Virus record (IMG/VR): IMGVR_UViG_3300008111_001005
Span: 1 to 64,000 of that record
Reading direction: 5' to 3' (one strand)
From: a virus
DNA length: 64,000 nucleotides
Shown here piece after piece: positions 1 to 64,000 of the stretch. The notes below the pieces were generated by a model that was given only the letters and a program-made list of their open reading frames with translations, did not search any database and had not been told where the DNA came from. Position 1 is the stretch's first letter, and every line of letters starts with the position of its first letter. Position numbers and translations under genes: made by a program.

Positions 1-1
1 C

Positions 2-742
2 TGCAATATCTATGTTGCTCCTGATTTCTGCTCGTCAATTCTTGGTTTTGCATGGGTTCTGTACCAACCTTGGTCAGACCTTGATGGGGTGTGGGTAGAA
101 ACAGAAGTGTTTGGGTTAAGTGGTCCGCATTTAACATTCAGATATGAGAACGAAACGCTGACCCACGAGATGGGGCACTACTGTGGTCTGCATCATGTGT
201 TTAGAAATGGGAATGGGATAGTGTCAAACTGCGGACAGAACTTAGGAGATTGTGAATTCACAGGGGACTACGTATGTGATACACCCCCAACTAAAGTTAG
301 CCAAGGTTGTCCAGGTATTCCAGGTTATTACTGCCCAGCATCTAACTACAACAACGTCCCATTTGCCGCAGATAATCATATGGATTATTCTCACGAGTTA
401 TGTAGAGATAAATTCACTCCAGGACAGATTGAACGTATGCATGCCATGCTTGAGTACCAGAGATCAGAGTTATTCTCAGATGATGTTTTTTGTTTTGGGG
501 ACATAGACAATGATTGTCATGTGGGAACCTCTGATCTTCTGGTTATTCTGTCTAATTACAACTGTGAAGGATGCACTGTTGGGGATTTAGACTTAAATTA
601 TATAGTAAATTCATCAGATTTACTATATTTACTGTCTGTATATGGACAAACGTGTGATTGTGGTTTTGTTATGACCCCAATACAACACATGAGAAAGCCA
701 GAAGACATACACGAATTACTAGAGTATTTAAATAACCACTAA
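2..742 (+). CDS. M43 (pappalysin/cytophagalysin-like) metalloprotease with EF-hand/dockerin-like repeats, 5' partial
   Basis: The frame is open to the left edge, so the N-terminus is missing; the ATG at 89 is internal. The zinc site HEMGHYCGLHH (164-196) fits HExxHxxGxxH of metzincins. It is followed by a cysteine-rich stretch with GDYVCDTPPT and a Met-turn NHMDYS (ATG at 380), which is the M43 arrangement. The sequence before the zinc site (CNIYVAPDFC, LGFAW) also fits M43 cores. From about 497 two Ca-binding-like loops follow, GDIDNDCHVGTSDLL and GDLDLNYIVNSSDLL, resembling dockerin/EF-hand repeats at the ends of secreted Bacteroidetes enzymes. Zinc and calcium binding are expected from the families. 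A role on the virion or on the host surface is inference. Such a protease is unusual in a phage and suggests capture from a host. A signal peptide cannot be assessed. Confidence 0.85.
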   Translation, partial: CNIYVAPDFCSSILGFAWVLYQPWSDLDGVWVETEVFGLSGPHLTFRYENETLTHEMGHYCGLHHVFRNGNGIVSNCGQNLGDCEFTGDYVCDTPPTKVSQGCPGIPGYYCPASNYNNVPFAADNHMDYSHELCRDKFTPGQIERMHAMLEYQRSELFSDDVFCFGDIDNDCHVGTSDLLVILSNYNCEGCTVGDLDLNYIVNSSDLLYLLSVYGQTCDCGFVMTPIQHMRKPEDIHELLEYLNNH

Positions 743-774
743 CCAAACCAACCAACTAAACCAAACCAAACACA
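743..774 (+). promoter_or_regulatory. AACCAAACC-repeat leader before the GroES-like gene
   Basis: The spacer between the protease stop and the next ATG is built of repeats of the type AACCAAACCAACC and TAAACCAAACC, with no GGAGG-like Shine-Dalgarno. Similar leaders precede the ATGs at 1311 and 17390. Bacteroidetes typically initiate at A-rich, unstructured leaders, so this probably acts as a translation enhancer. That role is inferred. Confidence 0.5.
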
Positions 775-1056
775 ATGGAAAGTATTAAATTTAATCCTAC
801 AAGGGACTGGGTATTACTCCCTTTTCCCGATGTAAGTAAAACAGAGTCAGGAATTCTTGTCCCAGCTAGTGCTGAACGCAACATGCGTAAGAATATCTTA
901 AAGGTAATTAAGACGGGACCTGATTGTCAAGTAGTTAAGAAAGGAGATATGGTTATGGTACACCCACAATCTGATGGGTTAGTAATCGATCTCCCTGAAG
1001 GTAAATTCGTTATGGTTAATGAGTTTATGATTTGTGGAATTATCCCAGAAAACTAA
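775..1056 (+). CDS. groES: GroES-like co-chaperonin (Cpn10)
   Basis: The 93-aa length is typical of Cpn10. The N-terminus (NPTRDWVLLPFPDVSKTESG) matches the GroES opening strand of the type 'rPL.DRVLV...ektesGI.iP', followed by GILVPASA. The segment from about residues 19 to 35 corresponds to the mobile loop that docks onto GroEL. The middle KVIKTGPDCQVVKKGDMVMV fits the conserved 'V.avG.G...VK.GD.V' strand. The C-terminal FVMVNEFMICGII corresponds to the final 'lre.DilavI' strand. By analogy with T4 gp31 it could form a lid on host GroEL to fold the phage capsid protein; this is inference. It sits two genes before an HU-like protein and upstream of terL. It overlaps the next gene by one base (TAATG), which suggests coupled translation. 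Confidence 0.85.
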   Translation: MESIKFNPTRDWVLLPFPDVSKTESGILVPASAERNMRKNILKVIKTGPDCQVVKKGDMVMVHPQSDGLVIDLPEGKFVMVNEFMICGIIPEN

Positions 1057-1301
1057 TGAATGGGACAGTCACAATATCTCTAGAAGACTTTGATAGGCTC
1101 AGATATGAGCATGAAAAAGTCAATGATGCAAAAGAAAAGACAATAAGAGCAGCTAAAGAGATTGAAGTCTTTTTATCTTTCTTAATTACACGAGAGGATA
1201 TCACTGAATATGTTGAAGAGTTCAACAATCAGTCTAGCAGTTCTCAGATTAAAATTGTAGATGGGAGAGCCAAAATACAATTTATAGACAAACTCAAATA
1301 A
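1056..1301 (+). CDS. hypothetical protein, 81 aa, helical
   Basis: Not recognised. The start is placed at the ATG at 1056, which overlaps the stop of the GroES-like gene as TAATG, rather than at the in-frame TTG at 1032. The product is charged: residues about 10-45 look like one long helix rich in Glu/Lys (EHEKVNDAKEKTIRAAKEIE), followed by a short basic C-terminal part (IKIVDGRAKIQFIDKLK). No catalytic motif is seen. The tight coupling to the co-chaperonin suggests co-expression; a chaperone accessory role would be speculation. Confidence 0.6.
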   Translation: MNGTVTISLEDFDRLRYEHEKVNDAKEKTIRAAKEIEVFLSFLITREDITEYVEEFNNQSSSSQIKIVDGRAKIQFIDKLK

Positions 1302-1310
1302 ACCAAACCA

Positions 1311-1577
1311 ATGGACAAACAACAAAATAAGCTGTCTATTACGACTATGGTTAAGAATTTCTCTAAGGAACTCTACCAATACGTAAAAGCAGGTGCTCCT
1401 GTAGTGTCCAAAGAGCAATATACAGGAAGATTAAATACTTGTCAGAGCTGTGAGCATCTACTTAGGAATAAAAGATGTGGATTATGTGGGTGTATTGTAG
1501 AACATAAAGCTAAATGGGGAACAGCAGCTTGCCCTGATAATAGATGGGACAATGAAAGTACCAAAGTATCTGAATGA
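1311..1577 (+). CDS. small zinc-ribbon protein
   Basis: The 88-aa product has a basic helical N-terminal half (MVKNFSKELYQYVKAG). A cysteine cluster follows: CQSCEHL, then RCGLCGCIVEHKAKWGTAACP. The CxxC...CxxCxC...C spacing is a zinc ribbon/treble-clef-like arrangement, similar to small phage DUF6171-type proteins. The DNA, RNA or protein target is unknown. An AAACCAAACC leader precedes the ATG. The 3' end overlaps the HU-like gene by 26 nt. Zinc binding is inferred from the cysteines only. Confidence 0.65.
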   Translation: MDKQQNKLSITTMVKNFSKELYQYVKAGAPVVSKEQYTGRLNTCQSCEHLLRNKRCGLCGCIVEHKAKWGTAACPDNRWDNESTKVSE

Positions 1578-1788
1578 TAAGGTTATAATTCAAAGACTAG
1601 CTACGAAATACAATCTTCCATTGCATGTTGTTGAAGACGCAGTATATTCCCAATTTGCATTTGTTTCTAGTACAATACGTAAGGGAGAATTTGAAGCTGT
1701 TAGACTTCCATACCTTGGGAAGTTTCATGTTCGTAGAGGTCGTACTGACTATTTAGACAAGCACAATGAAAGATCTGATAACGATTAG
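1552..1788 (+). CDS. HU/IHF-like DNA-binding protein
   Basis: The 78-aa product has the HU/IHF plan. Two N-terminal helices (VIIQRLATKYNLPLHVVEDAVYSQFAFV) are followed by a strand segment, RKGEFEAVRLPYLGKFHVRRGR. In that segment 'vrLPyLGkFhv' corresponds to the conserved 'v.l.gfGtF.v..r' core of HU/IHF. The long DNA-embracing arms and the C-terminal helix are short or absent. Such truncated IHF-like subunits are common in crAss-like phages. It probably bends or compacts phage DNA or assists packaging next to terL. It overlaps both neighbours (26 nt upstream, 23 nt downstream), consistent with a compact operon. Confidence 0.7.
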   Translation: MKVPKYLNDKVIIQRLATKYNLPLHVVEDAVYSQFAFVSSTIRKGEFEAVRLPYLGKFHVRRGRTDYLDKHNERSDND

Positions 1789-2263
1789 TGGGACAAGTGT
1801 TATCCCATCTCCATATATATTAACCATCTCTGAGTTTAAAGATTTAAAGACTAACGAGCTTGCTGCAGTCTTTTTCTTTGAAGATTACAGATCTCCTTAC
1901 TTTGTTTACGAAGAAGAAGAGAGATGGGAAAAGATATCTACTGATTTGAATGTTAAATTAACTCCTAAAATAAAGGGAGCAGTAGAGAAATATAAAGAAC
2001 TGTCTGAGACATCTGCAGTTAAACTCTTAAAGTCAGCCAAAACATCGGTCACTACTCTTGAGAAATACTTCAAGACAATTGACTTAACGATGGTAGACCA
2101 GAATGGGAGACCAATTAACCAAGCTAAAGACTTAGTTGCTAATCTTGGGAAGATTGCAGATGTAATAGATGGATTGAGTAAACTAGAAGACTTAGTTAAG
2201 AAGGAGCAGCAGAAAGACAACCCAAATAGAGGTGGGGTTGTAGTTAACAAATACTCACAATAA
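1766..2263 (+). CDS. hypothetical protein, 165 aa, upstream of terL
   Basis: Not recognised. The first about 55 residues look like a beta-rich domain (LITISGTSVIPSPYILTIS, then AAVFFFEDYRSPYFVYEEEE). The remainder is helical and lysine-rich (VKLLKSAKTSVTTLEKYF; LGKIADVIDGLSKLEDLVKK). It ends one base before the TerL ATG. Its place directly before the large terminase is the usual slot for a small terminase subunit. The helical C-terminal half could serve oligomerisation, but no helix-turn-helix is evident, so a TerS role is only a hypothesis. Confidence 0.5.
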   Translation: MKDLITISGTSVIPSPYILTISEFKDLKTNELAAVFFFEDYRSPYFVYEEEERWEKISTDLNVKLTPKIKGAVEKYKELSETSAVKLLKSAKTSVTTLEKYFKTIDLTMVDQNGRPINQAKDLVANLGKIADVIDGLSKLEDLVKKEQQKDNPNRGGVVVNKYSQ

Positions 2264-4228
2264 ATGCCGTTTAAGGATACACATAGATTCTCAGAAGCAG
2301 CCAATACATATCTCAAACAAGGGTACTACACAGACGCAATCCTAGGAACAAAAGAGTATTATGAATACTGGGATGAGCAGGCTAAGAGATGCCTTGAAGG
2401 ATATGAATTAGATGAGGTAAGAATTACAGGGTATCACTATTTTTATTTGAACTTCTGCCCCATTGACAGAGCTGTAGATGATGTAATGTTTGATGGGACT
2501 AAGATCTCCCGACGTGAAAGAACATTCCCAGCATTTTATGATGGGGATTATAAATACTTTCACGCAATAGATAGAGCAAGGAGAGAGAACAAACATATCG
2601 TAGTTCTAAAAGCTAGACGTAAGGGTTATTCTTACAAAGCTGGGTCTATGCTTGCTCGTAATTACTTTCTGATACGTAACTCCAAGAACTACGTATTTGC
2701 TGAGCAGAAAGAATACTTAATTGGGGATGGCCTGCTGTCTAAGACTTGGGACTTCTTAAACTTCATAGACGATAATACAGCTTGGACTCAACCGAGATTG
2801 AGGGACAGGGAAATGCACAAGCAGTCTGGGTACAAGAAGAACGTAAACGGGGCTGACGTAGAATTGGGGATGAAATCTCAGATTCTAGGAGTTAGCTTGA
2901 AAGACAATCCTGATAAACTTAGAGGTAAGGCAGGAGAGTTAGTATTCTTTGAGGAAGCTGGTTCCTTCTCAGGACTCCTAAAAGCTTGGGAAGTAGCTAT
3001 GCCTACGATGCGTCAAGGTTCTAAGACTCTTGGGACAATGATTGCATTTGGAACGGGTGGAGAAGAAGGAGTAGGATTTGATGGGATGGATGAATTATTC
3101 TATCACCCAGATGCATATGATTGTTTAGGTTTTGAAAATGAATGGGATCCAGGAGCAATGGGAACAAGATGTGGTTATTTTGTTCCTATCTACGAAAGCT
3201 TAGATGGATTTATTGATGATGAAGGAAACTCACAAATTGAGAAAGCAATAACATTTGAGGAAGCTCAAAGAGAAAATAAGAGAAAGGGAAGTGATGCAAA
3301 ATCTTATGATCAATATATTGCTGAGCATCCATTTACTCCTCAAGAGGCTACACTTCAGACTACAGCAAATCTCTTCGATGTTGCTTCCCTAAAAGAACAA
3401 TACAATAGAGTTAAGACTAGAGACTTAGATAAATCAGGGATTACAGGGTACTTATATTACAAAGGTTCTGAGCTTTCTTTTCGCCCAAGTCCTGATGTAA
3501 GAGCTATAACTAAATTCCCGCATAGAAAGGGAGACGATATAGAAGGTGGAGTAGTTGTATACGAACCCCCATTCAGAACTAAAGACAATACAACACCCGC
3601 AAACCTATATATTATAGGTCATGACCCGTACGCACACGGGACATCATTAAGTGGGGAATCTTTAGGAGCTGCATATGTATTCAAACGCCCAAACAATCTA
3701 TCTAAACCAGATGATATTATTGTAGCATCTTATGTTGGACGTCCAAAGACACAGGATGAATACAATCAAAATCTAATGATGCTTGCGGAGTACTACAATG
3801 CAAAGATTGGATTTGAAAATGACCGAGGAGAGCTCATAGCATACGCTAAGCGATTTAGGAAACTTCACAGACTGCAGGAAGAGTTCGAGATGTTAGACAA
3901 AAAAGAACTAAGATCTAGAACTGTAAAGAGACAGTATGGGATGCACATGACGGAACAAAGAAAACGTCAAGGGGAGTTGTATATACGAGACTGGTTGGTG
4001 TCTCCACGTTCTACAAATGAAGATGGGGAAACAATGCTCAATCTTCATACAATCAATGACTTAGCGTTACTTGAAGAGTTAATCAAGTTTAATCATAAGG
4101 GAAACTTTGACCGAGTTATGTCTTTTATGGTTGTGATGTACCACACACGAGAGTTATATAATAAAGAAGTTGTAGAAATTGTAAACGATAGAGCGTTGGA
4201 TGACTGGTTTGACAATAATTATAGATAA
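2264..4228 (+). CDS. terL: terminase large subunit (TerL)
   Basis: This 654-aa ATP-driven DNA-packaging motor and headful nuclease is in the usual size range. The ATPase domain has a deviant Walker A, KARRKGYSYKAG (about 116-127), and a Walker B, LVFFEEAG (about 226-233). The C-terminal RNase H-like nuclease shows the expected acidic triad: D454 in IIGHDPYAHG, E518/D520 in IGFENDRGE, and D616 in NFDRVMSFMVVMY. The ATG directly follows the preceding stop, and the portal gene follows after 18 nt. The terL-portal order and the long N-terminal region before Walker A fit crAss-like and related Bacteroidetes podoviruses. Function is assigned with high confidence; the packaging mode (cos or pac) cannot be read here. 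Confidence 0.93.
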   Translation: MPFKDTHRFSEAANTYLKQGYYTDAILGTKEYYEYWDEQAKRCLEGYELDEVRITGYHYFYLNFCPIDRAVDDVMFDGTKISRRERTFPAFYDGDYKYFHAIDRARRENKHIVVLKARRKGYSYKAGSMLARNYFLIRNSKNYVFAEQKEYLIGDGLLSKTWDFLNFIDDNTAWTQPRLRDREMHKQSGYKKNVNGADVELGMKSQILGVSLKDNPDKLRGKAGELVFFEEAGSFSGLLKAWEVAMPTMRQGSKTLGTMIAFGTGGEEGVGFDGMDELFYHPDAYDCLGFENEWDPGAMGTRCGYFVPIYESLDGFIDDEGNSQIEKAITFEEAQRENKRKGSDAKSYDQYIAEHPFTPQEATLQTTANLFDVASLKEQYNRVKTRDLDKSGITGYLYYKGSELSFRPSPDVRAITKFPHRKGDDIEGGVVVYEPPFRTKDNTTPANLYIIGHDPYAHGTSLSGESLGAAYVFKRPNNLSKPDDIIVASYVGRPKTQDEYNQNLMMLAEYYNAKIGFENDRGELIAYAKRFRKLHRLQEEFEMLDKKELRSRTVKRQYGMHMTEQRKRQGELYIRDWLVSPRSTNEDGETMLNLHTINDLALLEELIKFNHKGNFDRVMSFMVVMYHTRELYNKEVVEIVNDRALDDWFDNNYR

Positions 4229-4241
4229 TTTATTAACTTTG
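4208..4241 (+). promoter_or_regulatory. Bacteroidetes-type promoter-like sequence before the portal gene
   Basis: TTTG at 4208-4211 and TAACTTTG at 4234-4241 match the Bacteroidetes -33 (TTTG) and -7 (TAnnTTTG) boxes, with 22 nt between them, about one base above the usual spacing. The predicted start site would fall at or just before the portal ATG (4247), giving an almost leaderless mRNA. The match overlaps the end of terL, so chance is possible. Confidence 0.4.
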
Positions 4242-4246
4242 CAAGG

Positions 4247-6481
4247 ATGTACGGATACGCTAAAATACCTAAACAAAGAGTCCCACTAAGCCAGAAGTCT
4301 GAGCAGTGGAGAAAAGATTGTGTTAATGCATTCATTAACATATCTAAATTTGGGCTGTCTGAACGCAGAAATACGCTTAAGACGCTGTATGATTACTACA
4401 ATGGGGAGATTGATGAGCAGGATTATAAGTACGTATTGAAGCCTTATGGGAAAACAAGAGAGAACTTCCCATCTAAATTACGTAACTATCCAATCATCAA
4501 ACCAATTATAGACTTATTACTTGGGGAGAAGTCAAAGCGTCCTATGAACTACACAGTTGTTGTAGAGAATGCGGATGCTATTACGATGAAAGAGGAGGCT
4601 AAAAAGCAATCACTCTTAACCAACATACAAGCTACGTTTATTGCCAAGCTTCAGCAGCAGATGGATCCAAACAATCCTCAGCAGCAACAGCAACAGCCTG
4701 AGCTTCCTAAGCAGATTGTTGAGCAATTCGAAAGAACGTATGTAGATGATAGAGCCATCAAAGGACAGGCTGCTATCAATTACATTATGCAGAAAGAAGA
4801 GATCTACGATAAGTTTCAAAAGCAATTCTTTCACTTCTTAGTTTCTGGGGAATGCTATTCTCATAAAGGTGTCCGCAGGAAAGAACCTTTCTACGAGGTA
4901 CTCAACCCATTAGATATTGACTTTGATAAAGACCCTGATATTGATTTCGTAGAAGATGGGGATTGGGCAATTATTAGAAAATTCGCACATGCATCTACGC
5001 TTGTTGATCACTTTGGGGATTATTTGAGTGAAGAACAAGTATTAGAACTTGAGAACCCAACCCATCAATCTGTAGATACTTACTTATTGTACAGATCTGA
5101 AGCTGCAGGGAATAATGACAATATCTACAGAAATAGACTCATTGAGTGTATCACTGTTTACTGGAAGAGCAGAAAGAGAATTGGATTTGTAGAGTACATG
5201 GATCAGACTACAGGAACCATTGAGGAGATGGAGGTAGATGAATCATACAAGTTAACTCCAGAGCTTAAAGCTCAAGGAGCTAAGCTGAAGTTTGAATGGG
5301 TTAACGAAGTATGGGAAGGTACAAGGATAGATGGGAGATTTTATATTAAGATGTCCCCAATTCCTAATCAGAGAACATCAATGGATAACCCATCATTGTG
5401 TAAACTCCCAATCAATGGGCGGAGATACTCTGATGTCAACTCTAATAACATCTCTTTAGTTAGTTTAGGGATTCCCTATCAGCTTAACTATAACATCTTT
5501 AAGTATAGAATGGAACTATCCATTGCTAGATCTAAAGATATTATTGCTCAGTTTGATATCAATCTTATCCCTAAGAAGTGGGATATGGATAAGTTCATGT
5601 ACTACTTAGAAGGAACAGGTATTGCATGGGTGGACTACAATCAAGAAGGTATTCAGCTGTCCCCAACACACCAGTCGGTACTTGATATGTCTGTAAAGAC
5701 AATAGCTCAGTATATTCAGTTACTTGACTCTATTATGTTAGAGTGGGAAAAGATATCTGGGGTTAATAGACAAAGACAAGGGAGTATTGGAACGTATGAA
5801 GGAAAGGGTGCTTCACAGCAGGCTATTGTACAATCCTCACATATCACTGAAGATATCTTTAGGAAGTTTGCTCAATTCGAACAGAGAGAACTTCAAGGAT
5901 TGTTGGATTATTCGAAAGAAGCTTGGGTAAGTGGGAAGAAGGGAACATACATACTCCCAGATACCTCTATTCAATACTTAGATCTTGATTCTCTTGGGCA
6001 TATGGAAACTGAGTACGGGATATTTATGTCTGACTCAGGAAAGGATCAAGAGAACTTACAGCAGGCACGTTCTATTGCACAGGCTATGATGCAGAACGGA
6101 GTTCCAGCATCTGCAGTTCTAGAGTTATTAGATACTGAGAGCTTTGCAACTATTAAGGATAAGATTGCAAGAGCAGAACGTGCTCAGCAAGAATTGCAGC
6201 AAGCACAACAGCAAGCTGAGATGGAGATGAAGCAGAAAGAACTTGCATCTAAGCAGCAAGAGTCTCAGATGAAGTATCAGGACAGCGAGAGAAATAGACA
6301 GAAAGATATTGAGATTGCATTGATCAATGCAGAAGCATCTGATCAAACAAACAGACTTGATATTGATCTGCAGAAGATGGTATCTGACTTTGAGATTCGT
6401 CAGAAAGAGTTAGACCTCAAGCAACAAGAACTTGGGTTAAAAGAACAAGCTCAATCAGCCCCACAAGCTAAGCAGAAATGA
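4247..6481 (+). CDS. portal protein
   Basis: The 744-aa product is predicted to form the dodecameric portal ring through which DNA is packaged and ejected. The call rests on its position directly after terL, its size, and the N-terminal segment KLRNYPIIKPIIDLLLGEKS (from about residue 77), a signature of portals in crAss-like and related Bacteroidetes phages. A short Gln-rich insert lies near residues 140-155 (NNPQQQQQQ). The C-terminal about 130 residues are Gln/Glu/Lys-rich and strongly predicted coiled coil (ARAERAQQELQQAQQQAE), which would form the portal barrel extending into the head. It overlaps the next gene by 4 nt (ATGA). Confidence 0.85.
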   Translation: MYGYAKIPKQRVPLSQKSEQWRKDCVNAFINISKFGLSERRNTLKTLYDYYNGEIDEQDYKYVLKPYGKTRENFPSKLRNYPIIKPIIDLLLGEKSKRPMNYTVVVENADAITMKEEAKKQSLLTNIQATFIAKLQQQMDPNNPQQQQQQPELPKQIVEQFERTYVDDRAIKGQAAINYIMQKEEIYDKFQKQFFHFLVSGECYSHKGVRRKEPFYEVLNPLDIDFDKDPDIDFVEDGDWAIIRKFAHASTLVDHFGDYLSEEQVLELENPTHQSVDTYLLYRSEAAGNNDNIYRNRLIECITVYWKSRKRIGFVEYMDQTTGTIEEMEVDESYKLTPELKAQGAKLKFEWVNEVWEGTRIDGRFYIKMSPIPNQRTSMDNPSLCKLPINGRRYSDVNSNNISLVSLGIPYQLNYNIFKYRMELSIARSKDIIAQFDINLIPKKWDMDKFMYYLEGTGIAWVDYNQEGIQLSPTHQSVLDMSVKTIAQYIQLLDSIMLEWEKISGVNRQRQGSIGTYEGKGASQQAIVQSSHITEDIFRKFAQFEQRELQGLLDYSKEAWVSGKKGTYILPDTSIQYLDLDSLGHMETEYGIFMSDSGKDQENLQQARSIAQAMMQNGVPASAVLELLDTESFATIKDKIARAERAQQELQQAQQQAEMEMKQKELASKQQESQMKYQDSERNRQKDIEIALINAEASDQTNRLDIDLQKMVSDFEIRQKELDLKQQELGLKEQAQSAPQAKQK

Positions 6482-6900
6482 AGTATATAGAGAAGCTTAA
6501 TAAAGTTAAAGAGGAGAAAGAGAAATATCCTACACTCCCAGAGTTAATCGTGGAGTTATTGGATGCTTCTAATAAATTTCATATCTTGCACTTAATTGTA
6601 ACAGGAACTTCAGCATATGCTCAACACAAAGCGCTGAATGAACTTTATGATAAACTCAGAGAGTTAACTGATCAAGTTGCAGAATCATTTCAAGGGGCTA
6701 CAGGAGAAATTCCTAAATATAAATTTGTATATGCTCCTGAATTAAACTCAATTGATCAAGCTCTTACGTACATAAAAAAGCTTAGAGATAAGATCCACGA
6801 AGTACAAGAGACTATAGAGCAATCTGAGATTGTAAATGATTTAGATACTATTAAAACTGCTCTTAACTCCGCATATTATAAACTTAAGTTTCTTGGTTAA
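6478..6900 (+). CDS. hypothetical helical protein, 140 aa
   Basis: Not recognised. The product is almost entirely predicted helix, with heptad-like charged stretches (KLNKVKEEKEKYPTLPELIV; LTYIKKLRDKIHEVQETIEQ) and no catalytic motif. It is coupled at both ends: it shares ATGA with the portal stop, and its own TAA overlaps the next ATG by one base. A portal- or scaffold-associated assembly factor would fit the position but is unproven. Confidence 0.55.
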   Translation: MKYIEKLNKVKEEKEKYPTLPELIVELLDASNKFHILHLIVTGTSAYAQHKALNELYDKLRELTDQVAESFQGATGEIPKYKFVYAPELNSIDQALTYIKKLRDKIHEVQETIEQSEIVNDLDTIKTALNSAYYKLKFLG

Positions 6901-9344
6901 TGAATAATCAAACTCGAAGAGAACTATTAAACAGACATAGACAATCTGGATTCCCAGGTTCGATTATGGATGTATTCTCTGCATATGATGCAGGGAGAGA
7001 TATTATCTCGGAGTTTGTTCAAGAACAACAAGGACAGCAACAGTTGCAGCAAATGCAACAGATGCAACAACAGCAACCTCAACCAATAGTTGCTAATACT
7101 CCTGAAGAACAAGAGCAAGGTTTACGCCCATTCCATGAAAGAGGGCAGGTTGATCAAAGCATGGTATTCCCTAATATTCCTGCAAATGCCCCATTCAATA
7201 CTGTTGGGATGAAAGCCCCAATAAATATTGATAAGTATGATAACAATGGGCATTTGATAGAATCATTCAAGAGTGTACCTCCTGGGATACAGAATCTTCC
7301 TACAGGTCCACAGGAAGGAACAGTTGTAGAAACTCCTGCTAATATGCAGACAGGAGGTGTGAGGAGATATCAAACTGCAGGTCCTAGAAGAAATCCTAAT
7401 GCGGAAATAACTACCCTCCAACCAATGGATGTACGTCCTGATCCGTTGGTAAGAGATAGACCAGCACAGAGAGTTATAGATCCAAGGGCACAAAGGCAGG
7501 CCGAAGAGCAGGCTTTCCAAACATTAATGTTTAACAAAACTAATGAATGGAGAGACCCCAACAAACGTGCAGCTATGACCAGCGGGAGAGCAGAGAGCGT
7601 ATCCCCAGCTACATACGTAACTCCTGCTGGAGATTTGCAGGGAATTATAGAATCTGGAGCACAAATAGCAAAGGGTAATTATCTTGAGGGAGGATTAGGA
7701 GCAGGATTAGCTGCTGCATCAGTACTATTACCAGGAACAATAAGAGTTCCTAATTCGGCCCAAGATTTGTTTGAAGCTGCAAATACATTTAAAAGACATG
7801 ATATCACCTCAGCTGAAGAAGCTGCTAACCTTGTGAGTAGCGCAGCATATAATAATACAGGGGGGATGTCAGAGGAATTAGCTAACGCTGCTGGTACAAT
7901 TAGTATAGCTGGCAATAATGCTAGACAGCTTTATAGAGATATTTATCCCGATACTCAAATGAGAGGAAGTGGACAAAATAACACTGGTAGACTTATAAAC
8001 ACTGTTTTAGCAGATTACCCACAACTTGCAGCTACATATAATACTGGAATGATGAACTCCCCGGAAGTTGCTTCGGCAGTTCAAGATTTTGGGAGACAAT
8101 ATTTAACATCATTTAGAGGAGTACGCGCAAACAATCTAGACGAAGCTGCAAAATTTTTAACATCCCCATTTGGATCAGGCGATAGGGCTTATGGACCAGG
8201 TATATATAGTACTTCAGATCTTGACAGGGCACGGTATTATGGGAATGTTATTGGAGAACTTATGCCTATAGATATAACTCCTAATATGTCTGGTAAATAT
8301 CTAATGGGACAAATTCAGGGGCTTATACAAGAAGGGTCAGGACCTTATGCTCCAGGTATAAATAGTTTGTATTCTCAGGAACAATTCGAAGGAATTGTAA
8401 ACTCCCTTATTGGAAATCCACAATTTGGAGATAGCTATGAACGAGTTTATCAAAATTTACTTAGAACATTCAACCAACCAATAGATACTAGAAGAGGCAT
8501 TAATGACAATAATTCAATAAGAGTATTTACGGGAACTGAAGATACATATGAGAGACTTGTTCCTAAAATAACGCAAGTAGCTGATGAAAGAGAATTTTCC
8601 CCAACAACAACTCCTATATGGCAAGCTGACTGGAGCGGTGAGGGTGCTACATCTAAATATTTTTTCCAAAAGCAAGGGTTTAAAAAATATGGAGGATTAC
8701 TAAGATCTGGGAGTGTTAGTAAATACCAAGGAGGGGGCAGTAAAAATGTAGATCCATTTAGTGCGTTTGAAGTAGCAAAACATATGGCTAGAATGCATGG
8801 AGGAACTCCCCAACAGTATTTAGCTCTAAGTGATACATCTGGGTATCATGAAAGTGGGCATACAATGGATCCTAAAATGGTACAAAGAGGAAGTGGAATT
8901 GCAAAAGGAGCATTTCAAATTGAGGCATCTACTGTTCCAAGATTGCAGCAAAGAGTCAGACAATATGCGGAGCAGACAGGAAATAAAGTCCCAAGTTGGA
9001 TAAATATTCCAAATAATGATGCTAGAAACTTATCTTTAGATAGACAGAGAGCATTATTTTTATTAGACATGAATTACTCTGAAGGAACTAATATGAGAGC
9101 GTATGCTCAAGGAAAAACCACTTCAGCCGAGCAATGGCTTCGAGGGTGGAAAAGAAAAGAAGCTGTAGACGGAAAAGATATTGAAAGATTCGAAACCAGC
9201 GCTAATAAAGCAAGACAGATGGGAATCCCAAATTCAGCTTTAACGGAATTTAATAGAATGGTTCAAGGTAAAAAACCTACTCCTCCATCAGGTTCTTACT
9301 ATGATTTGATAAGACAATTAAATCCATTAAATCAATATAAATAA
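6900..9344 (+). CDS. multidomain virion-associated protein: ADP-ribosyltransferase-like region plus lytic transglycosylase-like domain
   Basis: The 814-aa product has four parts. (1) Residues 1-200 are Gln/Pro-rich and disordered, with MQTGG at 149-153. (2) Residues about 225-370 are Ala/Gly-rich. (3) Residues about 400-550 contain FRGVR (405-409) and YGPGIYSTSDLDRARYYG (431-448), the core pattern of ADP-ribosyltransferase-fold enzymes ('RG...G.GiY.s....A..Y'); a catalytic Glu cannot be fixed with confidence (E547 and E551 are candidates). (4) Residues about 605-790 start with KYQGGG and contain YHESGH (E651) and GAFQIE (670-675), as in SLT/lysozyme-like transglycosylases ('ES.....G.fQi'). 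The likely role is peptidoglycan cutting during entry. ART activity on host targets is speculative. It lies between portal and scaffold genes. Confidence 0.55.
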   Translation: MNNQTRRELLNRHRQSGFPGSIMDVFSAYDAGRDIISEFVQEQQGQQQLQQMQQMQQQQPQPIVANTPEEQEQGLRPFHERGQVDQSMVFPNIPANAPFNTVGMKAPINIDKYDNNGHLIESFKSVPPGIQNLPTGPQEGTVVETPANMQTGGVRRYQTAGPRRNPNAEITTLQPMDVRPDPLVRDRPAQRVIDPRAQRQAEEQAFQTLMFNKTNEWRDPNKRAAMTSGRAESVSPATYVTPAGDLQGIIESGAQIAKGNYLEGGLGAGLAAASVLLPGTIRVPNSAQDLFEAANTFKRHDITSAEEAANLVSSAAYNNTGGMSEELANAAGTISIAGNNARQLYRDIYPDTQMRGSGQNNTGRLINTVLADYPQLAATYNTGMMNSPEVASAVQDFGRQYLTSFRGVRANNLDEAAKFLTSPFGSGDRAYGPGIYSTSDLDRARYYGNVIGELMPIDITPNMSGKYLMGQIQGLIQEGSGPYAPGINSLYSQEQFEGIVNSLIGNPQFGDSYERVYQNLLRTFNQPIDTRRGINDNNSIRVFTGTEDTYERLVPKITQVADEREFSPTTTPIWQADWSGEGATSKYFFQKQGFKKYGGLLRSGSVSKYQGGGSKNVDPFSAFEVAKHMARMHGGTPQQYLALSDTSGYHESGHTMDPKMVQRGSGIAKGAFQIEASTVPRLQQRVRQYAEQTGNKVPSWINIPNNDARNLSLDRQRALFLLDMNYSEGTNMRAYAQGKTTSAEQWLRGWKRKEAVDGKDIERFETSANKARQMGIPNSALTEFNRMVQGKKPTPPSGSYYDLIRQLNPLNQYK

Positions 9345-9345
9345 T

Positions 9346-9501
9346 ATGGCTAAGAAAGAGATGATTAAGAGAGCTGATGGCTCTTATTCGCAGAGAGGAT
9401 TATGGGATAATATTCGAGCTAATAAAGGTTCTGGAAAGAAACCTACAGCTGCAATGCTAAAACAAGAGAAAAAGATTAAGGCTAAATCCCCAAAGAAATA
9501 A
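9346..9501 (+). CDS. small basic protein, 51 aa
   Basis: An intact short frame starts at the ATG at 9346, right after the previous stop, and ends with TAA at 9499-9501. The product begins MAKKEMIKRADGSYSQRGLW and continues with DNIRANKGSGKKPTAAMLKQ and a lysine-rich tail. Very similar small basic proteins ('RADGSYS.RGLWDNIRAN.GSG') recur in Bacteroidetes podoviruses near head genes, as remembered from that family. Function is unknown; nucleic-acid contact or a minor capsid role is suggested by the charge. Confidence 0.75.
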   Translation: MAKKEMIKRADGSYSQRGLWDNIRANKGSGKKPTAAMLKQEKKIKAKSPKK

Positions 9502-9582
9502 GGGAAAGTGGGATATTATAAAGGTATTTAGAAAAACTAAATATATGTTGCAAATTAAACCAAATAAAAATATTTTTGTATC

Positions 9583-10686
9583 ATGAGCAGAACAACCAAA
9601 ACCAAATCTCAACCTCAAGTCGATTTAGATGCACTGTCTTTAGATGACATGCTTGGAGATGGACTTGAAGCAGTAGAAGAAACTGAAGTTGAAGAAGAAA
9701 TTGAAGATGACGTTGAAGAGGAAGAGGAGGGAGAAGAAATAGATACTGAACCTCGTGACTATGACGAGGATGATCCGTTAGCAGACCCTCAAGATGATGA
9801 GGAAGTAGAAGATGATAATGATAATGAAGATTCTCAAGAATCTATCATCTTTGAAATTGCAAATACCCTTGGGTATGAGTTAGAGAATGAGTATGATGAT
9901 ACTACAGAAGGACTAACCAACTTTGTAAAAGATGTTGCACAGAATATAGCAGAAGATCAACTCCAGCAGTTATTCACTCAATTCCCGGAAGTACAGCAAC
10001 ACTTAGACTATGTGCTTGCGGGTGGTGACCCTAAGAGATTCTTTGAAGCTTTCAATCCTAACAATGACTTGTCAGACTATGAGTTGACAAGAGACGATAA
10101 TAGAGCTCAGAAAGCTATCCTGTTTCAATACTTTAAAGCAAAAGGTCATGATGATGATTTTGCAATGGAAAGTATCAATGATTTTGAGGAAACAGGAAAG
10201 CTGTATGATAAAGCAATGAGAGCTCAGAAGTCATTAGCTGAGACTCAGAAAGAATACAGACGTCAACTAGTTGAAGAGCAGAAGAGAGAAAGACAGCAGA
10301 GAGAAGAAGAAGTTCAAGAGTTCTGGAATGAAGTAGCTGGAGTGATTGAGTCTGAGAATGATTTTGCAGGAGTTAGAATCCCTGACCGTAAGAAGTCAGA
10401 ATTCTTTAATTACATCTCTATGCCTGTAGGCCCTAATGGGGAAACTAAGAGAGATATGGATTATCAGAAAGCAGAATTACAAACTAAGATTGCTATCGAT
10501 TATTTGTTATTTAATGGCTTTAATCTTAAAGATGTAATTGAGACTAAAGCTAGGACTAAGAGTGTACAGAGCCTTAGAGATCGTATTGTCAGCAACGAAC
10601 AGAAAGCTAAAAGCGCAGGGAAATACTCTCGCAAAAACAAAGAGTTCAATTCTGATAATTTAGATCTTGGGGCATTATTTCAATAA
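9583..10686 (+). CDS. acidic scaffold-like head assembly protein
   Basis: The 367-aa product lies immediately before the major capsid gene, the normal place for a scaffold. Residues about 15-100 are extremely acidic (VEEEIEDDVEEEEEGEEIDT). The rest is helical, with a coiled-coil segment near 220-245 (EQKRERQQREEEVQEFW) and a basic tail (SAGKYSRKNKEF). Acidic N-terminus, helical body and basic C-terminus match scaffolding proteins that bind capsid through their ends. No protease motif was seen. A 81-nt spacer with an AAACCAAATAAAAA leader precedes the ATG. Confidence 0.6.
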   Translation: MSRTTKTKSQPQVDLDALSLDDMLGDGLEAVEETEVEEEIEDDVEEEEEGEEIDTEPRDYDEDDPLADPQDDEEVEDDNDNEDSQESIIFEIANTLGYELENEYDDTTEGLTNFVKDVAQNIAEDQLQQLFTQFPEVQQHLDYVLAGGDPKRFFEAFNPNNDLSDYELTRDDNRAQKAILFQYFKAKGHDDDFAMESINDFEETGKLYDKAMRAQKSLAETQKEYRRQLVEEQKRERQQREEEVQEFWNEVAGVIESENDFAGVRIPDRKKSEFFNYISMPVGPNGETKRDMDYQKAELQTKIAIDYLLFNGFNLKDVIETKARTKSVQSLRDRIVSNEQKAKSAGKYSRKNKEFNSDNLDLGALFQ

Positions 10687-10718
10687 ACAAAAAAACTAAC
10701 CTTTAAAAATTTACAATC

Positions 10719-12164
10719 ATGGCTTTAATGCAAGTTCTTAAAACTTACTATAACGATCAGCAGATGACGGACACCAACTCTTTGGTGAACGCATTGATGG
10801 AGAAACCCGAAGAGCTGTCCCCAATTATCACCCACCTTGCAGGTAGAGAGGAGAAGAAATTCCCCTTGTCTTTCTTGACTGAGGGTGTTGGGAACACCAA
10901 GTCGATTGATCGTTTCGAGTATGAGTACCGTGTGAAGACGCACGAAGTTAATGTTCGTCCTGTTGTCGCAGCTACTGGCACAGGTGCAGGTGGATCAATG
11001 TTCACCGTCACTTTCCCGGACAAGTGGTTCATTTTCCCGTACACCTTGGTTTCTCAATCTGGGGTATTAGCTCGTATTATGGAGCAACCTGTTCCTGACG
11101 GAGCTGGGTACAAGTACACTTTGAAGCTTGTCTCTCCCGATGCGGGTGCTCTTTCTGCAAGTGAGGGTAATAAAGATTTAGCGGTAGGTGCATTGTGGGG
11201 TATGCTCTACGCTAACGTAGGTGTTGACTTCTCTCGCGGTAATGCATCTAACTGGACTGCACCGGGCTTGGTCAGAAGCAAAATCGGTACGGTTCGTAAG
11301 TCTTACCACTTCGCTGGTAATGCTAAAGATTATGTTGCACAATTCACCCTCCCGATGAAGGATGGTCAAACGACTAAGTTGTGGATGGATTACGAAGAGT
11401 ACCGCCACATGCTTAAGTTTAAGGAAGAGTGTGAAATGTACTACTGGTATGGTGCTAAAACCTATGACGACAACGGAGTTAACCAAATGCTTGACGAAAA
11501 CGGTCAACCCGTTATCTCTGGTCCGGGTCTCTTCGAGCAAATCATCAATAAGGACACCTACTCTAGCTTGACTCAATCTAAGATTGAGGATGTTATCGGT
11601 GATTTGTTCTACGGTATGACAGATGCTACGGATAAGCAAGTTACCTTGTACACTGGTATCGGTGGTGCTCGTGAGTTCGATAAGGCTATGCGTAACTACT
11701 ATGCTACTGGAGGTTTAACAGCTTCTAATAGCTACTTACAAACGACTCAACCGACGTTCATCACTGGTAGCGGTCGTAACCTCGGTATCACGGGTTACTT
11801 CACCTCGTATGACCACATCGACGGTCACCGTGTGAATGTTGTTAAAGTTCCGTTGTTTGACCACGGTCCGGTTGCTCAAGCTTCTAAGAAGCACCCTGAG
11901 TCTGGTTTGCCGTTGGAATCTTACAGAATGGTGTTTGTTGACCAGTCTTCTTACGATGGAGAAAACAACCTCCAGATGATTAACAAGAAGGGTCGTGAAA
12001 TGCTCCGTTGGGCAGTTGCTGGTTCGGTTGTTCCGAAAGGCTTTGCTGGTACCGATACGAGAGCATCTGATATAGACGGTGCGTCTGTACACATGTTGAA
12101 GACCGCTGGTATCCTGCTTCGCAGATTCGATACTAGCCTTGATCTTCAGTGTGTAGCATCGTAA
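10719..12164 (+). CDS. major capsid protein
   Basis: The 481-aa product is assigned by order (terL, portal, scaffold, MCP) and size. Its base use is unlike its neighbours: the third positions are much richer in C and G (for example GACCACATCGACGGTCACCG), and Gly is mostly GGT, as expected for the most highly expressed phage gene. Recognisable segments include KTYYNDQQMTDTNSLVNALM at the start and IGGAREFDKAMRNYYATGG in the middle, typical of HK97-fold capsid proteins of this phage group. A strong Rho-independent terminator follows 20 nt after the stop. Because of the biased codons, several long antisense frames appear opposite it; they are not genes. Confidence 0.85.
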   Translation: MALMQVLKTYYNDQQMTDTNSLVNALMEKPEELSPIITHLAGREEKKFPLSFLTEGVGNTKSIDRFEYEYRVKTHEVNVRPVVAATGTGAGGSMFTVTFPDKWFIFPYTLVSQSGVLARIMEQPVPDGAGYKYTLKLVSPDAGALSASEGNKDLAVGALWGMLYANVGVDFSRGNASNWTAPGLVRSKIGTVRKSYHFAGNAKDYVAQFTLPMKDGQTTKLWMDYEEYRHMLKFKEECEMYYWYGAKTYDDNGVNQMLDENGQPVISGPGLFEQIINKDTYSSLTQSKIEDVIGDLFYGMTDATDKQVTLYTGIGGAREFDKAMRNYYATGGLTASNSYLQTTQPTFITGSGRNLGITGYFTSYDHIDGHRVNVVKVPLFDHGPVAQASKKHPESGLPLESYRMVFVDQSSYDGENNLQMINKKGREMLRWAVAGSVVPKGFAGTDTRASDIDGASVHMLKTAGILLRRFDTSLDLQCVAS

Positions 12165-12183
12165 TTTGTGTTTGGTTTGCAGA

Positions 12184-12218
12184 GGGGAGCCCGCTAACGG
12201 GCGGGTTCCCCATTTTTT
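12184..12218 (+). terminator. Rho-independent terminator after the major capsid gene
   Basis: An 11-bp stem (GGGGAGCCCGC, 12184-12194, with GCGGGTTCCCC, 12201-12211, including one G-T pair) closes a 6-nt loop (TAACGG). It is followed by A and six T residues (12213-12218). It ends the head-gene transcript just after the most abundant product. No gene is visible in 12165-12269 besides this and an A/T-rich leader. Confidence 0.92.
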
Positions 12219-12269
12219 CCTCATAAAGACTGAAGTTATTCTTAAACCTTAAAAGAACATTTTAAAACC

Positions 12270-13079
12270 ATGCGAAAAGTTATTATCAGACGCAAAGAAG
12301 TCCTCAATCATCTTCCCAAAGAGATTAGAGCTGGGGCAAAAATCAAAATCGGTTCTATTTATATAGGACGACAACCCCTTAAAGGACTCGAAGGAGAAGA
12401 AGCTCACAAGCTTTTATCCAAAGTACTAGACGTACCGCCCGGACACCAAGACTGGCCTAGAAAAGAAAAAGAATTCTGGGCTAGTATGAGTTTAAAAGTT
12501 CCATTCGAAGGAGTGGAATTAGATGTCTCAACAGATGAAGATGGATTCCCAAATAATGTAATGGACTTCATTACATACAAGTGGTGCTTAAAACATCGTC
12601 AAGTTGCTGAGAATGAAGATAGTATGAACTCTGATGGATCTAAGAGGTTTTATATTTACGATCCAGATATTGATCTGTTGAAGCGTAGTGCTAATATCAA
12701 GGTTAGAAAAGAGGCAGACAAAGAGATGATTAAACTCGAAAAAGATTACGCTAAGATGCGTAGACTTATGAGAGTATTGTCTAAAGACTCTCGCCCAGAT
12801 TCTCTGACAGATATGGAAGTAGAAAATCAATTGTATGATTTGAAGAATTCTCAACCTGAAAGATTCTTGAAGTTTGCAATTGATAAGGACTTAGATGCAA
12901 GAGCTGAAATTGAAGAAATGATTGAGTATGGGGTGTTCAGAACTATTGGGAACCAAGTCATCTACGGAGACGAGGTTATCGGGGAGAACATCACAGACAC
13001 AATCATTTACATAAATAACAAGAAAAACTCTGGGCAAGTAAATGCAATGCGTGCTCAACTTAAAGAACTCAAAGTCTGA
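12270..13079 (+). CDS. conserved crAss-like virion-region protein, 269 aa
   Basis: No enzymatic motif is seen. The region around DFITYKWCLKHRQVAENE and FYIYDPDIDLLKRSANIK resembles a protein found directly downstream of the capsid gene in crAss-like phages. The C-terminal half is helical and charged, ending IYINNKKNSGQVNAM and a Lys/Leu tail. Position suggests a head-completion or capsid-associated role. The stop overlaps the next ATG (TGATG), so the next gene, a predicted ring/adaptor, is probably co-translated. Confidence 0.55.
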   Translation: MRKVIIRRKEVLNHLPKEIRAGAKIKIGSIYIGRQPLKGLEGEEAHKLLSKVLDVPPGHQDWPRKEKEFWASMSLKVPFEGVELDVSTDEDGFPNNVMDFITYKWCLKHRQVAENEDSMNSDGSKRFYIYDPDIDLLKRSANIKVRKEADKEMIKLEKDYAKMRRLMRVLSKDSRPDSLTDMEVENQLYDLKNSQPERFLKFAIDKDLDARAEIEEMIEYGVFRTIGNQVIYGDEVIGENITDTIIYINNKKNSGQVNAMRAQLKELKV

Positions 13080-14176
13080 TGACAATTGATGAAATGCACA
13101 TAGCGGTCAATCTTGGGGTACAGAAAATTGCTTCATTCCAAATGGACAATTTCTTACCCCAAGAAATTGACTTTGAATTAAATAACGCTATGGACAGGTT
13201 CATCAAGCAGCGTTATTCAACTCTTAGTAATAGATATAAAAGAGGTTTTGAGCAATCTCAAAAGCGTATTGATGACTTACGACATTTAGTCGTTGAGTCT
13301 CAATTAGATGCTTATTACAAAGGAGAGACTATTGGGTTTGAAGAGTTCTTTATAGACAGGGTCAAACTTCCTACAGACTATTTATTTTTAGTGAGTGTTT
13401 TAGCTCGCATAAAATATGATTGCTCTGGGATAACTACTACTACTGATACTACAACCAAAACGTATTATAAAGTATCTGTAGCTCCCCCAGCTAACTGTAG
13501 AGGATGTCAGATAGAATCAATATCTTTTGGAGGTACAACTGTGATTAGCAAAGATCCATATCTTACTCTTGAAGATTTACTTAATGCAACTTTATATCAA
13601 GATTTAATACCGCATATAAGTATTCCTGACGGGGCTGGAAATGAGAATACTGGAATAAACACTAATACAACTCAGCTTTACAATCCAGTAGATTCTAACT
13701 ATATTTATTTAGAATCAAGTGCTCAAGGAGCAGTTGTAGTTACTTGGACAGATCCTACAGGAACTCTATCTAATACAACTGTAACTATTCAATCACAAAA
13801 CTTTGCATATCAGACATCTACATCTAAAAGAGATGCAGAAGTTTCTGAAAAAAATATTGTCTGTAAGTATATACATCAAGACGATATTTATGTTATATTA
13901 GAGGACCCTTTTAATACTACTAAATACACATCTCCAATATATACTGTAGCTGAAAACTACATTGATATTCATACAGATACGATATTTATAGTAGATTATG
14001 TAAGACTTAAGTACATCCGTATCCCAAAGAGAATGAGTTTATCTTTAGGAGTAGGATGTGAGTTACCTCTACACACTCATCAAGAAATTGTAGAGATGAC
14101 TATAAAAAGCATACTAGAGGGCATAGAATCCCAACGGTATACCTCGCAATCTATGGAAACCATAGAAGTCGAATAA
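13079..14176 (+). CDS. predicted head-tail adaptor/ring protein
   Basis: In the 365-aa product both ends carry signatures of a structural protein conserved across crAss-like phages. The N-terminal EMHIAVNLGVQKIASFQMDN with LPQEIDFELN is one, and the C-terminal LPLHTHQEIVEMTIKSILEG with ESQRY is the other. Between them (about residues 115-300) is a beta-rich insert of Thr/Ser/Asn-rich sequence, which may be an exposed decoration domain. Ring proteins below the portal in this group have helical ends with a beta core, so an adaptor role is favoured. The exact ring number cannot be assigned from sequence alone. Confidence 0.6.
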   Translation: MTIDEMHIAVNLGVQKIASFQMDNFLPQEIDFELNNAMDRFIKQRYSTLSNRYKRGFEQSQKRIDDLRHLVVESQLDAYYKGETIGFEEFFIDRVKLPTDYLFLVSVLARIKYDCSGITTTTDTTTKTYYKVSVAPPANCRGCQIESISFGGTTVISKDPYLTLEDLLNATLYQDLIPHISIPDGAGNENTGINTNTTQLYNPVDSNYIYLESSAQGAVVVTWTDPTGTLSNTTVTIQSQNFAYQTSTSKRDAEVSEKNIVCKYIHQDDIYVILEDPFNTTKYTSPIYTVAENYIDIHTDTIFIVDYVRLKYIRIPKRMSLSLGVGCELPLHTHQEIVEMTIKSILEGIESQRYTSQSMETIEVE

Positions 14177-14212
14177 TTTTTTTATTGTTTAATCCCTAAA
14201 AATTAATTAAAA

Positions 14213-15298
14213 ATGGGAACGAATTTATCACAGGTGTTTATATCTAACACCGATGTCTTAGAAAGTGGCAGCACTTTCAATGGAGCCGCAGTTACTCCAG
14301 AAATTGGAGTTTGGGATTTAAATGGGGCAGCTTATGTGACTACTAAATTATACGCTACTACAGTTGCTGAAGCTGATACTGCTGGGGTAGTAGCAGGTAC
14401 TGCAGTTGCAAATCCTCTTTGGTTATACAAGAGATTGCAGTTTGTTCAGGGTACTGGAGGAAATCCTATTGCTACTCCGATTATCAATACTGCTAACATT
14501 AAGCGTATTAAGTATGATCCTTATGTTATTTCTGCAGGCCACAAACAAGTTTTAACTGGAACTCCTGCAAGCAATGCTTCGCATACAGTTAAGTTTATCT
14601 TCAGAACTACTCCAACAGATCAACTTAGTTTCTACGACGCGAATGGAACTAACCTTGTCGATTTAAGTGGGGATAAAAAAGTTTTCCCATTGGGTGCTTT
14701 TAATACTACTAATCACAAAGTTATTTCTGTAGAGCTTCCAAAAACTGATGCTTCTGCGGATTTAACAGAGTTCTGCGCATTATTAGATGATGCAGTTGAA
14801 GCACACGTATTACTGAATGATTTAATTAAGGTATCACAAACTACTGTAGCTGATGATACATATACCGCAAGACACGCTGGTGTTGTATTTGATATGATCA
14901 TTTGGAACAACACTGCAGATGCAGCTAGTGCTCTTATTGTAACTGCTACAGGTTTTGTACCAGGTGTTGGAAATGCTTGGCAGGTATTAGGTGATGAGAT
15001 TAAGTGCAGAAGCCGTTACGGTAACTTTAACCGTATGTACCTTCCGCAGAATATGCCTACATACACTAATGTTACTGCTAATAGCAATAAAGGAGCATTT
15101 TATGACAAAATCACTATCGAATACGAACACAACTGGCCCACTTCTACGGGCATTGCTCCTGCAGGAACTTTAAATCAGGTTGTTTTGTACTTTACAGATG
15201 CTGACTTTACTGCTCCTGTAGTAGGAGATGCTTCAACTGCAACTTACGATAATGCATTTAACCTTACCATTGCTACTGCAGCAGAGTTTAACTGGTAA
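14213..15298 (+). CDS. unknown virion protein, probably abundant, 361 aa
   Basis: The product is beta-rich and low in cysteine, with Ala/Thr/Val-rich strands (ATTVAEADTAGVVAGTAVAN; VKFIFRTTPTDQLSFYDANG). This is typical of structural shell or tube proteins rather than enzymes. It is preceded by an A/T-rich leader and followed by its own perfect 16-bp terminator, so it ends a transcription unit, as the capsid gene does. A tail-tube-like, decoration or second coat protein are all possible. No domain is firmly recognised. Confidence 0.5.
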   Translation: MGTNLSQVFISNTDVLESGSTFNGAAVTPEIGVWDLNGAAYVTTKLYATTVAEADTAGVVAGTAVANPLWLYKRLQFVQGTGGNPIATPIINTANIKRIKYDPYVISAGHKQVLTGTPASNASHTVKFIFRTTPTDQLSFYDANGTNLVDLSGDKKVFPLGAFNTTNHKVISVELPKTDASADLTEFCALLDDAVEAHVLLNDLIKVSQTTVADDTYTARHAGVVFDMIIWNNTADAASALIVTATGFVPGVGNAWQVLGDEIKCRSRYGNFNRMYLPQNMPTYTNVTANSNKGAFYDKITIEYEHNWPTSTGIAPAGTLNQVVLYFTDADFTAPVVGDASTATYDNAFNLTIATAAEFNW

Positions 15299-15307
15299 TT
15301 AATCTTA

Positions 15308-15347
15308 TATAATAAGGGGATAGTAATTGGGCTATCCCCTTATTATA
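15308..15347 (+). terminator. long-stem Rho-independent terminator
   Basis: A perfect 16-bp inverted repeat (TATAATAAGGGGATAG, 15308-15323, with its complement at 15332-15347) encloses the 8-nt loop TAATTGGG. The A/T-rich lower stem supplies a T-rich tract on both strands, so it could work in either direction. The spacer 15299-15368 holds nothing else recognisable. Confidence 0.88.
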
Positions 15348-15368
15348 ACTTTTATATAAAATATTAAC

Positions 15369-15911
15369 ATGTCTACAACAGCTGACAATCCTAGGAGAAT
15401 TAATGTTAATGAGACTTGTTCTATATTAGCTGTTAATATTAGAACAACTACTAATCCAGTATCTGGTCATTATATCAGAATTGAGGATGGGACTACTACT
15501 CCTGCGGGATATACTGCTATTACAACAGGGGGAGGAGGAATGGTTTCAGGAAGTAGCCCCACTTGGTACATTACAGCTAATATTACAGCAAATGTGCAGG
15601 GATTAGTCAAAGTAGAGCATGTAAGTAGTTTATCATCTACTGCAACTGTATACGCTACATTTTATACAATTGCCCCATGCAGCGTAGAATGTTGCATAGC
15701 CACTCTCGCAGAATCAGGATTAAATTGTGATTGTAACTGTGGGAAATGCGCTGAAGATTTAGAAAGAGCTACTAAAGTTTCTTTATTACTACAAGGAGCA
15801 ACATATCTCGCAGAGAAAACAAATCCAACATCTGCAGATATTGCAAATGCTGAAAAGTTATATTTAAAAGCTGTACAACTCTGTGAAGAGGTTTGTGCTT
15901 GCGGATGCTAA
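15369..15911 (+). CDS. beta-rich protein with cysteine-rich C-terminal domain, 180 aa
   Basis: The N-terminal about 105 residues look like a small beta-sandwich (CSILAVNIRTTTNPVSGHYI; WYITANITANVQGLVKVEH). The C-terminal about 75 residues contain many cysteines: SVECCIATLAESGLNCDCNC then GKC, and at the very end CEEVCACGC. This helical Cys-rich part resembles small proteins next to ring-protein genes in crAss-like phages. Metal binding or disulphide cross-linking in the virion are both possible; neither is shown. The next gene starts about 3 nt after the stop. Confidence 0.5.
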   Translation: MSTTADNPRRINVNETCSILAVNIRTTTNPVSGHYIRIEDGTTTPAGYTAITTGGGGMVSGSSPTWYITANITANVQGLVKVEHVSSLSSTATVYATFYTIAPCSVECCIATLAESGLNCDCNCGKCAEDLERATKVSLLLQGATYLAEKTNPTSADIANAEKLYLKAVQLCEEVCACGC

Positions 15912-15913
15912 TC

Positions 15914-16324
15914 ATGATTCCAGAAGTAACAAATACACAGGAATACAAAGACTTTCTTGACGATATAAAAGAATGTATCGGGCAAGACACTGTCCCCATC
16001 TATACTAAAATAGTTGGGGGTTTAAAATGTTCTACAATAGAACAGCAGAAAATGTCTCTAGCTATCAATCTTATGAGAAAGATTGGGTTAGAATGTCTAG
16101 ACTCAACAGGTGTAGATCCAAATATGACATACCTGCAATCGTTTGTAGCATTTTCTCAAAAGCATTGTAGAGAGTGTACTTATATGAGTACAGTTGCTGG
16201 ACAACAAGAACCAGCTAGCGTAGTTCCAGGACTTCCTACAACAGCTTTGTTATTTGAATCTGGAAATAATATATTACTTGAAACCGTACTTGAAACCGAA
16301 GATTACTTAATCTTAGAAGCTTAA
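15914..16324 (+). CDS. hypothetical protein, about 136 aa
   Basis: The start is uncertain: ATG at 15914 (3 nt after the upstream stop) is preferred over ATG at 15905. The N-terminal half is helical (NTQEYKDFLDDIKECIGQD, QQKMSLAINLMRKIGLECLD) and carries scattered cysteines, including CRECTY near residue 90. It ends with a short hydrophobic/acidic tail (LLFESGNNILLETVLETEDY). It is paired with the Cys-rich gene upstream and is probably co-translated with it. Function is unknown. Confidence 0.5.
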   Translation: MIPEVTNTQEYKDFLDDIKECIGQDTVPIYTKIVGGLKCSTIEQQKMSLAINLMRKIGLECLDSTGVDPNMTYLQSFVAFSQKHCRECTYMSTVAGQQEPASVVPGLPTTALLFESGNNILLETVLETEDYLILEA

Positions 16325-16328
16325 AATA

Positions 16329-17354
16329 ATGGCTAACATAAAAATATCTGCTCTTAGTATCTTAGGAAAATCGTCATTTGTAAGTGATGATTACATTCTT
16401 GTAGCAAGAGGCACTACTTCAAATGCTAAAGTGCAGGCAACTTCATTGCTTCCAACTCTTACTAGTTTAGGAAATGGAAATAACTATCTTTTAAGCTTAG
16501 CATCTCAAAATGCTTTTTCTCAAAAAGAATTAAAAGTCAGTGGAGGAATATTAGCATTAGCTAATAACACTAATGATTTAACTCTCTCCATCAATCAAGG
16601 TAGTATAAATCTTAATTCATGTAATAATGATGCTAACTTTTTACAGACAGTAGACTTATCAACTAATAAAGTTACAAGTACTCTTCCTACAGTTCGAGGA
16701 GGTACAGGATTAAGCAGCTTTGCAGCTAAGTCTGTTTTTATATCTCATCCTAGTACTGCAAATACAATGCAGGCATTGTCGATAAGTCAAAATGGACAAT
16801 TATTAATTGGGGGCACATCAGGACCTGCAGTTAGAACATTAACTGCTGGAAGCAATATCACTATTACTAATGGAGATGGAACGATACAAATTTCTGCACC
16901 GACTCCTGCAAGTGTTGTTAGTAAGAGTGGAGAGAGTATTGTATTAACCAGCGGAGGTGGATTAACATCTGACGGAGATATAATATTTAACGATGTTACT
17001 AAAGGAATAGTATATGGAACAAAAGGAATAGCTAAAACTGAAATTAATCAAAGCACTAGTTTTGCTACACCTGTGACAATCAATGCTACACTGGGAAAAA
17101 TAAATTTATATGCAGGATCTCTTGCTGCAGCTACTCAAGCAGAATTTACTGTAACTAATCCTACAGTTCAATCTACATCTCTAGTATTTATCACAATGAT
17201 TGGTCCTGGAGCAGCAACTGAAGCAGACAACGCATATATTACATCTCATGTATCTGCAATTTCAAACGGTTCTTTTAAAATAGTTTTAACAAATACAGAC
17301 GGGCATAACTCTGACACTCTTCAAAGATCTATACAATTCTTAGTTATTAACTAA
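16329..17354 (+). CDS. tail/head fibre-like protein
   Basis: The 341-aa product has fibre features. The N-terminus MANIKISALSILGKSSFVSD is a typical virion-attachment opening. The body is low-complexity Ser/Thr/Gly/Asn sequence with TVRGGTGLSSFAAKSVF, a widespread fibre repeat. The end is a beta-rich tip domain (about residues 230-341; FATPVTINATLGKINLYAGS). No enzymatic site is seen. Trimeric assembly is expected for the family. It may be a head fibre or a second tail fibre, as it is far from the main fibre cassette at 23.6-27.5 kb. Confidence 0.65.
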   Translation: MANIKISALSILGKSSFVSDDYILVARGTTSNAKVQATSLLPTLTSLGNGNNYLLSLASQNAFSQKELKVSGGILALANNTNDLTLSINQGSINLNSCNNDANFLQTVDLSTNKVTSTLPTVRGGTGLSSFAAKSVFISHPSTANTMQALSISQNGQLLIGGTSGPAVRTLTAGSNITITNGDGTIQISAPTPASVVSKSGESIVLTSGGGLTSDGDIIFNDVTKGIVYGTKGIAKTEINQSTSFATPVTINATLGKINLYAGSLAAATQAEFTVTNPTVQSTSLVFITMIGPGAATEADNAYITSHVSAISNGSFKIVLTNTDGHNSDTLQRSIQFLVIN

Positions 17355-17363
17355 GAGTTTTAT

Positions 17364-17389
17364 TATATTTGCATAAACCAAACCAAACA
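17364..17389 (+). promoter_or_regulatory. -7 box TATATTTG plus CAA-repeat leader
   Basis: TATATTTG (17364-17371) is a perfect TAnnTTTG Bacteroidetes -7 element. It is followed by CATAAACCAAACCAAACA up to the ATG at 17390. No good TTTG -33 box is visible about 20 nt upstream. The position argues that transcription starts around 17375-17379 and that the in-frame TTG at 17369, inside the box, is not the start codon. Confidence 0.55.
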
Positions 17390-17818
17390 ATGACGTACAA
17401 AAAATTTACTTTCTCTAACAGAGAGCTGTTAGGGTTGTATGAGGGACTTAAGGATCTCAAAGAATTAACTGGTTCTAAGATGGCATTCTTTGCAGCTAAG
17501 AACATTAAAGAAATTGAGAAAGTATTGTCCCCAATTGATCAGATGGCTACTCCAAGTGAAGAGTTCTACAATGTATCAGTTGAAGCTCAGAAGTTCATTG
17601 AAAATTCCGATGACGAAGGTCTGAAAAAGTTTGAAGAAGAACATGCTGATATCGTTGAACAACGTAAACAGCAACTTCTGCAAGTAGACATGGAACTCAA
17701 TAAAGAGTCTGAAGTATACTTAGTAACTATTCGTAATGATCAAATTACTGATTCAGTTACAGTTGAGCAATTAGGGAAAATATTGGACTTAATTGAATAC
17801 AACGAAAATGCTAACTAA
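17390..17818 (+). CDS. helical protein with DUF1617-like pattern, 142 aa
   Basis: The start is set at ATG 17390 (MTYKKFTFSNRELLGL). An upstream TTG in frame falls inside the promoter-like box. The sequence is helical and charged (AAKNIKEIEKVLSPIDQMAT; LKKFEEEHADIVEQRKQQLL), followed by a beta segment ending VEQLGKILDLIEYNENAN. The pattern recalls DUF1617-type small phage proteins next to tail genes, but the similarity is by eye. Its stop overlaps the metallophosphoesterase ATG by one base (TAATG), implying coupled expression. Confidence 0.5.
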   Translation: MTYKKFTFSNRELLGLYEGLKDLKELTGSKMAFFAAKNIKEIEKVLSPIDQMATPSEEFYNVSVEAQKFIENSDDEGLKKFEEEHADIVEQRKQQLLQVDMELNKESEVYLVTIRNDQITDSVTVEQLGKILDLIEYNENAN

Positions 17819-18927
17819 TGGGATTAGAAGCAGCGAAAAACTTTCTAAGGAATAGACCTGGGTATCTTAAAGAAGGTCCAGACAGGCTTAGTGAAAAGCT
17901 GAAATTTCCTAGAGATGTATGTGCTCAAGCACTTAAAGAAGTGAGAGCAGAAAACAAAATGAATAGTCCTCTAGACGAATTCCTAGAGAACAATAGTATA
18001 AATAAAAACAGTGTCGATAGTGTCAAGTACTGGCAGACACAATCTGGGGAGCTGAGATATTCGATAGTATCAAAAGATAGTATCAATCCATACGAAGAAG
18101 CTAAAGCAGTATTAGAAGAATTTGTTTTAAGCTACTCCCCCAGAGTTCCACAATTTATTAATCATAGGCACACCAATCCAGTAGCTTATGAGATATCCCT
18201 CCCAGACCTTCACTACGGAAAGATGGCTGGGCTTACAAATAAAGAGTTAGAGGATCTATACCTCGAGAAGGTGTTTGATTTAGTTCAAAAAGCTGAAGGA
18301 CTTCAGATTGAGAAATTCATACTCCCTATTGGGAATGACGGAATGAACTCTGAAGGAATGAGGCAGACAACAACAAAGGGCACTCCTCAGCAAGATAATG
18401 CTGGATGGAAAGAAACATTTAGAGGCTATTGGACTCTACTTGTAGCAACTATAGATTACCTGTCTAGGATTGCCCCAGTTGATGTAATAGTTATTTCTGG
18501 AAATCATGACTACGAGAGAATGTTCTACGTAGGAGATGTATTAGCTGCTTGGTTCAAATACAACGAGAATGTTGAGATTGACAATAGCTATGAGCATCGA
18601 AAGTATTTGGAGTATGGAGTTAACATGTTGATGTTCACTCATGGAGATACAGAGAAGATCCAAGATCTCCCCCTAATAATGGCTACTGAACAACCTCAGA
18701 TGTTCGCAAGAACATTTCATCACGAAGTGCATTGTGGGCATTTGCATAAAGAAATGGTCAATGAGTACAGAGGAATTAAAGTTAGATTCTTACCTTCTAT
18801 ATGCCCTAACGATGAGTGGCACAAGCGGATGGGGTATGAAGCTAAAAGAACTGCACAAGCGTATATATGGAGTAAAAATCGTGGACTTGAGGGATATCTA
18901 CAAAGCAATGTCAAACATAAATTTTAA
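17818..18927 (+). CDS. calcineurin-like metallophosphoesterase with N-terminal HTH-like region
   Basis: The 369-aa product contains all five metallophosphoesterase motifs in order: LPDLHYGK (DxH, about residue 123), PIGNDGMN (GD/ND, about 175), VISGNHDYERMF (GNHD, about 225), MFTHGD (about 275) and VHCGHLHKE (GHxH, about 305). These bind two metal ions and hydrolyse phosphomono- or diesters. The N-terminal 60 residues (KNFLRNRPGYLKEGPDRLSE, FPRDVCAQALKEVR) look like a winged-helix or HTH segment. The substrate is unknown; DNA ends, cyclic nucleotides or nucleic-acid phosphates are possible. Similar proteins sit among structural genes in Bacteroidetes phages. It overlaps the next gene by 20 nt. 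Confidence 0.85.
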   Translation: MGLEAAKNFLRNRPGYLKEGPDRLSEKLKFPRDVCAQALKEVRAENKMNSPLDEFLENNSINKNSVDSVKYWQTQSGELRYSIVSKDSINPYEEAKAVLEEFVLSYSPRVPQFINHRHTNPVAYEISLPDLHYGKMAGLTNKELEDLYLEKVFDLVQKAEGLQIEKFILPIGNDGMNSEGMRQTTTKGTPQQDNAGWKETFRGYWTLLVATIDYLSRIAPVDVIVISGNHDYERMFYVGDVLAAWFKYNENVEIDNSYEHRKYLEYGVNMLMFTHGDTEKIQDLPLIMATEQPQMFARTFHHEVHCGHLHKEMVNEYRGIKVRFLPSICPNDEWHKRMGYEAKRTAQAYIWSKNRGLEGYLQSNVKHKF

Positions 18928-19273
18928 CAACTCTGACGACGAGTTTGATGATATCGACGATATCGACGATCTCGAAGATTTCTCTTATGAAGAAGAAGTT
19001 GAAATCATAGACTCAGCTTATAGGAATGCATTTAAGATTGCTACGGGAGAAATGAATTTCAAGCAATTTATGATGGACTCTGATGGAATACAGTTCTTCG
19101 CTTTTGACCCTTCAGACCCAGAAACATTTGAACTGATTATTGATGACATGATTGAGTATTTTGAAGAAACTGAGGAATACGAAAAATGTCAAACTCTTGT
19201 AAAATTAAAGAATTCAAAAACGCTTATAAAGGATTTAAATAAGCGATTAAAAACATCTGAGGATGACACTTGA
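18908..19273 (+). CDS. acidic hypothetical protein, 121 aa
   Basis: The start is placed at ATG 18908 (MSNINFNNSDDEFDD), overlapping the phosphoesterase end by 20 nt. Upstream in-frame ATGs would lie deep inside that gene. The first 40 residues are strongly acidic, with a short repeat (DDIDDIDDLEDF). The rest is helical and mixed-charge (FELIIDDMIEYFEETEEYEK), ending in a basic stretch. It overlaps the next gene by 11 nt. Function is unknown; an acidic DNA-mimic or assembly chaperone would be speculation. Confidence 0.55.
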   Translation: MSNINFNNSDDEFDDIDDIDDLEDFSYEEEVEIIDSAYRNAFKIATGEMNFKQFMMDSDGIQFFAFDPSDPETFELIIDDMIEYFEETEEYEKCQTLVKLKNSKTLIKDLNKRLKTSEDDT

Positions 19274-19958
19274 TGAGATCGCATACAATTTGATCAACGC
19301 TCTTCGTGGGGGTAGAACTAACCACGATGAACATATATCAACTGATCAAATTAAATTTAACATTAAGCATTATCGTGCCGTATTCATTCGTCGTGACTAC
19401 GCTCGTAATGGTTTAATTACTAGACACTTAGAACAAGATTTAGGGTGTTTAAAACTCATCAAGGTTGATGCCAGCAAATGCTGTGATCTTCCTGTAGATT
19501 GTCCTATTTACCGTACTGAAGAAGAGATCCCTAGAACAGTGAGATTCAACTTCAGAGAAGCACTTACCTTCATAGGAGACATTACTGGGTTAGGAAGAAT
19601 CCCCCAAGTAGAGCCCTATGAAGTTTCTTTTTTACCCTACGATAAATATACAAGGAACCATCCCAAAGCATATATGATAGAGGACTATCTGTATGTCTAC
19701 AATCCGAAAGGGATGGAGTATATCAACGTAAGAGGAATCTTTGAAGATCCTGAGGAGATAGCAAACTTTGAATGCAATGGGCCTTGCTACGATTCTAAAT
19801 CTAGATTCCCCATGCCTGCAGATATGGTGAGTGCCATTACTACAGGTATGATGAATGGGGAATTAAAAATACTGGGGATGACATTTGCAGATAGTGAAGC
19901 AGATAGATCGCAAGACTATTCCCCACTTAGAATGCCTAATACAATATCTGAAGATTAA
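19263..19958 (+). CDS. conserved virion adaptor/ring-type protein
   Basis: The 231-aa product has an N-terminus (MTLDEIAYNLINALRGGRTN and the region HISTDQIKFNIKHYRAVFIR) matching a structural protein widespread in crAss-like and related Bacteroidetes podoviruses. It is comparable in position to tail-adaptor proteins such as T7 gp11. It is a mixed alpha/beta protein with a cysteine pair KCCDLPVDC near residue 75 and another cysteine pair near 185 (FECNGPCYD). It probably forms part of the ring stack between portal and tail. The ring assignment is inferred from family context. Confidence 0.6.
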   Translation: MTLDEIAYNLINALRGGRTNHDEHISTDQIKFNIKHYRAVFIRRDYARNGLITRHLEQDLGCLKLIKVDASKCCDLPVDCPIYRTEEEIPRTVRFNFREALTFIGDITGLGRIPQVEPYEVSFLPYDKYTRNHPKAYMIEDYLYVYNPKGMEYINVRGIFEDPEEIANFECNGPCYDSKSRFPMPADMVSAITTGMMNGELKILGMTFADSEADRSQDYSPLRMPNTISED

Positions 19959-19969
19959 AACTTAATAAA

Positions 19970-20254
19970 ATGGGATACAATACAAAAGAAGAGATCTTAT
20001 TAAACTCTTCAAAAACTAGTTTAGAAGAAAGCCTGGGGAAATGTGGAGGTATTCTCTTGACTACTACAAATGCTACACCCGGGAAATTTATAGCAGTTAC
20101 AGCTATTGCTGAAGCAACTTTGATAACTGCAGGAACATTAGCTTTACCCAGCGGCACTCCTGTTACAATTCCAGCAGGTATTACTGTATACGGAAGATTT
20201 ACTTCTCTTACTGCAGGAACAGCTAATGCATTTATAGCATACTACGAGTGTTAA
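19970..20254 (+). CDS. small beta-rich protein, 94 aa
   Basis: The N-terminal 20 residues are helical (KEEILLNSSKTSLEESLGK). The remainder is Ala/Thr/Gly beta-rich (AEATLITAGTLALPSGTPVT, IPAGITVYGRFTSLTAG), like small phage decoration or fibre-base domains. It ends with AFIAYYEC. It is preceded by the adaptor gene with an 11-nt gap and an A-rich leader. Function is unknown; a small head or tail decoration protein is plausible. Confidence 0.5.
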   Translation: MGYNTKEEILLNSSKTSLEESLGKCGGILLTTTNATPGKFIAVTAIAEATLITAGTLALPSGTPVTIPAGITVYGRFTSLTAGTANAFIAYYEC

Positions 20255-20278
20255 TTTAACTAACAAGAATAAGAAATC

Positions 20279-20446
20279 ATGGCTAAGCAATGCATGAAGT
20301 GTGGGGGTATGAAATATAAGTCTGGAGGTTCTAAGTTTCCTGATCTTACTGGGGATGGGAAAGTAACTAGAGCTGATGTTCTCAAAGGAAGAGGAGTCAT
20401 CAAGAAGACTGGAGGTGCTAAGAAGAAAGCTAAAGCTAAAAAATAA
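20279..20446 (+). CDS. small basic protein with EF-hand/dockerin-like loop, 55 aa
   Basis: A complete short frame (ATG 20279, TAA 20444-20446). It begins MAKQCMKCGGMKYKSGG, has the loop PDLTGDGKVTRADVL, and ends in a lysine-rich tail (IKKTGGAKKKAKAKK). The D-x-T-G-D-G-K-V-T-x-A-D spacing fits a dockerin/EF-hand calcium loop. CxxC at the N-terminus could bind zinc. Comparable small proteins with this loop occur in Bacteroidetes phages. The role is unknown; a virion protein binding DNA through the basic tail is possible. Confidence 0.7.
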   Translation: MAKQCMKCGGMKYKSGGSKFPDLTGDGKVTRADVLKGRGVIKKTGGAKKKAKAKK

Positions 20447-20451
20447 TTGCA

Positions 20452-20718
20452 ATGGCTTCCCCAGCTTGGCAAAGAAAATCAGGCAAGAATCCCAAAGGGG
20501 GTTTGAATGCTAAAGGAAGAGCATCTTATAGAGCTGCAAATCCTGGGAGCAAACTTGGGGCACCACAGCCTGAGGGTGGGAAGAGAAGAAACTCTTTCTG
20601 CAAAAGAATGTGTGGAATGAAAGCCAAACTTACTAGCAGCAAGACTGCAAATGATCCTAACTCTAGAATTAACAAAGCTCTACGTGTTTGGAAATGCGGG
20701 AGCTGTGCTAACTGGTAA
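20452..20718 (+). CDS. small basic podovirus protein (DUF6321-like), 88 aa
   Basis: The opening MASPAWQRKSGKNPKGGLNA followed by KGRASYRAANPG is a recognisable signature of small basic proteins found in many podoviruses (DUF6321-type). Here the C-terminal part carries cysteines (FCKRMCGMKAKL; VWKCGSCANW), which differs from the usual Ser/Arg-rich ending and could form a zinc knuckle. Function in the family is not established; it is usually near structural genes. Confidence 0.7.
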   Translation: MASPAWQRKSGKNPKGGLNAKGRASYRAANPGSKLGAPQPEGGKRRNSFCKRMCGMKAKLTSSKTANDPNSRINKALRVWKCGSCANW

Positions 20719-20720
20719 CA

Positions 20721-20891
20721 ATGCTTATACAACAAAAAGAATATTTTATAGGGAATACTATAACGGCATTCAGCCTTGCAATGTCCATGTCCCAAATAAA
20801 CGAACTCTTAACAGCTGCATCTTTATTGGTTGCTATAATCCTTAATGGGCAGTTGTTATACAAGAGAATAACTAAAAAAGATAAAGACTAA
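20721..20891 (+). CDS. small single-span membrane protein, 56 aa
   Basis: A complete short frame (ATG 20721, TAA 20889-20891), 2 nt after the previous stop. The N-terminus is MLIQQKEYFIGNTITA. A hydrophobic segment LLTAASLLVAIILNGQLL lies at about 29-46, with a basic C-terminal tail (YKRITKKDKD). One membrane helix with a positive cytoplasmic tail fits a holin, spanin-like or injection-associated membrane protein. No dual-start or partner endolysin is seen nearby, so a lysis role is only a possibility. Another reading frame across the region (20651-20845) is not favoured. Confidence 0.65.
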   Translation: MLIQQKEYFIGNTITAFSLAMSMSQINELLTAASLLVAIILNGQLLYKRITKKDKD

Positions 20892-20905
20892 TTAATTTAA
20901 AACAA

Positions 20906-21412
20906 ATGGCACGTAAAGCTAACCTTAAAAAAGGTATGAAGGGTCCACAGAAGATGCGCTACCAAATGGGAGGTGATTTCATGGAACCTAACAAAGAATT
21001 GAAGTTTGGAGGTCTGTATGAAAAAGGAGGTTTCAAGAAAAAGAAAGCTGCAGGAAATAACCCGAATGTTATCAGCCCTGCGACATCTGCTTCGTACAGA
21101 GTGAAGAAGAAAAACATTCCTATGAGTCCGACAAATGAAAAGATGAAAGGAATTGTTCAAAATGCATCTGCTATGAGTTACAATAGCAGTGTTGGAGATA
21201 AGGGTCAATATCAGCCCCCAATGTCTATAACGAGTTCAATGCTTAAGTCATTAGCTGGTTATGGGGCTGAGAGCAGAGCAAGCATGGGTGCTGCTGAAGT
21301 TAAGCCTAAGAAGAAGCAATTAGGTGGTATGATGAAGGGCAACAAAGCAACTGCTAAGCCTCCCATGAAGCCTATGGGTAAGAAGAATAATACTAAAACT
21401 ACAAAGTTATAA
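20906..21412 (+). CDS. Lys-rich basic protein with QxGG motifs, 168 aa
   Basis: The product is very basic, with Gly-Gly motifs RYQMGGDF (YQMGG at 20960-20974), LKFGGLYEKGGF and KKKQLGGMMKG. It is otherwise low-complexity, with a Met/Ser-rich middle (NIPMSPTNEKMKGIVQNASA) and a Lys/Pro/Thr tail. No folded domain is evident. It is probably a virion-internal or DNA-associated protein, by charge and by company in the small basic cluster. It starts 14 nt after the membrane-protein gene. Confidence 0.6.
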   Translation: MARKANLKKGMKGPQKMRYQMGGDFMEPNKELKFGGLYEKGGFKKKKAAGNNPNVISPATSASYRVKKKNIPMSPTNEKMKGIVQNASAMSYNSSVGDKGQYQPPMSITSSMLKSLAGYGAESRASMGAAEVKPKKKQLGGMMKGNKATAKPPMKPMGKKNNTKTTKL

Positions 21413-21416
21413 TATT

Positions 21417-21650
21417 ATGCCTACAGCAAAGAAACCCGCAAAAAAGCAATACGGGGGTTGTGCAAATTCTAAAAGAGCTGCACAAACTGCTAGAGCTCAA
21501 AATAGAAATCGTAGAAACCCAGCAGCTGCAAAAAGAAGAGCAACAAGAGGTTCTGGAAATGGGGCTGCAGGAGTTGGGAAAGTATTGAAGACCGCAGCAG
21601 GTCTTACAGTACTTGGACTTATGGCTAAGAAAGCTAAAAATAGTATGTAA
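21417..21650 (+). CDS. Arg/Lys/Ala-rich basic protein, 77 aa
   Basis: Histone- or protamine-like composition: MPTAKKPAKKQYGG, then arginine/alanine-rich AQNRNRRNPAAAKRRATRGS. The C-terminus is a hydrophobic/amphipathic stretch, VGKVLKTAAGLTVLGLMAKK, which could associate with membranes. It shares the KQYGG motif with neighbouring proteins. DNA condensation in the head or membrane interaction during ejection are both plausible; neither is shown. Confidence 0.6.
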   Translation: MPTAKKPAKKQYGGCANSKRAAQTARAQNRNRRNPAAAKRRATRGSGNGAAGVGKVLKTAAGLTVLGLMAKKAKNSM

Positions 21651-21677
21651 TTTATAACCCTATATACCTATAATAAA

Positions 21678-21908
21678 ATGATGAAAAAAGCACAACGCGG
21701 AGGCTATGCCCCAATGGGAATGGCTAAAGGAGCTGGAAAAATGAAACCTAAATCTCAGTCTAAGCCCTTGACGGCTCGTCCTGGAGCTGCAGCTAAATCT
21801 GGATCTAAGCCCTTGGGAGCATGGCCGGGTGGTAAAGCAGCACCGAAGCCCCCCAAAAGAAAGACAGGAGCTATTGGTCTTCAAAAGAGAATTGTTAGAG
21901 GCAATTGA
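21678..21908 (+). CDS. Lys/Pro/Gly-rich basic protein, 76 aa
   Basis: Low-complexity basic protein with a repeated element, SQSKPLTARPG and SGSKPLGAWPG, separated by AAAK. The N-terminus MMKKAQRGGYAPMG has the same QxGG-type motif as other small proteins here, and the end is QKRIVRGN. No domain is recognised. It is the last of six small proteins lying in a row on the + strand. Confidence 0.55.
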   Translation: MMKKAQRGGYAPMGMAKGAGKMKPKSQSKPLTARPGAAAKSGSKPLGAWPGGKAAPKPPKRKTGAIGLQKRIVRGN

Positions 21909-21922
21909 TTTAAATAAATTGT

Positions 21923-22405
21923 ATGCTCGGTCTTAAAGAGATTTATTCTGCATATTGTAACTCAGTTAAAGAGCCCCTCCCCAAGGAACTATTTACAACA
22001 TTAATTCAAGAGTTTAATCTTGAAGTTGTTAATAGACTCCTTGAGGGGGAGGCCTTTAACATGAGAAACCATCTCTCTAATATTTGTATTAAGAGAATGC
22101 AGAGAAACCCATCATCTCCAACTGTAGATTGGTGGGAAAGTCTGAGATACAAGCAAGAGCTATTACAAGAAGGGAAAGAGCTTTACAGCGAAGACAACCC
22201 TGAAGGTAATAAATGGTTTATATACTATACAGATCCTTGGTACTGCAAGTATCATTGGGAAAAGCATAGATGCAAAATCCCAAACAAGAGTGCGTATAGA
22301 TTTACCCCGTCAAGAGGTTTAAAGGGAAATAAAGAGAAGCTCACTAAACTTTTGAAAACTAACGAATTAGCATATTTAAGATTCCAAACTTATGGCAATA
22401 AGTAA
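21923..22405 (+). CDS. conserved hypothetical protein, 160 aa
   Basis: Mixed alpha protein. The N-terminal helix region (KELFTTLIQEFNLEVVNRLL) is followed by an aromatic-rich part with KWFIYYTDPWYCKYHWEKHR and YRFTPSRG, and a lysine-rich C-terminus. Similar proteins ('NRLL.G..fn...LS.i.i...P..vDW') occur next to ring-protein genes in Bacteroidetes phages, as remembered from that family; their function is unknown. It overlaps the next gene by 14 nt, which links it to the structural gene that follows. Confidence 0.55.
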   Translation: MLGLKEIYSAYCNSVKEPLPKELFTTLIQEFNLEVVNRLLEGEAFNMRNHLSNICIKRMQRNPSSPTVDWWESLRYKQELLQEGKELYSEDNPEGNKWFIYYTDPWYCKYHWEKHRCKIPNKSAYRFTPSRGLKGNKEKLTKLLKTNELAYLRFQTYGNK

Positions 22406-22802
22406 GACAACCTCCAGTAAAGCAATTATCAGGAAGATATTCAGAGATCTGAACCCTAGTTCAGATAACTGGGTTGAAGATGCTATTGAGTGGATTGGGG
22501 AAGCTCTTGAACACATCGGAGCTGCAGCCCAATTAGAGAAGAAATTATGCTTAGTTAATATCAAAGATTACAAAGGAGCTCTTCCTACAGATCTTTATTA
22601 TATCAACCAAGTAGCTGTAAATAGTTCTGTAAACCCATCTATAGCTACTGAGTTAGATGAATTGCTTGCTAAAGTAGATGACATCTATTATCTGCTTGAG
22701 AACAATCCTGCACAGGATCTTACATATCAATTGAGAGATTTTAACTCTAGGATTGTTGTTCTTGAGAATATCTACACATCTAGTGAGATGGATATCCATT
22801 AG
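22392..22802 (+). CDS. conserved virion protein, N-terminal part of a split gene
   Basis: The 136-aa product starts MAISKTTSSKAIIRKIFRDL, with WVEDAIEWIGEALEHIGAAA and DYKGALPTDLYYINQVAVNS. This is the N-terminal half of a structural protein that I recognise from crAss-like phages as a single longer chain. The stop at 22800-22802 comes just where the conserved chain should continue, and the continuation is present in another frame (from 22787). A beta segment usually found between the two halves appears shortened. This may be a natural split, a decayed gene or an indel in the sequence. Confidence 0.6.
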   Translation: MAISKTTSSKAIIRKIFRDLNPSSDNWVEDAIEWIGEALEHIGAAAQLEKKLCLVNIKDYKGALPTDLYYINQVAVNSSVNPSIATELDELLAKVDDIYYLLENNPAQDLTYQLRDFNSRIVVLENIYTSSEMDIH

Positions 22803-22831
22803 TCCCAGATGATATCTCTTTTAAAGAGGCT

Positions 22832-23635
22832 ATGTTCTGGTATATATACAAGAAGATACTTCTTGGGGGAGACTCTATTACAAACAATGGGGTTGATTAC
22901 ACATTTGCTGAGGGTCAGTGGAAATACTACTGTACTCAAGCTAGAAATGCTGCAAACTACCCAGACATTGCTAAGATGGAAAGCTTTATGAACCAATGGG
23001 TTAGACTCATTCCTAACATCAATAGATATGATGAAGGGTTTGATACTCTTGGAGCTAGAGAGAATCTTTACAGAGGTAGATACAATTCATTCAATGTTCA
23101 ATCTTGGCCAGAAGCAAATAGAACGGGAGGTGGAACTCCGTCTACTGGTCCTAAAGCAGAAAGCACCGTGAGAAGAGTTTCACTTGCAGTTTGGGAAGCA
23201 AATACAAATGCTGCTGTTCAAAATGTAATAGCTAATTATCCAACCCCACTTCAATTAAATTCCCCACTTTCTACAGATGTAACATTAACACCTGGAAATG
23301 CTACTATCGCTGTAGGAACTAATAACTGGGTGCTTGGGAATATGAATGCAGGTAATACTCTGCAATTTACATTCAATATTACAGGCACTTTAACGGGTAG
23401 TACTAGTGGAGCTGATATTCTGGTTAGAGTAACTCTTACTAATACAGATAATAACACTAACTATACAATTGGGGAATACTACTACAGCGGGTCAGCTGGA
23501 GCAGTATCTTTTGCTGGGGTAGTAACATACATAAACACTAATATAGCTAGTGCCTCTCTTAAAGTAGAAATAGACTCTCCGAGCGTTCAAATGAATAATG
23601 CCCGTATCTCTTCTGGAAACATTAGAATTCAATAA
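22832..23635 (+). CDS. conserved virion protein, C-terminal part of a split gene, with added beta domain
   Basis: The frame is open from 22787, where it reads DGYPLVPDDISFKEAMFWYI before and across the ATG at 22832. It continues with YTFAEGQWKYYCTQARNAAN and FMNQWVRLIPNINRYDEGF, the conserved C-terminal half of the protein encoded just upstream in another frame. From about residue 95 the chain differs from the family as I know it. It becomes a Thr/Asn/Gly-rich beta domain (LNSPLSTDVTLTPGNATIAV), probably a fibre-attachment or adhesin-like extension. Whether it is translated alone from ATG 22832, or joined to the upstream part, cannot be told from sequence. Confidence 0.6.
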   Translation: MFWYIYKKILLGGDSITNNGVDYTFAEGQWKYYCTQARNAANYPDIAKMESFMNQWVRLIPNINRYDEGFDTLGARENLYRGRYNSFNVQSWPEANRTGGGTPSTGPKAESTVRRVSLAVWEANTNAAVQNVIANYPTPLQLNSPLSTDVTLTPGNATIAVGTNNWVLGNMNAGNTLQFTFNITGTLTGSTSGADILVRVTLTNTDNNTNYTIGEYYYSGSAGAVSFAGVVTYINTNIASASLKVEIDSPSVQMNNARISSGNIRIQ

Positions 23636-23643
23636 TACCCAAT

Positions 23644-24282
23644 ATGTTCACTTATAGGATATATGTAGATGGAGGTCATCATGTTATAGCTACCTATGAG
23701 AATGGAACTCTCTTAGGAGAAGCTACATATATCATAAGATCATTAGAGGCAATTGCTGGAACAGGAACAACAGTAACTATAAGAAGAGTATATAATCAAG
23801 CTGCAGTATTCGCTAATATCCCATTTGCAGATTTACAACAGAGTACTGGAACTCAGTGGGGTAATAATCAAACAGCTACAGTTAATGCTCTGAATGTATT
23901 TTTACAGTCCGCAGTTGGAGGAGGAACTATAACCTCTGTTAATGGAGATACAGGACCTATAGTTGTATTATTAGGAACAGAGATAAATAGAACTGGAAGT
24001 GCTAACATAACAATAGATGCTGCTATTTCTAGTACAGAGTCAAGTATAACAGCTTTGTCTGGGGATGTGGCCACTCTGTTTACTATGATTGGGCAAACGA
24101 AAGGAGGGGGTGCTAAAACCTTTCTTAAAGATGAGAATGAAACATCTCAATTAGAAATAACAAGTGCTACAACAAAAGTAAATAATGTATTACTTTTAAC
24201 TCCTACAAACACTGCTCCTGCTAGTCCTCCTACTGGAGGTATGTATATGAACTTAACAGGAGATCTATTTATATCAAAATAA
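23644..24282 (+). CDS. fibre-like protein, 212 aa
   Basis: Beta-rich and low-complexity. The N-terminal domain (about 1-70; MFTYRIYVDGGHHVIATYEN) is followed by GGGTITSVNGDTGPIVVLLG, a common phage-fibre repeat. Next comes a stretch that may be a coiled-coil/trimerisation segment (SSTESSITALSGDVATLFTM). The C-terminal module PTGGMYMNLTGDLFISK resembles fibre tips. It lies 8 nt after the split structural gene and leads the fibre cassette. Receptor binding is inferred. Confidence 0.6.
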   Translation: MFTYRIYVDGGHHVIATYENGTLLGEATYIIRSLEAIAGTGTTVTIRRVYNQAAVFANIPFADLQQSTGTQWGNNQTATVNALNVFLQSAVGGGTITSVNGDTGPIVVLLGTEINRTGSANITIDAAISSTESSITALSGDVATLFTMIGQTKGGGAKTFLKDENETSQLEITSATTKVNNVLLLTPTNTAPASPPTGGMYMNLTGDLFISK

Positions 24283-24308
24283 AAAATAACTTTTAAAACA
24301 AAAACAAA

Positions 24309-25598
24309 ATGGGTACTTGGAAAAAAGTCTTAACAGAAGCCGACAAATCAACTTTAGGTAATAGTTTAACTAATGCTGATACTGGTCTAGTAGTTGGTAG
24401 TCAAGTAGTTAACTGGGTAAATGCTCAGGGATATGGTACTGGAGCCGGAGACATTACTGAAGTTAATACTAATTCAGGATCAGGTCTTACTGGAGGTGCT
24501 ACCACTGGTGCTGTAACACTTAGTATTGATTATCTTGGAACAGATAACTTTATTAATACACGTACAGCAGTAACAGCCGCTATTGATGCTGGAGATTTTA
24601 TTTTATATCATGATGGTACAGATAGTGATGTAAAAAAGGGTGCTGTATCATATCTTCCATTCACTAATAACACAGGTACAGTAACTAGTGTATCAGTAGT
24701 GAGTTCTAATGGATTTGCTGGAACATTAACTAATGCTTCTACAACTCCAGCTATTACATTAACCACAACTATAACAGGGGTATTAAAAGGTAATGGGACT
24801 GCAATATCTGCTGCTACTGCAGGAACAGATTATATGGCTCCATCTAGTACGATTAATTTAGGTACAAGCAATTTTGCTTTAAATAGAGCAAGTGCAGCGC
24901 AAACATTAAATGATGTCAGCATTACTGGTAATGCTACAACTGCAACTACAGCTACAAAATCTACAAACTTAGCTGGGGGTAACAATACTACGCTGTTAGG
25001 TTCAATACCTTATCAGTCACATGCTGATACTACAACTTTATTATCTCCAAATACAACAACTACAAAACAGTTCTTATCTCAAACCGGGACAGGAACCAAT
25101 GGGGCAGCTCCCTCTTGGAGTGCAGTTTCTAAAACAGATGTAGGATTAAGTAACGTAGAAAACACAGCTCTCTCTACATGGACGGGTAGTTCTAACATTA
25201 CAACAATTGGAGCAGCTACGGCTACATCATTGATTGTTACTGGGGATTTGACTGTTAATGGAAGTACTACTAATATTAGTACAACTCACCTTATAGTAGA
25301 AGATAAAATTATCACATTAGCTGATACTGGATCTCCTACAACAACTACTGGTAGTGGAGCTGGTATCCAAATCGAAACCTCCGCAACGGCGGCAGAGTGG
25401 CCTGAATTTATCTGGACAAATGGAGGTAAGTTAACAGGTTGGACAGTTTCTAATCATACTGCAACTGCAACTGTAGACTACCCTGTTGCTATTATGGAGT
25501 TTAGTGCATCTACTGCCCCAACAACGGGAGATGCTGCGGGATTAGGATCTTTTTACTTTGTTGAATCTACTGGAGCACTTTATATCAGAACTGCGTAA
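24309..25598 (+). CDS. tail fibre protein, 429 aa
   Basis: Typical long-fibre composition (Thr, Ser, Gly, Asn) with repeated short beta motifs. The N-terminus MGTWKKVLTEADKSTLGN is a fibre anchor also found in the gene at 25922. Near residue 310 is GDLTVNGSTTNISTTHLIVE followed by DKIITLADTGSPTT, a motif common in fibres of marine and gut phages. The C-terminus GLGSFYFVESTGALYIRTA is a small tip module. No endosialidase or autoprotease motif is seen. It overlaps the next gene by one base. Confidence 0.75.
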   Translation: MGTWKKVLTEADKSTLGNSLTNADTGLVVGSQVVNWVNAQGYGTGAGDITEVNTNSGSGLTGGATTGAVTLSIDYLGTDNFINTRTAVTAAIDAGDFILYHDGTDSDVKKGAVSYLPFTNNTGTVTSVSVVSSNGFAGTLTNASTTPAITLTTTITGVLKGNGTAISAATAGTDYMAPSSTINLGTSNFALNRASAAQTLNDVSITGNATTATTATKSTNLAGGNNTTLLGSIPYQSHADTTTLLSPNTTTTKQFLSQTGTGTNGAAPSWSAVSKTDVGLSNVENTALSTWTGSSNITTIGAATATSLIVTGDLTVNGSTTNISTTHLIVEDKIITLADTGSPTTTTGSGAGIQIETSATAAEWPEFIWTNGGKLTGWTVSNHTATATVDYPVAIMEFSASTAPTTGDAAGLGSFYFVESTGALYIRTA

Positions 25599-25783
25599 TG
25601 GCAATCTTAACCAAACACGTTGCTAAACAAAACGAGAACACTGATTTATCAGGACAGGAGCTTACATTCTTGCTTAATTTAATTTCAAAGAGTACCTTTG
25701 AGGGTCGAGACGTTCTTCTCTTAAATAGTATTGTCACTAAAATAACAGCAGAAATAAAAGCTCATGAAACTGGAACTCACTGA
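25598..25783 (+). CDS. small helical protein, 61 aa
   Basis: Small, mixed-charge, helical protein (NTDLSGQELTFLLNLISKST; LNSIVTKITAEIKAHE). It is coupled to the fibre gene by a TAATG overlap and overlaps the next small gene by 20 nt. No homologue is recognised; placement between two MGTWKK fibre genes suggests a fibre-assembly accessory role. Confidence 0.5.
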   Translation: MAILTKHVAKQNENTDLSGQELTFLLNLISKSTFEGRDVLLLNSIVTKITAEIKAHETGTH

Positions 25784-25922
25784 AGTCTTGTTTATTAAGG
25801 AGTCAATGACTCATGTTACTATTAAGGCAATCAATGCTCCACAAGTAGCAAAACTCATTGATAAGATTGATAAAGAAATAGATAGATTAGAAAAAGCACA
25901 ACTACCTGAAATACCTGACTAA
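25764..25922 (+). CDS. small helical protein, 52 aa
   Basis: A complete short frame (ATG 25764, TAA 25920-25922). The product begins MKLELTEVLFIKESMTHVTI and ends in a charged helix, VAKLIDKIDKEIDRLEKAQ. It overlaps both neighbours (20 nt upstream, 1 nt downstream as TAATG), a typical coupled arrangement. The terminal helix could be a coiled coil. Function is unknown; it may be a partner of the fibre proteins. Confidence 0.55.
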   Translation: MKLELTEVLFIKESMTHVTIKAINAPQVAKLIDKIDKEIDRLEKAQLPEIPD

Positions 25923-26305
25923 TGGGAACTTGGAAAAAAGCAATACTTGAAGGTGATAGTAGTCTACTCCCAACCGGGGGTACGACAGGACAAGTATTGG
26001 CTAAAAATTCAGGGACTAATTATGATGTTACATGGACTACAAAAAAGGTAACTCAAGTTACAGGTAAAACTGTAGCAACTGGAGCATGGTCTTTAGTTTC
26101 TGGGGTATATGAAGCAAGTATATCAGACGCAGCTATTCTTTCTACATCTATTGTAGACATTATCCCAAATAATGCAGACGCAAGCACGATTCGCACAGCG
26201 GGTCTTTTGCCGAGAACTGATAGTAGTTCTGGCTCTGTAAAAATTTATGCAACAAGTGCTCCAACAGCAACAATTACAGTTACTTTAAATATATTTGATT
26301 TATAA
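25922..26305 (+). CDS. short fibre-like protein sharing the MGTWKK anchor, 127 aa
   Basis: It starts MGTWKKAILEGDSSLLPTGG, paralogous to the first residues of the fibre at 24309, and continues with TTGQVLAKNSGTNYDVTWTT, a fibre repeat. The C-terminal half is a small beta domain (WSLVSGVYEASISDAAILST; VKIYATSAPTATITVTLNIF), which looks like a fibre tip. It may be a second, shorter fibre using the same attachment site. One-base overlaps on both sides tie it to the cassette. Confidence 0.6.
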   Translation: MGTWKKAILEGDSSLLPTGGTTGQVLAKNSGTNYDVTWTTKKVTQVTGKTVATGAWSLVSGVYEASISDAAILSTSIVDIIPNNADASTIRTAGLLPRTDSSSGSVKIYATSAPTATITVTLNIFDL

Positions 26306-27267
26306 TGGCAGTAGGAAAATTTGCAGTTCCAGCATCGGCCACAGGCGGCGGAGGAAGTGGAACACTTACGAAGACATTAAGGACATATACAAGCGGCGAC
26401 ACGTGGTCAAAACCCTCTGGTTTGCAACATATTGAAGTGCTTTGTTGCGGGGGAGGAGGAGCTGGAGGGTCCGGTTCAACCGCCGCAACTTCTACCGTAG
26501 CTCGAGCGGGTGGTGGTGGTGGTGGCGCATCCTGTATGGAGCATCAAATATTGGCATCAGCATTGGGGTCAACTGAGACTGTTACCATTGGAGCTGGTGC
26601 TACGGGTCCAGCAGGTATAAGTGCAAGTAGCACAGCAGGAACATCAGGAGGCGCAGGTGGAGATACTTCGTTTGGTACACATGTTGTAGCAAAAGGGGGC
26701 AATGGTGGAGTACCAACTGGAGGCCTTCAAAATGCTATAGGAACTGGAACTCCTTCGTACGGCCCAAGGTCATTTCCAGGCGGCGCGGGATCCAACTCAA
26801 GCGTATCCGGTGGGGGCGGAATTCAGGGTGGTGCCCAAACCGTGACGGCAGGAACTACTAACTTAGCATTCGCAATAATGGGTGCCGCTGGCGGTGGAGG
26901 TTTGGGTTCTGCAAATACCATAGGTATAGGTGGAGTAGGAAATAGATATTATCAATTAAACGGCACTCTTTCAACTGCTGCTGCAGCTGGGGCAGTTGCT
27001 GGTGCTAGTGGATCAAATGGAGCAAATAATGTATGGGATAGATTGTTGCCAAAATTTTTTCTTGATGCTGGAGCTACTGTTACAATAGGGAGTAGTGGTG
27101 GTGGTGGAGCCGGGCAGATAGGCGGAAATGCAGGCAGTGGAGGAAATGGAGGTTTATATGGGGCATCTGGGGCGGGTGGAGGTTCAGCCCGCAACGGATT
27201 TACCAGCGGAGCCGGAGGCAACGGTGCGGGTGGGTTTTGTTTAGTACTTGAATACACAATCACATGA
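26305..27267 (+). CDS. glycine-rich adhesin/tail tip protein, 320 aa
   Basis: Strongly Gly-rich, with motifs such as VLCCGGGGAGG, ARAGGGGGGASC, GGGGLGSANTIGIGG and SGGGGAGQIGGNAGS. The segment DTWSKPSGLQHIEVLCCGGG near residue 35 fits the start of a glycine-rich phage receptor-binding domain ('W.kP.g...i.V.l.GgGG'), comparable in style to polyglycine tips such as T-even gp38 adhesins. The base composition shifts: many GGC, GGT, GCC and CGC codons and higher GC than flanking genes, suggesting recent acquisition or exchange. It probably determines host range. It ends with CLVLEYTIT and overlaps the next gene by 4 nt. Confidence 0.7.
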   Translation: MAVGKFAVPASATGGGGSGTLTKTLRTYTSGDTWSKPSGLQHIEVLCCGGGGAGGSGSTAATSTVARAGGGGGGASCMEHQILASALGSTETVTIGAGATGPAGISASSTAGTSGGAGGDTSFGTHVVAKGGNGGVPTGGLQNAIGTGTPSYGPRSFPGGAGSNSSVSGGGGIQGGAQTVTAGTTNLAFAIMGAAGGGGLGSANTIGIGGVGNRYYQLNGTLSTAAAAGAVAGASGSNGANNVWDRLLPKFFLDAGATVTIGSSGGGGAGQIGGNAGSGGNGGLYGASGAGGGSARNGFTSGAGGNGAGGFCLVLEYTIT

Positions 27268-27488
27268 TATACGCAATTATAAAAGAAGGTTATATTATTA
27301 ACCGCATCCTTGCAGATTCAAAACCAGACTACCCGTTTCCACACGATTGGATTTTCGAGGATGTTGATCATTACACACACATCGGCGACTGGTACGAGGA
27401 GGCGGAGGGTATCTTCTACCGGCCTATTGGAAGTCCTGAAGATTGGCCAGATGAATTAAAACCACCCCAGCAAGAACAAGATGAATAA
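27264..27488 (+). CDS. small fibre-chaperone-like protein, 74 aa
   Basis: Begins MIYAIIKEGYIINRILADSK, with HIGDWYEEAEGIFYRPIGSP and an acidic/proline end (KPPQQEQDE). This pattern ('yaiI.dG.V.Nvi...GD.y....g.fy') is common in small proteins encoded right after phage fibre genes, which act as caps or assembly chaperones. It overlaps the glycine-rich adhesin (4 nt) and the muzzle gene (8 nt). The role is inferred from pattern and position. Confidence 0.6.
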   Translation: MIYAIIKEGYIINRILADSKPDYPFPHDWIFEDVDHYTHIGDWYEEAEGIFYRPIGSPEDWPDELKPPQQEQDE

Positions 27489-30400
27489 ATTTATTAAGGG
27501 AATGTACAAAGACTCCGAGAGAGTCGATCAGATTGAGGGCACTTACAGAGATGCCCTCAATGCTAATTTGTACGTATCTAAAGGTGCAGTTGTAAATGAG
27601 ACAGGGAATGTAATAGCTTATACTAATAGATTAGATGAGTGGACAGATATTATTGGGCAATGTAATCTTGAGGATGGGAGAATAGTAGTATTTTACAAAA
27701 GAGTTAAAAAGACTGGGGGAGCAAGCATATCTGCTATTGGGGTATTAAACCCAAGAGAACAGACTTTTAAAGAACTGTACATTAACGATGATCTTAATTT
27801 CCAAGCTGATCATACGATTGAAGCTATGGAGAAGATCTCTAGCACTAAAGATGTCCTTATATATTTCACAGATAACTATATTAATAGACAGGTAGACGAG
27901 GCTACTGGGATTTCATATGTTGCAGAAAACAATCCCCCAAGAGTATTTAATCTTTCTAAGCAAGAAAGACATGTAGATGCTACTGGAGGAGATGTAGAAG
28001 TTCTTTATGATGAGAACAGATCATACAATGTAGATAAGCTTGATCTGTTTTTAAATACAGGTAATATCCCACAATTTTTAGATGTTAGCATAGAAGAAGG
28101 TGGGGGTGTAGTATCAGGAACATACCATCTTGCATTAGCATATGTAGATGAAGATGGAAATGAAACTAACTACATGACTACTTCAAATGCTGTATATCTT
28201 GTAACAGCACCTGAAGATGCAATTCCTACAGAGACTATCATTGGGGATCCACAAGGATCTCAGTCTAATAAATCTATTTCTTGGGAAGTTCAAATCCCAT
28301 CTAACTTAAACTATACTCATATACAACCCACAGTCATTCAAAGATTTGGGGGTATAAACCAAGAGTCTAGTGAGTTTGCATATAAGTTAGACAAAGTAGA
28401 GATTATAGATGAGGCACTCATAACTGTTACCTATACAGGTTTAGAAACAGCAGCATCTACATCTGTAGCATCTACTATCATAGATAGTGTAAGATACGAG
28501 ACTGCAAAAAGCATTACTCAGTTAGATAATCAGATGTATATATCTAACTTAGAAGCTAGAGGAGATATTGGGTATCAGAGATTTGCAAATAACATTCAGC
28601 TTGACTCTGTAGTAGAAACAGTAGAAGACTTTGATCCTAGATACTTTGATGTACTTAGTATTAATAGAGGTAATAGTAACTTTTTATCTACTAATACATC
28701 TACATCATATGAGCTAAGTACTTCTCTGAGAGACTATTACGATGTACAATCTAACGAATTACAAGCACTTAGTGATGCCCAAAAAGCATTCTTTTCTAGT
28801 AAAGTCAGAAAGGGGTATAAAGATGTAAAACTATCTTATAAAATGAAATCCTTCAGACGTTCTGAAGTATATGCATTTTACATATCCTTTGTTTTAAAAG
28901 ATGGGACTGAGACATATGCTTATCATATTCCTGGGAGATCTCAGCGTGTAATAAATTATACATTTGGAGCTTCTAGTATAACTATTAATGAGAATGATCG
29001 CATCTCCAATTACAATATCCCAAATACAAATGAACTTCTTCTTAATAATTTATTTAATACAGGAGAAATAGCAAAAGCTTATCCAGATGCTAAACTCCAT
29101 CAAGTTGTAGATACTCAATTACTTGCTTGGGAAGCTTCTGGTGGACAAGACGCAAGGACAACTAGTTACTGGGAAAATGACAACGAGTTGTACCCAGATA
29201 CAGATGACTTCTCAATCTTTAATGTAGACAGCAATGGGAAACCTGCAGACACACAAACTGATATTAAACAACTCAATGTTAGGCACCATAAAATGCCTAC
29301 AAATAAGATAAGTACTTATGGGTTTGTTGCTAATACAGCGTACGATAATAGTTGGAATGGGATTAATGATTTTGACCCTAATATTAATAATCAGAATACT
29401 GGGGTAGGTACTACAGATCAAACCCTAACTCTAAAGGAAAATATAAATATCCTTGGAGTTAAGTTATCTAATATAAAGATTCCTCGATTTATTTTAGAGC
29501 AAATACAAGGATATAAGATATACTACGCTAAAAGACAGCAGGCTAATAAGACTATTATTGGGCAAAGCGTTGTAGTCCCAAGTGTATTTATTGGGAATAT
29601 GGTTCCAACAATGAGTACTACAAAAGCTAAAGCGGGTCCTTTTAATAGGGCATTTCATATGGTTGGAGCTCCTATACATGATGAAGATTTATTCTTTAAT
29701 GTTAAAAAAGCCGTATCTTCAAATGGATATACTTCACTATATAAAGCTTTTTCTGTATTTAAGTTCCACGATTTCAATTTATTAAAGAACAAACATACTC
29801 TTACTGGGGCTTCTCATATTGATATTCAGTATGTACTTCCTATGCAGGTATATGCAGGTGGACCACATGTTAGAGAACGCATTGAAGATGGGCAAGACAG
29901 ATTTGATAATATACCTTGGGTTGGGACAGATATTGGAAATACTGTAGATCCTGAGGATGCGGGAACCAGTGCAATTCCTCTATATTTAAGAATTACAGCT
30001 TTTAATACTTCTGTATTATTGGCCGCTGGATACGCTAACCCAAGTGCTTTACACTCATCTACAAATTTTGAATTTGCTACAAAGGCAGCTCAAAATAGTT
30101 ATTTTATAAGCAACTTAAATTCAATATTTACTGTACACCCAAAGAGTATTACTTATCTTCCAGGACATACACAATTAGAAGTAGGATCTGGAACTTCATT
30201 TCATGGGGTAAAATACTTATTAAATTTTGGGGGTGAAAGCGCTATTGCAATTGGGTTAACATCTGGACTCCCAGCACTTAGAGGTTATAAGCAATCCAAC
30301 TTAGCTACTATTCTTACAAATGGAAATACTACATATTTATGGAATAGCAGAGGAGTATATTTAGATACTACAGATAATGCAGATAATAAAAATGCATTAA

Positions 30401-32439
30401 CTCAATTAGCCACAAGTAGAACTGGAAATCCAGTATTATACTTGACTAATTTATGCGCAATTAAGAGTGACGTATATAAGTCATTTGACGAGCAAGCTTT
30501 AGTGTGGACTGGGTATTATAAAGATCTTAGTGAAGTTGACGTAGAGAGTGGGGATGATAGAGGTAACAACTATTATGACGGAGCTCAGTCAGATAACATC
30601 TTTGGGGGTGATACATACATAACTAGATATGGATTTAGAAGCACCAGTTTAAGATACGGGTGGTCTAGATTTAGTCAAGACATATCTGATGGAGGAGATG
30701 ATATTCCATTCCAAGGTAATCATACAGGAAGCTTGCAAGTATCCACAGATGCCACTCAAGCAAATTATAATAACACTGGTAATTGGATTAGAGGTAATAA
30801 CAACCCAAATGCATCTATATACTATTTCTTCTGTGAAGCAGATGATTTGATTGGGTATAGATACAATGCAGATCAGACTCAAGGTGTAAATGAAGATAAT
30901 GGGAGATTCTTTGACTATGCTAATGCATCTGCTACGTTGTTTAATTCTCCAATAAAAGATAACACTAAGTCTGATAACTTACTGTATATGAACAACTACT
31001 CTCTTAATCAAGATATTAGAGTAGCTGTCCCACTTCCTAAAGTAAGAACAGATATAAATAGCTTCCCAACTAGAACCATTAGATCTAATAATGATGAAGG
31101 TTCTATCTCTGATAAATACAGAAAATACTTAGCACTTGAGTACAAGGATATCCCAAAGAATAAGGGGGATATTTGGAAGATATTCACAATGAATGGGTTA
31201 CTCTTTATGCACACAGAGAGAAGCCTGTTTACAACTAAGGGCAAGCAAGAGATCAATCTTGGAAACTCAGGGGCTGCATATGTTGGGGGAGGGAATCTGT
31301 TTGAGCAAGAACCTCAAGAGATTGTAATCTCTGCAGAGGGTTATGGGGGTACAGATGCACAGTTCTCTTCTTTAACTACGAGATACGGACAGTTCTTTGT
31401 AAATCGTAAAGACCGTAAGGTTTATCTATTTGGGGATCAGATTGAAGAGATAAGTGCAGCTGGAATGGAGTTGTGGTTTATTCAGAATCTCCCATATCAA
31501 GTAGAAGAGCTTGGGTTAGATCTTGATAAAGTCACAAACGCAGATGCCCCAACTAAATGGTTTGGGTTTACAGCTGCATACGATTCTGCATACAAGAGAA
31601 TCATCTTAACTAAGAAAGAGAGAAGGTTAATCAATCCAGAAGCTATAAGTAATAACTCAATTCAGAATGGGGAGTTCATTAATCAAGCATACAATGACTT
31701 TGATGATGATAATCTCTACGAAGATGCTGGGTGGACAATATCATATTACCCTGAATTAAAATCTTGGGGTAGTAGACATAGTTATACTCCTAAACTCTAC
31801 GCTTATAACTCTAATGCATTCTTTAGCTTTATCATAGAATCTGGTAAAGGATACATCTGGAAGCATGACAATGACAGTTTTCCATGTAACTTCTATGATG
31901 AGCAATTCAACTTTGAATTTGAGTTTATAGACAATCAATCTCCTGCACAGTCCAAGATATTTAGTGCTGTAAAATACCATGCTGATGTGGTTAGCCCAAG
32001 CTCGACATACCCACATCAATTACATAAGCATACATCTCCTGGATTTACACAATTCTATGTCTATAATACTAATCAAATATCTGGGGAGAAAGACATTAAC
32101 TATCTCTCTAATTCTAGGCTAGTAGATAGAATATGGTGGATTAATGAGTTCAGAGATATGAGTGCAACTACATCTCTGACTAACAATAGTTTAGTTACTG
32201 GGATTATTAATGTACAAGGAACTTACACAACTGGGGTAGTAAATAACTTAGATGCTATTCCTATGTTCGAAGAAGAAGGAGTAATCAATACTAGTTATTT
32301 AAACACAAACAAAAGTTGGTTTGATCAGAGAAGGCTTGTAGATAATTATTTAGCTATAAGACTAATTAGTGATAATTCAGAGAATAATTTAATATATTTG
32401 TATTCTGCAGGCACTAAAAACAGACCATCCTTTAGGTAA
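27481..32439 (+). CDS. tail muzzle / stabilisation protein
   Basis: The 1652-aa product opens with MNKFIKGMYKDSERVDQIEG, then TYRDALNANLYVSKGAVVNE. This is the signature opening of the large 'stabilisation protein' of Bacteroidetes podoviruses, the tail muzzle protein of crAss-like virions. The body is beta-rich without enzymatic motifs; the C-terminal half includes FTAAYDSAYKRIILTKKERR. In crAss-like virions the muzzle closes the tail tip and helps retain cargo. Its position after the fibre cassette and before the giant cargo genes agrees. The family call is good; the mechanism comes from related phages. Confidence 0.75.
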   Translation: MNKFIKGMYKDSERVDQIEGTYRDALNANLYVSKGAVVNETGNVIAYTNRLDEWTDIIGQCNLEDGRIVVFYKRVKKTGGASISAIGVLNPREQTFKELYINDDLNFQADHTIEAMEKISSTKDVLIYFTDNYINRQVDEATGISYVAENNPPRVFNLSKQERHVDATGGDVEVLYDENRSYNVDKLDLFLNTGNIPQFLDVSIEEGGGVVSGTYHLALAYVDEDGNETNYMTTSNAVYLVTAPEDAIPTETIIGDPQGSQSNKSISWEVQIPSNLNYTHIQPTVIQRFGGINQESSEFAYKLDKVEIIDEALITVTYTGLETAASTSVASTIIDSVRYETAKSITQLDNQMYISNLEARGDIGYQRFANNIQLDSVVETVEDFDPRYFDVLSINRGNSNFLSTNTSTSYELSTSLRDYYDVQSNELQALSDAQKAFFSSKVRKGYKDVKLSYKMKSFRRSEVYAFYISFVLKDGTETYAYHIPGRSQRVINYTFGASSITINENDRISNYNIPNTNELLLNNLFNTGEIAKAYPDAKLHQVVDTQLLAWEASGGQDARTTSYWENDNELYPDTDDFSIFNVDSNGKPADTQTDIKQLNVRHHKMPTNKISTYGFVANTAYDNSWNGINDFDPNINNQNTGVGTTDQTLTLKENINILGVKLSNIKIPRFILEQIQGYKIYYAKRQQANKTIIGQSVVVPSVFIGNMVPTMSTTKAKAGPFNRAFHMVGAPIHDEDLFFNVKKAVSSNGYTSLYKAFSVFKFHDFNLLKNKHTLTGASHIDIQYVLPMQVYAGGPHVRERIEDGQDRFDNIPWVGTDIGNTVDPEDAGTSAIPLYLRITAFNTSVLLAAGYANPSALHSSTNFEFATKAAQNSYFISNLNSIFTVHPKSITYLPGHTQLEVGSGTSFHGVKYLLNFGGESAIAIGLTSGLPALRGYKQSNLATILTNGNTTYLWNSRGVYLDTTDNADNKNALTQLATSRTGNPVLYLTNLCAIKSDVYKSFDEQALVWTGYYKDLSEVDVESGDDRGNNYYDGAQSDNIFGGDTYITRYGFRSTSLRYGWSRFSQDISDGGDDIPFQGNHTGSLQVSTDATQANYNNTGNWIRGNNNPNASIYYFFCEADDLIGYRYNADQTQGVNEDNGRFFDYANASATLFNSPIKDNTKSDNLLYMNNYSLNQDIRVAVPLPKVRTDINSFPTRTIRSNNDEGSISDKYRKYLALEYKDIPKNKGDIWKIFTMNGLLFMHTERSLFTTKGKQEINLGNSGAAYVGGGNLFEQEPQEIVISAEGYGGTDAQFSSLTTRYGQFFVNRKDRKVYLFGDQIEEISAAGMELWFIQNLPYQVEELGLDLDKVTNADAPTKWFGFTAAYDSAYKRIILTKKERRLINPEAISNNSIQNGEFINQAYNDFDDDNLYEDAGWTISYYPELKSWGSRHSYTPKLYAYNSNAFFSFIIESGKGYIWKHDNDSFPCNFYDEQFNFEFEFIDNQSPAQSKIFSAVKYHADVVSPSSTYPHQLHKHTSPGFTQFYVYNTNQISGEKDINYLSNSRLVDRIWWINEFRDMSATTSLTNNSLVTGIINVQGTYTTGVVNNLDAIPMFEEEGVINTSYLNTNKSWFDQRRLVDNYLAIRLISDNSENNLIYLYSAGTKNRPSFR

Positions 32440-32457
32440 TCATTGAAAATTAATACA

Positions 32458-35346
32458 ATGTCTAATAAAAAGAATAAAAATTGGATTAAAGGTGCTATTA
32501 AGAGACCTGGGGCTTTAACTAAAAAGGCTAATAATGCTGGGATGTCTGTGCCTGCGTTCACAAATAAAGTTACCTCTAACCCTGATAAGTACGATCTCAG
32601 AACAGTTAGGCAAGCTAACCTTGCTAAGACTCTTAGAAAGTTTCAACCTGGGGGTGATAGAGCTCTTCCTAATGGAGCTATGACTTCCACATTGTCTTCT
32701 CCAGGTTTAGGAGCATTTGAAGCTCAGCAGCAAAGAGCATTTGAAATGCAGGAGTATGCTAAGCAATTAGCTGAGGAACAGAAAGCTAAAGAAAAAGCAG
32801 CAGAAGAGGCTAAGAAAGAACAACTTCAAGCTACTGCGGCGCAAGCTGGGAGTAAAGAAACATTTGATTTAGCTCAAAAGGGAATTGAAGCTTTTAGAGC
32901 TGGAAGAGCGGCTAAGAAAGCTGGGGACGTAGCTAAGACAGCTACAACTGCTGGTAAAGTAGCCAATACAGGAGTATATAATCCTGTAGGATTAGGTTTA
33001 AATTTAGCTGGGAGTGCAGTGCAAGCAGCTAGTGATGACAATGATCCAACAAAATATAATGCTGGAGAGACTACTGGGACTCTGATGAAGGGTGCTGGGA
33101 CAGGTCTTGGGATGGCTGGAACACTGACAGCATTAGCTCCTGCTCTTGCTATTCCTGGTATTGGATGGGCAGCAGCAGGTGTTGGAGCTTTGACAGCTGG
33201 GGCTATTGCTTTACATAGAAGAAATAAAGCAAGAAAAGAACAAGCTGAATTAGATTCTAAAAAAGCTGAAGATAAGAATAGGTTGAATACTGCATTCTCC
33301 GATTCTTGGAATCAAGCATTTACAAAATCTGGGATGGACATGGGATACAATGTTGGGAGTTCTGCAACTAACTCTTATCTCCCCGGGCAACAACAAATGA
33401 TGCAGACTGGGGGAGTAAATACTAGAAGTTTGCTTAGCAGTTTAAATCAAGTAGATATATCAAAACCTATCGATCCTGCAAATCTTGCAATGGCTCTTGA
33501 AAAGAGACCATCTCCCAGTGCGTTGAGTAGTTATGCATACGGTGCATATAGTGGTCCTGCTATAAAAAGTGCAAGTAATCTGTCTACAAACCCCTATGTG
33601 CTAACTGGTTATCAAAATGCATTACAGCAAGTTAGAGGATATCAGACTGGGGGTAAAGTACCGGGTGGAGAAATTAAACCATTACAAGGAGGAGCAGTAG
33701 AGTTTGTTGGGAGAACTCATAAGGAGGGTGGGATTATGATTGATCCTAGTACAGAAGTAGAGGATGGAGAGACTATGGATAAAGTCAACATGGTTGATAA
33801 GCAAGGAGATTACATATTCTCTAACTACTTAAAGCTTGGGGGTAAAACTTTTGCTCAAAGACATAAAGAGATTCTGAATAGAAAAGGTTCTCAATCTGAG
33901 ATACAGAATCTTGCTAAAATGCAAGAGACAGTAGCAGCTAAAGATGGGGAGGCAGGTCGTACTCCTAAGAAGATAATGCAGACTGCGGGTGAGCGTAATC
34001 CAAATGAATCTTACTTCCAAAATTACAATTACGCTATTCAACCTAGAACTACTGGGAAAATCCCAATGGAGGGAGATATTGATAGGAGTAACTGGCAAGC
34101 TACGTTAAATACTCCTTGGGCTCAAAATTTAGGTTTAGATCCTAATATGACTCAAGAGCAGTTAATGCAATACTACAATGAAGAGTATACTCCTATGGTA
34201 CAAAATATGGCTAAGGAGAATCCTGATGAATTTATAGCAAGAGCTAAAGAATTTGCTTTTAGTAATGATCCCAACGCAAAATATATTAGAAAGCAGTTTA
34301 ATGATGATGGATCACTAAAAGAGGGTGGATTAGATAAATTAGTTGGGTTAGCTACTGATACTCAGGTTGGGCCCTATCACGCAATATTTGCTCCAAAAAA
34401 AGAAGTACCCAAACCCGAAACTCCACCTACTCCTCCGCAAGAGACACCTGAGCCAGAAAAACCTCAGAGCAAAACACCTCCGGAAAAAGAAATTCCAAAT
34501 ATGATACCCCCTAAGGATCTTCCAATGCTTCCTTTAGGTTGGGCACAATTAGCAGGACCTGCATTTGCACTGAAGAATAAGTATCCTGAAGCACAGATGG
34601 CTTACACTAGCCCTGTTGGACGTATTAATCTTCCGAGAGTAAACTACAATGCTCAACGTGCAGCTAATGCAAACGCAACAACCGCAATGCAGAGAAGTAT
34701 TGAGAACTCATCTTCTGGACCTGCAGGTATGGCTAGCAGATTAGCTGCTCTTAATACAGCTAGAGAGGCTGATCTTGAGATTGCAAATGCAGAATCACAA
34801 GTCAACAAAGCGTTGATGGCTGAAGAAGCTTCTGAGAACTTAAAGGCAGATATGGCTAATGCACAGATTGGGGCTGATATGTCTCAGTTTAATGCGCAGA
34901 TGAGGTATCAGTCTGACATGAATAAATATGATACTAGACATGCTGCAGTTTCCCAAATTGGGAACATTCTTACAGAGATTGGGAAAGGATATAGACAGAA
35001 CCTTGCAGATGAAAGAGTTGCTAGAGCTACACAGCTGAATGGGGAATATGATAGAGAAAGAATGAAATCTGCAGCTAGACTTAGAAACTCTACTGTAAAT
35101 GTGGGAGGTAAAGAAGTAAAGTTTAGGAACTTATCTCCACAACAACAGAATGAAGCAGCAGCTGCCATGTATATGGGTGCTAATGATCCTACTAAAGTGC
35201 AATCTTTCTTAGAAGAAGATAAGAAGATGAGAGCGCAAGCTATGGCTCCTAAAGAAGAAGAAACAACTGAAGCTAAGAAGAGAGGAGGAAGGAGATATAC
35301 TAGTAAATTTGGGAAAATAAATAAGAGAACAAGAAAAGCTAAGTAA
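32458..35346 (+). CDS. virion-associated protein with membrane-prone segment and QTGG motifs, 962 aa
   Basis: The start is placed at ATG 32458 (MSNKKNKNWIKGAIKRPGAL) rather than the in-frame TTG at 32443. The basic N-terminal motif NWIKGAIKRPGALTKKA recurs in crAss-like virion proteins. Residues about 110-165 are Lys/Ala/Glu helical. Residues 206-256 are hydrophobic, including GMAGTLTALAPALAIPGIGW, and could insert in a membrane. MQTGG (33400-33414) and YQTGG (33640-33654) precede GGEIKPLQGGAVEFVGRTHK with EGG, a motif of large Bacteroidetes phage virion proteins. A Pro-rich linker lies near 650-685 and a basic C-terminus ends the chain. It is probably injected or internal; not proven. Confidence 0.6.
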   Translation: MSNKKNKNWIKGAIKRPGALTKKANNAGMSVPAFTNKVTSNPDKYDLRTVRQANLAKTLRKFQPGGDRALPNGAMTSTLSSPGLGAFEAQQQRAFEMQEYAKQLAEEQKAKEKAAEEAKKEQLQATAAQAGSKETFDLAQKGIEAFRAGRAAKKAGDVAKTATTAGKVANTGVYNPVGLGLNLAGSAVQAASDDNDPTKYNAGETTGTLMKGAGTGLGMAGTLTALAPALAIPGIGWAAAGVGALTAGAIALHRRNKARKEQAELDSKKAEDKNRLNTAFSDSWNQAFTKSGMDMGYNVGSSATNSYLPGQQQMMQTGGVNTRSLLSSLNQVDISKPIDPANLAMALEKRPSPSALSSYAYGAYSGPAIKSASNLSTNPYVLTGYQNALQQVRGYQTGGKVPGGEIKPLQGGAVEFVGRTHKEGGIMIDPSTEVEDGETMDKVNMVDKQGDYIFSNYLKLGGKTFAQRHKEILNRKGSQSEIQNLAKMQETVAAKDGEAGRTPKKIMQTAGERNPNESYFQNYNYAIQPRTTGKIPMEGDIDRSNWQATLNTPWAQNLGLDPNMTQEQLMQYYNEEYTPMVQNMAKENPDEFIARAKEFAFSNDPNAKYIRKQFNDDGSLKEGGLDKLVGLATDTQVGPYHAIFAPKKEVPKPETPPTPPQETPEPEKPQSKTPPEKEIPNMIPPKDLPMLPLGWAQLAGPAFALKNKYPEAQMAYTSPVGRINLPRVNYNAQRAANANATTAMQRSIENSSSGPAGMASRLAALNTAREADLEIANAESQVNKALMAEEASENLKADMANAQIGADMSQFNAQMRYQSDMNKYDTRHAAVSQIGNILTEIGKGYRQNLADERVARATQLNGEYDRERMKSAARLRNSTVNVGGKEVKFRNLSPQQQNEAAAAMYMGANDPTKVQSFLEEDKKMRAQAMAPKEEETTEAKKRGGRRYTSKFGKINKRTRKAK

Positions 35347-37853
35347 TGCCTATTCAATATTCAAACCCTATAAACCCATATGTAAATAGAGGATCTGTAG
35401 AGGTAGCTAAGTTATTAAGTAGCAAGTTTGCTAATAACTTTCAGTTTGCTGATCAGCTACAAGATTCTTTAGCTAATTTACAAGTAGCTGATTTTGAGGG
35501 AGATCTAGCTGCTAAGATGCAGCTTGAACAGAGAACTCGTCAAGAATTAGAGGGATTCTCAGCGAGAGGGGACTATGAAAATCTCATGGTCCCCATTACT
35601 CGTTCTGCACAACAGTTTGCAAAAGATTACACTCCGTTAGCGCAAAACTATAAACTCTATGAAGAAGCTAAGAAGATAGAGCAAGAAAGAGTTATGCGTG
35701 GAGATGTCACTCAAGACCAGTATGAAAACTGGATGAGAAGATCTAAGTATATCAATGACCCAACTACTGGGGACTTAGGGACATATAGAGGTGTAAAGTT
35801 TAATGCAGATGGGAGTGTAGACAATTCATCTTATTTTGCTCATATCCCTATTGCAAGAGCTGTCAATGTTGATGAGGAAATCCTCAAAGCAATTAATACT
35901 CTTGACCCAGAGAAAAGAGGAGGAAGATCTGCAACAAACTTTGTTCAAGGACAGGATGGGATACGTTATGTAGTTGATAGTGAGGGAGAAATTATTGAAC
36001 AAGTAACTCCAGATAGAGTAGCAGCAGTAACTAGACAAGTTCTTGATAGATCTGATGTACGATCCTATCTTGAGCAAGAAGCTGATTTTGGGACATTTGA
36101 ATCTACTCCTGAGGAATTGCAGATGATTTTGTCTCAGCGCCTTGAGACTATTTCCGGGAAACCATCACATACTCAACATGCTCAAGAACTTAGAACTGTA
36201 TTGCAGTCTGGGAATGCTGGGCAGATGAGGCAGATGGCTAAGAAGGTTCTGCAAGATCAAGATGCAGAGCGTTATATGGATATGGCTATTAGAGCTGGAG
36301 CTACAACTAGCAGATATGGAGGTGGATCTAGGCAAAGAATTGATTCTGATTATTACTCTTACTTGAAAGATACAACTCCCGATCCTGTAGAGCAAGCTAT
36401 TGTTATTCCTGGACAACCTCAGAATGTAACTCCTGCAGCTGCGGATCCACGTACTAGAGAGATTACTCCACAGAGTATAGAAAAGACTAGAGAGAATATT
36501 AAAAATGAGAGAGTAGCAGCAATAAGAACTATTGGGAATACTCATCCAAATCTTTTAGCCCCAATAAGAAACTTAAACTTCACAACCAGTGAGCAAGTTG
36601 GGGGTATGAGTGATGCGGCTTTGCGACAGGCATTCCCACAAGCTAATAATCAGGAAATGCAAGCTCTTATGCAATTCAGGAATATTCACAGAAATATTGC
36701 CTCTAAAGAAAGAGCTATCAATGATTTTGAATCTGCTGCTAAGGAGGCTGCGGGATACACTCCTAAAAGTGCTGTAAACAGAACAATTATAGATGCTGCA
36801 ACAGAACGTGGAGTACAAGCAGAGCAACTGGGAGGAAGTATTATTGCAGATATTAGAAGTGGGAAAGGAGTTAATCAAGAGCAAGCTATTAGAATATTTG
36901 CTGAGAACTTCTTAAATGAAGCTGAGAATAGTCGCACTGGATTTAGAGGTGTAGTTGCCCAAGCAGTTGGAGGTATGGGACAATACTTAACAGGTGATAT
37001 GGTTAATCCTGCAGAAGCAACAAAGTATCTTAAAACCATCTTAGTAGATACATTTGGATTAGATGAAGCAGATGCTGGTAAAGTTTTAAAAGGACTTAAA
37101 CCAGTTGATCACGGATTGTCTGGAGTTGCTGAAGTACTAAACCCAAGCACAATTAGTGCTAATGAAAGGTCGGCTGCAGGTGCATATGCAGAACAACTGG
37201 AACAAGCATCTAAAGTTCAGTTAGGATTTGGGGCATCTACTCAAATGTTTGGAGATCCTACTGGGGGCAAAGCTTCTAAGAAATTGACAGAAGAAATACA
37301 ATCATATCCAGCATCTCAGTTTACTCACTTAACTGATAGATATACTGGAACTCCTATATCTCAATTAGTTTCTGGAGATTACTCAGTTTCAGATGTTAAG
37401 TTTACACATGTGGTTATGTCTGATAACACAGTGTCTACCAATGCATTACAGTTAACATTTAAACCTGGAAGTGGGTCTGATGGGGAAAATGTAACAGTCG
37501 CTGTCCCATATGCAGAAGCAGTTCAAAGCTTTAATGTTGGGGGAAGAGATGTATATTCTGCAACTAATATGGGAGTTGTACAGAAGACACTGGACGCAGC
37601 ATTGTCTTATAAGATAAATAATCCTTTAGCAAGAAGTGCTAGAATTGTAGAGAACTTTGCAACAGGAACATTGGTATCTGAATTTATATTCAATGAATCT
37701 GGAGTGGGGGGAGGTGTTAAAGCAATGGATATTATTGGGGTAAATTCTCAATTCACAAATACTGCAGGAAATAGATATAATGTAGATAATGCTAAGTTAG
37801 AATCTTGGGCTGACTTCTACATTGACGCAAGCCTTCAAGGAATATTCCAATAA
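35346..37853 (+). CDS. putative internal virion (cargo) protein, 835 aa
   Basis: The start overlaps the previous stop (TAATG). The sequence is helical and mixed-charge, beginning MPIQYSNPINPYVNRGSVEV, with helical segments such as LYEEAKKIEQERVMRGDVTQ and ERAINDFESAAKEAAGY. The C-terminal part is more beta-rich (VKFTHVVMSDNTVSTNALQL). No catalytic site was found. It sits between two proteins that look like injected cargo and is co-oriented with the virion RNA polymerase gene, so a head-internal or ejected role is favoured. Specific function is unknown. Confidence 0.55.
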   Translation: MPIQYSNPINPYVNRGSVEVAKLLSSKFANNFQFADQLQDSLANLQVADFEGDLAAKMQLEQRTRQELEGFSARGDYENLMVPITRSAQQFAKDYTPLAQNYKLYEEAKKIEQERVMRGDVTQDQYENWMRRSKYINDPTTGDLGTYRGVKFNADGSVDNSSYFAHIPIARAVNVDEEILKAINTLDPEKRGGRSATNFVQGQDGIRYVVDSEGEIIEQVTPDRVAAVTRQVLDRSDVRSYLEQEADFGTFESTPEELQMILSQRLETISGKPSHTQHAQELRTVLQSGNAGQMRQMAKKVLQDQDAERYMDMAIRAGATTSRYGGGSRQRIDSDYYSYLKDTTPDPVEQAIVIPGQPQNVTPAAADPRTREITPQSIEKTRENIKNERVAAIRTIGNTHPNLLAPIRNLNFTTSEQVGGMSDAALRQAFPQANNQEMQALMQFRNIHRNIASKERAINDFESAAKEAAGYTPKSAVNRTIIDAATERGVQAEQLGGSIIADIRSGKGVNQEQAIRIFAENFLNEAENSRTGFRGVVAQAVGGMGQYLTGDMVNPAEATKYLKTILVDTFGLDEADAGKVLKGLKPVDHGLSGVAEVLNPSTISANERSAAGAYAEQLEQASKVQLGFGASTQMFGDPTGGKASKKLTEEIQSYPASQFTHLTDRYTGTPISQLVSGDYSVSDVKFTHVVMSDNTVSTNALQLTFKPGSGSDGENVTVAVPYAEAVQSFNVGGRDVYSATNMGVVQKTLDAALSYKINNPLARSARIVENFATGTLVSEFIFNESGVGGGVKAMDIIGVNSQFTNTAGNRYNVDNAKLESWADFYIDASLQGIFQ

Positions 37854-37865
37854 AATATAAATAGT

Positions 37866-40800
37866 ATGGGCGAACTTAATCCTTTAACAGGCTTACCTAA
37901 AGTAAATCCTAATCAAGTAAATCCTCTTACTGGATTACCTATGTCTCCTTCCCGGAGACCTGGGTATCTATCTCCATTTTCTTATGGGACATATGGTTCT
38001 CCCACAGACTATGAGAGCTTTGAGAGTAGAGGCATTCAGGTAAGACCTGGCTCTGACATCGAAGAACTTAGAGCTCTTAGGCAGAGCACTATGGATCAAT
38101 GGGCTAATGGATTAGGAAAAGCTGGGGTTACATTTGGAACGTCCATTGTAGACAATACTGCAGGATTCTTATATGGATTAGGAGAATATGCTGCAGGGGG
38201 ATTTGATGACTTTGCGGATTCTATGACAGAAAATCCTATTTCACAATTTACTAGATCTGTAAAAGAGTCAACTGCTGAAGCACTTCCTAACTATTATACT
38301 AGAGAACAACAACAGACTACAGATTTACTTAGTGCAAATTTCTGGGCAGATAAATTCTTAGGGGGTGTTGCTTATACTGCAGGTGCTATGGGAACCGCAT
38401 GGCTTACTGGGGGTGCTGGATTAATATCCTCAGGAGCCAGACTGGGTGTAAATGCTGCCGCTGCGGGACTTAAAGCTACTAAAGCTGCTGCAGCCTACAC
38501 AGCTGGGAAAACAATAGCATCTAATATTGCTAAGAGAGCAGGAAAAGTTGGGGAAGCAGCACAAATAGCAGGTCAAAGACTTCCTAAAGGGTTGTCTATG
38601 TTAGAGTCTGGGACTGCAATGTCTATGGCTGAGGCTTCTATTGAAGCAGCAGAAGTTAGAGACATGAAAGTACGTCAGGGAAAAGAGAGATATATGGAAG
38701 AAAATGGGTTGACGGATGAGTCTCAAATTCCTCTTAACGTATTACAAACCATAGAGATACAAGCACAGCAAGCTGAAGGTGCTGCATTTTATGGGAACCT
38801 TGCAGTTCTCATCCCTACGAATCTTATTTCGTTTGGGAAGATGCTTAGACCTATGAATCCTCACAAGCTTAATTTAAATTCTAGAGTTATCTCTGGGACA
38901 GATGATGCTGGGAGATTTGTAGCAAAAGATGCTTATGCAGAGATGGGGAAGTTCGGGAGAACAGCTGCTAGAACAAGAGATTTTGTAGCCCCATATGTGA
39001 AAGGAGCAGCTACTGAATCATTCCAAGAAGGAGCACAATCTGCAATACAAAGAGGTCTTGAAGAGTTTGAGTCGGATCGTTATTATGACTCTGGGAGTGC
39101 AGAACTCTTTGAAGTTCTTATGAAGGGAGGTTCTATGAGAACCCTCAAGGAATCTTTAGGAGATATCGGGGATGCAGCTCTTTCATCTTTTCAAGATAAA
39201 GACGCTAGAGAATCTATGCTTATTGGGGCTATGATTGGTTTGATTACCCAAGGTAAAGCTGGGTTTACAGCAATGAAAGACTCCGATCAAAGAACAAAAG
39301 AATCTTTAGATCTTCTTAATAACCCTAATTTCTACAACCTTAAAGAACGTGCTGGGACTACAAATGCAGCTATAAGATATTCTAATCTTATGGAGCAAGC
39401 TCAGGAGAGAGGAGATATGAAAGCTTATTATGATTATCAGATGCTTCTATTCCAAGAAGAAGCTCTGCATCATGTTAAGAATGGGACATTTGATGTCTTT
39501 GTAAAAAAGCTTGAGGATGCATCGAAGATGACTCAAGAAGAGCTTGAAGAAACTGGGATGGCTTCAGGTGCTGCTTCTTCCTCAGCTTTAAACCCAGCTG
39601 CAGAATTAGTTAATCGCACAAAGGGTTTTATCAAGACTGTAGAGAAAGTAAATAATATGTTCCCTGGGACTCAGATGCCCATTGGAGCACAAGCATTATT
39701 TATGTCTAAGGCTCGTAAAGAAGAATTAGCTCAACAGATAAAAGACGAGAATATATACAAGTCTGCTTTGATTAGAACAGCAGCAATGAAGGATGGATTA
39801 GATTCTCGTATCTCCCAAGCTCTTACGGAATTAAAAGATCTAGCCCCAAATTTAGATACAACTAAGATATCTGAATCTAGAACTAAACAGTTTGCAAAGG
39901 TTATGGGAGAGGGAAAGAATGAAACATTAGTAGCCCCAGATAAAAATGAGGAAATTGATGAAGAGATTAAAAAAACTTTTCAAACTATTGAGAATCCTAT
40001 AGATCAGGCTTTATTTACAGAGAAGGCTAACTATTTAATCTCTATGCTTAATGATAGGGATTATGTTTTATCTGCGCAAGATAATTTATTAAGATCTCCA
40101 GAAGAGAGGGACTTATATATTCAGAGAGCAAAGATTCGTGAAGAGATTGAATTACAGAAAGCTAGAGATATGGTTGTTGATACAGCTATTTCTGAAACAC
40201 TTACTGCAGATGAGTTAAAAGACAGATATTCAACTTTTGAAAATATCTCTGGGGAAGCTCAGACTAAGTATGATAGTGCGAATATAACCAGGACCGCAGA
40301 GGAGGGAAGAATTATAAAGAAGTTCAATCAGATGAAAAAGTCTGAGATTGAAGCTTTGACTACAGAGAATGCAACTCCACTTGAACTAAAATTAAGAGAG
40401 AAGTATTTAGCTAGTAGAACTCAAGAAGAACCTGTAGCACCCAAAAGTCCTGAAGCTCCTGCCCCAAAAAGTCCTGAAGCTACATCTGCTCCCGAAACTG
40501 AGGAAGTTACTCCAGACTCAGAAGATTCTCTTGAGTCACTTATGGAGAGGCAGAAAGATGTACTTCAAGAACAGGAACAAAATAAACCCAAAGCTCCTGC
40601 CCCAGCATCTACTGTTAGAGATAACTCCAATGAGATAGTTACAAGAACTACTCAGAATGTTCCTGAAGGAGCAGCTTCAAAAGGACAGTTCTTATTAGAT
40701 GCTAATGGGAAAGTAATAGTTAATGCTAATGGGGATCCATTGTACAGTGACTTTAATGAGAAAAGAACTGTAAATGGAGTTCCAATCCTTGATCAATCTT

Positions 40801-42338
40801 ACTTAGCTAGTATTGACGTAACTGTTGGGAAAGAAGTTACTCTGGAAGTAATTGAAGATGATTGGTGGTTATCTAATAAAGTTAACTTCCAAGATTCTCA
40901 ATTAGAGAATATTCCTATCTATGTTAAAGTAGATGATAAGTATGTAGGTGTATTAAATACCGGGAGAAGCTCATTAAGAGCAACTGTATATAGAGAGTAC
41001 ACTAAAGGGAATAATGGGAGCGTACAGTCTAGGATAACTGAGAAATACGCTAATAATATATTCAATGCTGTAGATGTTAATGGAGATACTGTTTTGTATA
41101 ATCCAGTAGAATCTATTGAAGAAGACTTTTACTTGGCTTATTTAGATGAAAATTCTAAGTGGGTACTTGGGAATGTCGAAGGTGTAAGAAAAGAGACATT
41201 AGAAACTATTAATGCTCAAATTAACTCAGCAGTATCTGTTGGGGTTAATACTAAACTTACTCCTGGTCAAGTAGCTTTTGTACTTAAAGATCCAAACAAT
41301 CAGTGGAGAACAGTTATTGGGAGTACAGCTAAATTAAGTCCAGAAGATATTCAAGTTGCTTTAGGTCATTTAAAGAAGAATGACTCTGTTAAGTTCACAA
41401 CATTAGTAGGGACGAATATTCTTCCAGGACCTGGGGGAATACGTTTATACTATGGAGATAAAACAGATAACAACATCCTAATAGATTTAATAGATGAAAA
41501 TGGGAATAGGCTATTAGGAGATTTACTTGGGGATAACCTTATCTCTATAGATATGGGTACGGTTAAATCTATTCTGAATGGGAAATTTAAAGGAGTAGAA
41601 TCTATCCCACAAACTCTTAAGAATTCTTTAGTTGCAGAATATGGAGTTGTAGAAGTAACTGCAAAGGGTACAGAAGTTTATGGAGTAATCACTAAAGAAA
41701 ATAATTTATCCCCAGAACAAGTAGAGTTTATTTATACTAACTTAGAATCGTTATTAACTAATCTCTTAACTCAAAAGAGATACAATATATCTGGGGCATT
41801 TATAAATAACAGTAAACCATTTACTGGAGGTGCAACATACCTTGAATGGTTAACTAACCCAAGATCTGAGGATGGAAGTTATAACGGAAGACTGCGTACA
41901 GATGTCAAATCTGTTAATGGGACTGTCTTCTTTGATATGGGATTAAGAATTAGTGATAAGACATCTATGGGCCAAGTCCCTACTCCTAAAGTAACTGTAG
42001 AAGCTCCTGTTGTTGTAGAAGAAGTTGCAGCACCAGTAGCAACTCCTGCACCTGTAGTAGAAGAAGCTCCTGCAGAATTAGAAGGAGATGGTCCTAAGGT
42101 TGTAAAGAGTAGAAAAGCTAGTAAAGCTGGTAAACCTGAAAAAGAAACTCCTGTTAAACCTGCTGAGGAAAAGGCTGCAAGAGATAAAAAATATATGGAT
42201 GATTTGGATAGAAATTATGCTGCGGCTCAGAAAATGGAAATAGAATTAAATGACTTTATTGAAACTATGACCTCTCCGTTTCCGACTGATATTGTAGATT
42301 TGTGGATTAAAGAACAACAAGATAAAAATTGCAAATGA
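37866..42338 (+). CDS. giant putative virion cargo protein, 1490 aa
   Basis: The N-terminus has an exact short repeat, NPLTGLPKVNPNQV then NPLTGLPMSPS (residues 5-28). Residues 70-190 carry a conserved crAss-like cargo pattern: RQSTMDQWANGLGKAGVTFG, ALPNYYTREQQ and SANFWADKFLGGVAYTAGAM. The stretch at about 161-200 is hydrophobic Ala/Gly-rich (AYTAGAMGTAWLTGGAGL), possibly membrane-active. Residues near 850-930 and the C-terminus are Pro/Ala/Glu-rich with APKSPEAPAPKSPEA repeats. Middle regions are helical. It is likely packaged in the head or tail and ejected; no enzyme motif is recognised. It overlaps the RNA polymerase gene by 4 nt (ATGA), implying coupled production. Confidence 0.6.
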   Translation: MGELNPLTGLPKVNPNQVNPLTGLPMSPSRRPGYLSPFSYGTYGSPTDYESFESRGIQVRPGSDIEELRALRQSTMDQWANGLGKAGVTFGTSIVDNTAGFLYGLGEYAAGGFDDFADSMTENPISQFTRSVKESTAEALPNYYTREQQQTTDLLSANFWADKFLGGVAYTAGAMGTAWLTGGAGLISSGARLGVNAAAAGLKATKAAAAYTAGKTIASNIAKRAGKVGEAAQIAGQRLPKGLSMLESGTAMSMAEASIEAAEVRDMKVRQGKERYMEENGLTDESQIPLNVLQTIEIQAQQAEGAAFYGNLAVLIPTNLISFGKMLRPMNPHKLNLNSRVISGTDDAGRFVAKDAYAEMGKFGRTAARTRDFVAPYVKGAATESFQEGAQSAIQRGLEEFESDRYYDSGSAELFEVLMKGGSMRTLKESLGDIGDAALSSFQDKDARESMLIGAMIGLITQGKAGFTAMKDSDQRTKESLDLLNNPNFYNLKERAGTTNAAIRYSNLMEQAQERGDMKAYYDYQMLLFQEEALHHVKNGTFDVFVKKLEDASKMTQEELEETGMASGAASSSALNPAAELVNRTKGFIKTVEKVNNMFPGTQMPIGAQALFMSKARKEELAQQIKDENIYKSALIRTAAMKDGLDSRISQALTELKDLAPNLDTTKISESRTKQFAKVMGEGKNETLVAPDKNEEIDEEIKKTFQTIENPIDQALFTEKANYLISMLNDRDYVLSAQDNLLRSPEERDLYIQRAKIREEIELQKARDMVVDTAISETLTADELKDRYSTFENISGEAQTKYDSANITRTAEEGRIIKKFNQMKKSEIEALTTENATPLELKLREKYLASRTQEEPVAPKSPEAPAPKSPEATSAPETEEVTPDSEDSLESLMERQKDVLQEQEQNKPKAPAPASTVRDNSNEIVTRTTQNVPEGAASKGQFLLDANGKVIVNANGDPLYSDFNEKRTVNGVPILDQSYLASIDVTVGKEVTLEVIEDDWWLSNKVNFQDSQLENIPIYVKVDDKYVGVLNTGRSSLRATVYREYTKGNNGSVQSRITEKYANNIFNAVDVNGDTVLYNPVESIEEDFYLAYLDENSKWVLGNVEGVRKETLETINAQINSAVSVGVNTKLTPGQVAFVLKDPNNQWRTVIGSTAKLSPEDIQVALGHLKKNDSVKFTTLVGTNILPGPGGIRLYYGDKTDNNILIDLIDENGNRLLGDLLGDNLISIDMGTVKSILNGKFKGVESIPQTLKNSLVAEYGVVEVTAKGTEVYGVITKENNLSPEQVEFIYTNLESLLTNLLTQKRYNISGAFINNSKPFTGGATYLEWLTNPRSEDGSYNGRLRTDVKSVNGTVFFDMGLRISDKTSMGQVPTPKVTVEAPVVVEEVAAPVATPAPVVEEAPAELEGDGPKVVKSRKASKAGKPEKETPVKPAEEKAARDKKYMDDLDRNYAAAQKMEIELNDFIETMTSPFPTDIVDLWIKEQQDKNCK

Positions 42339-45300
42339 GACTTTTTTGCCCCAACCTTTCAGATTCAGATTATCAAAAGCTTGTAGATCTTCACGGAGAA
42401 GTAAGAGCAGCAGCTATTTATGCTAGATATAATGTAGATGGAGTAGTTCCTCAATTATATTATGAGCAAGGTGTTATATTAAAAGCTGATAGTTCTGCTA
42501 TTAGAAATGACTTTGGGAGCGAGAAAGGATTTACACAAGCTGTAGATGTACTGTCTACGGCTTTTGTGTCTGGGATGGGTGGGCATACCGACAACAAACA
42601 AGGTATGCTTATACGGGCAAAAGAACTTCTTGGGAAAACAGATCAGCCTGGGGGATTAATCTATGATGCAATTATCGAACTCAGAGATTATATTTCAGAG
42701 TATGATTCAGAAACATCTCAAGAGTATGTCAACCCTCTTTTAAATATAAATGTATCGACTCTTTCTGAAGAAGAGTTAGATATTACATATACAGCTCTAG
42801 ATAGTATTATCGAGAACTGGAATGATGTTCTTATAGATCAAGACAATCCAGAAACTGAAACAATTAGAAAAGGTTTTAGATCATCTTTAATTGATGCTAT
42901 TAAAGCCTATGGATATAATATTGGGAAGGCATACACTCCTGAGCAAATCGTTAAAGAAGATCTTGAACTTACAGATGCTGAGCAAGATCAAAATCCTGAT
43001 GAGGAAGAAGAGCCATCAGAAGCGGATGTAGAGGATGATGTTGTTATGGCTGAGAAGAACTACTCTATAGCAACGCTGCAAGTAGATCCAGCTACCACTG
43101 TCTCTCAAGAAGTAAAAAGACTTCTACAAGATATTATATCTCCATACCCTAACATGTATGGATTTAAAACTACTATCCCTGTTACTAGATTAATGGGGAA
43201 GATAAAGAGTAAAGTAAAAAACGTAACATCATTTGAGCAAATGCAAGAAGCTCTTACTGCAGCTTCTAAATATGATGCAGAGTTACTCCCAGTTGTTGAA
43301 GCATTATCTCGTTTCTCAACTGCACAAAAAGCTCAGTTCTTTAAGACATTTAGACTTGATGAAACCAAGCTAATTATTATTGAAGAATCTTATGCACAGG
43401 AAGATGTTGTAGATGCAGAGGGAGATGTTGTAATAAAGGATGGGAAAGCAGAAAAAGCTTTAGGGAAATCTACAACTGTTATTGGGATTAATAAAGAAGA
43501 CTCTATATCTAAGTTAAGATCTGCATGGTTGCAGAATATACAGTCTGAACAGCAGTTTAAAAATAATCCTACAGTATATACAGTAACTAAAGATGAGGAG
43601 GGAAATAATATATATAATCTTAGAAATCCAATTTCTAAAACTGAAGATATAAAAAGAGACTTCTCTATACTGCAGGGAACTAATTTAACTGCAAAGACTC
43701 AAGCGTTGGGGCGGATTATGTGGGAGCTTGGGATGAATATTGGGAATAGTAAAGAAGAGAATCAACAGATTATAGAGGAATACATTTTATCTAAAGGGCC
43801 TGAAGCTCAACAATTTTTAGCTAGAGTATTAGATAAAGGAGATATCAAAGGAATCTTACAAGACATATTTGAAACTAAACTCTCTGGAGGTAGAATATCT
43901 GAATTTGTAGCCCCTAAAAAGGATATGAAATCTGATTATTCTATGGGACGTATCAATCAGATTAACTACTTAGCAAATGTTTTTGCTGACTTATATACAT
44001 CTGATACAGTAGATTCTGTTCTTAACGGGAAAGGGAAACCAGTATACCCAGTTAACAAACCTACCCCTCTTACGGATAGAATCAATGACATGAACTCTGA
44101 GACTAGATCTCAGACATATCTTGACATGGAGCAAGATGCTTCTCTTAATCCTTCTCTTGAACATAGATCTCTACTGTTTGGGATTCTTGAAAGTGCTGAG
44201 TTTGGGTATTTCAATATTCAAACTCAACAATTTAGTGCTGTTAGAGGAGAAGAGGATGAAGCTTCAGATGCAAAAGAATATAAAGATCTGAAAGAAAGAG
44301 GTCTACTTAAGACTGCTTTAGATCTATTCCTGATGGATGGGACAAGTACTATGAGAGTGCAAGTTCCTACTCAGGAATCTAGAGAGAATTTAACATATGT
44401 AACTCTTCCCAAGTTTGACGATTTTAGTAATAAGAGCAAACTCACAGAGATCTTTAAGGATACTGGGATGAGCAAGAGGAAAATCATTGAGGCTATTATT
44501 GTACAAGATCTTGTACGAATTAATAGAGATTCTAAAATTAATGAGGATTCTAAAGAATCTCCACAAGGAGGATTTAAAGAATATCACGATAATATAGATA
44601 GAATAAAACAAATGAGACTCTCTGGAACAGGAGATGTTACAATTAATGGGACTAATCTTTCTGGTTTTATATTAGGTATGTTAGAAGCCGGAAGAGTTTC
44701 AACATATGATTCTCAATGGAATGCAATTGATCAGATGGTTGAGAAATATCTAAATGAAACTCTCCCAGCTCACAGTGCTGCAATGATGCAGAAATTAGAG
44801 TCTCTTAATCTTAATGAGACATATATAGATTCTGAAGGACTTAAAAGAGGATACAGAGGAGATTTTAATGCTTTCATAGATTCTTTTGTATTTAATACAA
44901 TTGTATCTAGAATTGAGTTAACTAGCTTATTTAGAGGTAGTCACGCATACTTTAAAAGTATTGAGGACTTATATAAGAGATGGGGACTATTAAATACTCC
45001 AGGATCTAGAGCATTTATTAAAGGTTCTGATCCTCTTAATCCTGACTTTGGGATGTTTGAAACATTTGGTCAAGCATCATTTAATGACTTAGGAACAGAA
45101 GGAGAAGTTACAGAGAAACTTGCAAATGTATATAAAGACCAGCTCATAAAACAAGGTGTGTCTCAAGAGAGAGCATCAGCGATATCAAATAATTTTAGAT
45201 CAAATGTAGCTAAGGGTACTGACGCTTTGGCTATTATTAGCCCTGAGATGTTTAGAGCTTTGATACAAGGTGGGTTTGGGCCATCTACATGGACTGCAGA

Positions 45301-48300
45301 GAATGAGGAAATGTATCAGAGATACAGAGAAGGAGGAAAGTGGGAGTTTGAGTTTACTCCTCAATTCAAATTATTCTACGATCATACAGGGATTGTAGAA
45401 GTTGCAGGTCAAAAGATATATGCATCTGAATTAGATAAGAACGCATTCTTTGTTCTCAATAGAGACGTTGCTGCTACATCTCCGATAATGGAGGATATGT
45501 ATAGAGCAATGAATGGGGAGTATACAAATGGGGAACCTATTCACCTGTTCAATGCTATATCAGCAAAGAAGGGAATCAAGAGAAAAGTATTTACGATTGA
45601 TAGATCTAAAGAAGAAAGAGGAGAAAGTAATTACTTCCAAGGAATAGAGCCTACTATACAGTATGGACGATCGTTTGTAGAACCTCAGGTTATGTCTACA
45701 AAGGAGAAATCTCAAGTTAGATTTAATAGACAGATTAGAAAGCATGCTGTGGCTAATCTCAATCGTCAAGGAACATATAAATTCCGTGGGACAGATATTT
45801 CTGGGCAGCAACTTTTTGATATCTATGGTCGAGCATTCAAGGCTAAAGTAACTAAGACTCTTAAGGATACTATTGAAGAAGTAGGATTTGGGGATTATAT
45901 CAATGCTACTACTGAAGCTGAAAGACAAACAGCTAAGCTTAAGATGCTCTCTAAGATTAAAGAGTTAACTATTGAATCTAAGAGGAATAGTGGGCAACTT
46001 GATATTGTACTTGAAGATCAATTAGCTATCGTTAAAGTAAATAACGAATATGACTTTAGACTTCCTGTGTCATTCCCAACTACTGAGAGAGATCTTACAG
46101 CGCAGTTCTTAGGACTGTTTAGATCTAGAGTAGCCAAGATTATGGTTCCTGGGGTTGAGCTTGTTCAGGCTGGGGCTATGGGTAAGTTCCATATCAATGG
46201 AGAATTACGAGAATTACAGTTTATTGATGCAGCTTCTGAGGATAAATTGTATGTAGAAGTTGCTTTATCTGAGGATGTGTTGGAAAAGATTGGGATTAAA
46301 GTTGGGGAAGATCTTGATTTATCAGATCCTGCAATACAAGAAAAGCTTGTTCTTTTAGGATATCGTATCCCACACCAATCTCTGGCATCAACTCTTGTTC
46401 TTCGTCCAGCTATTGCTCTCCCAAAATCATATAAGAAGAGCATTATTGTTCCTGCAAACTTCACAGTAGTAACAGGTTCCGACTTTGACTGGGATAAACT
46501 CTATGTTATTATGCAAGATATAGATGCTGATGGGAATATAGCTTTCCCCAACATTAATATAACCGATCTTGCAAATCAGCCTTTAGAATATTACGAAAGC
46601 TTAGATGAAGCGCAGCTTAATAACTTGTTATTTTACACACAGGTAGCTGTATCTCAGAACCTTGAGCACTTAGAAGAGGTACTGTCTGGGGTAGAATCTA
46701 AAGAGTATAAGGAAATTGCTGATAGATTAAATATTATGGAGAATGCAGATCTTGGCTCTAATGCCTTTGATGATCCTCTCTTAGATATTAAGATGTACAA
46801 TAAGTTCATGACAGCTGCAGGTCTTGTTGGGCAGTATGCAAATGCTGACTCTGGATTCTCAGTTGCAGTGCATGGAAATCTTGGAGATGGGACAAAAGGA
46901 TTACGATTAAATCAAAGTGCTAAGGTTACTTGGGTGCAGGATGGAGTGCGATTTGAACTAGACACTGTCCGAAATAGATCTGCTGTTACTGGAGAACGAG
47001 TGAATAAAGTATTTACTTCTCACGGATCTGCTTCACTTGACGTTGGGGGACAAGAAAACCCATTACAAGAAAGAACAAATGATACAGGTTTAACAGCTAA
47101 TGCCACTATTCACTTAGGATCAGTTGGAGTTCCTGAAGCTGGGGTTATTGCATTTAGAATGCAGCCTTTAGTTAAGGAATTTACAAGAAGAGTAAATACC
47201 AGTGCAGAGGGTCCTTATCAAGTATTTAAAGATATGATAAAAGAATTAGGACTACATCGCGATTTGCTTCAAAATGCTAATGATAGAGTCAATGGACCTA
47301 TGGATCCTATGAGTCAAGAAGACCTTGAAACTGTCATTGCTAATCAAGATACAACCAGTGAGTTAGCAAAGAGTTTGTTTAGGAACTTTATCATATCTTA
47401 TTATTCTGGGAAAGAATTACGTAAAATTTATAAATCTTTATCTCCAGATACATTAGATGCTGTAAATGACTTAGGAGAAATGCAAGTAATTGCAGATACA
47501 ATTAATGTAATTAAAGCACAATCTAATCCTTTAGTTAGTGCAGAAGACTTACAGCAGTTCTTAGAAGGAGATGCATTCCTCCCAACACAGGCATTCCAAG
47601 AATACTTCAATGTAGTATTCAATGCTGCTAAGCCTCTATTCTTTGGACCATCAGACTCTGTTCTCATGTTCAAAGAATACTTGAAGAATATTCTTATGCT
47701 TGAGGATTTAACTGCATCTCAGCATAGAGCAATCAATAGAGCATTGCTGTACTCTCTTATGTCAGCTCCTGGGACTAAGTTCAATGAACTGTTTTTGAGT
47801 AAAAATCCCGAAGGACAATTTACTGGGAATGATCCTAAAAAATTGGTTGACAATAAGATATGGAGTAGGAGTATATTAGGGCAATTGAATGATGCTATTA
47901 AGAAATACCCTGCACTTTCAGGAAACGCACTTATTGATTCTTTAGATAATACATCCACCAAAAGCCCAGAAAGTAGAATTGTTAAGTTAGAGTTCAAACC
48001 TAAAGGGCGAGTAGATGCTGATTTAAGTAATAGAATCTCTGAAGGATTTATGCTATTAATCTCAAATCCTGGGAGATATACTTCCCCACTCCAAGATAAA
48101 GTTGAAAGAGAAAAGCAGAATCTTGAAATTGCAGAACTTGGATACTCTTTGATGCAGTATGCACTTATATCTAGTGCTTTCCTCCCAAGTAAGAGTTCTT
48201 TCTACAAGTTTATTCGTCCAGAAATGTTTGAAGCACTTGGAATATTAAATGAGTTTAGAGACTCTATCAATAATTCTAGAAATGATATTAACAAGTTTAC

Positions 48301-48778
48301 AGACCCAGAATTTGTTGTAGAATTTGTTAGAAACTTTGGGTTGAGTTTTGGACTTATTCAGAAAGAATCTAGATTAAAATTAACAAAAAACACAAAAGTA
48401 TATGAAGGAACTGAATATAAAATATATTCTATTCCTTCAGTAGTTACAGAAACTGCAATGTTCTATAAAAAATATAAGAAAGTTCCTAAAAATAGAAAAG
48501 GAACTATGGATGCTACAGAACTCTATGTAAGAATTGGGGGAGATAATAATAATTCTTACTATATTAAAGTAACTCCTAAAGGGATTAAGAATAGACTTGT
48601 AGAGATGAATATCCCTGGAAATGGGGGGACAATAGTAACTGGGAGGGAGGGTATGCAGAAATTTTCTGGAGAATTATATAATCAATTTAAAAGCTATTTA
48701 GAGCAGTCTGCTATCTCTAAGATATACTCCTCTGACAATGACGGATTGAACAAATATGGAGTCAATTGCAGATTTTAA
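42335..48778 (+). CDS. virion RNA polymerase (crAss-like, QDE-1/double-psi barrel type)
   Basis: The 2147-aa product starts at ATG 42335 (MRLFCPNLSDSDYQKLVDLH); an upstream TTG is ignored. Residues 1383-1387 are DFDWD within VTGSDFDWDKLYVIM (46481-46495), matching the metal-binding DxDxD motif of crAss-like virion RNA polymerases, related to eukaryotic QDE-1-type polymerases. About 50 residues earlier, LGYRIPHQSLASTLVLRPAI is the usual lead-in to the active-site domain. Length is in the family range. It should transcribe early phage genes after being ejected with the DNA. The central DFDxD has Trp where Ile is common (from memory). It lies amid giant cargo genes, as expected. Confidence 0.8.
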   Translation: MRLFCPNLSDSDYQKLVDLHGEVRAAAIYARYNVDGVVPQLYYEQGVILKADSSAIRNDFGSEKGFTQAVDVLSTAFVSGMGGHTDNKQGMLIRAKELLGKTDQPGGLIYDAIIELRDYISEYDSETSQEYVNPLLNINVSTLSEEELDITYTALDSIIENWNDVLIDQDNPETETIRKGFRSSLIDAIKAYGYNIGKAYTPEQIVKEDLELTDAEQDQNPDEEEEPSEADVEDDVVMAEKNYSIATLQVDPATTVSQEVKRLLQDIISPYPNMYGFKTTIPVTRLMGKIKSKVKNVTSFEQMQEALTAASKYDAELLPVVEALSRFSTAQKAQFFKTFRLDETKLIIIEESYAQEDVVDAEGDVVIKDGKAEKALGKSTTVIGINKEDSISKLRSAWLQNIQSEQQFKNNPTVYTVTKDEEGNNIYNLRNPISKTEDIKRDFSILQGTNLTAKTQALGRIMWELGMNIGNSKEENQQIIEEYILSKGPEAQQFLARVLDKGDIKGILQDIFETKLSGGRISEFVAPKKDMKSDYSMGRINQINYLANVFADLYTSDTVDSVLNGKGKPVYPVNKPTPLTDRINDMNSETRSQTYLDMEQDASLNPSLEHRSLLFGILESAEFGYFNIQTQQFSAVRGEEDEASDAKEYKDLKERGLLKTALDLFLMDGTSTMRVQVPTQESRENLTYVTLPKFDDFSNKSKLTEIFKDTGMSKRKIIEAIIVQDLVRINRDSKINEDSKESPQGGFKEYHDNIDRIKQMRLSGTGDVTINGTNLSGFILGMLEAGRVSTYDSQWNAIDQMVEKYLNETLPAHSAAMMQKLESLNLNETYIDSEGLKRGYRGDFNAFIDSFVFNTIVSRIELTSLFRGSHAYFKSIEDLYKRWGLLNTPGSRAFIKGSDPLNPDFGMFETFGQASFNDLGTEGEVTEKLANVYKDQLIKQGVSQERASAISNNFRSNVAKGTDALAIISPEMFRALIQGGFGPSTWTAENEEMYQRYREGGKWEFEFTPQFKLFYDHTGIVEVAGQKIYASELDKNAFFVLNRDVAATSPIMEDMYRAMNGEYTNGEPIHLFNAISAKKGIKRKVFTIDRSKEERGESNYFQGIEPTIQYGRSFVEPQVMSTKEKSQVRFNRQIRKHAVANLNRQGTYKFRGTDISGQQLFDIYGRAFKAKVTKTLKDTIEEVGFGDYINATTEAERQTAKLKMLSKIKELTIESKRNSGQLDIVLEDQLAIVKVNNEYDFRLPVSFPTTERDLTAQFLGLFRSRVAKIMVPGVELVQAGAMGKFHINGELRELQFIDAASEDKLYVEVALSEDVLEKIGIKVGEDLDLSDPAIQEKLVLLGYRIPHQSLASTLVLRPAIALPKSYKKSIIVPANFTVVTGSDFDWDKLYVIMQDIDADGNIAFPNINITDLANQPLEYYESLDEAQLNNLLFYTQVAVSQNLEHLEEVLSGVESKEYKEIADRLNIMENADLGSNAFDDPLLDIKMYNKFMTAAGLVGQYANADSGFSVAVHGNLGDGTKGLRLNQSAKVTWVQDGVRFELDTVRNRSAVTGERVNKVFTSHGSASLDVGGQENPLQERTNDTGLTANATIHLGSVGVPEAGVIAFRMQPLVKEFTRRVNTSAEGPYQVFKDMIKELGLHRDLLQNANDRVNGPMDPMSQEDLETVIANQDTTSELAKSLFRNFIISYYSGKELRKIYKSLSPDTLDAVNDLGEMQVIADTINVIKAQSNPLVSAEDLQQFLEGDAFLPTQAFQEYFNVVFNAAKPLFFGPSDSVLMFKEYLKNILMLEDLTASQHRAINRALLYSLMSAPGTKFNELFLSKNPEGQFTGNDPKKLVDNKIWSRSILGQLNDAIKKYPALSGNALIDSLDNTSTKSPESRIVKLEFKPKGRVDADLSNRISEGFMLLISNPGRYTSPLQDKVEREKQNLEIAELGYSLMQYALISSAFLPSKSSFYKFIRPEMFEALGILNEFRDSINNSRNDINKFTDPEFVVEFVRNFGLSFGLIQKESRLKLTKNTKVYEGTEYKIYSIPSVVTETAMFYKKYKKVPKNRKGTMDATELYVRIGGDNNNSYYIKVTPKGIKNRLVEMNIPGNGGTIVTGREGMQKFSGELYNQFKSYLEQSAISKIYSSDNDGLNKYGVNCRF

Positions 48779-48808
48779 TTAATATCTTTACAATAAAAAG
48801 TAAATAAC

Positions 48809-51800
48809 ATGGCTTGTGTATATACTGTCAATGGAGTGGGTGATGAATTTGTTACAAACGTATTTCAATATGTTGAGGATACTCCGATAGGATCTAGAAT
48901 GCTAGAGTCTATTGAGGAGATTATCTTACAAGATGGGTTGGGGATACGAGTAGAGGGTGCATCTCATATGTACATTAATCCTAGACGTTCTCAGCGACAA
49001 GCTCTTAAGCAGATTGACTCTGTAAATTCAGTAGCAGCACAAGCATTTGGGGCGGATGATCTTCTTCTAAAAACTGATAGAGTGGGATCAAGTATCAAAT
49101 TGATAGTTGATTACAATGTCTTAAAAAATATTAATAAGGCTATTCCTGATATGTATGAATTCTCTACAACTGCAAATAGAGTAGTAGAAGATTCTGATAT
49201 CTTAGGAGATGTTACAGAGGAGTTTGCTGCTATGGAGGGATCTGGTAAATTATCCCAGGAAGTAGAGAAAGTTAGAAAGAATGGGGAAGAGTTAACAGGA
49301 TTGATCATAGAGAATCTTGAGAACAATCTTCGTAAGCTTAAAGAAGAACCCCCGTCAGATCAGAATAAAGCACAGCAGAATAGGATACGTGCTATGCTTA
49401 GCAGAATTAAAAAGAAGAGTGAATCTATAAATTCTTACTATGACTTTGTGCATTATCTGCACGATATGTCTGTTAAAGGACAGGCACAGTTAAAAGTATT
49501 AGAGGAGAAGTACGAAGCTCTTAATGCTAAGGGTAAAGTAAGTAATGTTGAGAGAGAAAGAGTTCTTAGAAAGATATCTGATCTCAAGCAAACTATTGAC
49601 TCTTTTTATTCTGGGAGTAGCAGTAAGTCTATTGTCACTCTTTTAGGGTACCAAGTAGAGTCTATTCTCAACTCTAATATGTCTGATGAGATTGCTGCTG
49701 GGGAAGATATTCTATACTACGTCAGAGAGTCTGAGAGACGCATGAAAGAGATTGATAGCAGATTTTTAGACGCTGTACTCCCTATACATGTGGACTATCT
49801 CCTTGAGTATGCTCCTATGGATATCAATAAGCAACTAGATGCTAAGATTGAGAGAATTAAAACAGCTGGAGTAGTAGTCGATATCAATAGGTTTGACGTT
49901 AGATACTTAAAGGCTAGAGCTGCTGGGAGAGATGCAGTATTAGCTCTGAATATCAAGCAGTTAGAAGAGAAGAAAATAGGGAGAGAGGCTATCTTAGCTG
50001 AAATGAGAGCATCTCATACAGATGCTAGCTGGTTCTCTTTATGGTTAGATCCCGTTGTTTATAGCAGAAGCACATCAATACAGCTATTTGCTAATGCTGT
50101 AAAGACTAAACTGTTTGGGGCATATCAGGATACTATAAATACAAAGTATGATCTTGCAGATCCATACAGAAAGTTTGTGAATTGGAAAGGGGTTGGGGAA
50201 GATAATCCTGCTAAGCTCTATGAAGATATCTTAGAGACTATAACCATATATAGGAGAGATGATGAGACTGGAAAGTATTCATCTACAGAAGTGCTATCAT
50301 TTGTACAGCAGTACGATGTAAGCAAGTTCTATGCTGCTAAAGATAAATTCTACGCAGAAGCTAGAGCTAGAAACAATTATCCTGAAGGAGTAAAGGGGAA
50401 AGATCTAGATGCGTACTTTAAAACTTCAGATGGGAAAAGCTATTTAGAAGAAGTTAACTCTTGGTGGGGACAGAATACCATCCCAGTTGAAGGTGCTCAA
50501 AGTCAGCTTGATGCTTTAATTAGAAAGAAAGAAGCCTTAGAATTTGATGTTCTTACTCAGGCAGTTCCTGAGACTGAAAAAGCCCAGATATGGGCAGCAA
50601 TCAATGGGCTGCAGTATGAGATTGAACGTGTATTCTCTGGAGGTGTCTTTAAGGGCAGTCTGGCAGTTCCTAATGATATCTACTTAAATCCTAAGTATGC
50701 TCAGATGCCTGCAGAGGCTAGAGAATACTACGATATACTTCTTGATAAATACAAAACAGCTCAATTAAAGAAGATTGGGGGTACTCCACAGTTTAAGAAT
50801 ACTTGGGATGACTTCTCATATGTAGCTCCATCTATTCGTAAATCTGCTCAAGATGAGTTCCTTGAAGATGGAGTATCCAAATCAGTAAAAGGATTCTTTC
50901 AAAATAACTTCTTGCATCAAGAGACAGATACAGAGTTTGGGGAATTACTGGGAAAGAACAAAGAAAGACTCAGAGCAATCCCTATGCACTTTGTAGGGAC
51001 ATTAGATCAAGCTTTGATATCTAGAGACATTACATCTAGTATCATTAAGTTTGATGATATGGCTAACAGGTTTAGAAGTAAATCTGAATTACATGGGGTA
51101 GTTAATGTTATGAGATCTGCATTAGAAAACCGTATGGAGGTTAACTTACTTCCCAATGGAGATCTGCAGACTAATAGCATTCTATCTAAGTATGGATTGC
51201 ATAAGTTATATGCTAGATCCCCACAAGGAGGAGACTCTAACGATCTTAAAAAAGTAAATGAGTGGCTGGAGAGTGTGTTCTATGACAGACAATCTGCATC
51301 TGATGCTTCTGCTACATTTCTTGGGATGTCCCCAGAAAAACTATCTGCATCTATAAGTAGTTTAACAGCTATTACAGCACTTGGATTGAACATTCCGCAG
51401 GCAGCTAACCAGTGGTTAATGGATAATACTGTGTCAATACAAGAGGGGATATCTGGGGGATACTTTACGGCTAAAAATCTTGGGAAAGCTAAGATGCATA
51501 TGGGGACTTTAGGAGGTAATCTTGCTGAAACTGCATCGGGAAAATTAACTAAAGGGAATAAGATTGGGGCGTTTATGGAATTAACTAATGCTTTACAAGA
51601 AGGGTCTCAAGCTTTTAATAACTTAACAGGGAGTGCAGCTAAAAAAGCAGCAAGTGTATCAACTTTAACATTTGCTCAGAAGGCTGCAGATATACAGTTG
51701 ATGGGTCAAAAGGTCCTAGCTATGGCCTTTGAAATGGAGGGGCAGCTGAAAGACAAGGATGGGAATGTGATAAAGAATGAAGATGGGAGTGATGCCAACT

Positions 51801-52609
51801 TGTACGATGTATTTATACAAGATTCTAAGGGCAGGTGGATCATTGACCCACGGGTAGCTAATTTCAATTTAGCTAAGTTCTCTTTAAGAGTATCGTCTAT
51901 GTCTAAGACACTCAACCAGTTACGTGGAAGTGTAGACGTAGTAGCTGCACAGAGACGTGCTGGAGCTAGGTTGTTACTTCTTTTTAGAAGTTATTTTGTC
52001 CCCGGTCTGAGAAGAAGATTTGGATTTGGGGATGGGGCTCACATAGATGTAGAGAGCGGGGAGCTTACAAATGGGTATTATAATACCATGATAAATGCAA
52101 TGTCTAATCTCATTCAAACTAGAGATCTTAAAAAGACATTTGGGGATTTATCAGAATCAGAGAAAAAGAATCTGATTCGAGCAGGGGTAGAAATGGCTGT
52201 TTCTACTATAGCCTTGATGCTTGCAAACACTATAAAAGGTATGTTCGATGATGACGATGAGAAGAACCCATACTGGGCATCATTCACTGTCTACCAAGCT
52301 TTGAGACTGCGTAGTGAACTTGTAGCCTTTAGGAATATTGAAGAGTTTATAAGACTTGCTGAATCTCCTACTGCTACCATTCGCCCAGTTAAAAATGCTT
52401 GGGAACTTGCAATATCAGCTAAAAACTTAGGTATGTATAATCTTGGGTGGCCTGTAGATGAAAAAGAGATATATTACCAAAGAAAGTCAGGCCCTTATGA
52501 GAAAGGAGATTTGAAAGTAGTGAAAGAGCTAACTGATATACTACCTGGATTCTCAGGGGTGTCTAAAACAAACAATCCAGAGAATCTAGCTAAATTCTAC
52601 GAGAAGTAA
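48809..52609 (+). CDS. giant putative virion cargo/RNA polymerase-associated protein, 1266 aa
   Basis: The last + gene before the converging terminator. It is helical for much of its length, with coiled-coil-like stretches (KLKEEPPSDQNKAQQNRIRA; VEKVRKNGEELTGLIIENLE). A hydrophobic segment lies near 855-880 (LSASISSLTAITALGLNIPQ) and a membrane-like one near 1125-1145 (AGVEMAVSTIALMLANTIKG), followed by an acidic DDDDEK. Position directly after the polymerase gene (30-nt gap) suggests that both are packaged together. No polymerase motif was found in it. It could be a polymerase partner, a translocation-channel protein or cargo. Confidence 0.55.
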   Translation: MACVYTVNGVGDEFVTNVFQYVEDTPIGSRMLESIEEIILQDGLGIRVEGASHMYINPRRSQRQALKQIDSVNSVAAQAFGADDLLLKTDRVGSSIKLIVDYNVLKNINKAIPDMYEFSTTANRVVEDSDILGDVTEEFAAMEGSGKLSQEVEKVRKNGEELTGLIIENLENNLRKLKEEPPSDQNKAQQNRIRAMLSRIKKKSESINSYYDFVHYLHDMSVKGQAQLKVLEEKYEALNAKGKVSNVERERVLRKISDLKQTIDSFYSGSSSKSIVTLLGYQVESILNSNMSDEIAAGEDILYYVRESERRMKEIDSRFLDAVLPIHVDYLLEYAPMDINKQLDAKIERIKTAGVVVDINRFDVRYLKARAAGRDAVLALNIKQLEEKKIGREAILAEMRASHTDASWFSLWLDPVVYSRSTSIQLFANAVKTKLFGAYQDTINTKYDLADPYRKFVNWKGVGEDNPAKLYEDILETITIYRRDDETGKYSSTEVLSFVQQYDVSKFYAAKDKFYAEARARNNYPEGVKGKDLDAYFKTSDGKSYLEEVNSWWGQNTIPVEGAQSQLDALIRKKEALEFDVLTQAVPETEKAQIWAAINGLQYEIERVFSGGVFKGSLAVPNDIYLNPKYAQMPAEAREYYDILLDKYKTAQLKKIGGTPQFKNTWDDFSYVAPSIRKSAQDEFLEDGVSKSVKGFFQNNFLHQETDTEFGELLGKNKERLRAIPMHFVGTLDQALISRDITSSIIKFDDMANRFRSKSELHGVVNVMRSALENRMEVNLLPNGDLQTNSILSKYGLHKLYARSPQGGDSNDLKKVNEWLESVFYDRQSASDASATFLGMSPEKLSASISSLTAITALGLNIPQAANQWLMDNTVSIQEGISGGYFTAKNLGKAKMHMGTLGGNLAETASGKLTKGNKIGAFMELTNALQEGSQAFNNLTGSAAKKAASVSTLTFAQKAADIQLMGQKVLAMAFEMEGQLKDKDGNVIKNEDGSDANLYDVFIQDSKGRWIIDPRVANFNLAKFSLRVSSMSKTLNQLRGSVDVVAAQRRAGARLLLLFRSYFVPGLRRRFGFGDGAHIDVESGELTNGYYNTMINAMSNLIQTRDLKKTFGDLSESEKKNLIRAGVEMAVSTIALMLANTIKGMFDDDDEKNPYWASFTVYQALRLRSELVAFRNIEEFIRLAESPTATIRPVKNAWELAISAKNLGMYNLGWPVDEKEIYYQRKSGPYEKGDLKVVKELTDILPGFSGVSKTNNPENLAKFYEK

Positions 52610-52613
52610 AGTA

Positions 52614-52644
52614 AAAGGGGGACCGAAGTCCCCCTTTCTTTTTT
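52614..52644. terminator. bidirectional terminator between convergent gene blocks
   Basis: A perfect 10-bp stem, AAAGGGGGAC (52614-52623) and GTCCCCCTTT (52628-52637), closes a CGAA loop. T tracts follow on the + strand (52639-52644), and TTTT follows on the - strand (52613-52616 read in reverse). In the - strand transcript the loop is UUCG closed by a C-G pair, a very stable tetraloop. It serves both the virion block and the early block. Confidence 0.93.
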
Positions 52645-52984
52645 ATCTACGGCTCTTACTTAAAGCAACCTGCAATAATAACAGATACCCTATAAGATCT
52701 TTTACAGAATCTTCAGTTTTATCTGTAATCCCAGAGTTAGCTATTCTACTGATCTTGTCGTCAATACGTACACATAGTCCCTCAAGAGCACTAGAAGTAG
52801 AGAATAATCTCAGAGGATTGAGAGCAGAGTTTCCATAAGCAGAGTTCTTGTCATTAAGCATCTCTACTATTTCATCTGCAATCTGCCTTACTTGTTGCAC
52901 TGTGGGGTCATTGTAGTTTTTACGAGTGGAGTATGTAAACTCCTCAGGACCAGTATGTTGCTGAAACCAAATTCCGTCGCTCAT
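52643..52984 (-). CDS. DUF1599 / nucleotide-modification-associated (MazG-like) protein
   Basis: The 113-aa product matches the DUF1599 pattern: KNSAYGNSALNPLRLFST, then GLCVRIDDKISRI and EDSVKDLIGYLLLLQ ('KN.dYG..a..P......l..RidDKi.Ri....EDs..DliGYl.L'). This is related to all-alpha NTP pyrophosphohydrolases, where the conserved acidic residues hold Mg. A nucleotide-pool or modified-base role is inferred from the family. It is the last gene of the - transcript, 16 nt after UDG, and its stop lies inside the terminator T tract. Confidence 0.75.
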   Translation of the reverse strand: MSDGIWFQQHTGPEEFTYSTRKNYNDPTVQQVRQIADEIVEMLNDKNSAYGNSALNPLRLFSTSSALEGLCVRIDDKISRIANSGITDKTEDSVKDLIGYLLLLQVALSKSRR

Positions 52985-53000
52985 AGTTATTTGTGTTTGA

Positions 53001-53702
53001 TTAAAGATTGGACAAGTTACTATGTAATCCCCAATTTATCTCAGGGATAGATTTGCTAGAGAGTAATTTATTTACTTCTAGAAAGTGATTATTCCCAAAG
53101 AATCCTCCTCCCCCATATGCTTCTGCAGCTGGGTGAGCACTCTTTAGGATATTACAGGTAGGAATAAGGTAGCTAAAGCTCTGAGCGTGTTTCCCCCAAA
53201 GGATGAATATCACATCATCACATTTCCTTAAACAGATTTCTTTGAGGACATCTGCTGTCCACCATGCCCACATATTTTGGTGGGAACCTGGAGAGTTCTT
53301 AGAAACTGTTAAGTATGTATTTAAGAGAAGCACTCCTTGTTGAGCCCATGAATACAAAGAATAATCAAACTTAGATATGTCTATGTCTGGGTATTGAGAT
53401 TGCAGTTCTTTTACAATGACTCTAAGACTTGGGGGTATCTTTGACTTCTCTTTATCAATCCCAAAACATACTCCTATAGCTTCACCTCTGTGATATGGAT
53501 CCTGTCCAAGGATTACAACTTTGAGATCTTTAAATTGACAGAGCTCAAAAGCTTTAAATATCTTATCATCAGAGGGGTATACGATAGTTTTGGATTTCTC
53601 TACTCGTAATTGAGTTCGTACATGATCAAAAGAAGGGTTAGAGATAAAGGGGGACAATACGTCCCCCCAATCTCCTAGTTGATTTCTAAGTCTATCGGTC
53701 AT
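53001..53702 (-). CDS. ung: uracil-DNA glycosylase, family 1
   Basis: The 233-aa product has the family-1 UDG motifs. GQDPYH is at 66-71, with catalytic Asp68. GVLLLNTYLTV near 123-133 is the uracil-binding Asn region. SAHPAA with His190 is the minor-groove/catalytic loop, where the usual HPSP is here HPAA; the Ser to Ala change in that loop is slightly unusual. It removes uracil from DNA, keeping the phage genome free of dUMP. It overlaps the stop of the upstream gene by one base. Confidence 0.92.
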   Translation of the reverse strand: MTDRLRNQLGDWGDVLSPFISNPSFDHVRTQLRVEKSKTIVYPSDDKIFKAFELCQFKDLKVVILGQDPYHRGEAIGVCFGIDKEKSKIPPSLRVIVKELQSQYPDIDISKFDYSLYSWAQQGVLLLNTYLTVSKNSPGSHQNMWAWWTADVLKEICLRKCDDVIFILWGKHAQSFSYLIPTCNILKSAHPAAEAYGGGGFFGNNHFLEVNKLLSSKSIPEINWGLHSNLSNL

Positions 53703-54472
53703 TACATCTTATCTATAGCAGCTTTTGCGCTTGGGGCATAAAAGCTAAAATCTAATTCCTCTACAGAGCGGTCGATAATGCTATGAAGTTCTGTTTCTTC
53801 TCCCAAAGTAATATCTAGCTTGTTTTCAATCTTTTCACGAAGACGAGAGTCTCTGAACAGTATCTGCCCAGTATGCCCATCCATGTCAAAACCATGAAAG
53901 TCTAGAATCTTTAGTTTCCACAAATCATCAATCTGCGAATATCTCCCATTTATAAAGTGCTCATAGGATGCTTCTGCTTCTTGAGGGACATTGAAGACAA
54001 ACAATACATGATAGGGATCTGGATCATATCTATGTTCAAAGGCTCTGAATGAGCATAATGCAGATTCAAACTTTGTAAATAAGATACTCCCAGAAAATCT
54101 ATACAATAATGCAATGCACTTAGGATGATCAGGAACTGCAATAAATGCATTCATGAACAGATTATCCCAAAGCATTAGTCTACGATTACCCCCAATAAAC
54201 GGAAAGGCAAATATGCTAGTATTGTTTACATTACAAACTATTATATCATACCCTATTAATCCTTGTTGAGTTATTACTGGTTTGATATAGTTTACTTTGT
54301 ATGGTATTTTTCCAGCTCTCACTGTATCCCCTACTGTAATTTTATAGTCATTATATTCTAATGATACAATATCTGCATCATTACGATTTTGCATGAACAT
54401 AGACACAGTTCCAACGACTCGTGCCATTCTAGCGTTCACAACAACTATGGATACGTGAAATAAATCTTTCAT
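53702..54472 (-). CDS. hypothetical protein in replication block, 256 aa
   Basis: Not recognised. The start is placed at ATG 54472-54470, which overlaps the FEN stop as TAATG; an in-frame TTG three codons upstream is discounted. The N-terminal 110 residues are beta-rich (HVSIVVVNARMARVVGTVSM; YKITVGDTVRAGKIPYKVNY). The middle includes LLYRFSGSILFTKFESALCS and the end is a helical acidic tail (ENKLDITLGEETELHSIIDR). No nucleic-acid or nuclease motif is clear. Coupling between FEN and UDG suggests DNA metabolism. Confidence 0.6.
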   Translation of the reverse strand: MKDLFHVSIVVVNARMARVVGTVSMFMQNRNDADIVSLEYNDYKITVGDTVRAGKIPYKVNYIKPVITQQGLIGYDIIVCNVNNTSIFAFPFIGGNRRLMLWDNLFMNAFIAVPDHPKCIALLYRFSGSILFTKFESALCSFRAFEHRYDPDPYHVLFVFNVPQEAEASYEHFINGRYSQIDDLWKLKILDFHGFDMDGHTGQILFRDSRLREKIENKLDITLGEETELHSIIDRSVEELDFSFYAPSAKAAIDKM

Positions 54473-55269
54473 TAGTCCCAAAGATTTGTCTGTGAAGATA
54501 CATCTTCAGAACTAAACTTACGTTCTCGTATTTCTGGGGACTTTGGGAGAAAGTTTATCTTAAAGAACCATTCAATATCTGCATCGGTCTTTAAGAGTTT
54601 TACAAGAGCAAATGATTGATAGAATTTACGCACTCCTTCTATTGACCCAAACTTGTCTACATATTGTTTGAGTGCAAAGACTTCAAAGTCTTTAGTGCGT
54701 CCTTTTAACCAATTGTCTGCAGTCTTCTCCCCAACTCCTGGAAGTCCAGGTATGTTGTCTGTACTATCTCCCATCAATACTTGTTTCCAAAGAAAACTAG
54801 TAGCTTGATCTTCAGTAGTTTCAATAAACTGAGTAGTGCGATAATTGTAGTGCGTCCCTGCACATTGATATAGAACATCTTTATCAGGGGAACATATAAC
54901 TGGGGTTGCGAGTTTATACTCTACCAAGGAGTTAGAATAATAGCTGACTAGATCATCAGCTTCTAACCCATCAAAGGCTGTAAATCCCCACTCCTGCTTT
55001 AGATATTCAACCATAGAAGGGAAAATAATGGGACGGTCTCCCCTTCTTTTACGTTTGGCTTTATACTGATAATCCACGTTGTACCTGAAACATCTCCCTT
55101 CTGTTAGAAACCCTACATACCTGTTGGTATCGCATTGCTCTAATATATGGGAAAGCCTCTTGGAGAGACCTTCGCAGGCCTCCTCAAGAGAGCTTTTATC
55201 CATTTCATAGTACAACAAGGAATCTCCATCTATAAGACAAACATTGTCTAGTTTTCCTTGCTCTATCAC
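54472..55269 (-). CDS. 5'-3' exonuclease / flap endonuclease (FEN family)
   Basis: The 265-aa product has the FEN/PolA N-domain layout: LIDGDSLLYY (Asp14, Asp16), basic YKAKRKRR near 69-76, LEADDLV (Glu103, Asp105, Asp106), SPDKDVLYQ (Asp129, Asp131), LMGDSTDNIPG (Asp168, Asp171), and the helix-hairpin-helix GLPGVGEKTA. All metal-binding acids are present. It would remove RNA primers and flaps during replication. The start is GTG at 55269: an in-frame stop lies three codons upstream, and the Asp14 motif rules out a later start. Confidence 0.9.
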   Translation of the reverse strand: MIEQGKLDNVCLIDGDSLLYYEMDKSSLEEACEGLSKRLSHILEQCDTNRYVGFLTEGRCFRYNVDYQYKAKRKRRGDRPIIFPSMVEYLKQEWGFTAFDGLEADDLVSYYSNSLVEYKLATPVICSPDKDVLYQCAGTHYNYRTTQFIETTEDQATSFLWKQVLMGDSTDNIPGLPGVGEKTADNWLKGRTKDFEVFALKQYVDKFGSIEGVRKFYQSFALVKLLKTDADIEWFFKINFLPKSPEIRERKFSSEDVSSQTNLWD

Positions 55270-55301
55270 TGTGACTTACTTTATTAGGGTATCACAGCGA
55301 T

Positions 55302-56537
55302 TTAGTTATCCATATCATCATAACTCCCATCTTCATAATCACCATACTCATCATCTTCTAGTTCGCCTTTGTAATCAGACAGTCTAGAAGTAAGAGCATT
55401 CCCTAAATGATTGTTGAGCTCAATGACTACATCCTTTCTCATTTCTTCCCACTCTAGGTCTGTCATAGCAGCATAGGTAGAAGAGTGATAGATGCTTCCA
55501 TTGACTCCGGCAAGACTTGAATGTACAAAGTACTGCAAACAACGAATAGCTCCTGTCTCGTCGTCAGGAACAGCCCCAACGTGCATTGGATCTACGAATA
55601 TGTTGTGGATTTCCCCACCATATCCAGAGATATAATACAATCCCCCGATATGTAAACCTGGGACACAAGAACGGTGATCATCTGTGTTTACTTTATCCCA
55701 AGACTTTAGGGAGTGTAAACAACCTACTTTGATAAAATGACCTGGGTCAGAGAATCCATTGACTCCTTCGCAAGTAAAAGGATCTCCACTTGAACCCATT
55801 ACAGCAGGCTCAAAGATTCTATCTTCTACAAACTCAGGTAAACCTTCAGAAGCAATTTGCCCTGTATTTACATCAAAGGTTCTCTTATAGCGGGGTATAG
55901 ATTCTCCTGATTCAGGATCAAACATATGCATGATCTCTCTAGAAACCTTGTACCCATTTAAGAGACCCTCTTTTGTAATCTTGATCTGATAGATAGTAGC
56001 TCGCTTTCTAGCTGCATCTAAACTCAGACCATGATTATCCATAAGGTCAGTCAACAACTCGGGGTGCACATACTTCATGTTTACAAAGTTGAAGAATCTA
56101 TCAGAGAATTCTTTCCCTGTCCCATTCTCCATCTTTGCTTTCAGTACTGGATTACGCAACCAACGCATCCACAGCTTCACCAAGGGCATGAAATCTGCTC
56201 CGCTATCCATAGAGTTGTAGATACGATCTACAAGCTCTGTAGGCATTGGAATTTTAGATACCTCTCCCTCATAGGTGAGAAAGAATTGCCCAGTTACATT
56301 GTTTACTTTAATGTAAGGACATTTGGTTTCTGCAATTTTTGCATAATCCTTCACTCTGTTAATCACTGAGAAGAACTTATCAGTGTGAATCTGATACTCT
56401 TCTTTTGTGTTAGCATTGTTAGCTAGGTCAGCAATGTAGCTGAGTTCCTGATAGACATTTGCATCATACTCTACCATAAAGGGAGTTTCCCCTACAGAGC
56501 CAGAGATGCAGTTGTCAATAACATTGATGTCAATCAT
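55302..56537 (-). CDS. rIIB: rIIB-like protein
   Basis: The 411-aa product has the rIIB-type C-terminal module: SCVPGLHIGGLYYISGYGGE, then IFVDPMHVGAVPDDETGAI and RCLQYF ('GLHvG...Y..g.......v.vnP.dVv.vP.d...kiR...y'). The N-terminal 120 residues are mixed alpha/beta. The extreme C-terminus is acidic, with an EDDEYGDYEDG tail. In T4, rIIA and rIIB influence membrane physiology and superinfection response; how they work in crAss-like phages is unknown. It overlaps rIIA by 8 nt, as a typical rIIA-rIIB pair. Confidence 0.8.
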   Translation of the reverse strand: MIDINVIDNCISGSVGETPFMVEYDANVYQELSYIADLANNANTKEEYQIHTDKFFSVINRVKDYAKIAETKCPYIKVNNVTGQFFLTYEGEVSKIPMPTELVDRIYNSMDSGADFMPLVKLWMRWLRNPVLKAKMENGTGKEFSDRFFNFVNMKYVHPELLTDLMDNHGLSLDAARKRATIYQIKITKEGLLNGYKVSREIMHMFDPESGESIPRYKRTFDVNTGQIASEGLPEFVEDRIFEPAVMGSSGDPFTCEGVNGFSDPGHFIKVGCLHSLKSWDKVNTDDHRSCVPGLHIGGLYYISGYGGEIHNIFVDPMHVGAVPDDETGAIRCLQYFVHSSLAGVNGSIYHSSTYAAMTDLEWEEMRKDVVIELNNHLGNALTSRLSDYKGELEDDEYGDYEDGSYDDMDN

Positions 56538-59250
56538 TGTCTTTATATTGAGGGATTAGGTTTTCGTGAATAATAGCGACTGCTGAGGGGAGACAACTTG
56601 GGATTTCCATATCTAATTTACCCCTCATCTTTAGATATGATTCTAGCTCAGTGAGAAATGCGGAACTGATGTCATTATTTACATGCAATTTTCCTACGAA
56701 AGAGTTAATCCCTTCTGCGAAATTACATACAAAGGTACTGATTTCCAGTATATCATCGTAGAAAATGTCAATGTCTTTTATATCCAATTTGAATATCTCC
56801 TCACATATCCCTTGCAATTGTTCTTTATAGTCCGGGAGAGATTTATCCAAGAAGTATTTCCTCTTTGCAAACTTAGTTAGATTATCCAATAAGACAGAGT
56901 TCCGCACTTCATCGTAGCTAAATTGTGGGCTTTGTTCAAACAAACTAGTAATCACAAAGCATATATCTGTAAATTCTGGGATAATCTTGGAGATATAAAC
57001 TGATACCCAGTCTCTTACCATAGAAGAGTATTCTCTTGTAAAGTAAAACTTTAGTAAAGGGTGAAGGACCATAGTCCCATCTCCATTGTCTTCCCAGAAT
57101 AAGTTAGATACGTGCTTTATGTTGGAGTTTGCATGTACAATATTCTCTGTTTTTTCACTGATCTTTATAATCTGAGCTTTATGTTTTATCGAACTTCGCT
57201 CTATTAGCTTTAAACCATCAGATTTCTCCAACCTTACAGGAGGTTTATCCCAATAAAATGCTCGAATATACCCATAGGTTCTAGAAGAAGAATAGACAGG
57301 ATTTATGTTCTCAAGCATTTTATATGCAACATAAAGTTCCTCCTTGTCATCTCGTAATCCATAATATGTAGGAGTAGAAGAAGTAAGGAAATCCTTTTGA
57401 ATAGGCTGAATCTTATCAAAGACTAGTTCTTTGCTATACCTACTTTGATCTTCTCGTAATGTGAATGCTACAATCTCCCCATTCATCTCCCGCATTTGCT
57501 CAGGAGTAAGGATATTTACGAAAGATGCTGTAGCTCCGGTTGGGAGTTTAAAGTCACTGGGGACTACTACATCTTCGTAAGATTTGTAGTACTTAGATAG
57601 CTTGATGTAGTTTAGAATCTTATCTTCTAATGCTCTTGTTGCTATGAATGTTTCATTTAATAGCATGAATGGATTAACCCCATTCAGCTTAGAAGTATTC
57701 TCTCTTAAGATATAGATAGCTTTCTCCCCAGTTTTAATCTCATTTAGCAAATACCAATCTTTGGTAATATTTCTGTTAGATGGGAGAAAGTATAAGTTAT
57801 CTAGATTTATGTGATTCCAATAATATACATCACTTACTTTAATTGTACTTAACCCAAAGGGTATAAACACCTTTGTGATAGTATAATAGGGGAGTAGATT
57901 AGAGGTTCCTTTATACTCAATAGATTTATCTAGAAAGAATTTAGGTTTGATCTTATCTACATTCAAGAATCTAGACAGTTTTCCTAAGAGTGCAATAGAT
58001 GTGGTTTCTTCTGTTATCTCTTCAACTCTATTCCCAGAATTTATAGTTACAGAGCACTTCTTTAACCATTCTAAGATGTCTGTCTCATTCCCTAGCTCTG
58101 AATTAACTAACTCTGAGATCTCAATATGAGCTTTGTCTATGACATTCTCAACGAATCTCTTTGTGTTGTCATTCCAAATGACTTTCTCACGGCTGGGGGT
58201 TACTTCAACACCTTCTTGAATTACAACTTCGTTGTTACTCTCATCTATATATGCTTGACGCATTGGGCATTTTAACCCAACAGCCCCAAACAGTTGTTCC
58301 ATCTCAAGCTCTCTAAACTGTACATGCCCATAATTAATTCCTGTTGAGGAATCTTCGGATTTTACAATCACGATATGAGGTCTCCCATAGTAAGTCCCTT
58401 CAGATACTAAGATATTCTTAGAGTTATAGATAGGCTCTTTATAGAAGTCAGCTTCAAAATAAGATGTATTATTCTCTCGTCTAATAAAGAACTTAACTCC
58501 TTGCACATAAGTTAGTTGATCAGAAACTGCATCTTGAAATGCAGATCTATTATGTCTTTTTACCCCAAAAGATACTCTAGTGAAATTATTCCCTAAGTAG
58601 TTTTTGTAGTAAATCGTATTCCCTTCAAGATTCATCTCCCCATCTGCCTCCCATTTAGAGATAGTGAATACAGTCTTGTATGCAAAGCATTGAAACTTTA
58701 CATACTTCCCATTATATGCACTTTCTACTACATAGAAGTCTACTCCTGTAGATAAAGCAACTTTGCTTCCTAGTCCGAATGCTCCAAAGTTCTCAGAGGT
58801 ATTTCTCTTTGTAGAATATCCAAGCTCAGACATCCCAATAAGACGCTTACCCCCAATCCCAACTCCATAGTCTTCGACTATAAACTCATCACAGAACCCA
58901 ACTCCTTCATTCTCATGGTATTTGAGAATTACATCAGATTGAGTGTTATCTAAATACTCTAGATTGTAGTACGATGGGTCAAAGTTAGAGTCCTGATATT
59001 GCTCCCCATCTCGTTTAATATAGTAATCCTCTATTGATTTATTCCCTGTTAGAATCTCAATAGCCATCTCTTTTTCTCTCTGTGAATCTAGAGCATTTGT
59101 AGTTAGCTCCCTGACACTAGAGGATATAGGGGTAGAGTACTGTGAAGATTGTAAGATGTCAAATACTAATCTTTCTGCCCCTTTATTTATTCGCTTTTCT
59201 AACCCCTTTGAGTTAGAAGTTACGTTGCTCCCAATAGTCTTTATGCTCAT
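56530..59250 (-). CDS. rIIA: rIIA-like GHKL-type ATPase protein
   Basis: The 906-aa product has the GHKL ATP-binding motifs in order: N box SSVRELTTNALDS (Glu48, Asn52), G1 box VEDYGVGIGG (about 126-134) and G2 box ENFGAFGLGSKVAL (about 153-166). This is the fold shared by rIIA, Hsp90 and MutL. The long C-terminal region (about 350-906) has no recognised enzymatic motif. The rIIB-like gene follows with an 8-nt overlap. The N-terminus IGSNVTSNSKGL is typical of rIIA-like proteins. Function beyond ATP binding is inferred from T4. Confidence 0.85.
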   Translation of the reverse strand: MSIKTIGSNVTSNSKGLEKRINKGAERLVFDILQSSQYSTPISSSVRELTTNALDSQREKEMAIEILTGNKSIEDYYIKRDGEQYQDSNFDPSYYNLEYLDNTQSDVILKYHENEGVGFCDEFIVEDYGVGIGGKRLIGMSELGYSTKRNTSENFGAFGLGSKVALSTGVDFYVVESAYNGKYVKFQCFAYKTVFTISKWEADGEMNLEGNTIYYKNYLGNNFTRVSFGVKRHNRSAFQDAVSDQLTYVQGVKFFIRRENNTSYFEADFYKEPIYNSKNILVSEGTYYGRPHIVIVKSEDSSTGINYGHVQFRELEMEQLFGAVGLKCPMRQAYIDESNNEVVIQEGVEVTPSREKVIWNDNTKRFVENVIDKAHIEISELVNSELGNETDILEWLKKCSVTINSGNRVEEITEETTSIALLGKLSRFLNVDKIKPKFFLDKSIEYKGTSNLLPYYTITKVFIPFGLSTIKVSDVYYWNHINLDNLYFLPSNRNITKDWYLLNEIKTGEKAIYILRENTSKLNGVNPFMLLNETFIATRALEDKILNYIKLSKYYKSYEDVVVPSDFKLPTGATASFVNILTPEQMREMNGEIVAFTLREDQSRYSKELVFDKIQPIQKDFLTSSTPTYYGLRDDKEELYVAYKMLENINPVYSSSRTYGYIRAFYWDKPPVRLEKSDGLKLIERSSIKHKAQIIKISEKTENIVHANSNIKHVSNLFWEDNGDGTMVLHPLLKFYFTREYSSMVRDWVSVYISKIIPEFTDICFVITSLFEQSPQFSYDEVRNSVLLDNLTKFAKRKYFLDKSLPDYKEQLQGICEEIFKLDIKDIDIFYDDILEISTFVCNFAEGINSFVGKLHVNNDISSAFLTELESYLKMRGKLDMEIPSCLPSAVAIIHENLIPQYKDND

Positions 59251-59289
59251 TGGATAGATTGCTAGGTGTATAAAACAAAAAACCCCAAC

Positions 59290-59712
59290 TTACGTTGAGG
59301 TCTTTATTGCTTGAATAAGCTCTATAGTCTTTAGAACCTGATTTTGATTCCTTGGGACATATAGTTTGGGAGGGTTTCCGTCTCTTACTAGTAGCTCTTT
59401 GAACATCTTCCACTTCATAGGGAATCGTTCATTAGCGTACCCCTTACATTCGATTACCCACCTCCCATTGGGGTCGACAAAGTCTGGGGTGTATGTAATA
59501 TCTCTGACTTTATAAGGCTGCTTATCATTGAATCCTGTTTTCCCATTGTCTTCGAATGACTCTTCGGGATAATAGAACCCTTCCATGAGGACAAACTTTT
59601 GAGTTTCATACCCAAATTTTAATCCTGCATCTTTGAGTTTACTATAACAGAATGCTTCGAGAAGACTTTTAAACTTAATTCCATCTACTTCTAGCTTCTT
59701 TGCATTCCTCAC
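59290..59712 (-). CDS. PD-(D/E)XK endonuclease (DUF1064-like)
   Basis: The nuclease core has FKSLLEAFCYSKL, the conserved helix with Glu. It continues with TYTPDFVDPNGRWVIECKGY, in which PD and ECK are the catalytic residues. It likely resolves branched DNA or cuts intermediates, as proposed for DUF1064-type phage nucleases. I place the start at GTG 59712-59710, which overlaps the preceding stop as GTGA and gives 140 aa (V/MRNAKKLEVDGIKF). A longer version from GTG 59778 would overlap the upstream gene by 70 nt. It lies between the small upstream gene and rIIA. Confidence 0.8.
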   Translation of the reverse strand: MRNAKKLEVDGIKFKSLLEAFCYSKLKDAGLKFGYETQKFVLMEGFYYPEESFEDNGKTGFNDKQPYKVRDITYTPDFVDPNGRWVIECKGYANERFPMKWKMFKELLVRDGNPPKLYVPRNQNQVLKTIELIQAIKTST

Positions 59713-59924
59713 TCTCCCACGGTTGGGACTAGGAGTTCGTACATTTCCGGATCTAAGTCTTTTATTTCTTGAAGCCACTCTTTCTCTAGTTTTTTAGCTG
59801 TTTTTCTATCCCCAACATCTAACGAGGTTTTCATTCCAACATTTGCCATCATTTGCACTGTCTTAAACAGAATCTTATCTATCTGTTTTTTAGTTTCTAT
59901 GTTGGTTTTATATGAGCCTCGCAT
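59709..59924 (-). CDS. small helical protein, 71 aa
   Basis: A helical charged product (TKKQIDKILFKTVQMMANVG; KTAKKLEKEWLQEIKDLDPE) with no recognised domain. It overlaps the primase 3' end by 28 nt and shares GTGA with the nuclease start. Both junctions are consistent with translational coupling and argue that this frame is real rather than a shadow. Confidence 0.65.
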   Translation of the reverse strand: MRGSYKTNIETKKQIDKILFKTVQMMANVGMKTSLDVGDRKTAKKLEKEWLQEIKDLDPEMYELLVPTVGE

Positions 59925-60904
59925 TGTTGTTGTAAGAATAATTTACCCACTTCTAAGCCTTTATTTTTGATTAAATCAGAAATGTCTTTTGATTCAAAGT
60001 GTGAAGGTATACAAATATTTATAAAATCAGGATATTTTTCTATAATTTTTTTAGCCATAGACTGCCCAGGATTTACTTCCGACGTGTAGTCGTTGTCGTA
60101 GAGTAAAAAGACTGTATTGTAGCGATCGTGTATCTCCCTGCAAACCTCTTGTCGTGGCATCTGCATCTCTGATTGAAATGCAATGGATGGGATGTTAAGC
60201 ACATCCAAGCACATGACGTCCTTGAGGGAACTTGTAATAAATATATTTTCCCCAGTTGCAGGAAGTTGACTATACCCTTGTACAGTTTGACTATCAACAT
60301 TGCTAAACCATTTATGAATAGGATCATACGGTCTATACAATTTAAATCCATTTTCGAATTTGAAGGCATAGGTTAAAGTATCTGCTTTGAATCTTGAATC
60401 ATTTACCCAGTAATAATCTACGGGAAAGACATCAAATTTATGCAGTATTTTTTTAGAAATATGATATTTGACCCAGAAATCTTTATCTGAGTCATTCCAA
60501 TTCCTAACTCTAACCTTTATTTCTGATTTCTTGCGTGATAGTTCTCCTCCCACTCTATGACTGAATCTACCAGCCACGACAGAATCATTCCCATTAAAGC
60601 TACTAGAAAAATCACTATAAACGATATTGAGAGCCCCAACAAAGTCTGTTCCATACTTATAAGCAACATAGCTAAAGCAATTAAAGGTGTGTTCAAGGTT
60701 TCCAAAGTCCTTATAAAGTAATTTTCCGTTCCATTCTACTATGCTAACAGTCGGAGAATTATCTTTTCTAAGTTCGCTTCGAAACTTTGCCCCTAATTTA
60801 ATAAAATTACTACAATATCTCCTAAAAATATCATACTCAGTTAAATAGCTCAGTATATAGTCAGAGTGTAGTATTACGTTGCTGTCTTTATAGTGTATTC
60901 CCAT
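59897..60904 (-). CDS. DnaG-type primase with atypical TOPRIM
   Basis: The 335-aa product has an N-terminal part with SELRKDNSPTVSIVEWNGKL and LYKDFGN, which resembles the zinc-binding CHC2 domain but lacks the cysteine pattern. Residues 220-275 are TOPRIM-like: FITSSLKDVMCLDVLNI at 222-238 and FLLYDNDY at 266-273. In the first motif the catalytic Glu ('vtEG..Da') is replaced by Ser, giving ITSSLKD; the second motif keeps D-x-D. This altered form is what I recall from crAss-like primases. It would make RNA primers with the DnaB helicase encoded upstream. Zinc binding is doubtful. Confidence 0.75.
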   Translation of the reverse strand: MGIHYKDSNVILHSDYILSYLTEYDIFRRYCSNFIKLGAKFRSELRKDNSPTVSIVEWNGKLLYKDFGNLEHTFNCFSYVAYKYGTDFVGALNIVYSDFSSSFNGNDSVVAGRFSHRVGGELSRKKSEIKVRVRNWNDSDKDFWVKYHISKKILHKFDVFPVDYYWVNDSRFKADTLTYAFKFENGFKLYRPYDPIHKWFSNVDSQTVQGYSQLPATGENIFITSSLKDVMCLDVLNIPSIAFQSEMQMPRQEVCREIHDRYNTVFLLYDNDYTSEVNPGQSMAKKIIEKYPDFINICIPSHFESKDISDLIKNKGLEVGKLFLQQQCEAHIKPT

Positions 60905-60918
60905 AGCTATATTATGAG

Positions 60919-60962
60919 ATGAGAAAGGGGGGAAAGGGTATGCCCCTAACCCCCCTCCTCAT
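60919..60962 (-). other. strong interrupted hairpin between SSB-like and primase genes
   Basis: The two arms pair as ATGAG/CTCAT, AGGGGGG/CCCCCCT and AGGG/CCCT, separated by small internal loops, around a 5-nt loop (16 bp in total). It begins 10 nt after the SSB-like stop and ends 14 nt before the primase ATG. No T tract follows on the - strand, so it is unlikely to be a classic terminator. It may stabilise the upstream transcript or reduce primase translation. Confidence 0.6.
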
Positions 60963-60972
60963 AATTTAACTC

Positions 60973-61731
60973 TTACAACCAATCGTCCTCAGAGCTCACT
61001 GCGGGAGCTAAGCTTTCTGAGGGAGCAATGACCTTCTCTGAGTACCCAGAGAGTCTCAAATCTGCAGGATATGCAGAGTTAAATCCTCCATAGTCAGAGT
61101 TCAGCTCTTTTGTAAACAGATCATCACGCTTCGGCTTTAAACGTCCAAAGTGCTTTGTGTAGACCTGCTGATACTTCCCATCTTTTACTCCGAGAAGAAC
61201 ACGGACTTTGTTGTCCTTAAGAACTTCAACGAGCTTTTTGATCTCGGTTACATCACCTTGAACGATTTTGTCAATGGTCTCAAAGTAGCAATCTCCATTA
61301 GAAGATACGTTACCCCAAGCTTTTACAAAGTTCAGCAGTGTGTCCTCTCCGCTGTAAGCTTTACGCTCACCTTCAGATTTAAACCACTCATACTTTGAAG
61401 ACGGAGCTTCGTCACTCCATGTGATTTGTCCACGATTGTTGACCCACATGAACTTTGATCCATCCTTGCTTGCACGAGGAGTATCTTTCATGAGAATCTC
61501 AACACGAGTGATGATGTCAGGGGAAGTGTGCTTAACCCAGAAACTCAATTTCTGATACTTCTCCTCATTCAGTTCAAGCGTGTATTCGGGATCACGCTTT
61601 GAGTTGACCCCAAGCTCATTAAGCTCTGCAAGAGTAGGATTTATAGCAACTACTTGCATAGCTGCAACTCCGTAGAACAGATTAATCCCTCCTACGACTT
61701 CGTCTTCAGAATTATTTGCGGAAATAGCCAT
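60973..61731 (-). CDS. single-stranded DNA-binding protein candidate
   Basis: The 252-aa product has an OB-like beta-rich body without a crisp motif. The C-terminus ends in an acidic/hydrophobic tip, SSEDDWL, after a flexible Ser/Ala/Pro stretch. This tail is the hallmark of bacterial and T7-type SSBs that recruit partners. Segments NPTLAELNELGVNSKRDPEY and VEILMKDTPRASKDGSKFMW resemble the SSB-type proteins of crAss-like phages. Its place between a small HTH-like gene and the primase agrees. SSB is favoured but not certain. The leader is A-rich (AACTAACAAACTAAAATAAA). Confidence 0.6.
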   Translation of the reverse strand: MAISANNSEDEVVGGINLFYGVAAMQVVAINPTLAELNELGVNSKRDPEYTLELNEEKYQKLSFWVKHTSPDIITRVEILMKDTPRASKDGSKFMWVNNRGQITWSDEAPSSKYEWFKSEGERKAYSGEDTLLNFVKAWGNVSSNGDCYFETIDKIVQGDVTEIKKLVEVLKDNKVRVLLGVKDGKYQQVYTKHFGRLKPKRDDLFTKELNSDYGGFNSAYPADLRLSGYSEKVIAPSESLAPAVSSEDDWL

Positions 61732-61782
61732 TATTATGTGTTTATTTTAGTTTGTTAGTTATTATCAACTACTAAGTATTTC

Positions 61783-62112
61783 TTAGCTGTTCACTGAGTA
61801 AGAGTCCCAAGGAGTGGTATCTTCTTCAGACTCATCTTCAGGGTCTGTATCATCAGACTGAGAATCAGTAATTTGTTGTTCAGTATCATCAATAAGTGTA
61901 AACTTGATAGCTTTGCTGCGCTTAACACGCTTTCCTGCGAGCTTTGGGTGCTGAAAGATAAGCTTTGTTTCTTCTACAGAGAGATTGTATTTCTCACGGA
62001 TAGACTTACGATCCAATCCTGCTTCGAGGTCAGAAAGGATTTGAGATACCGTGATTACTTGCTTCTTAGGCTCCACAACTTGCGGAACATTCTGGATTTG
62101 AGCGTCAATCAT
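61783..62112 (-). CDS. HTH-like small protein with acidic tail, 109 aa
   Basis: Residues 20-55 (ITVSQILSDLEAGLDRKSIR, then EKYNLSVEETKLIFQHPKL) look like a helix-turn-helix; KRVKRSKAIKF adds a basic patch. The C-terminal 35 residues are acidic (DDTDPEDESEEDTTPWDS). The combination recalls small regulators with an acidic disordered tail, or SSB-like partners; the exact role is unknown. It sits between the RecA-like ATPase and the SSB-like gene. Confidence 0.6.
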   Translation of the reverse strand: MIDAQIQNVPQVVEPKKQVITVSQILSDLEAGLDRKSIREKYNLSVEETKLIFQHPKLAGKRVKRSKAIKFTLIDDTEQQITDSQSDDTDPEDESEEDTTPWDSYSVNS

Positions 62113-62135
62113 AACAAAAGGTTTTAAAAGAGTGT

Positions 62136-62834
62136 TTAGTCAATGAAGATTTTGTCCCAGTCAAACGCTACGGATTGACCTTTTAAGTGATCACAGCGGG
62201 AACCAGCATTTTGATCATCTTTTGAATCGAAGGAGACCATGAGGTCTTCTTTTTCACGATATACATACCCAATTGCATCAGCATTTGCGCATGTAATGTT
62301 TCTGATTTTCCCAGTCAAATCAAGATCCTTGCTTGAGACCTCTTTCCCTTTCTTCTCGATCATCTTGTCTTTCAGATGTCCAACGAGAATAATGTGAGGA
62401 GCAAGTTGATTCAACCGATCCAACCACTTCTTGTAAGCAATTCTCAAGTATAAATAACCTGCACCTTGAGGTAATGAGAGTACAGATAAGCCCTTGTTGT
62501 CAGAATCAAAGTTCTTTCCCATAGGGGTTTGTCTATACAACTCTTTGGCTTCTGATTCAGCCCACACCTCAAGTTGTGTGATTGTATCGATAGCTACATA
62601 TTTATACGGTTTACCCGCTTTCATGATAGCTTTCCCAATCTCACTAAGTTCGTTGAGAGAATTTGCTTTTACTTTTAAGGCACTAACCATATCACTTCCA
62701 TCTTCGAGATCGATGATTAAACATCCATCAAGCTTAGATAAGATAGTTGTCTTCCCAATCTTTGGGGGACCATAAATAACTATGTTCTTTGGGCTTTTTC
62801 TAGCTGCGGGAACAATAGATGTTGGGAGTTCCAT
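62136..62834 (-). CDS. RecA-like AAA ATPase (Sak4/phage ATP-binding type)
   Basis: The 232-aa product has Walker A GPPKIGKTT (22-30) and Walker B KYVAIDT (78-84), with the sensor-like HIILVGHLKDK region near 145-155. This is the P-loop layout of phage AAA_24/Sak4 single-strand annealing or recombination ATPases, without long flanking domains. It probably acts in recombination-dependent replication or repair with the SSB-like protein. The C-terminus (SVAFDWDKIFID) is short. Confidence 0.8.
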   Translation of the reverse strand: MELPTSIVPAARKSPKNIVIYGPPKIGKTTILSKLDGCLIIDLEDGSDMVSALKVKANSLNELSEIGKAIMKAGKPYKYVAIDTITQLEVWAESEAKELYRQTPMGKNFDSDNKGLSVLSLPQGAGYLYLRIAYKKWLDRLNQLAPHIILVGHLKDKMIEKKGKEVSSKDLDLTGKIRNITCANADAIGYVYREKEDLMVSFDSKDDQNAGSRCDHLKGQSVAFDWDKIFID

Positions 62835-62853
62835 AGTTTTTTGTATTTGATTG

Positions 62854-63807
62854 TTATTTAGCTGGGCGTTCTTCTATCGTAAATGTCGATAGATCTGTTT
62901 GAAACGGGATCAAACCTAATAATCCATCACGATTCTTTTCAATGTGGCAAGCCAATAGTCCTATAGGATCTTCCCCACAATAACTGTCAGTGATATTATA
63001 CAAGTCGTATGGGCGTTGAAGCATCATGACTACATGCGCATCTTGCCCGATAGAATCACCTCCGAATAAATCAGTTAATAGAGGCTGATACTGCTGTTTT
63101 GCACGAAACTCTTGTTCGATGTTACGGTTAAGCTGTGACAACAATACAGTTATTGTTTGCATTCTCGCTTGTAACCACATACATCCTTTTGATAGAGTGT
63201 TTAGTTTCTGCAGTTCAGTATCTTCTCTCCCAATTACTAGTCGTGTATGGTCAATTAAGTTAATGACAGTCTTAGTTGGGTATTTGAGAAATACTTTCTC
63301 ATTTACCTTTCGTATTCTATCCATATCCTGTGGGATATTACAGAAGAAGATAGGGTAGTTACGATACTTATCTACTGCCTTTACATAATTATCAAACTTG
63401 TTATTATCTAATGTCCCCTCAACTGACATCAACTCAAATGTTTGAAGCTTAGTGTCTTTTGAACCTGCACGAAGAATCTGTTGATCTCCTGGCATTTCAA
63501 AGCTCCAATACAAAACAATCAACTCATTTTTATTCTTGTCTAGTAAATCGAAAATCAGCTGATTACTAAATGCTGATTTCCCAACCCCAGGACGACCTGC
63601 AATTACATACATCTTTCCTGGTTGTAGCCCTCCCATGAGATTACGATTCAGTCTTCCCCATTTTGTGGGGTAAACTTTACGTTTCCCATTCATAGAATCC
63701 TTTACATAAGAGATAGACTTATCTACTGACTTAGAGATATGTACTAGCCCAGTAAATGCATCAAAGTCGTCTTGTGATTCTTTGATTTGGTTGTGATTCT
63801 CCTCCAT
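62854..63807 (-). CDS. DnaB-like replicative helicase
   Basis: The 317-aa product is a DnaB/SF4 helicase C-terminal domain with little N-domain. GLQPGKMYVIAGRPGVGKSA holds Walker A (71-78). YWSFEMP supplies the conserved Glu104, VINLIDHTRLV Walker B (Asp186), and LLSQLNRNIE the QxNR-like motif. DLFGGDSIGQDAHVVMMLQR also fits the family, and R173 or R226 may be candidate fingers. It unwinds DNA ahead of the fork. Being shorter than bacterial DnaB, it may use a separate loader or primase contact. It overlaps the partial gene at the right edge by 47 nt. Confidence 0.88.
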   Translation of the reverse strand: MEENHNQIKESQDDFDAFTGLVHISKSVDKSISYVKDSMNGKRKVYPTKWGRLNRNLMGGLQPGKMYVIAGRPGVGKSAFSNQLIFDLLDKNKNELIVLYWSFEMPGDQQILRAGSKDTKLQTFELMSVEGTLDNNKFDNYVKAVDKYRNYPIFFCNIPQDMDRIRKVNEKVFLKYPTKTVINLIDHTRLVIGREDTELQKLNTLSKGCMWLQARMQTITVLLSQLNRNIEQEFRAKQQYQPLLTDLFGGDSIGQDAHVVMMLQRPYDLYNITDSYCGEDPIGLLACHIEKNRDGLLGLIPFQTDLSTFTIEERPAK

Positions 63808-64000
63808 CTAAACTTGCATATTTCTCCCATGTGTGTTGATATATCCACGTATCAAGATTTTGCATGAACTCCATCTGATCACCCTTTCTGCGAATATCAA
63901 GTTCTATCTTGAGGCCTTTTATAATCTCAGTATGTTTTGCTAGGCTTTTCCCAACAACTTTCTGATACCTGTTCTTTGCCTTTAGATTTGATTGCGCTTC
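63761..64000 (-). CDS. 3' end of an unknown gene, partial at the right edge
   Basis: The frame is open from the right edge through 79 codons and stops with TGA at 63763-63761. The visible product is helical and lysine-rich (KNRYQKVVGKSLAKHTEIIK; IKGLKIELDIRRKGDQMEF; QNLDTWIYQHTWEKYASLD), with no motif. It overlaps the helicase start by 47 nt, which is more than is usual here, so it is less secure. The upstream part lies outside the window. Confidence 0.45.
   Translation of the reverse strand, partial: EAQSNLKAKNRYQKVVGKSLAKHTEIIKGLKIELDIRRKGDQMEFMQNLDTWIYQHTWEKYASLDGGESQPNQRITRRL

Follow-up and report, generated by a model that had tools for sequence, protein, structure and literature searches.

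Results

A Ring protein 1 gene divided between two frames

The window analyzed here, 64,000 nucleotides of a linear virus record of 67,212 bp, harbors two overlapping ORFs in different frames which, judged from their family matches, are the front and rear portions of a single crAss-like Ring protein 1 (R1) gene, a homologue of phicrAss001 gp43. In this record the gene was almost certainly broken by a recent out-of-frame deletion of 181 bp, which arose either in the phage or as an artefact of a chimeric molecule or of assembly. The parts of the gene are located as follows, L002 being IMGVR_UViG_3300045999_000599, a sister contig of 42 kb and the nearest relative found:

22392..22802, + strand: Ring protein 1 gene, front part (136 aa; PF24228 positions 2-79, E 4.7e-20)
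22787..22788, + strand: deletion junction (181 bp fewer than in L002, 2-bp GA overlap)
22787..23110, + strand: Ring protein 1 core, back part, in the other frame (PF24228 positions 173-268, E 9.8e-24)
23111..23635, + strand: Ring protein 1, C-terminal extension with a predicted TNF/C1q-like jelly-roll fold

The front ORF, which contains WVEDAIEWIGEALEHIG, starts with ATG at 22392 and ends with TAG at 22800-22802; it keeps the frame of the family up to residue 132, followed by four out-of-frame codons and the TAG. The second frame is open from 22787 to 23635 and contains DGYPLVPDDISFKEAMFWYI, so that the two frames overlap by 16 bases (22787-22802). Both ORFs were thus found as the initial annotation had described them. 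Its recognition of the pair as halves of one crAss-like virion protein was also confirmed: searched separately, the two parts matched the CrAss_Ring_1 profile (PF24228, length 272) with 72.6 and 84.6 bits, and since both scores are far above the curated cutoff of 27 bits, the match is more than chance. Neither part matched profile positions 80-172, and no single frame of the window holds the whole-length domain with its middle beta-sandwich segment. The window gene is therefore a broken copy of CrAss_Ring_1 and not an intact member.

In phicrAss001, R1 (gp43; PDB 7qog, 7qoi, 7qoj, 7qol, 8ckb) makes up a ring of twelve subunits in the tail barrel, at its portal end (PMC10172136). The front and back parts of the window gene match its family, and the intact R1 of L002 matches gp43 itself by sequence (E 6.4e-17), the phicrAss001 ring protein also being the top PDB fold match of the L002 R1 model. 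The window gene differs from gp43 in missing the middle of the profile, owing to the 181-bp deletion, and in having a C-terminal extension, which is absent from the 236-residue gp43. The assignment agrees with the nearby genes for Ring protein 2, the muzzle protein and a crass major capsid protein:

10719..12164, + strand: major capsid protein (PF23898 Crass_capsid, E 1.3e-74)
19263..19958, + strand: Ring protein 2 (PF25702 CrAss_Ring_2, E 1.6e-39)
27481..32439, + strand: muzzle protein (PF25731 crAss_MUZ, E 2.2e-23)

Twenty large plus-strand genes of the window end in TAA (17 genes) or TGA (three genes), and none in TAG. An AT-rich genome could show this by chance; as a point in favor of the TAG of the front ORF being out of frame, it is weak.

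Homologues are unbroken and share a block that the window lacks

The initial annotation had left to a comparison of homologues whether one gene or two should be expected. From IMG/VR loci, 110 ORFs with both parts were collected, corresponding to 74 distinct sequences. In all 74, R1 is a single unbroken ORF across the position of the junction, and in none is it split; two of them (L041, L069) terminate prematurely within the back part, close to or right at the limit of the available sequence. At the junction position all 74 carry a block of 57-61 aa, of which the window has nothing. In a 17-sequence alignment the invariant residues of this block include C151, C154, Y165, K173, G179, C182, Y185, P189 and D191 (L002 numbering), and an AlphaFold2 model of the L002 R1, of moderate confidence, places three strands within it (165-168, 171-174 and 178-187). 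In ring proteins a helical part is combined with a beta-sandwich (PMC10172136).

The cysteines of the block, HCxxC at 151/154 and C182, are invariant in these environmental R1 proteins (residues 138-182 of L002 and homologues). They could possibly form a metal site or disulphides; in phicrAss001, disulphides link the ring proteins to the fibre hub (PMC10172136).

The junction lacks 181 bp relative to the sister contig

The R1 of L002 is one intact ORF of 470 aa (L002:3425-4837), to which the protein of the front part is 97% identical. To the left of the junction the window gene and L002 differ at three of 400 positions (~99% identity). Only these three substitutions, one of them nonsynonymous, were found in the front part, which therefore gives no sign of older decay. 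To the right, 184 bases (22787-22970) are 100% identical. The left alignment ends at 22788 and the right one begins at 22787, with a register offset of 181 bp. The lost 181 bp amount to 60 codons and one base, and the odd base changes the frame, which makes the terminal TAG of the front ORF an out-of-frame codon. Of the two origins that the initial annotation had offered, an indel or a natural split with a swapped domain, the indel was thus borne out; its size, however, is 181 bp and not the one missing or extra base that had been envisaged as restoring a single frame.

Exact searches with each flank returned the sister contig alone, which remained the single close relative found, and a search of genome contigs gave no relative. 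No other viral contig showed the same junction, although very near records may lie outside the search. With one close relative, and with such records possibly missed, a lineage sharing the deletion may exist.

In the proposed mechanism, the two flanks would have been joined at the 2 bp (GA) that they share. This could have happened in a phage genome, giving a variant that is defective or in the minority, or in a chimeric molecule of the library that the assembler took up. The front part would then reach TAG four codons beyond the breakpoint, with the back part left out of frame, while the functional phage would presumably make one fused R1 with the C-terminal knob.

Between these two origins, an artefact or a dead-end template appears slightly ahead of a real deletion, since R1 is conserved as a component of the virion and the junction lies close to a strain-divergence boundary: the identity to the sister contig drops sharply at 22970, ~180 bp past the junction, and mixtures of strains would complicate assembly near such a boundary. 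The lack of decay in the rest of the gene and the occurrence of the junction in no other viral contig point the same way. In favor of a real deletion, an overlap of 2 bp seems too short for a repeat-collapse join by the assembler; in addition, of the ORFs that window and sister contig have in common, R1 is the only one split, and since the others are unsplit, the assembly is otherwise sound.

Other readings of the divided gene

If the deletion is real and persistent, complementation could come from a helper phage, or from a further R1 gene in an unsequenced part of the genome. The record is probably incomplete, as it has 67 kb and several related contigs have 80-96 kb, and related strains appear to recombine, identical and diverged blocks alternating along the sister contig. 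Nevertheless, complementation is improbable: the 67,212-bp record contains no second R1 and, for the missing block, chance-level matches only, and R1 occupies a single locus in the sister record.

Still less probable is a functional natural split, in which 136 aa and ~267 aa (from ATG 22832) would jointly act as the ring protein and the second polypeptide would bring in a receptor-binding-like domain. Both pieces are open reading frames without further damage, and a start codon is available in the back part at ATG 22832. This ATG, however, follows DGYPLVPDDISFKEA and is itself within the conserved core, still more of which would be lost with a start at this position; even together, the two pieces lack the invariant-rich block with its three predicted strands, and none of the 74 distinct homologues is split. 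It would be just as surprising to find a viable crAss-like phage that lacks much of the R1 beta-sandwich and makes two ring-protein polypeptides, the second consisting of a helical segment and a jelly-roll knob translated on their own.

The absence of the block from the rest of the record also means that neither programmed frameshifting nor a one-base correction could restore the protein, and both explanations were rejected as barely conceivable. For frameshifting, the 16-base overlap at 22787-22802 would allow fusion of the two frames, but a slippery heptamer, which the initial annotation had already stated to be lacking, is indeed absent from 22785-22802 (GAGATGGATATCCATTAG, read directly), the fused product would still lack ~60 conserved residues that are missing from the DNA, and intact relatives require no shift. 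A one-base sequencing error dividing an otherwise complete gene would connect the frames by a single-base shift, but the deficit is 181 bp relative to L002 and a protein block relative to every homologue, and indels in the other blocks that align with the sister contig leave the other compared ORFs unsplit.

With a deletion as the preferred explanation, a false lead is removed: nothing here calls for a virion gene that is split, frameshifted or domain-swapped, or for a new mode of expression, and pipelines that list the two ORFs as separate proteins misannotate the phage.

Mosaicism in the tail region

Window and sister contig are identical from the junction up to 22970 and then only ~66-73% identical or unalignable over the C-terminal knob and the next tail-region genes; identity of 91-97% resumes at 25301 and 27471 (boundary region 22970-27470). 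The stretch of ~66-73% identity from 22971 thus sits between blocks of 91-100%, an alternation that suggests module exchange by recombination, and the R1 knob is located at the edge of the variable part of the genome. Within this region, at 25922-26305, a 127-aa ORF of the window matches the first 41 residues of a 581-residue ORF of the sister at 90%; by this comparison it is another tail-region gene of which the remainder differs between the sister phages.

The C-terminal extension is shared with intact R1 proteins

The extension comprises ~170 residues past the R1 core. The initial annotation was right that the second half carries a beta-rich extension, but not that this was gained with the split, since a profile of the extension matched the intact R1 proteins of L002, L068/L106, L075-L077, L080/L081 and L082. 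No match was found in other ORFs of the loci or of the record itself. Environmental crAss-like R1 proteins with a knob (L002, L068, L075, L080, L082) are of the same core-plus-extension type as that of the window, differing in being unbroken single ORFs. Most R1 homologues stop shortly after the core, and in a quick tree of the R1 core with midpoint rooting the carriers of the extension did not form one exclusive clade.

Modelled alone with AlphaFold2, the extension is predicted to form a jelly-roll beta-sandwich (pLDDT 86.8, pTM 0.80), and its PDB fold matches are mostly TNF/C1q-like jelly rolls with TM of about 0.4-0.6 (best about 0.55-0.60), a fold resembling that of RANKL, the phage Sf6 tail-needle knob (3rwn) and Bacillus ExsF. 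In contrast to these, it is fused to a tail-ring protein, and a sequence relationship to them is undetectable: the extension gave no Pfam C1q/TNF match, no PDB sequence match and no convincing sequence family, so that the likeness to TNF/C1q holds at the level of fold only. A portal-tail chain of cyanophage A4 (9k09_A) was also among the fold matches; the literature on this phage held nothing relevant to the extension, and in the literature collection searched no paper was found on a ring protein with a jelly-roll or C1q domain in crAss-like phages.

While the split itself is ordinary, the fusion of R1 and knob is a modest finding in itself. As a by-product of the analysis, a subset of crAss-like phages was found to have an R1 with a predicted TNF/C1q-like knob, and a tail ring bearing twelve such knobs could plausibly be the site of a surface-binding decoration.
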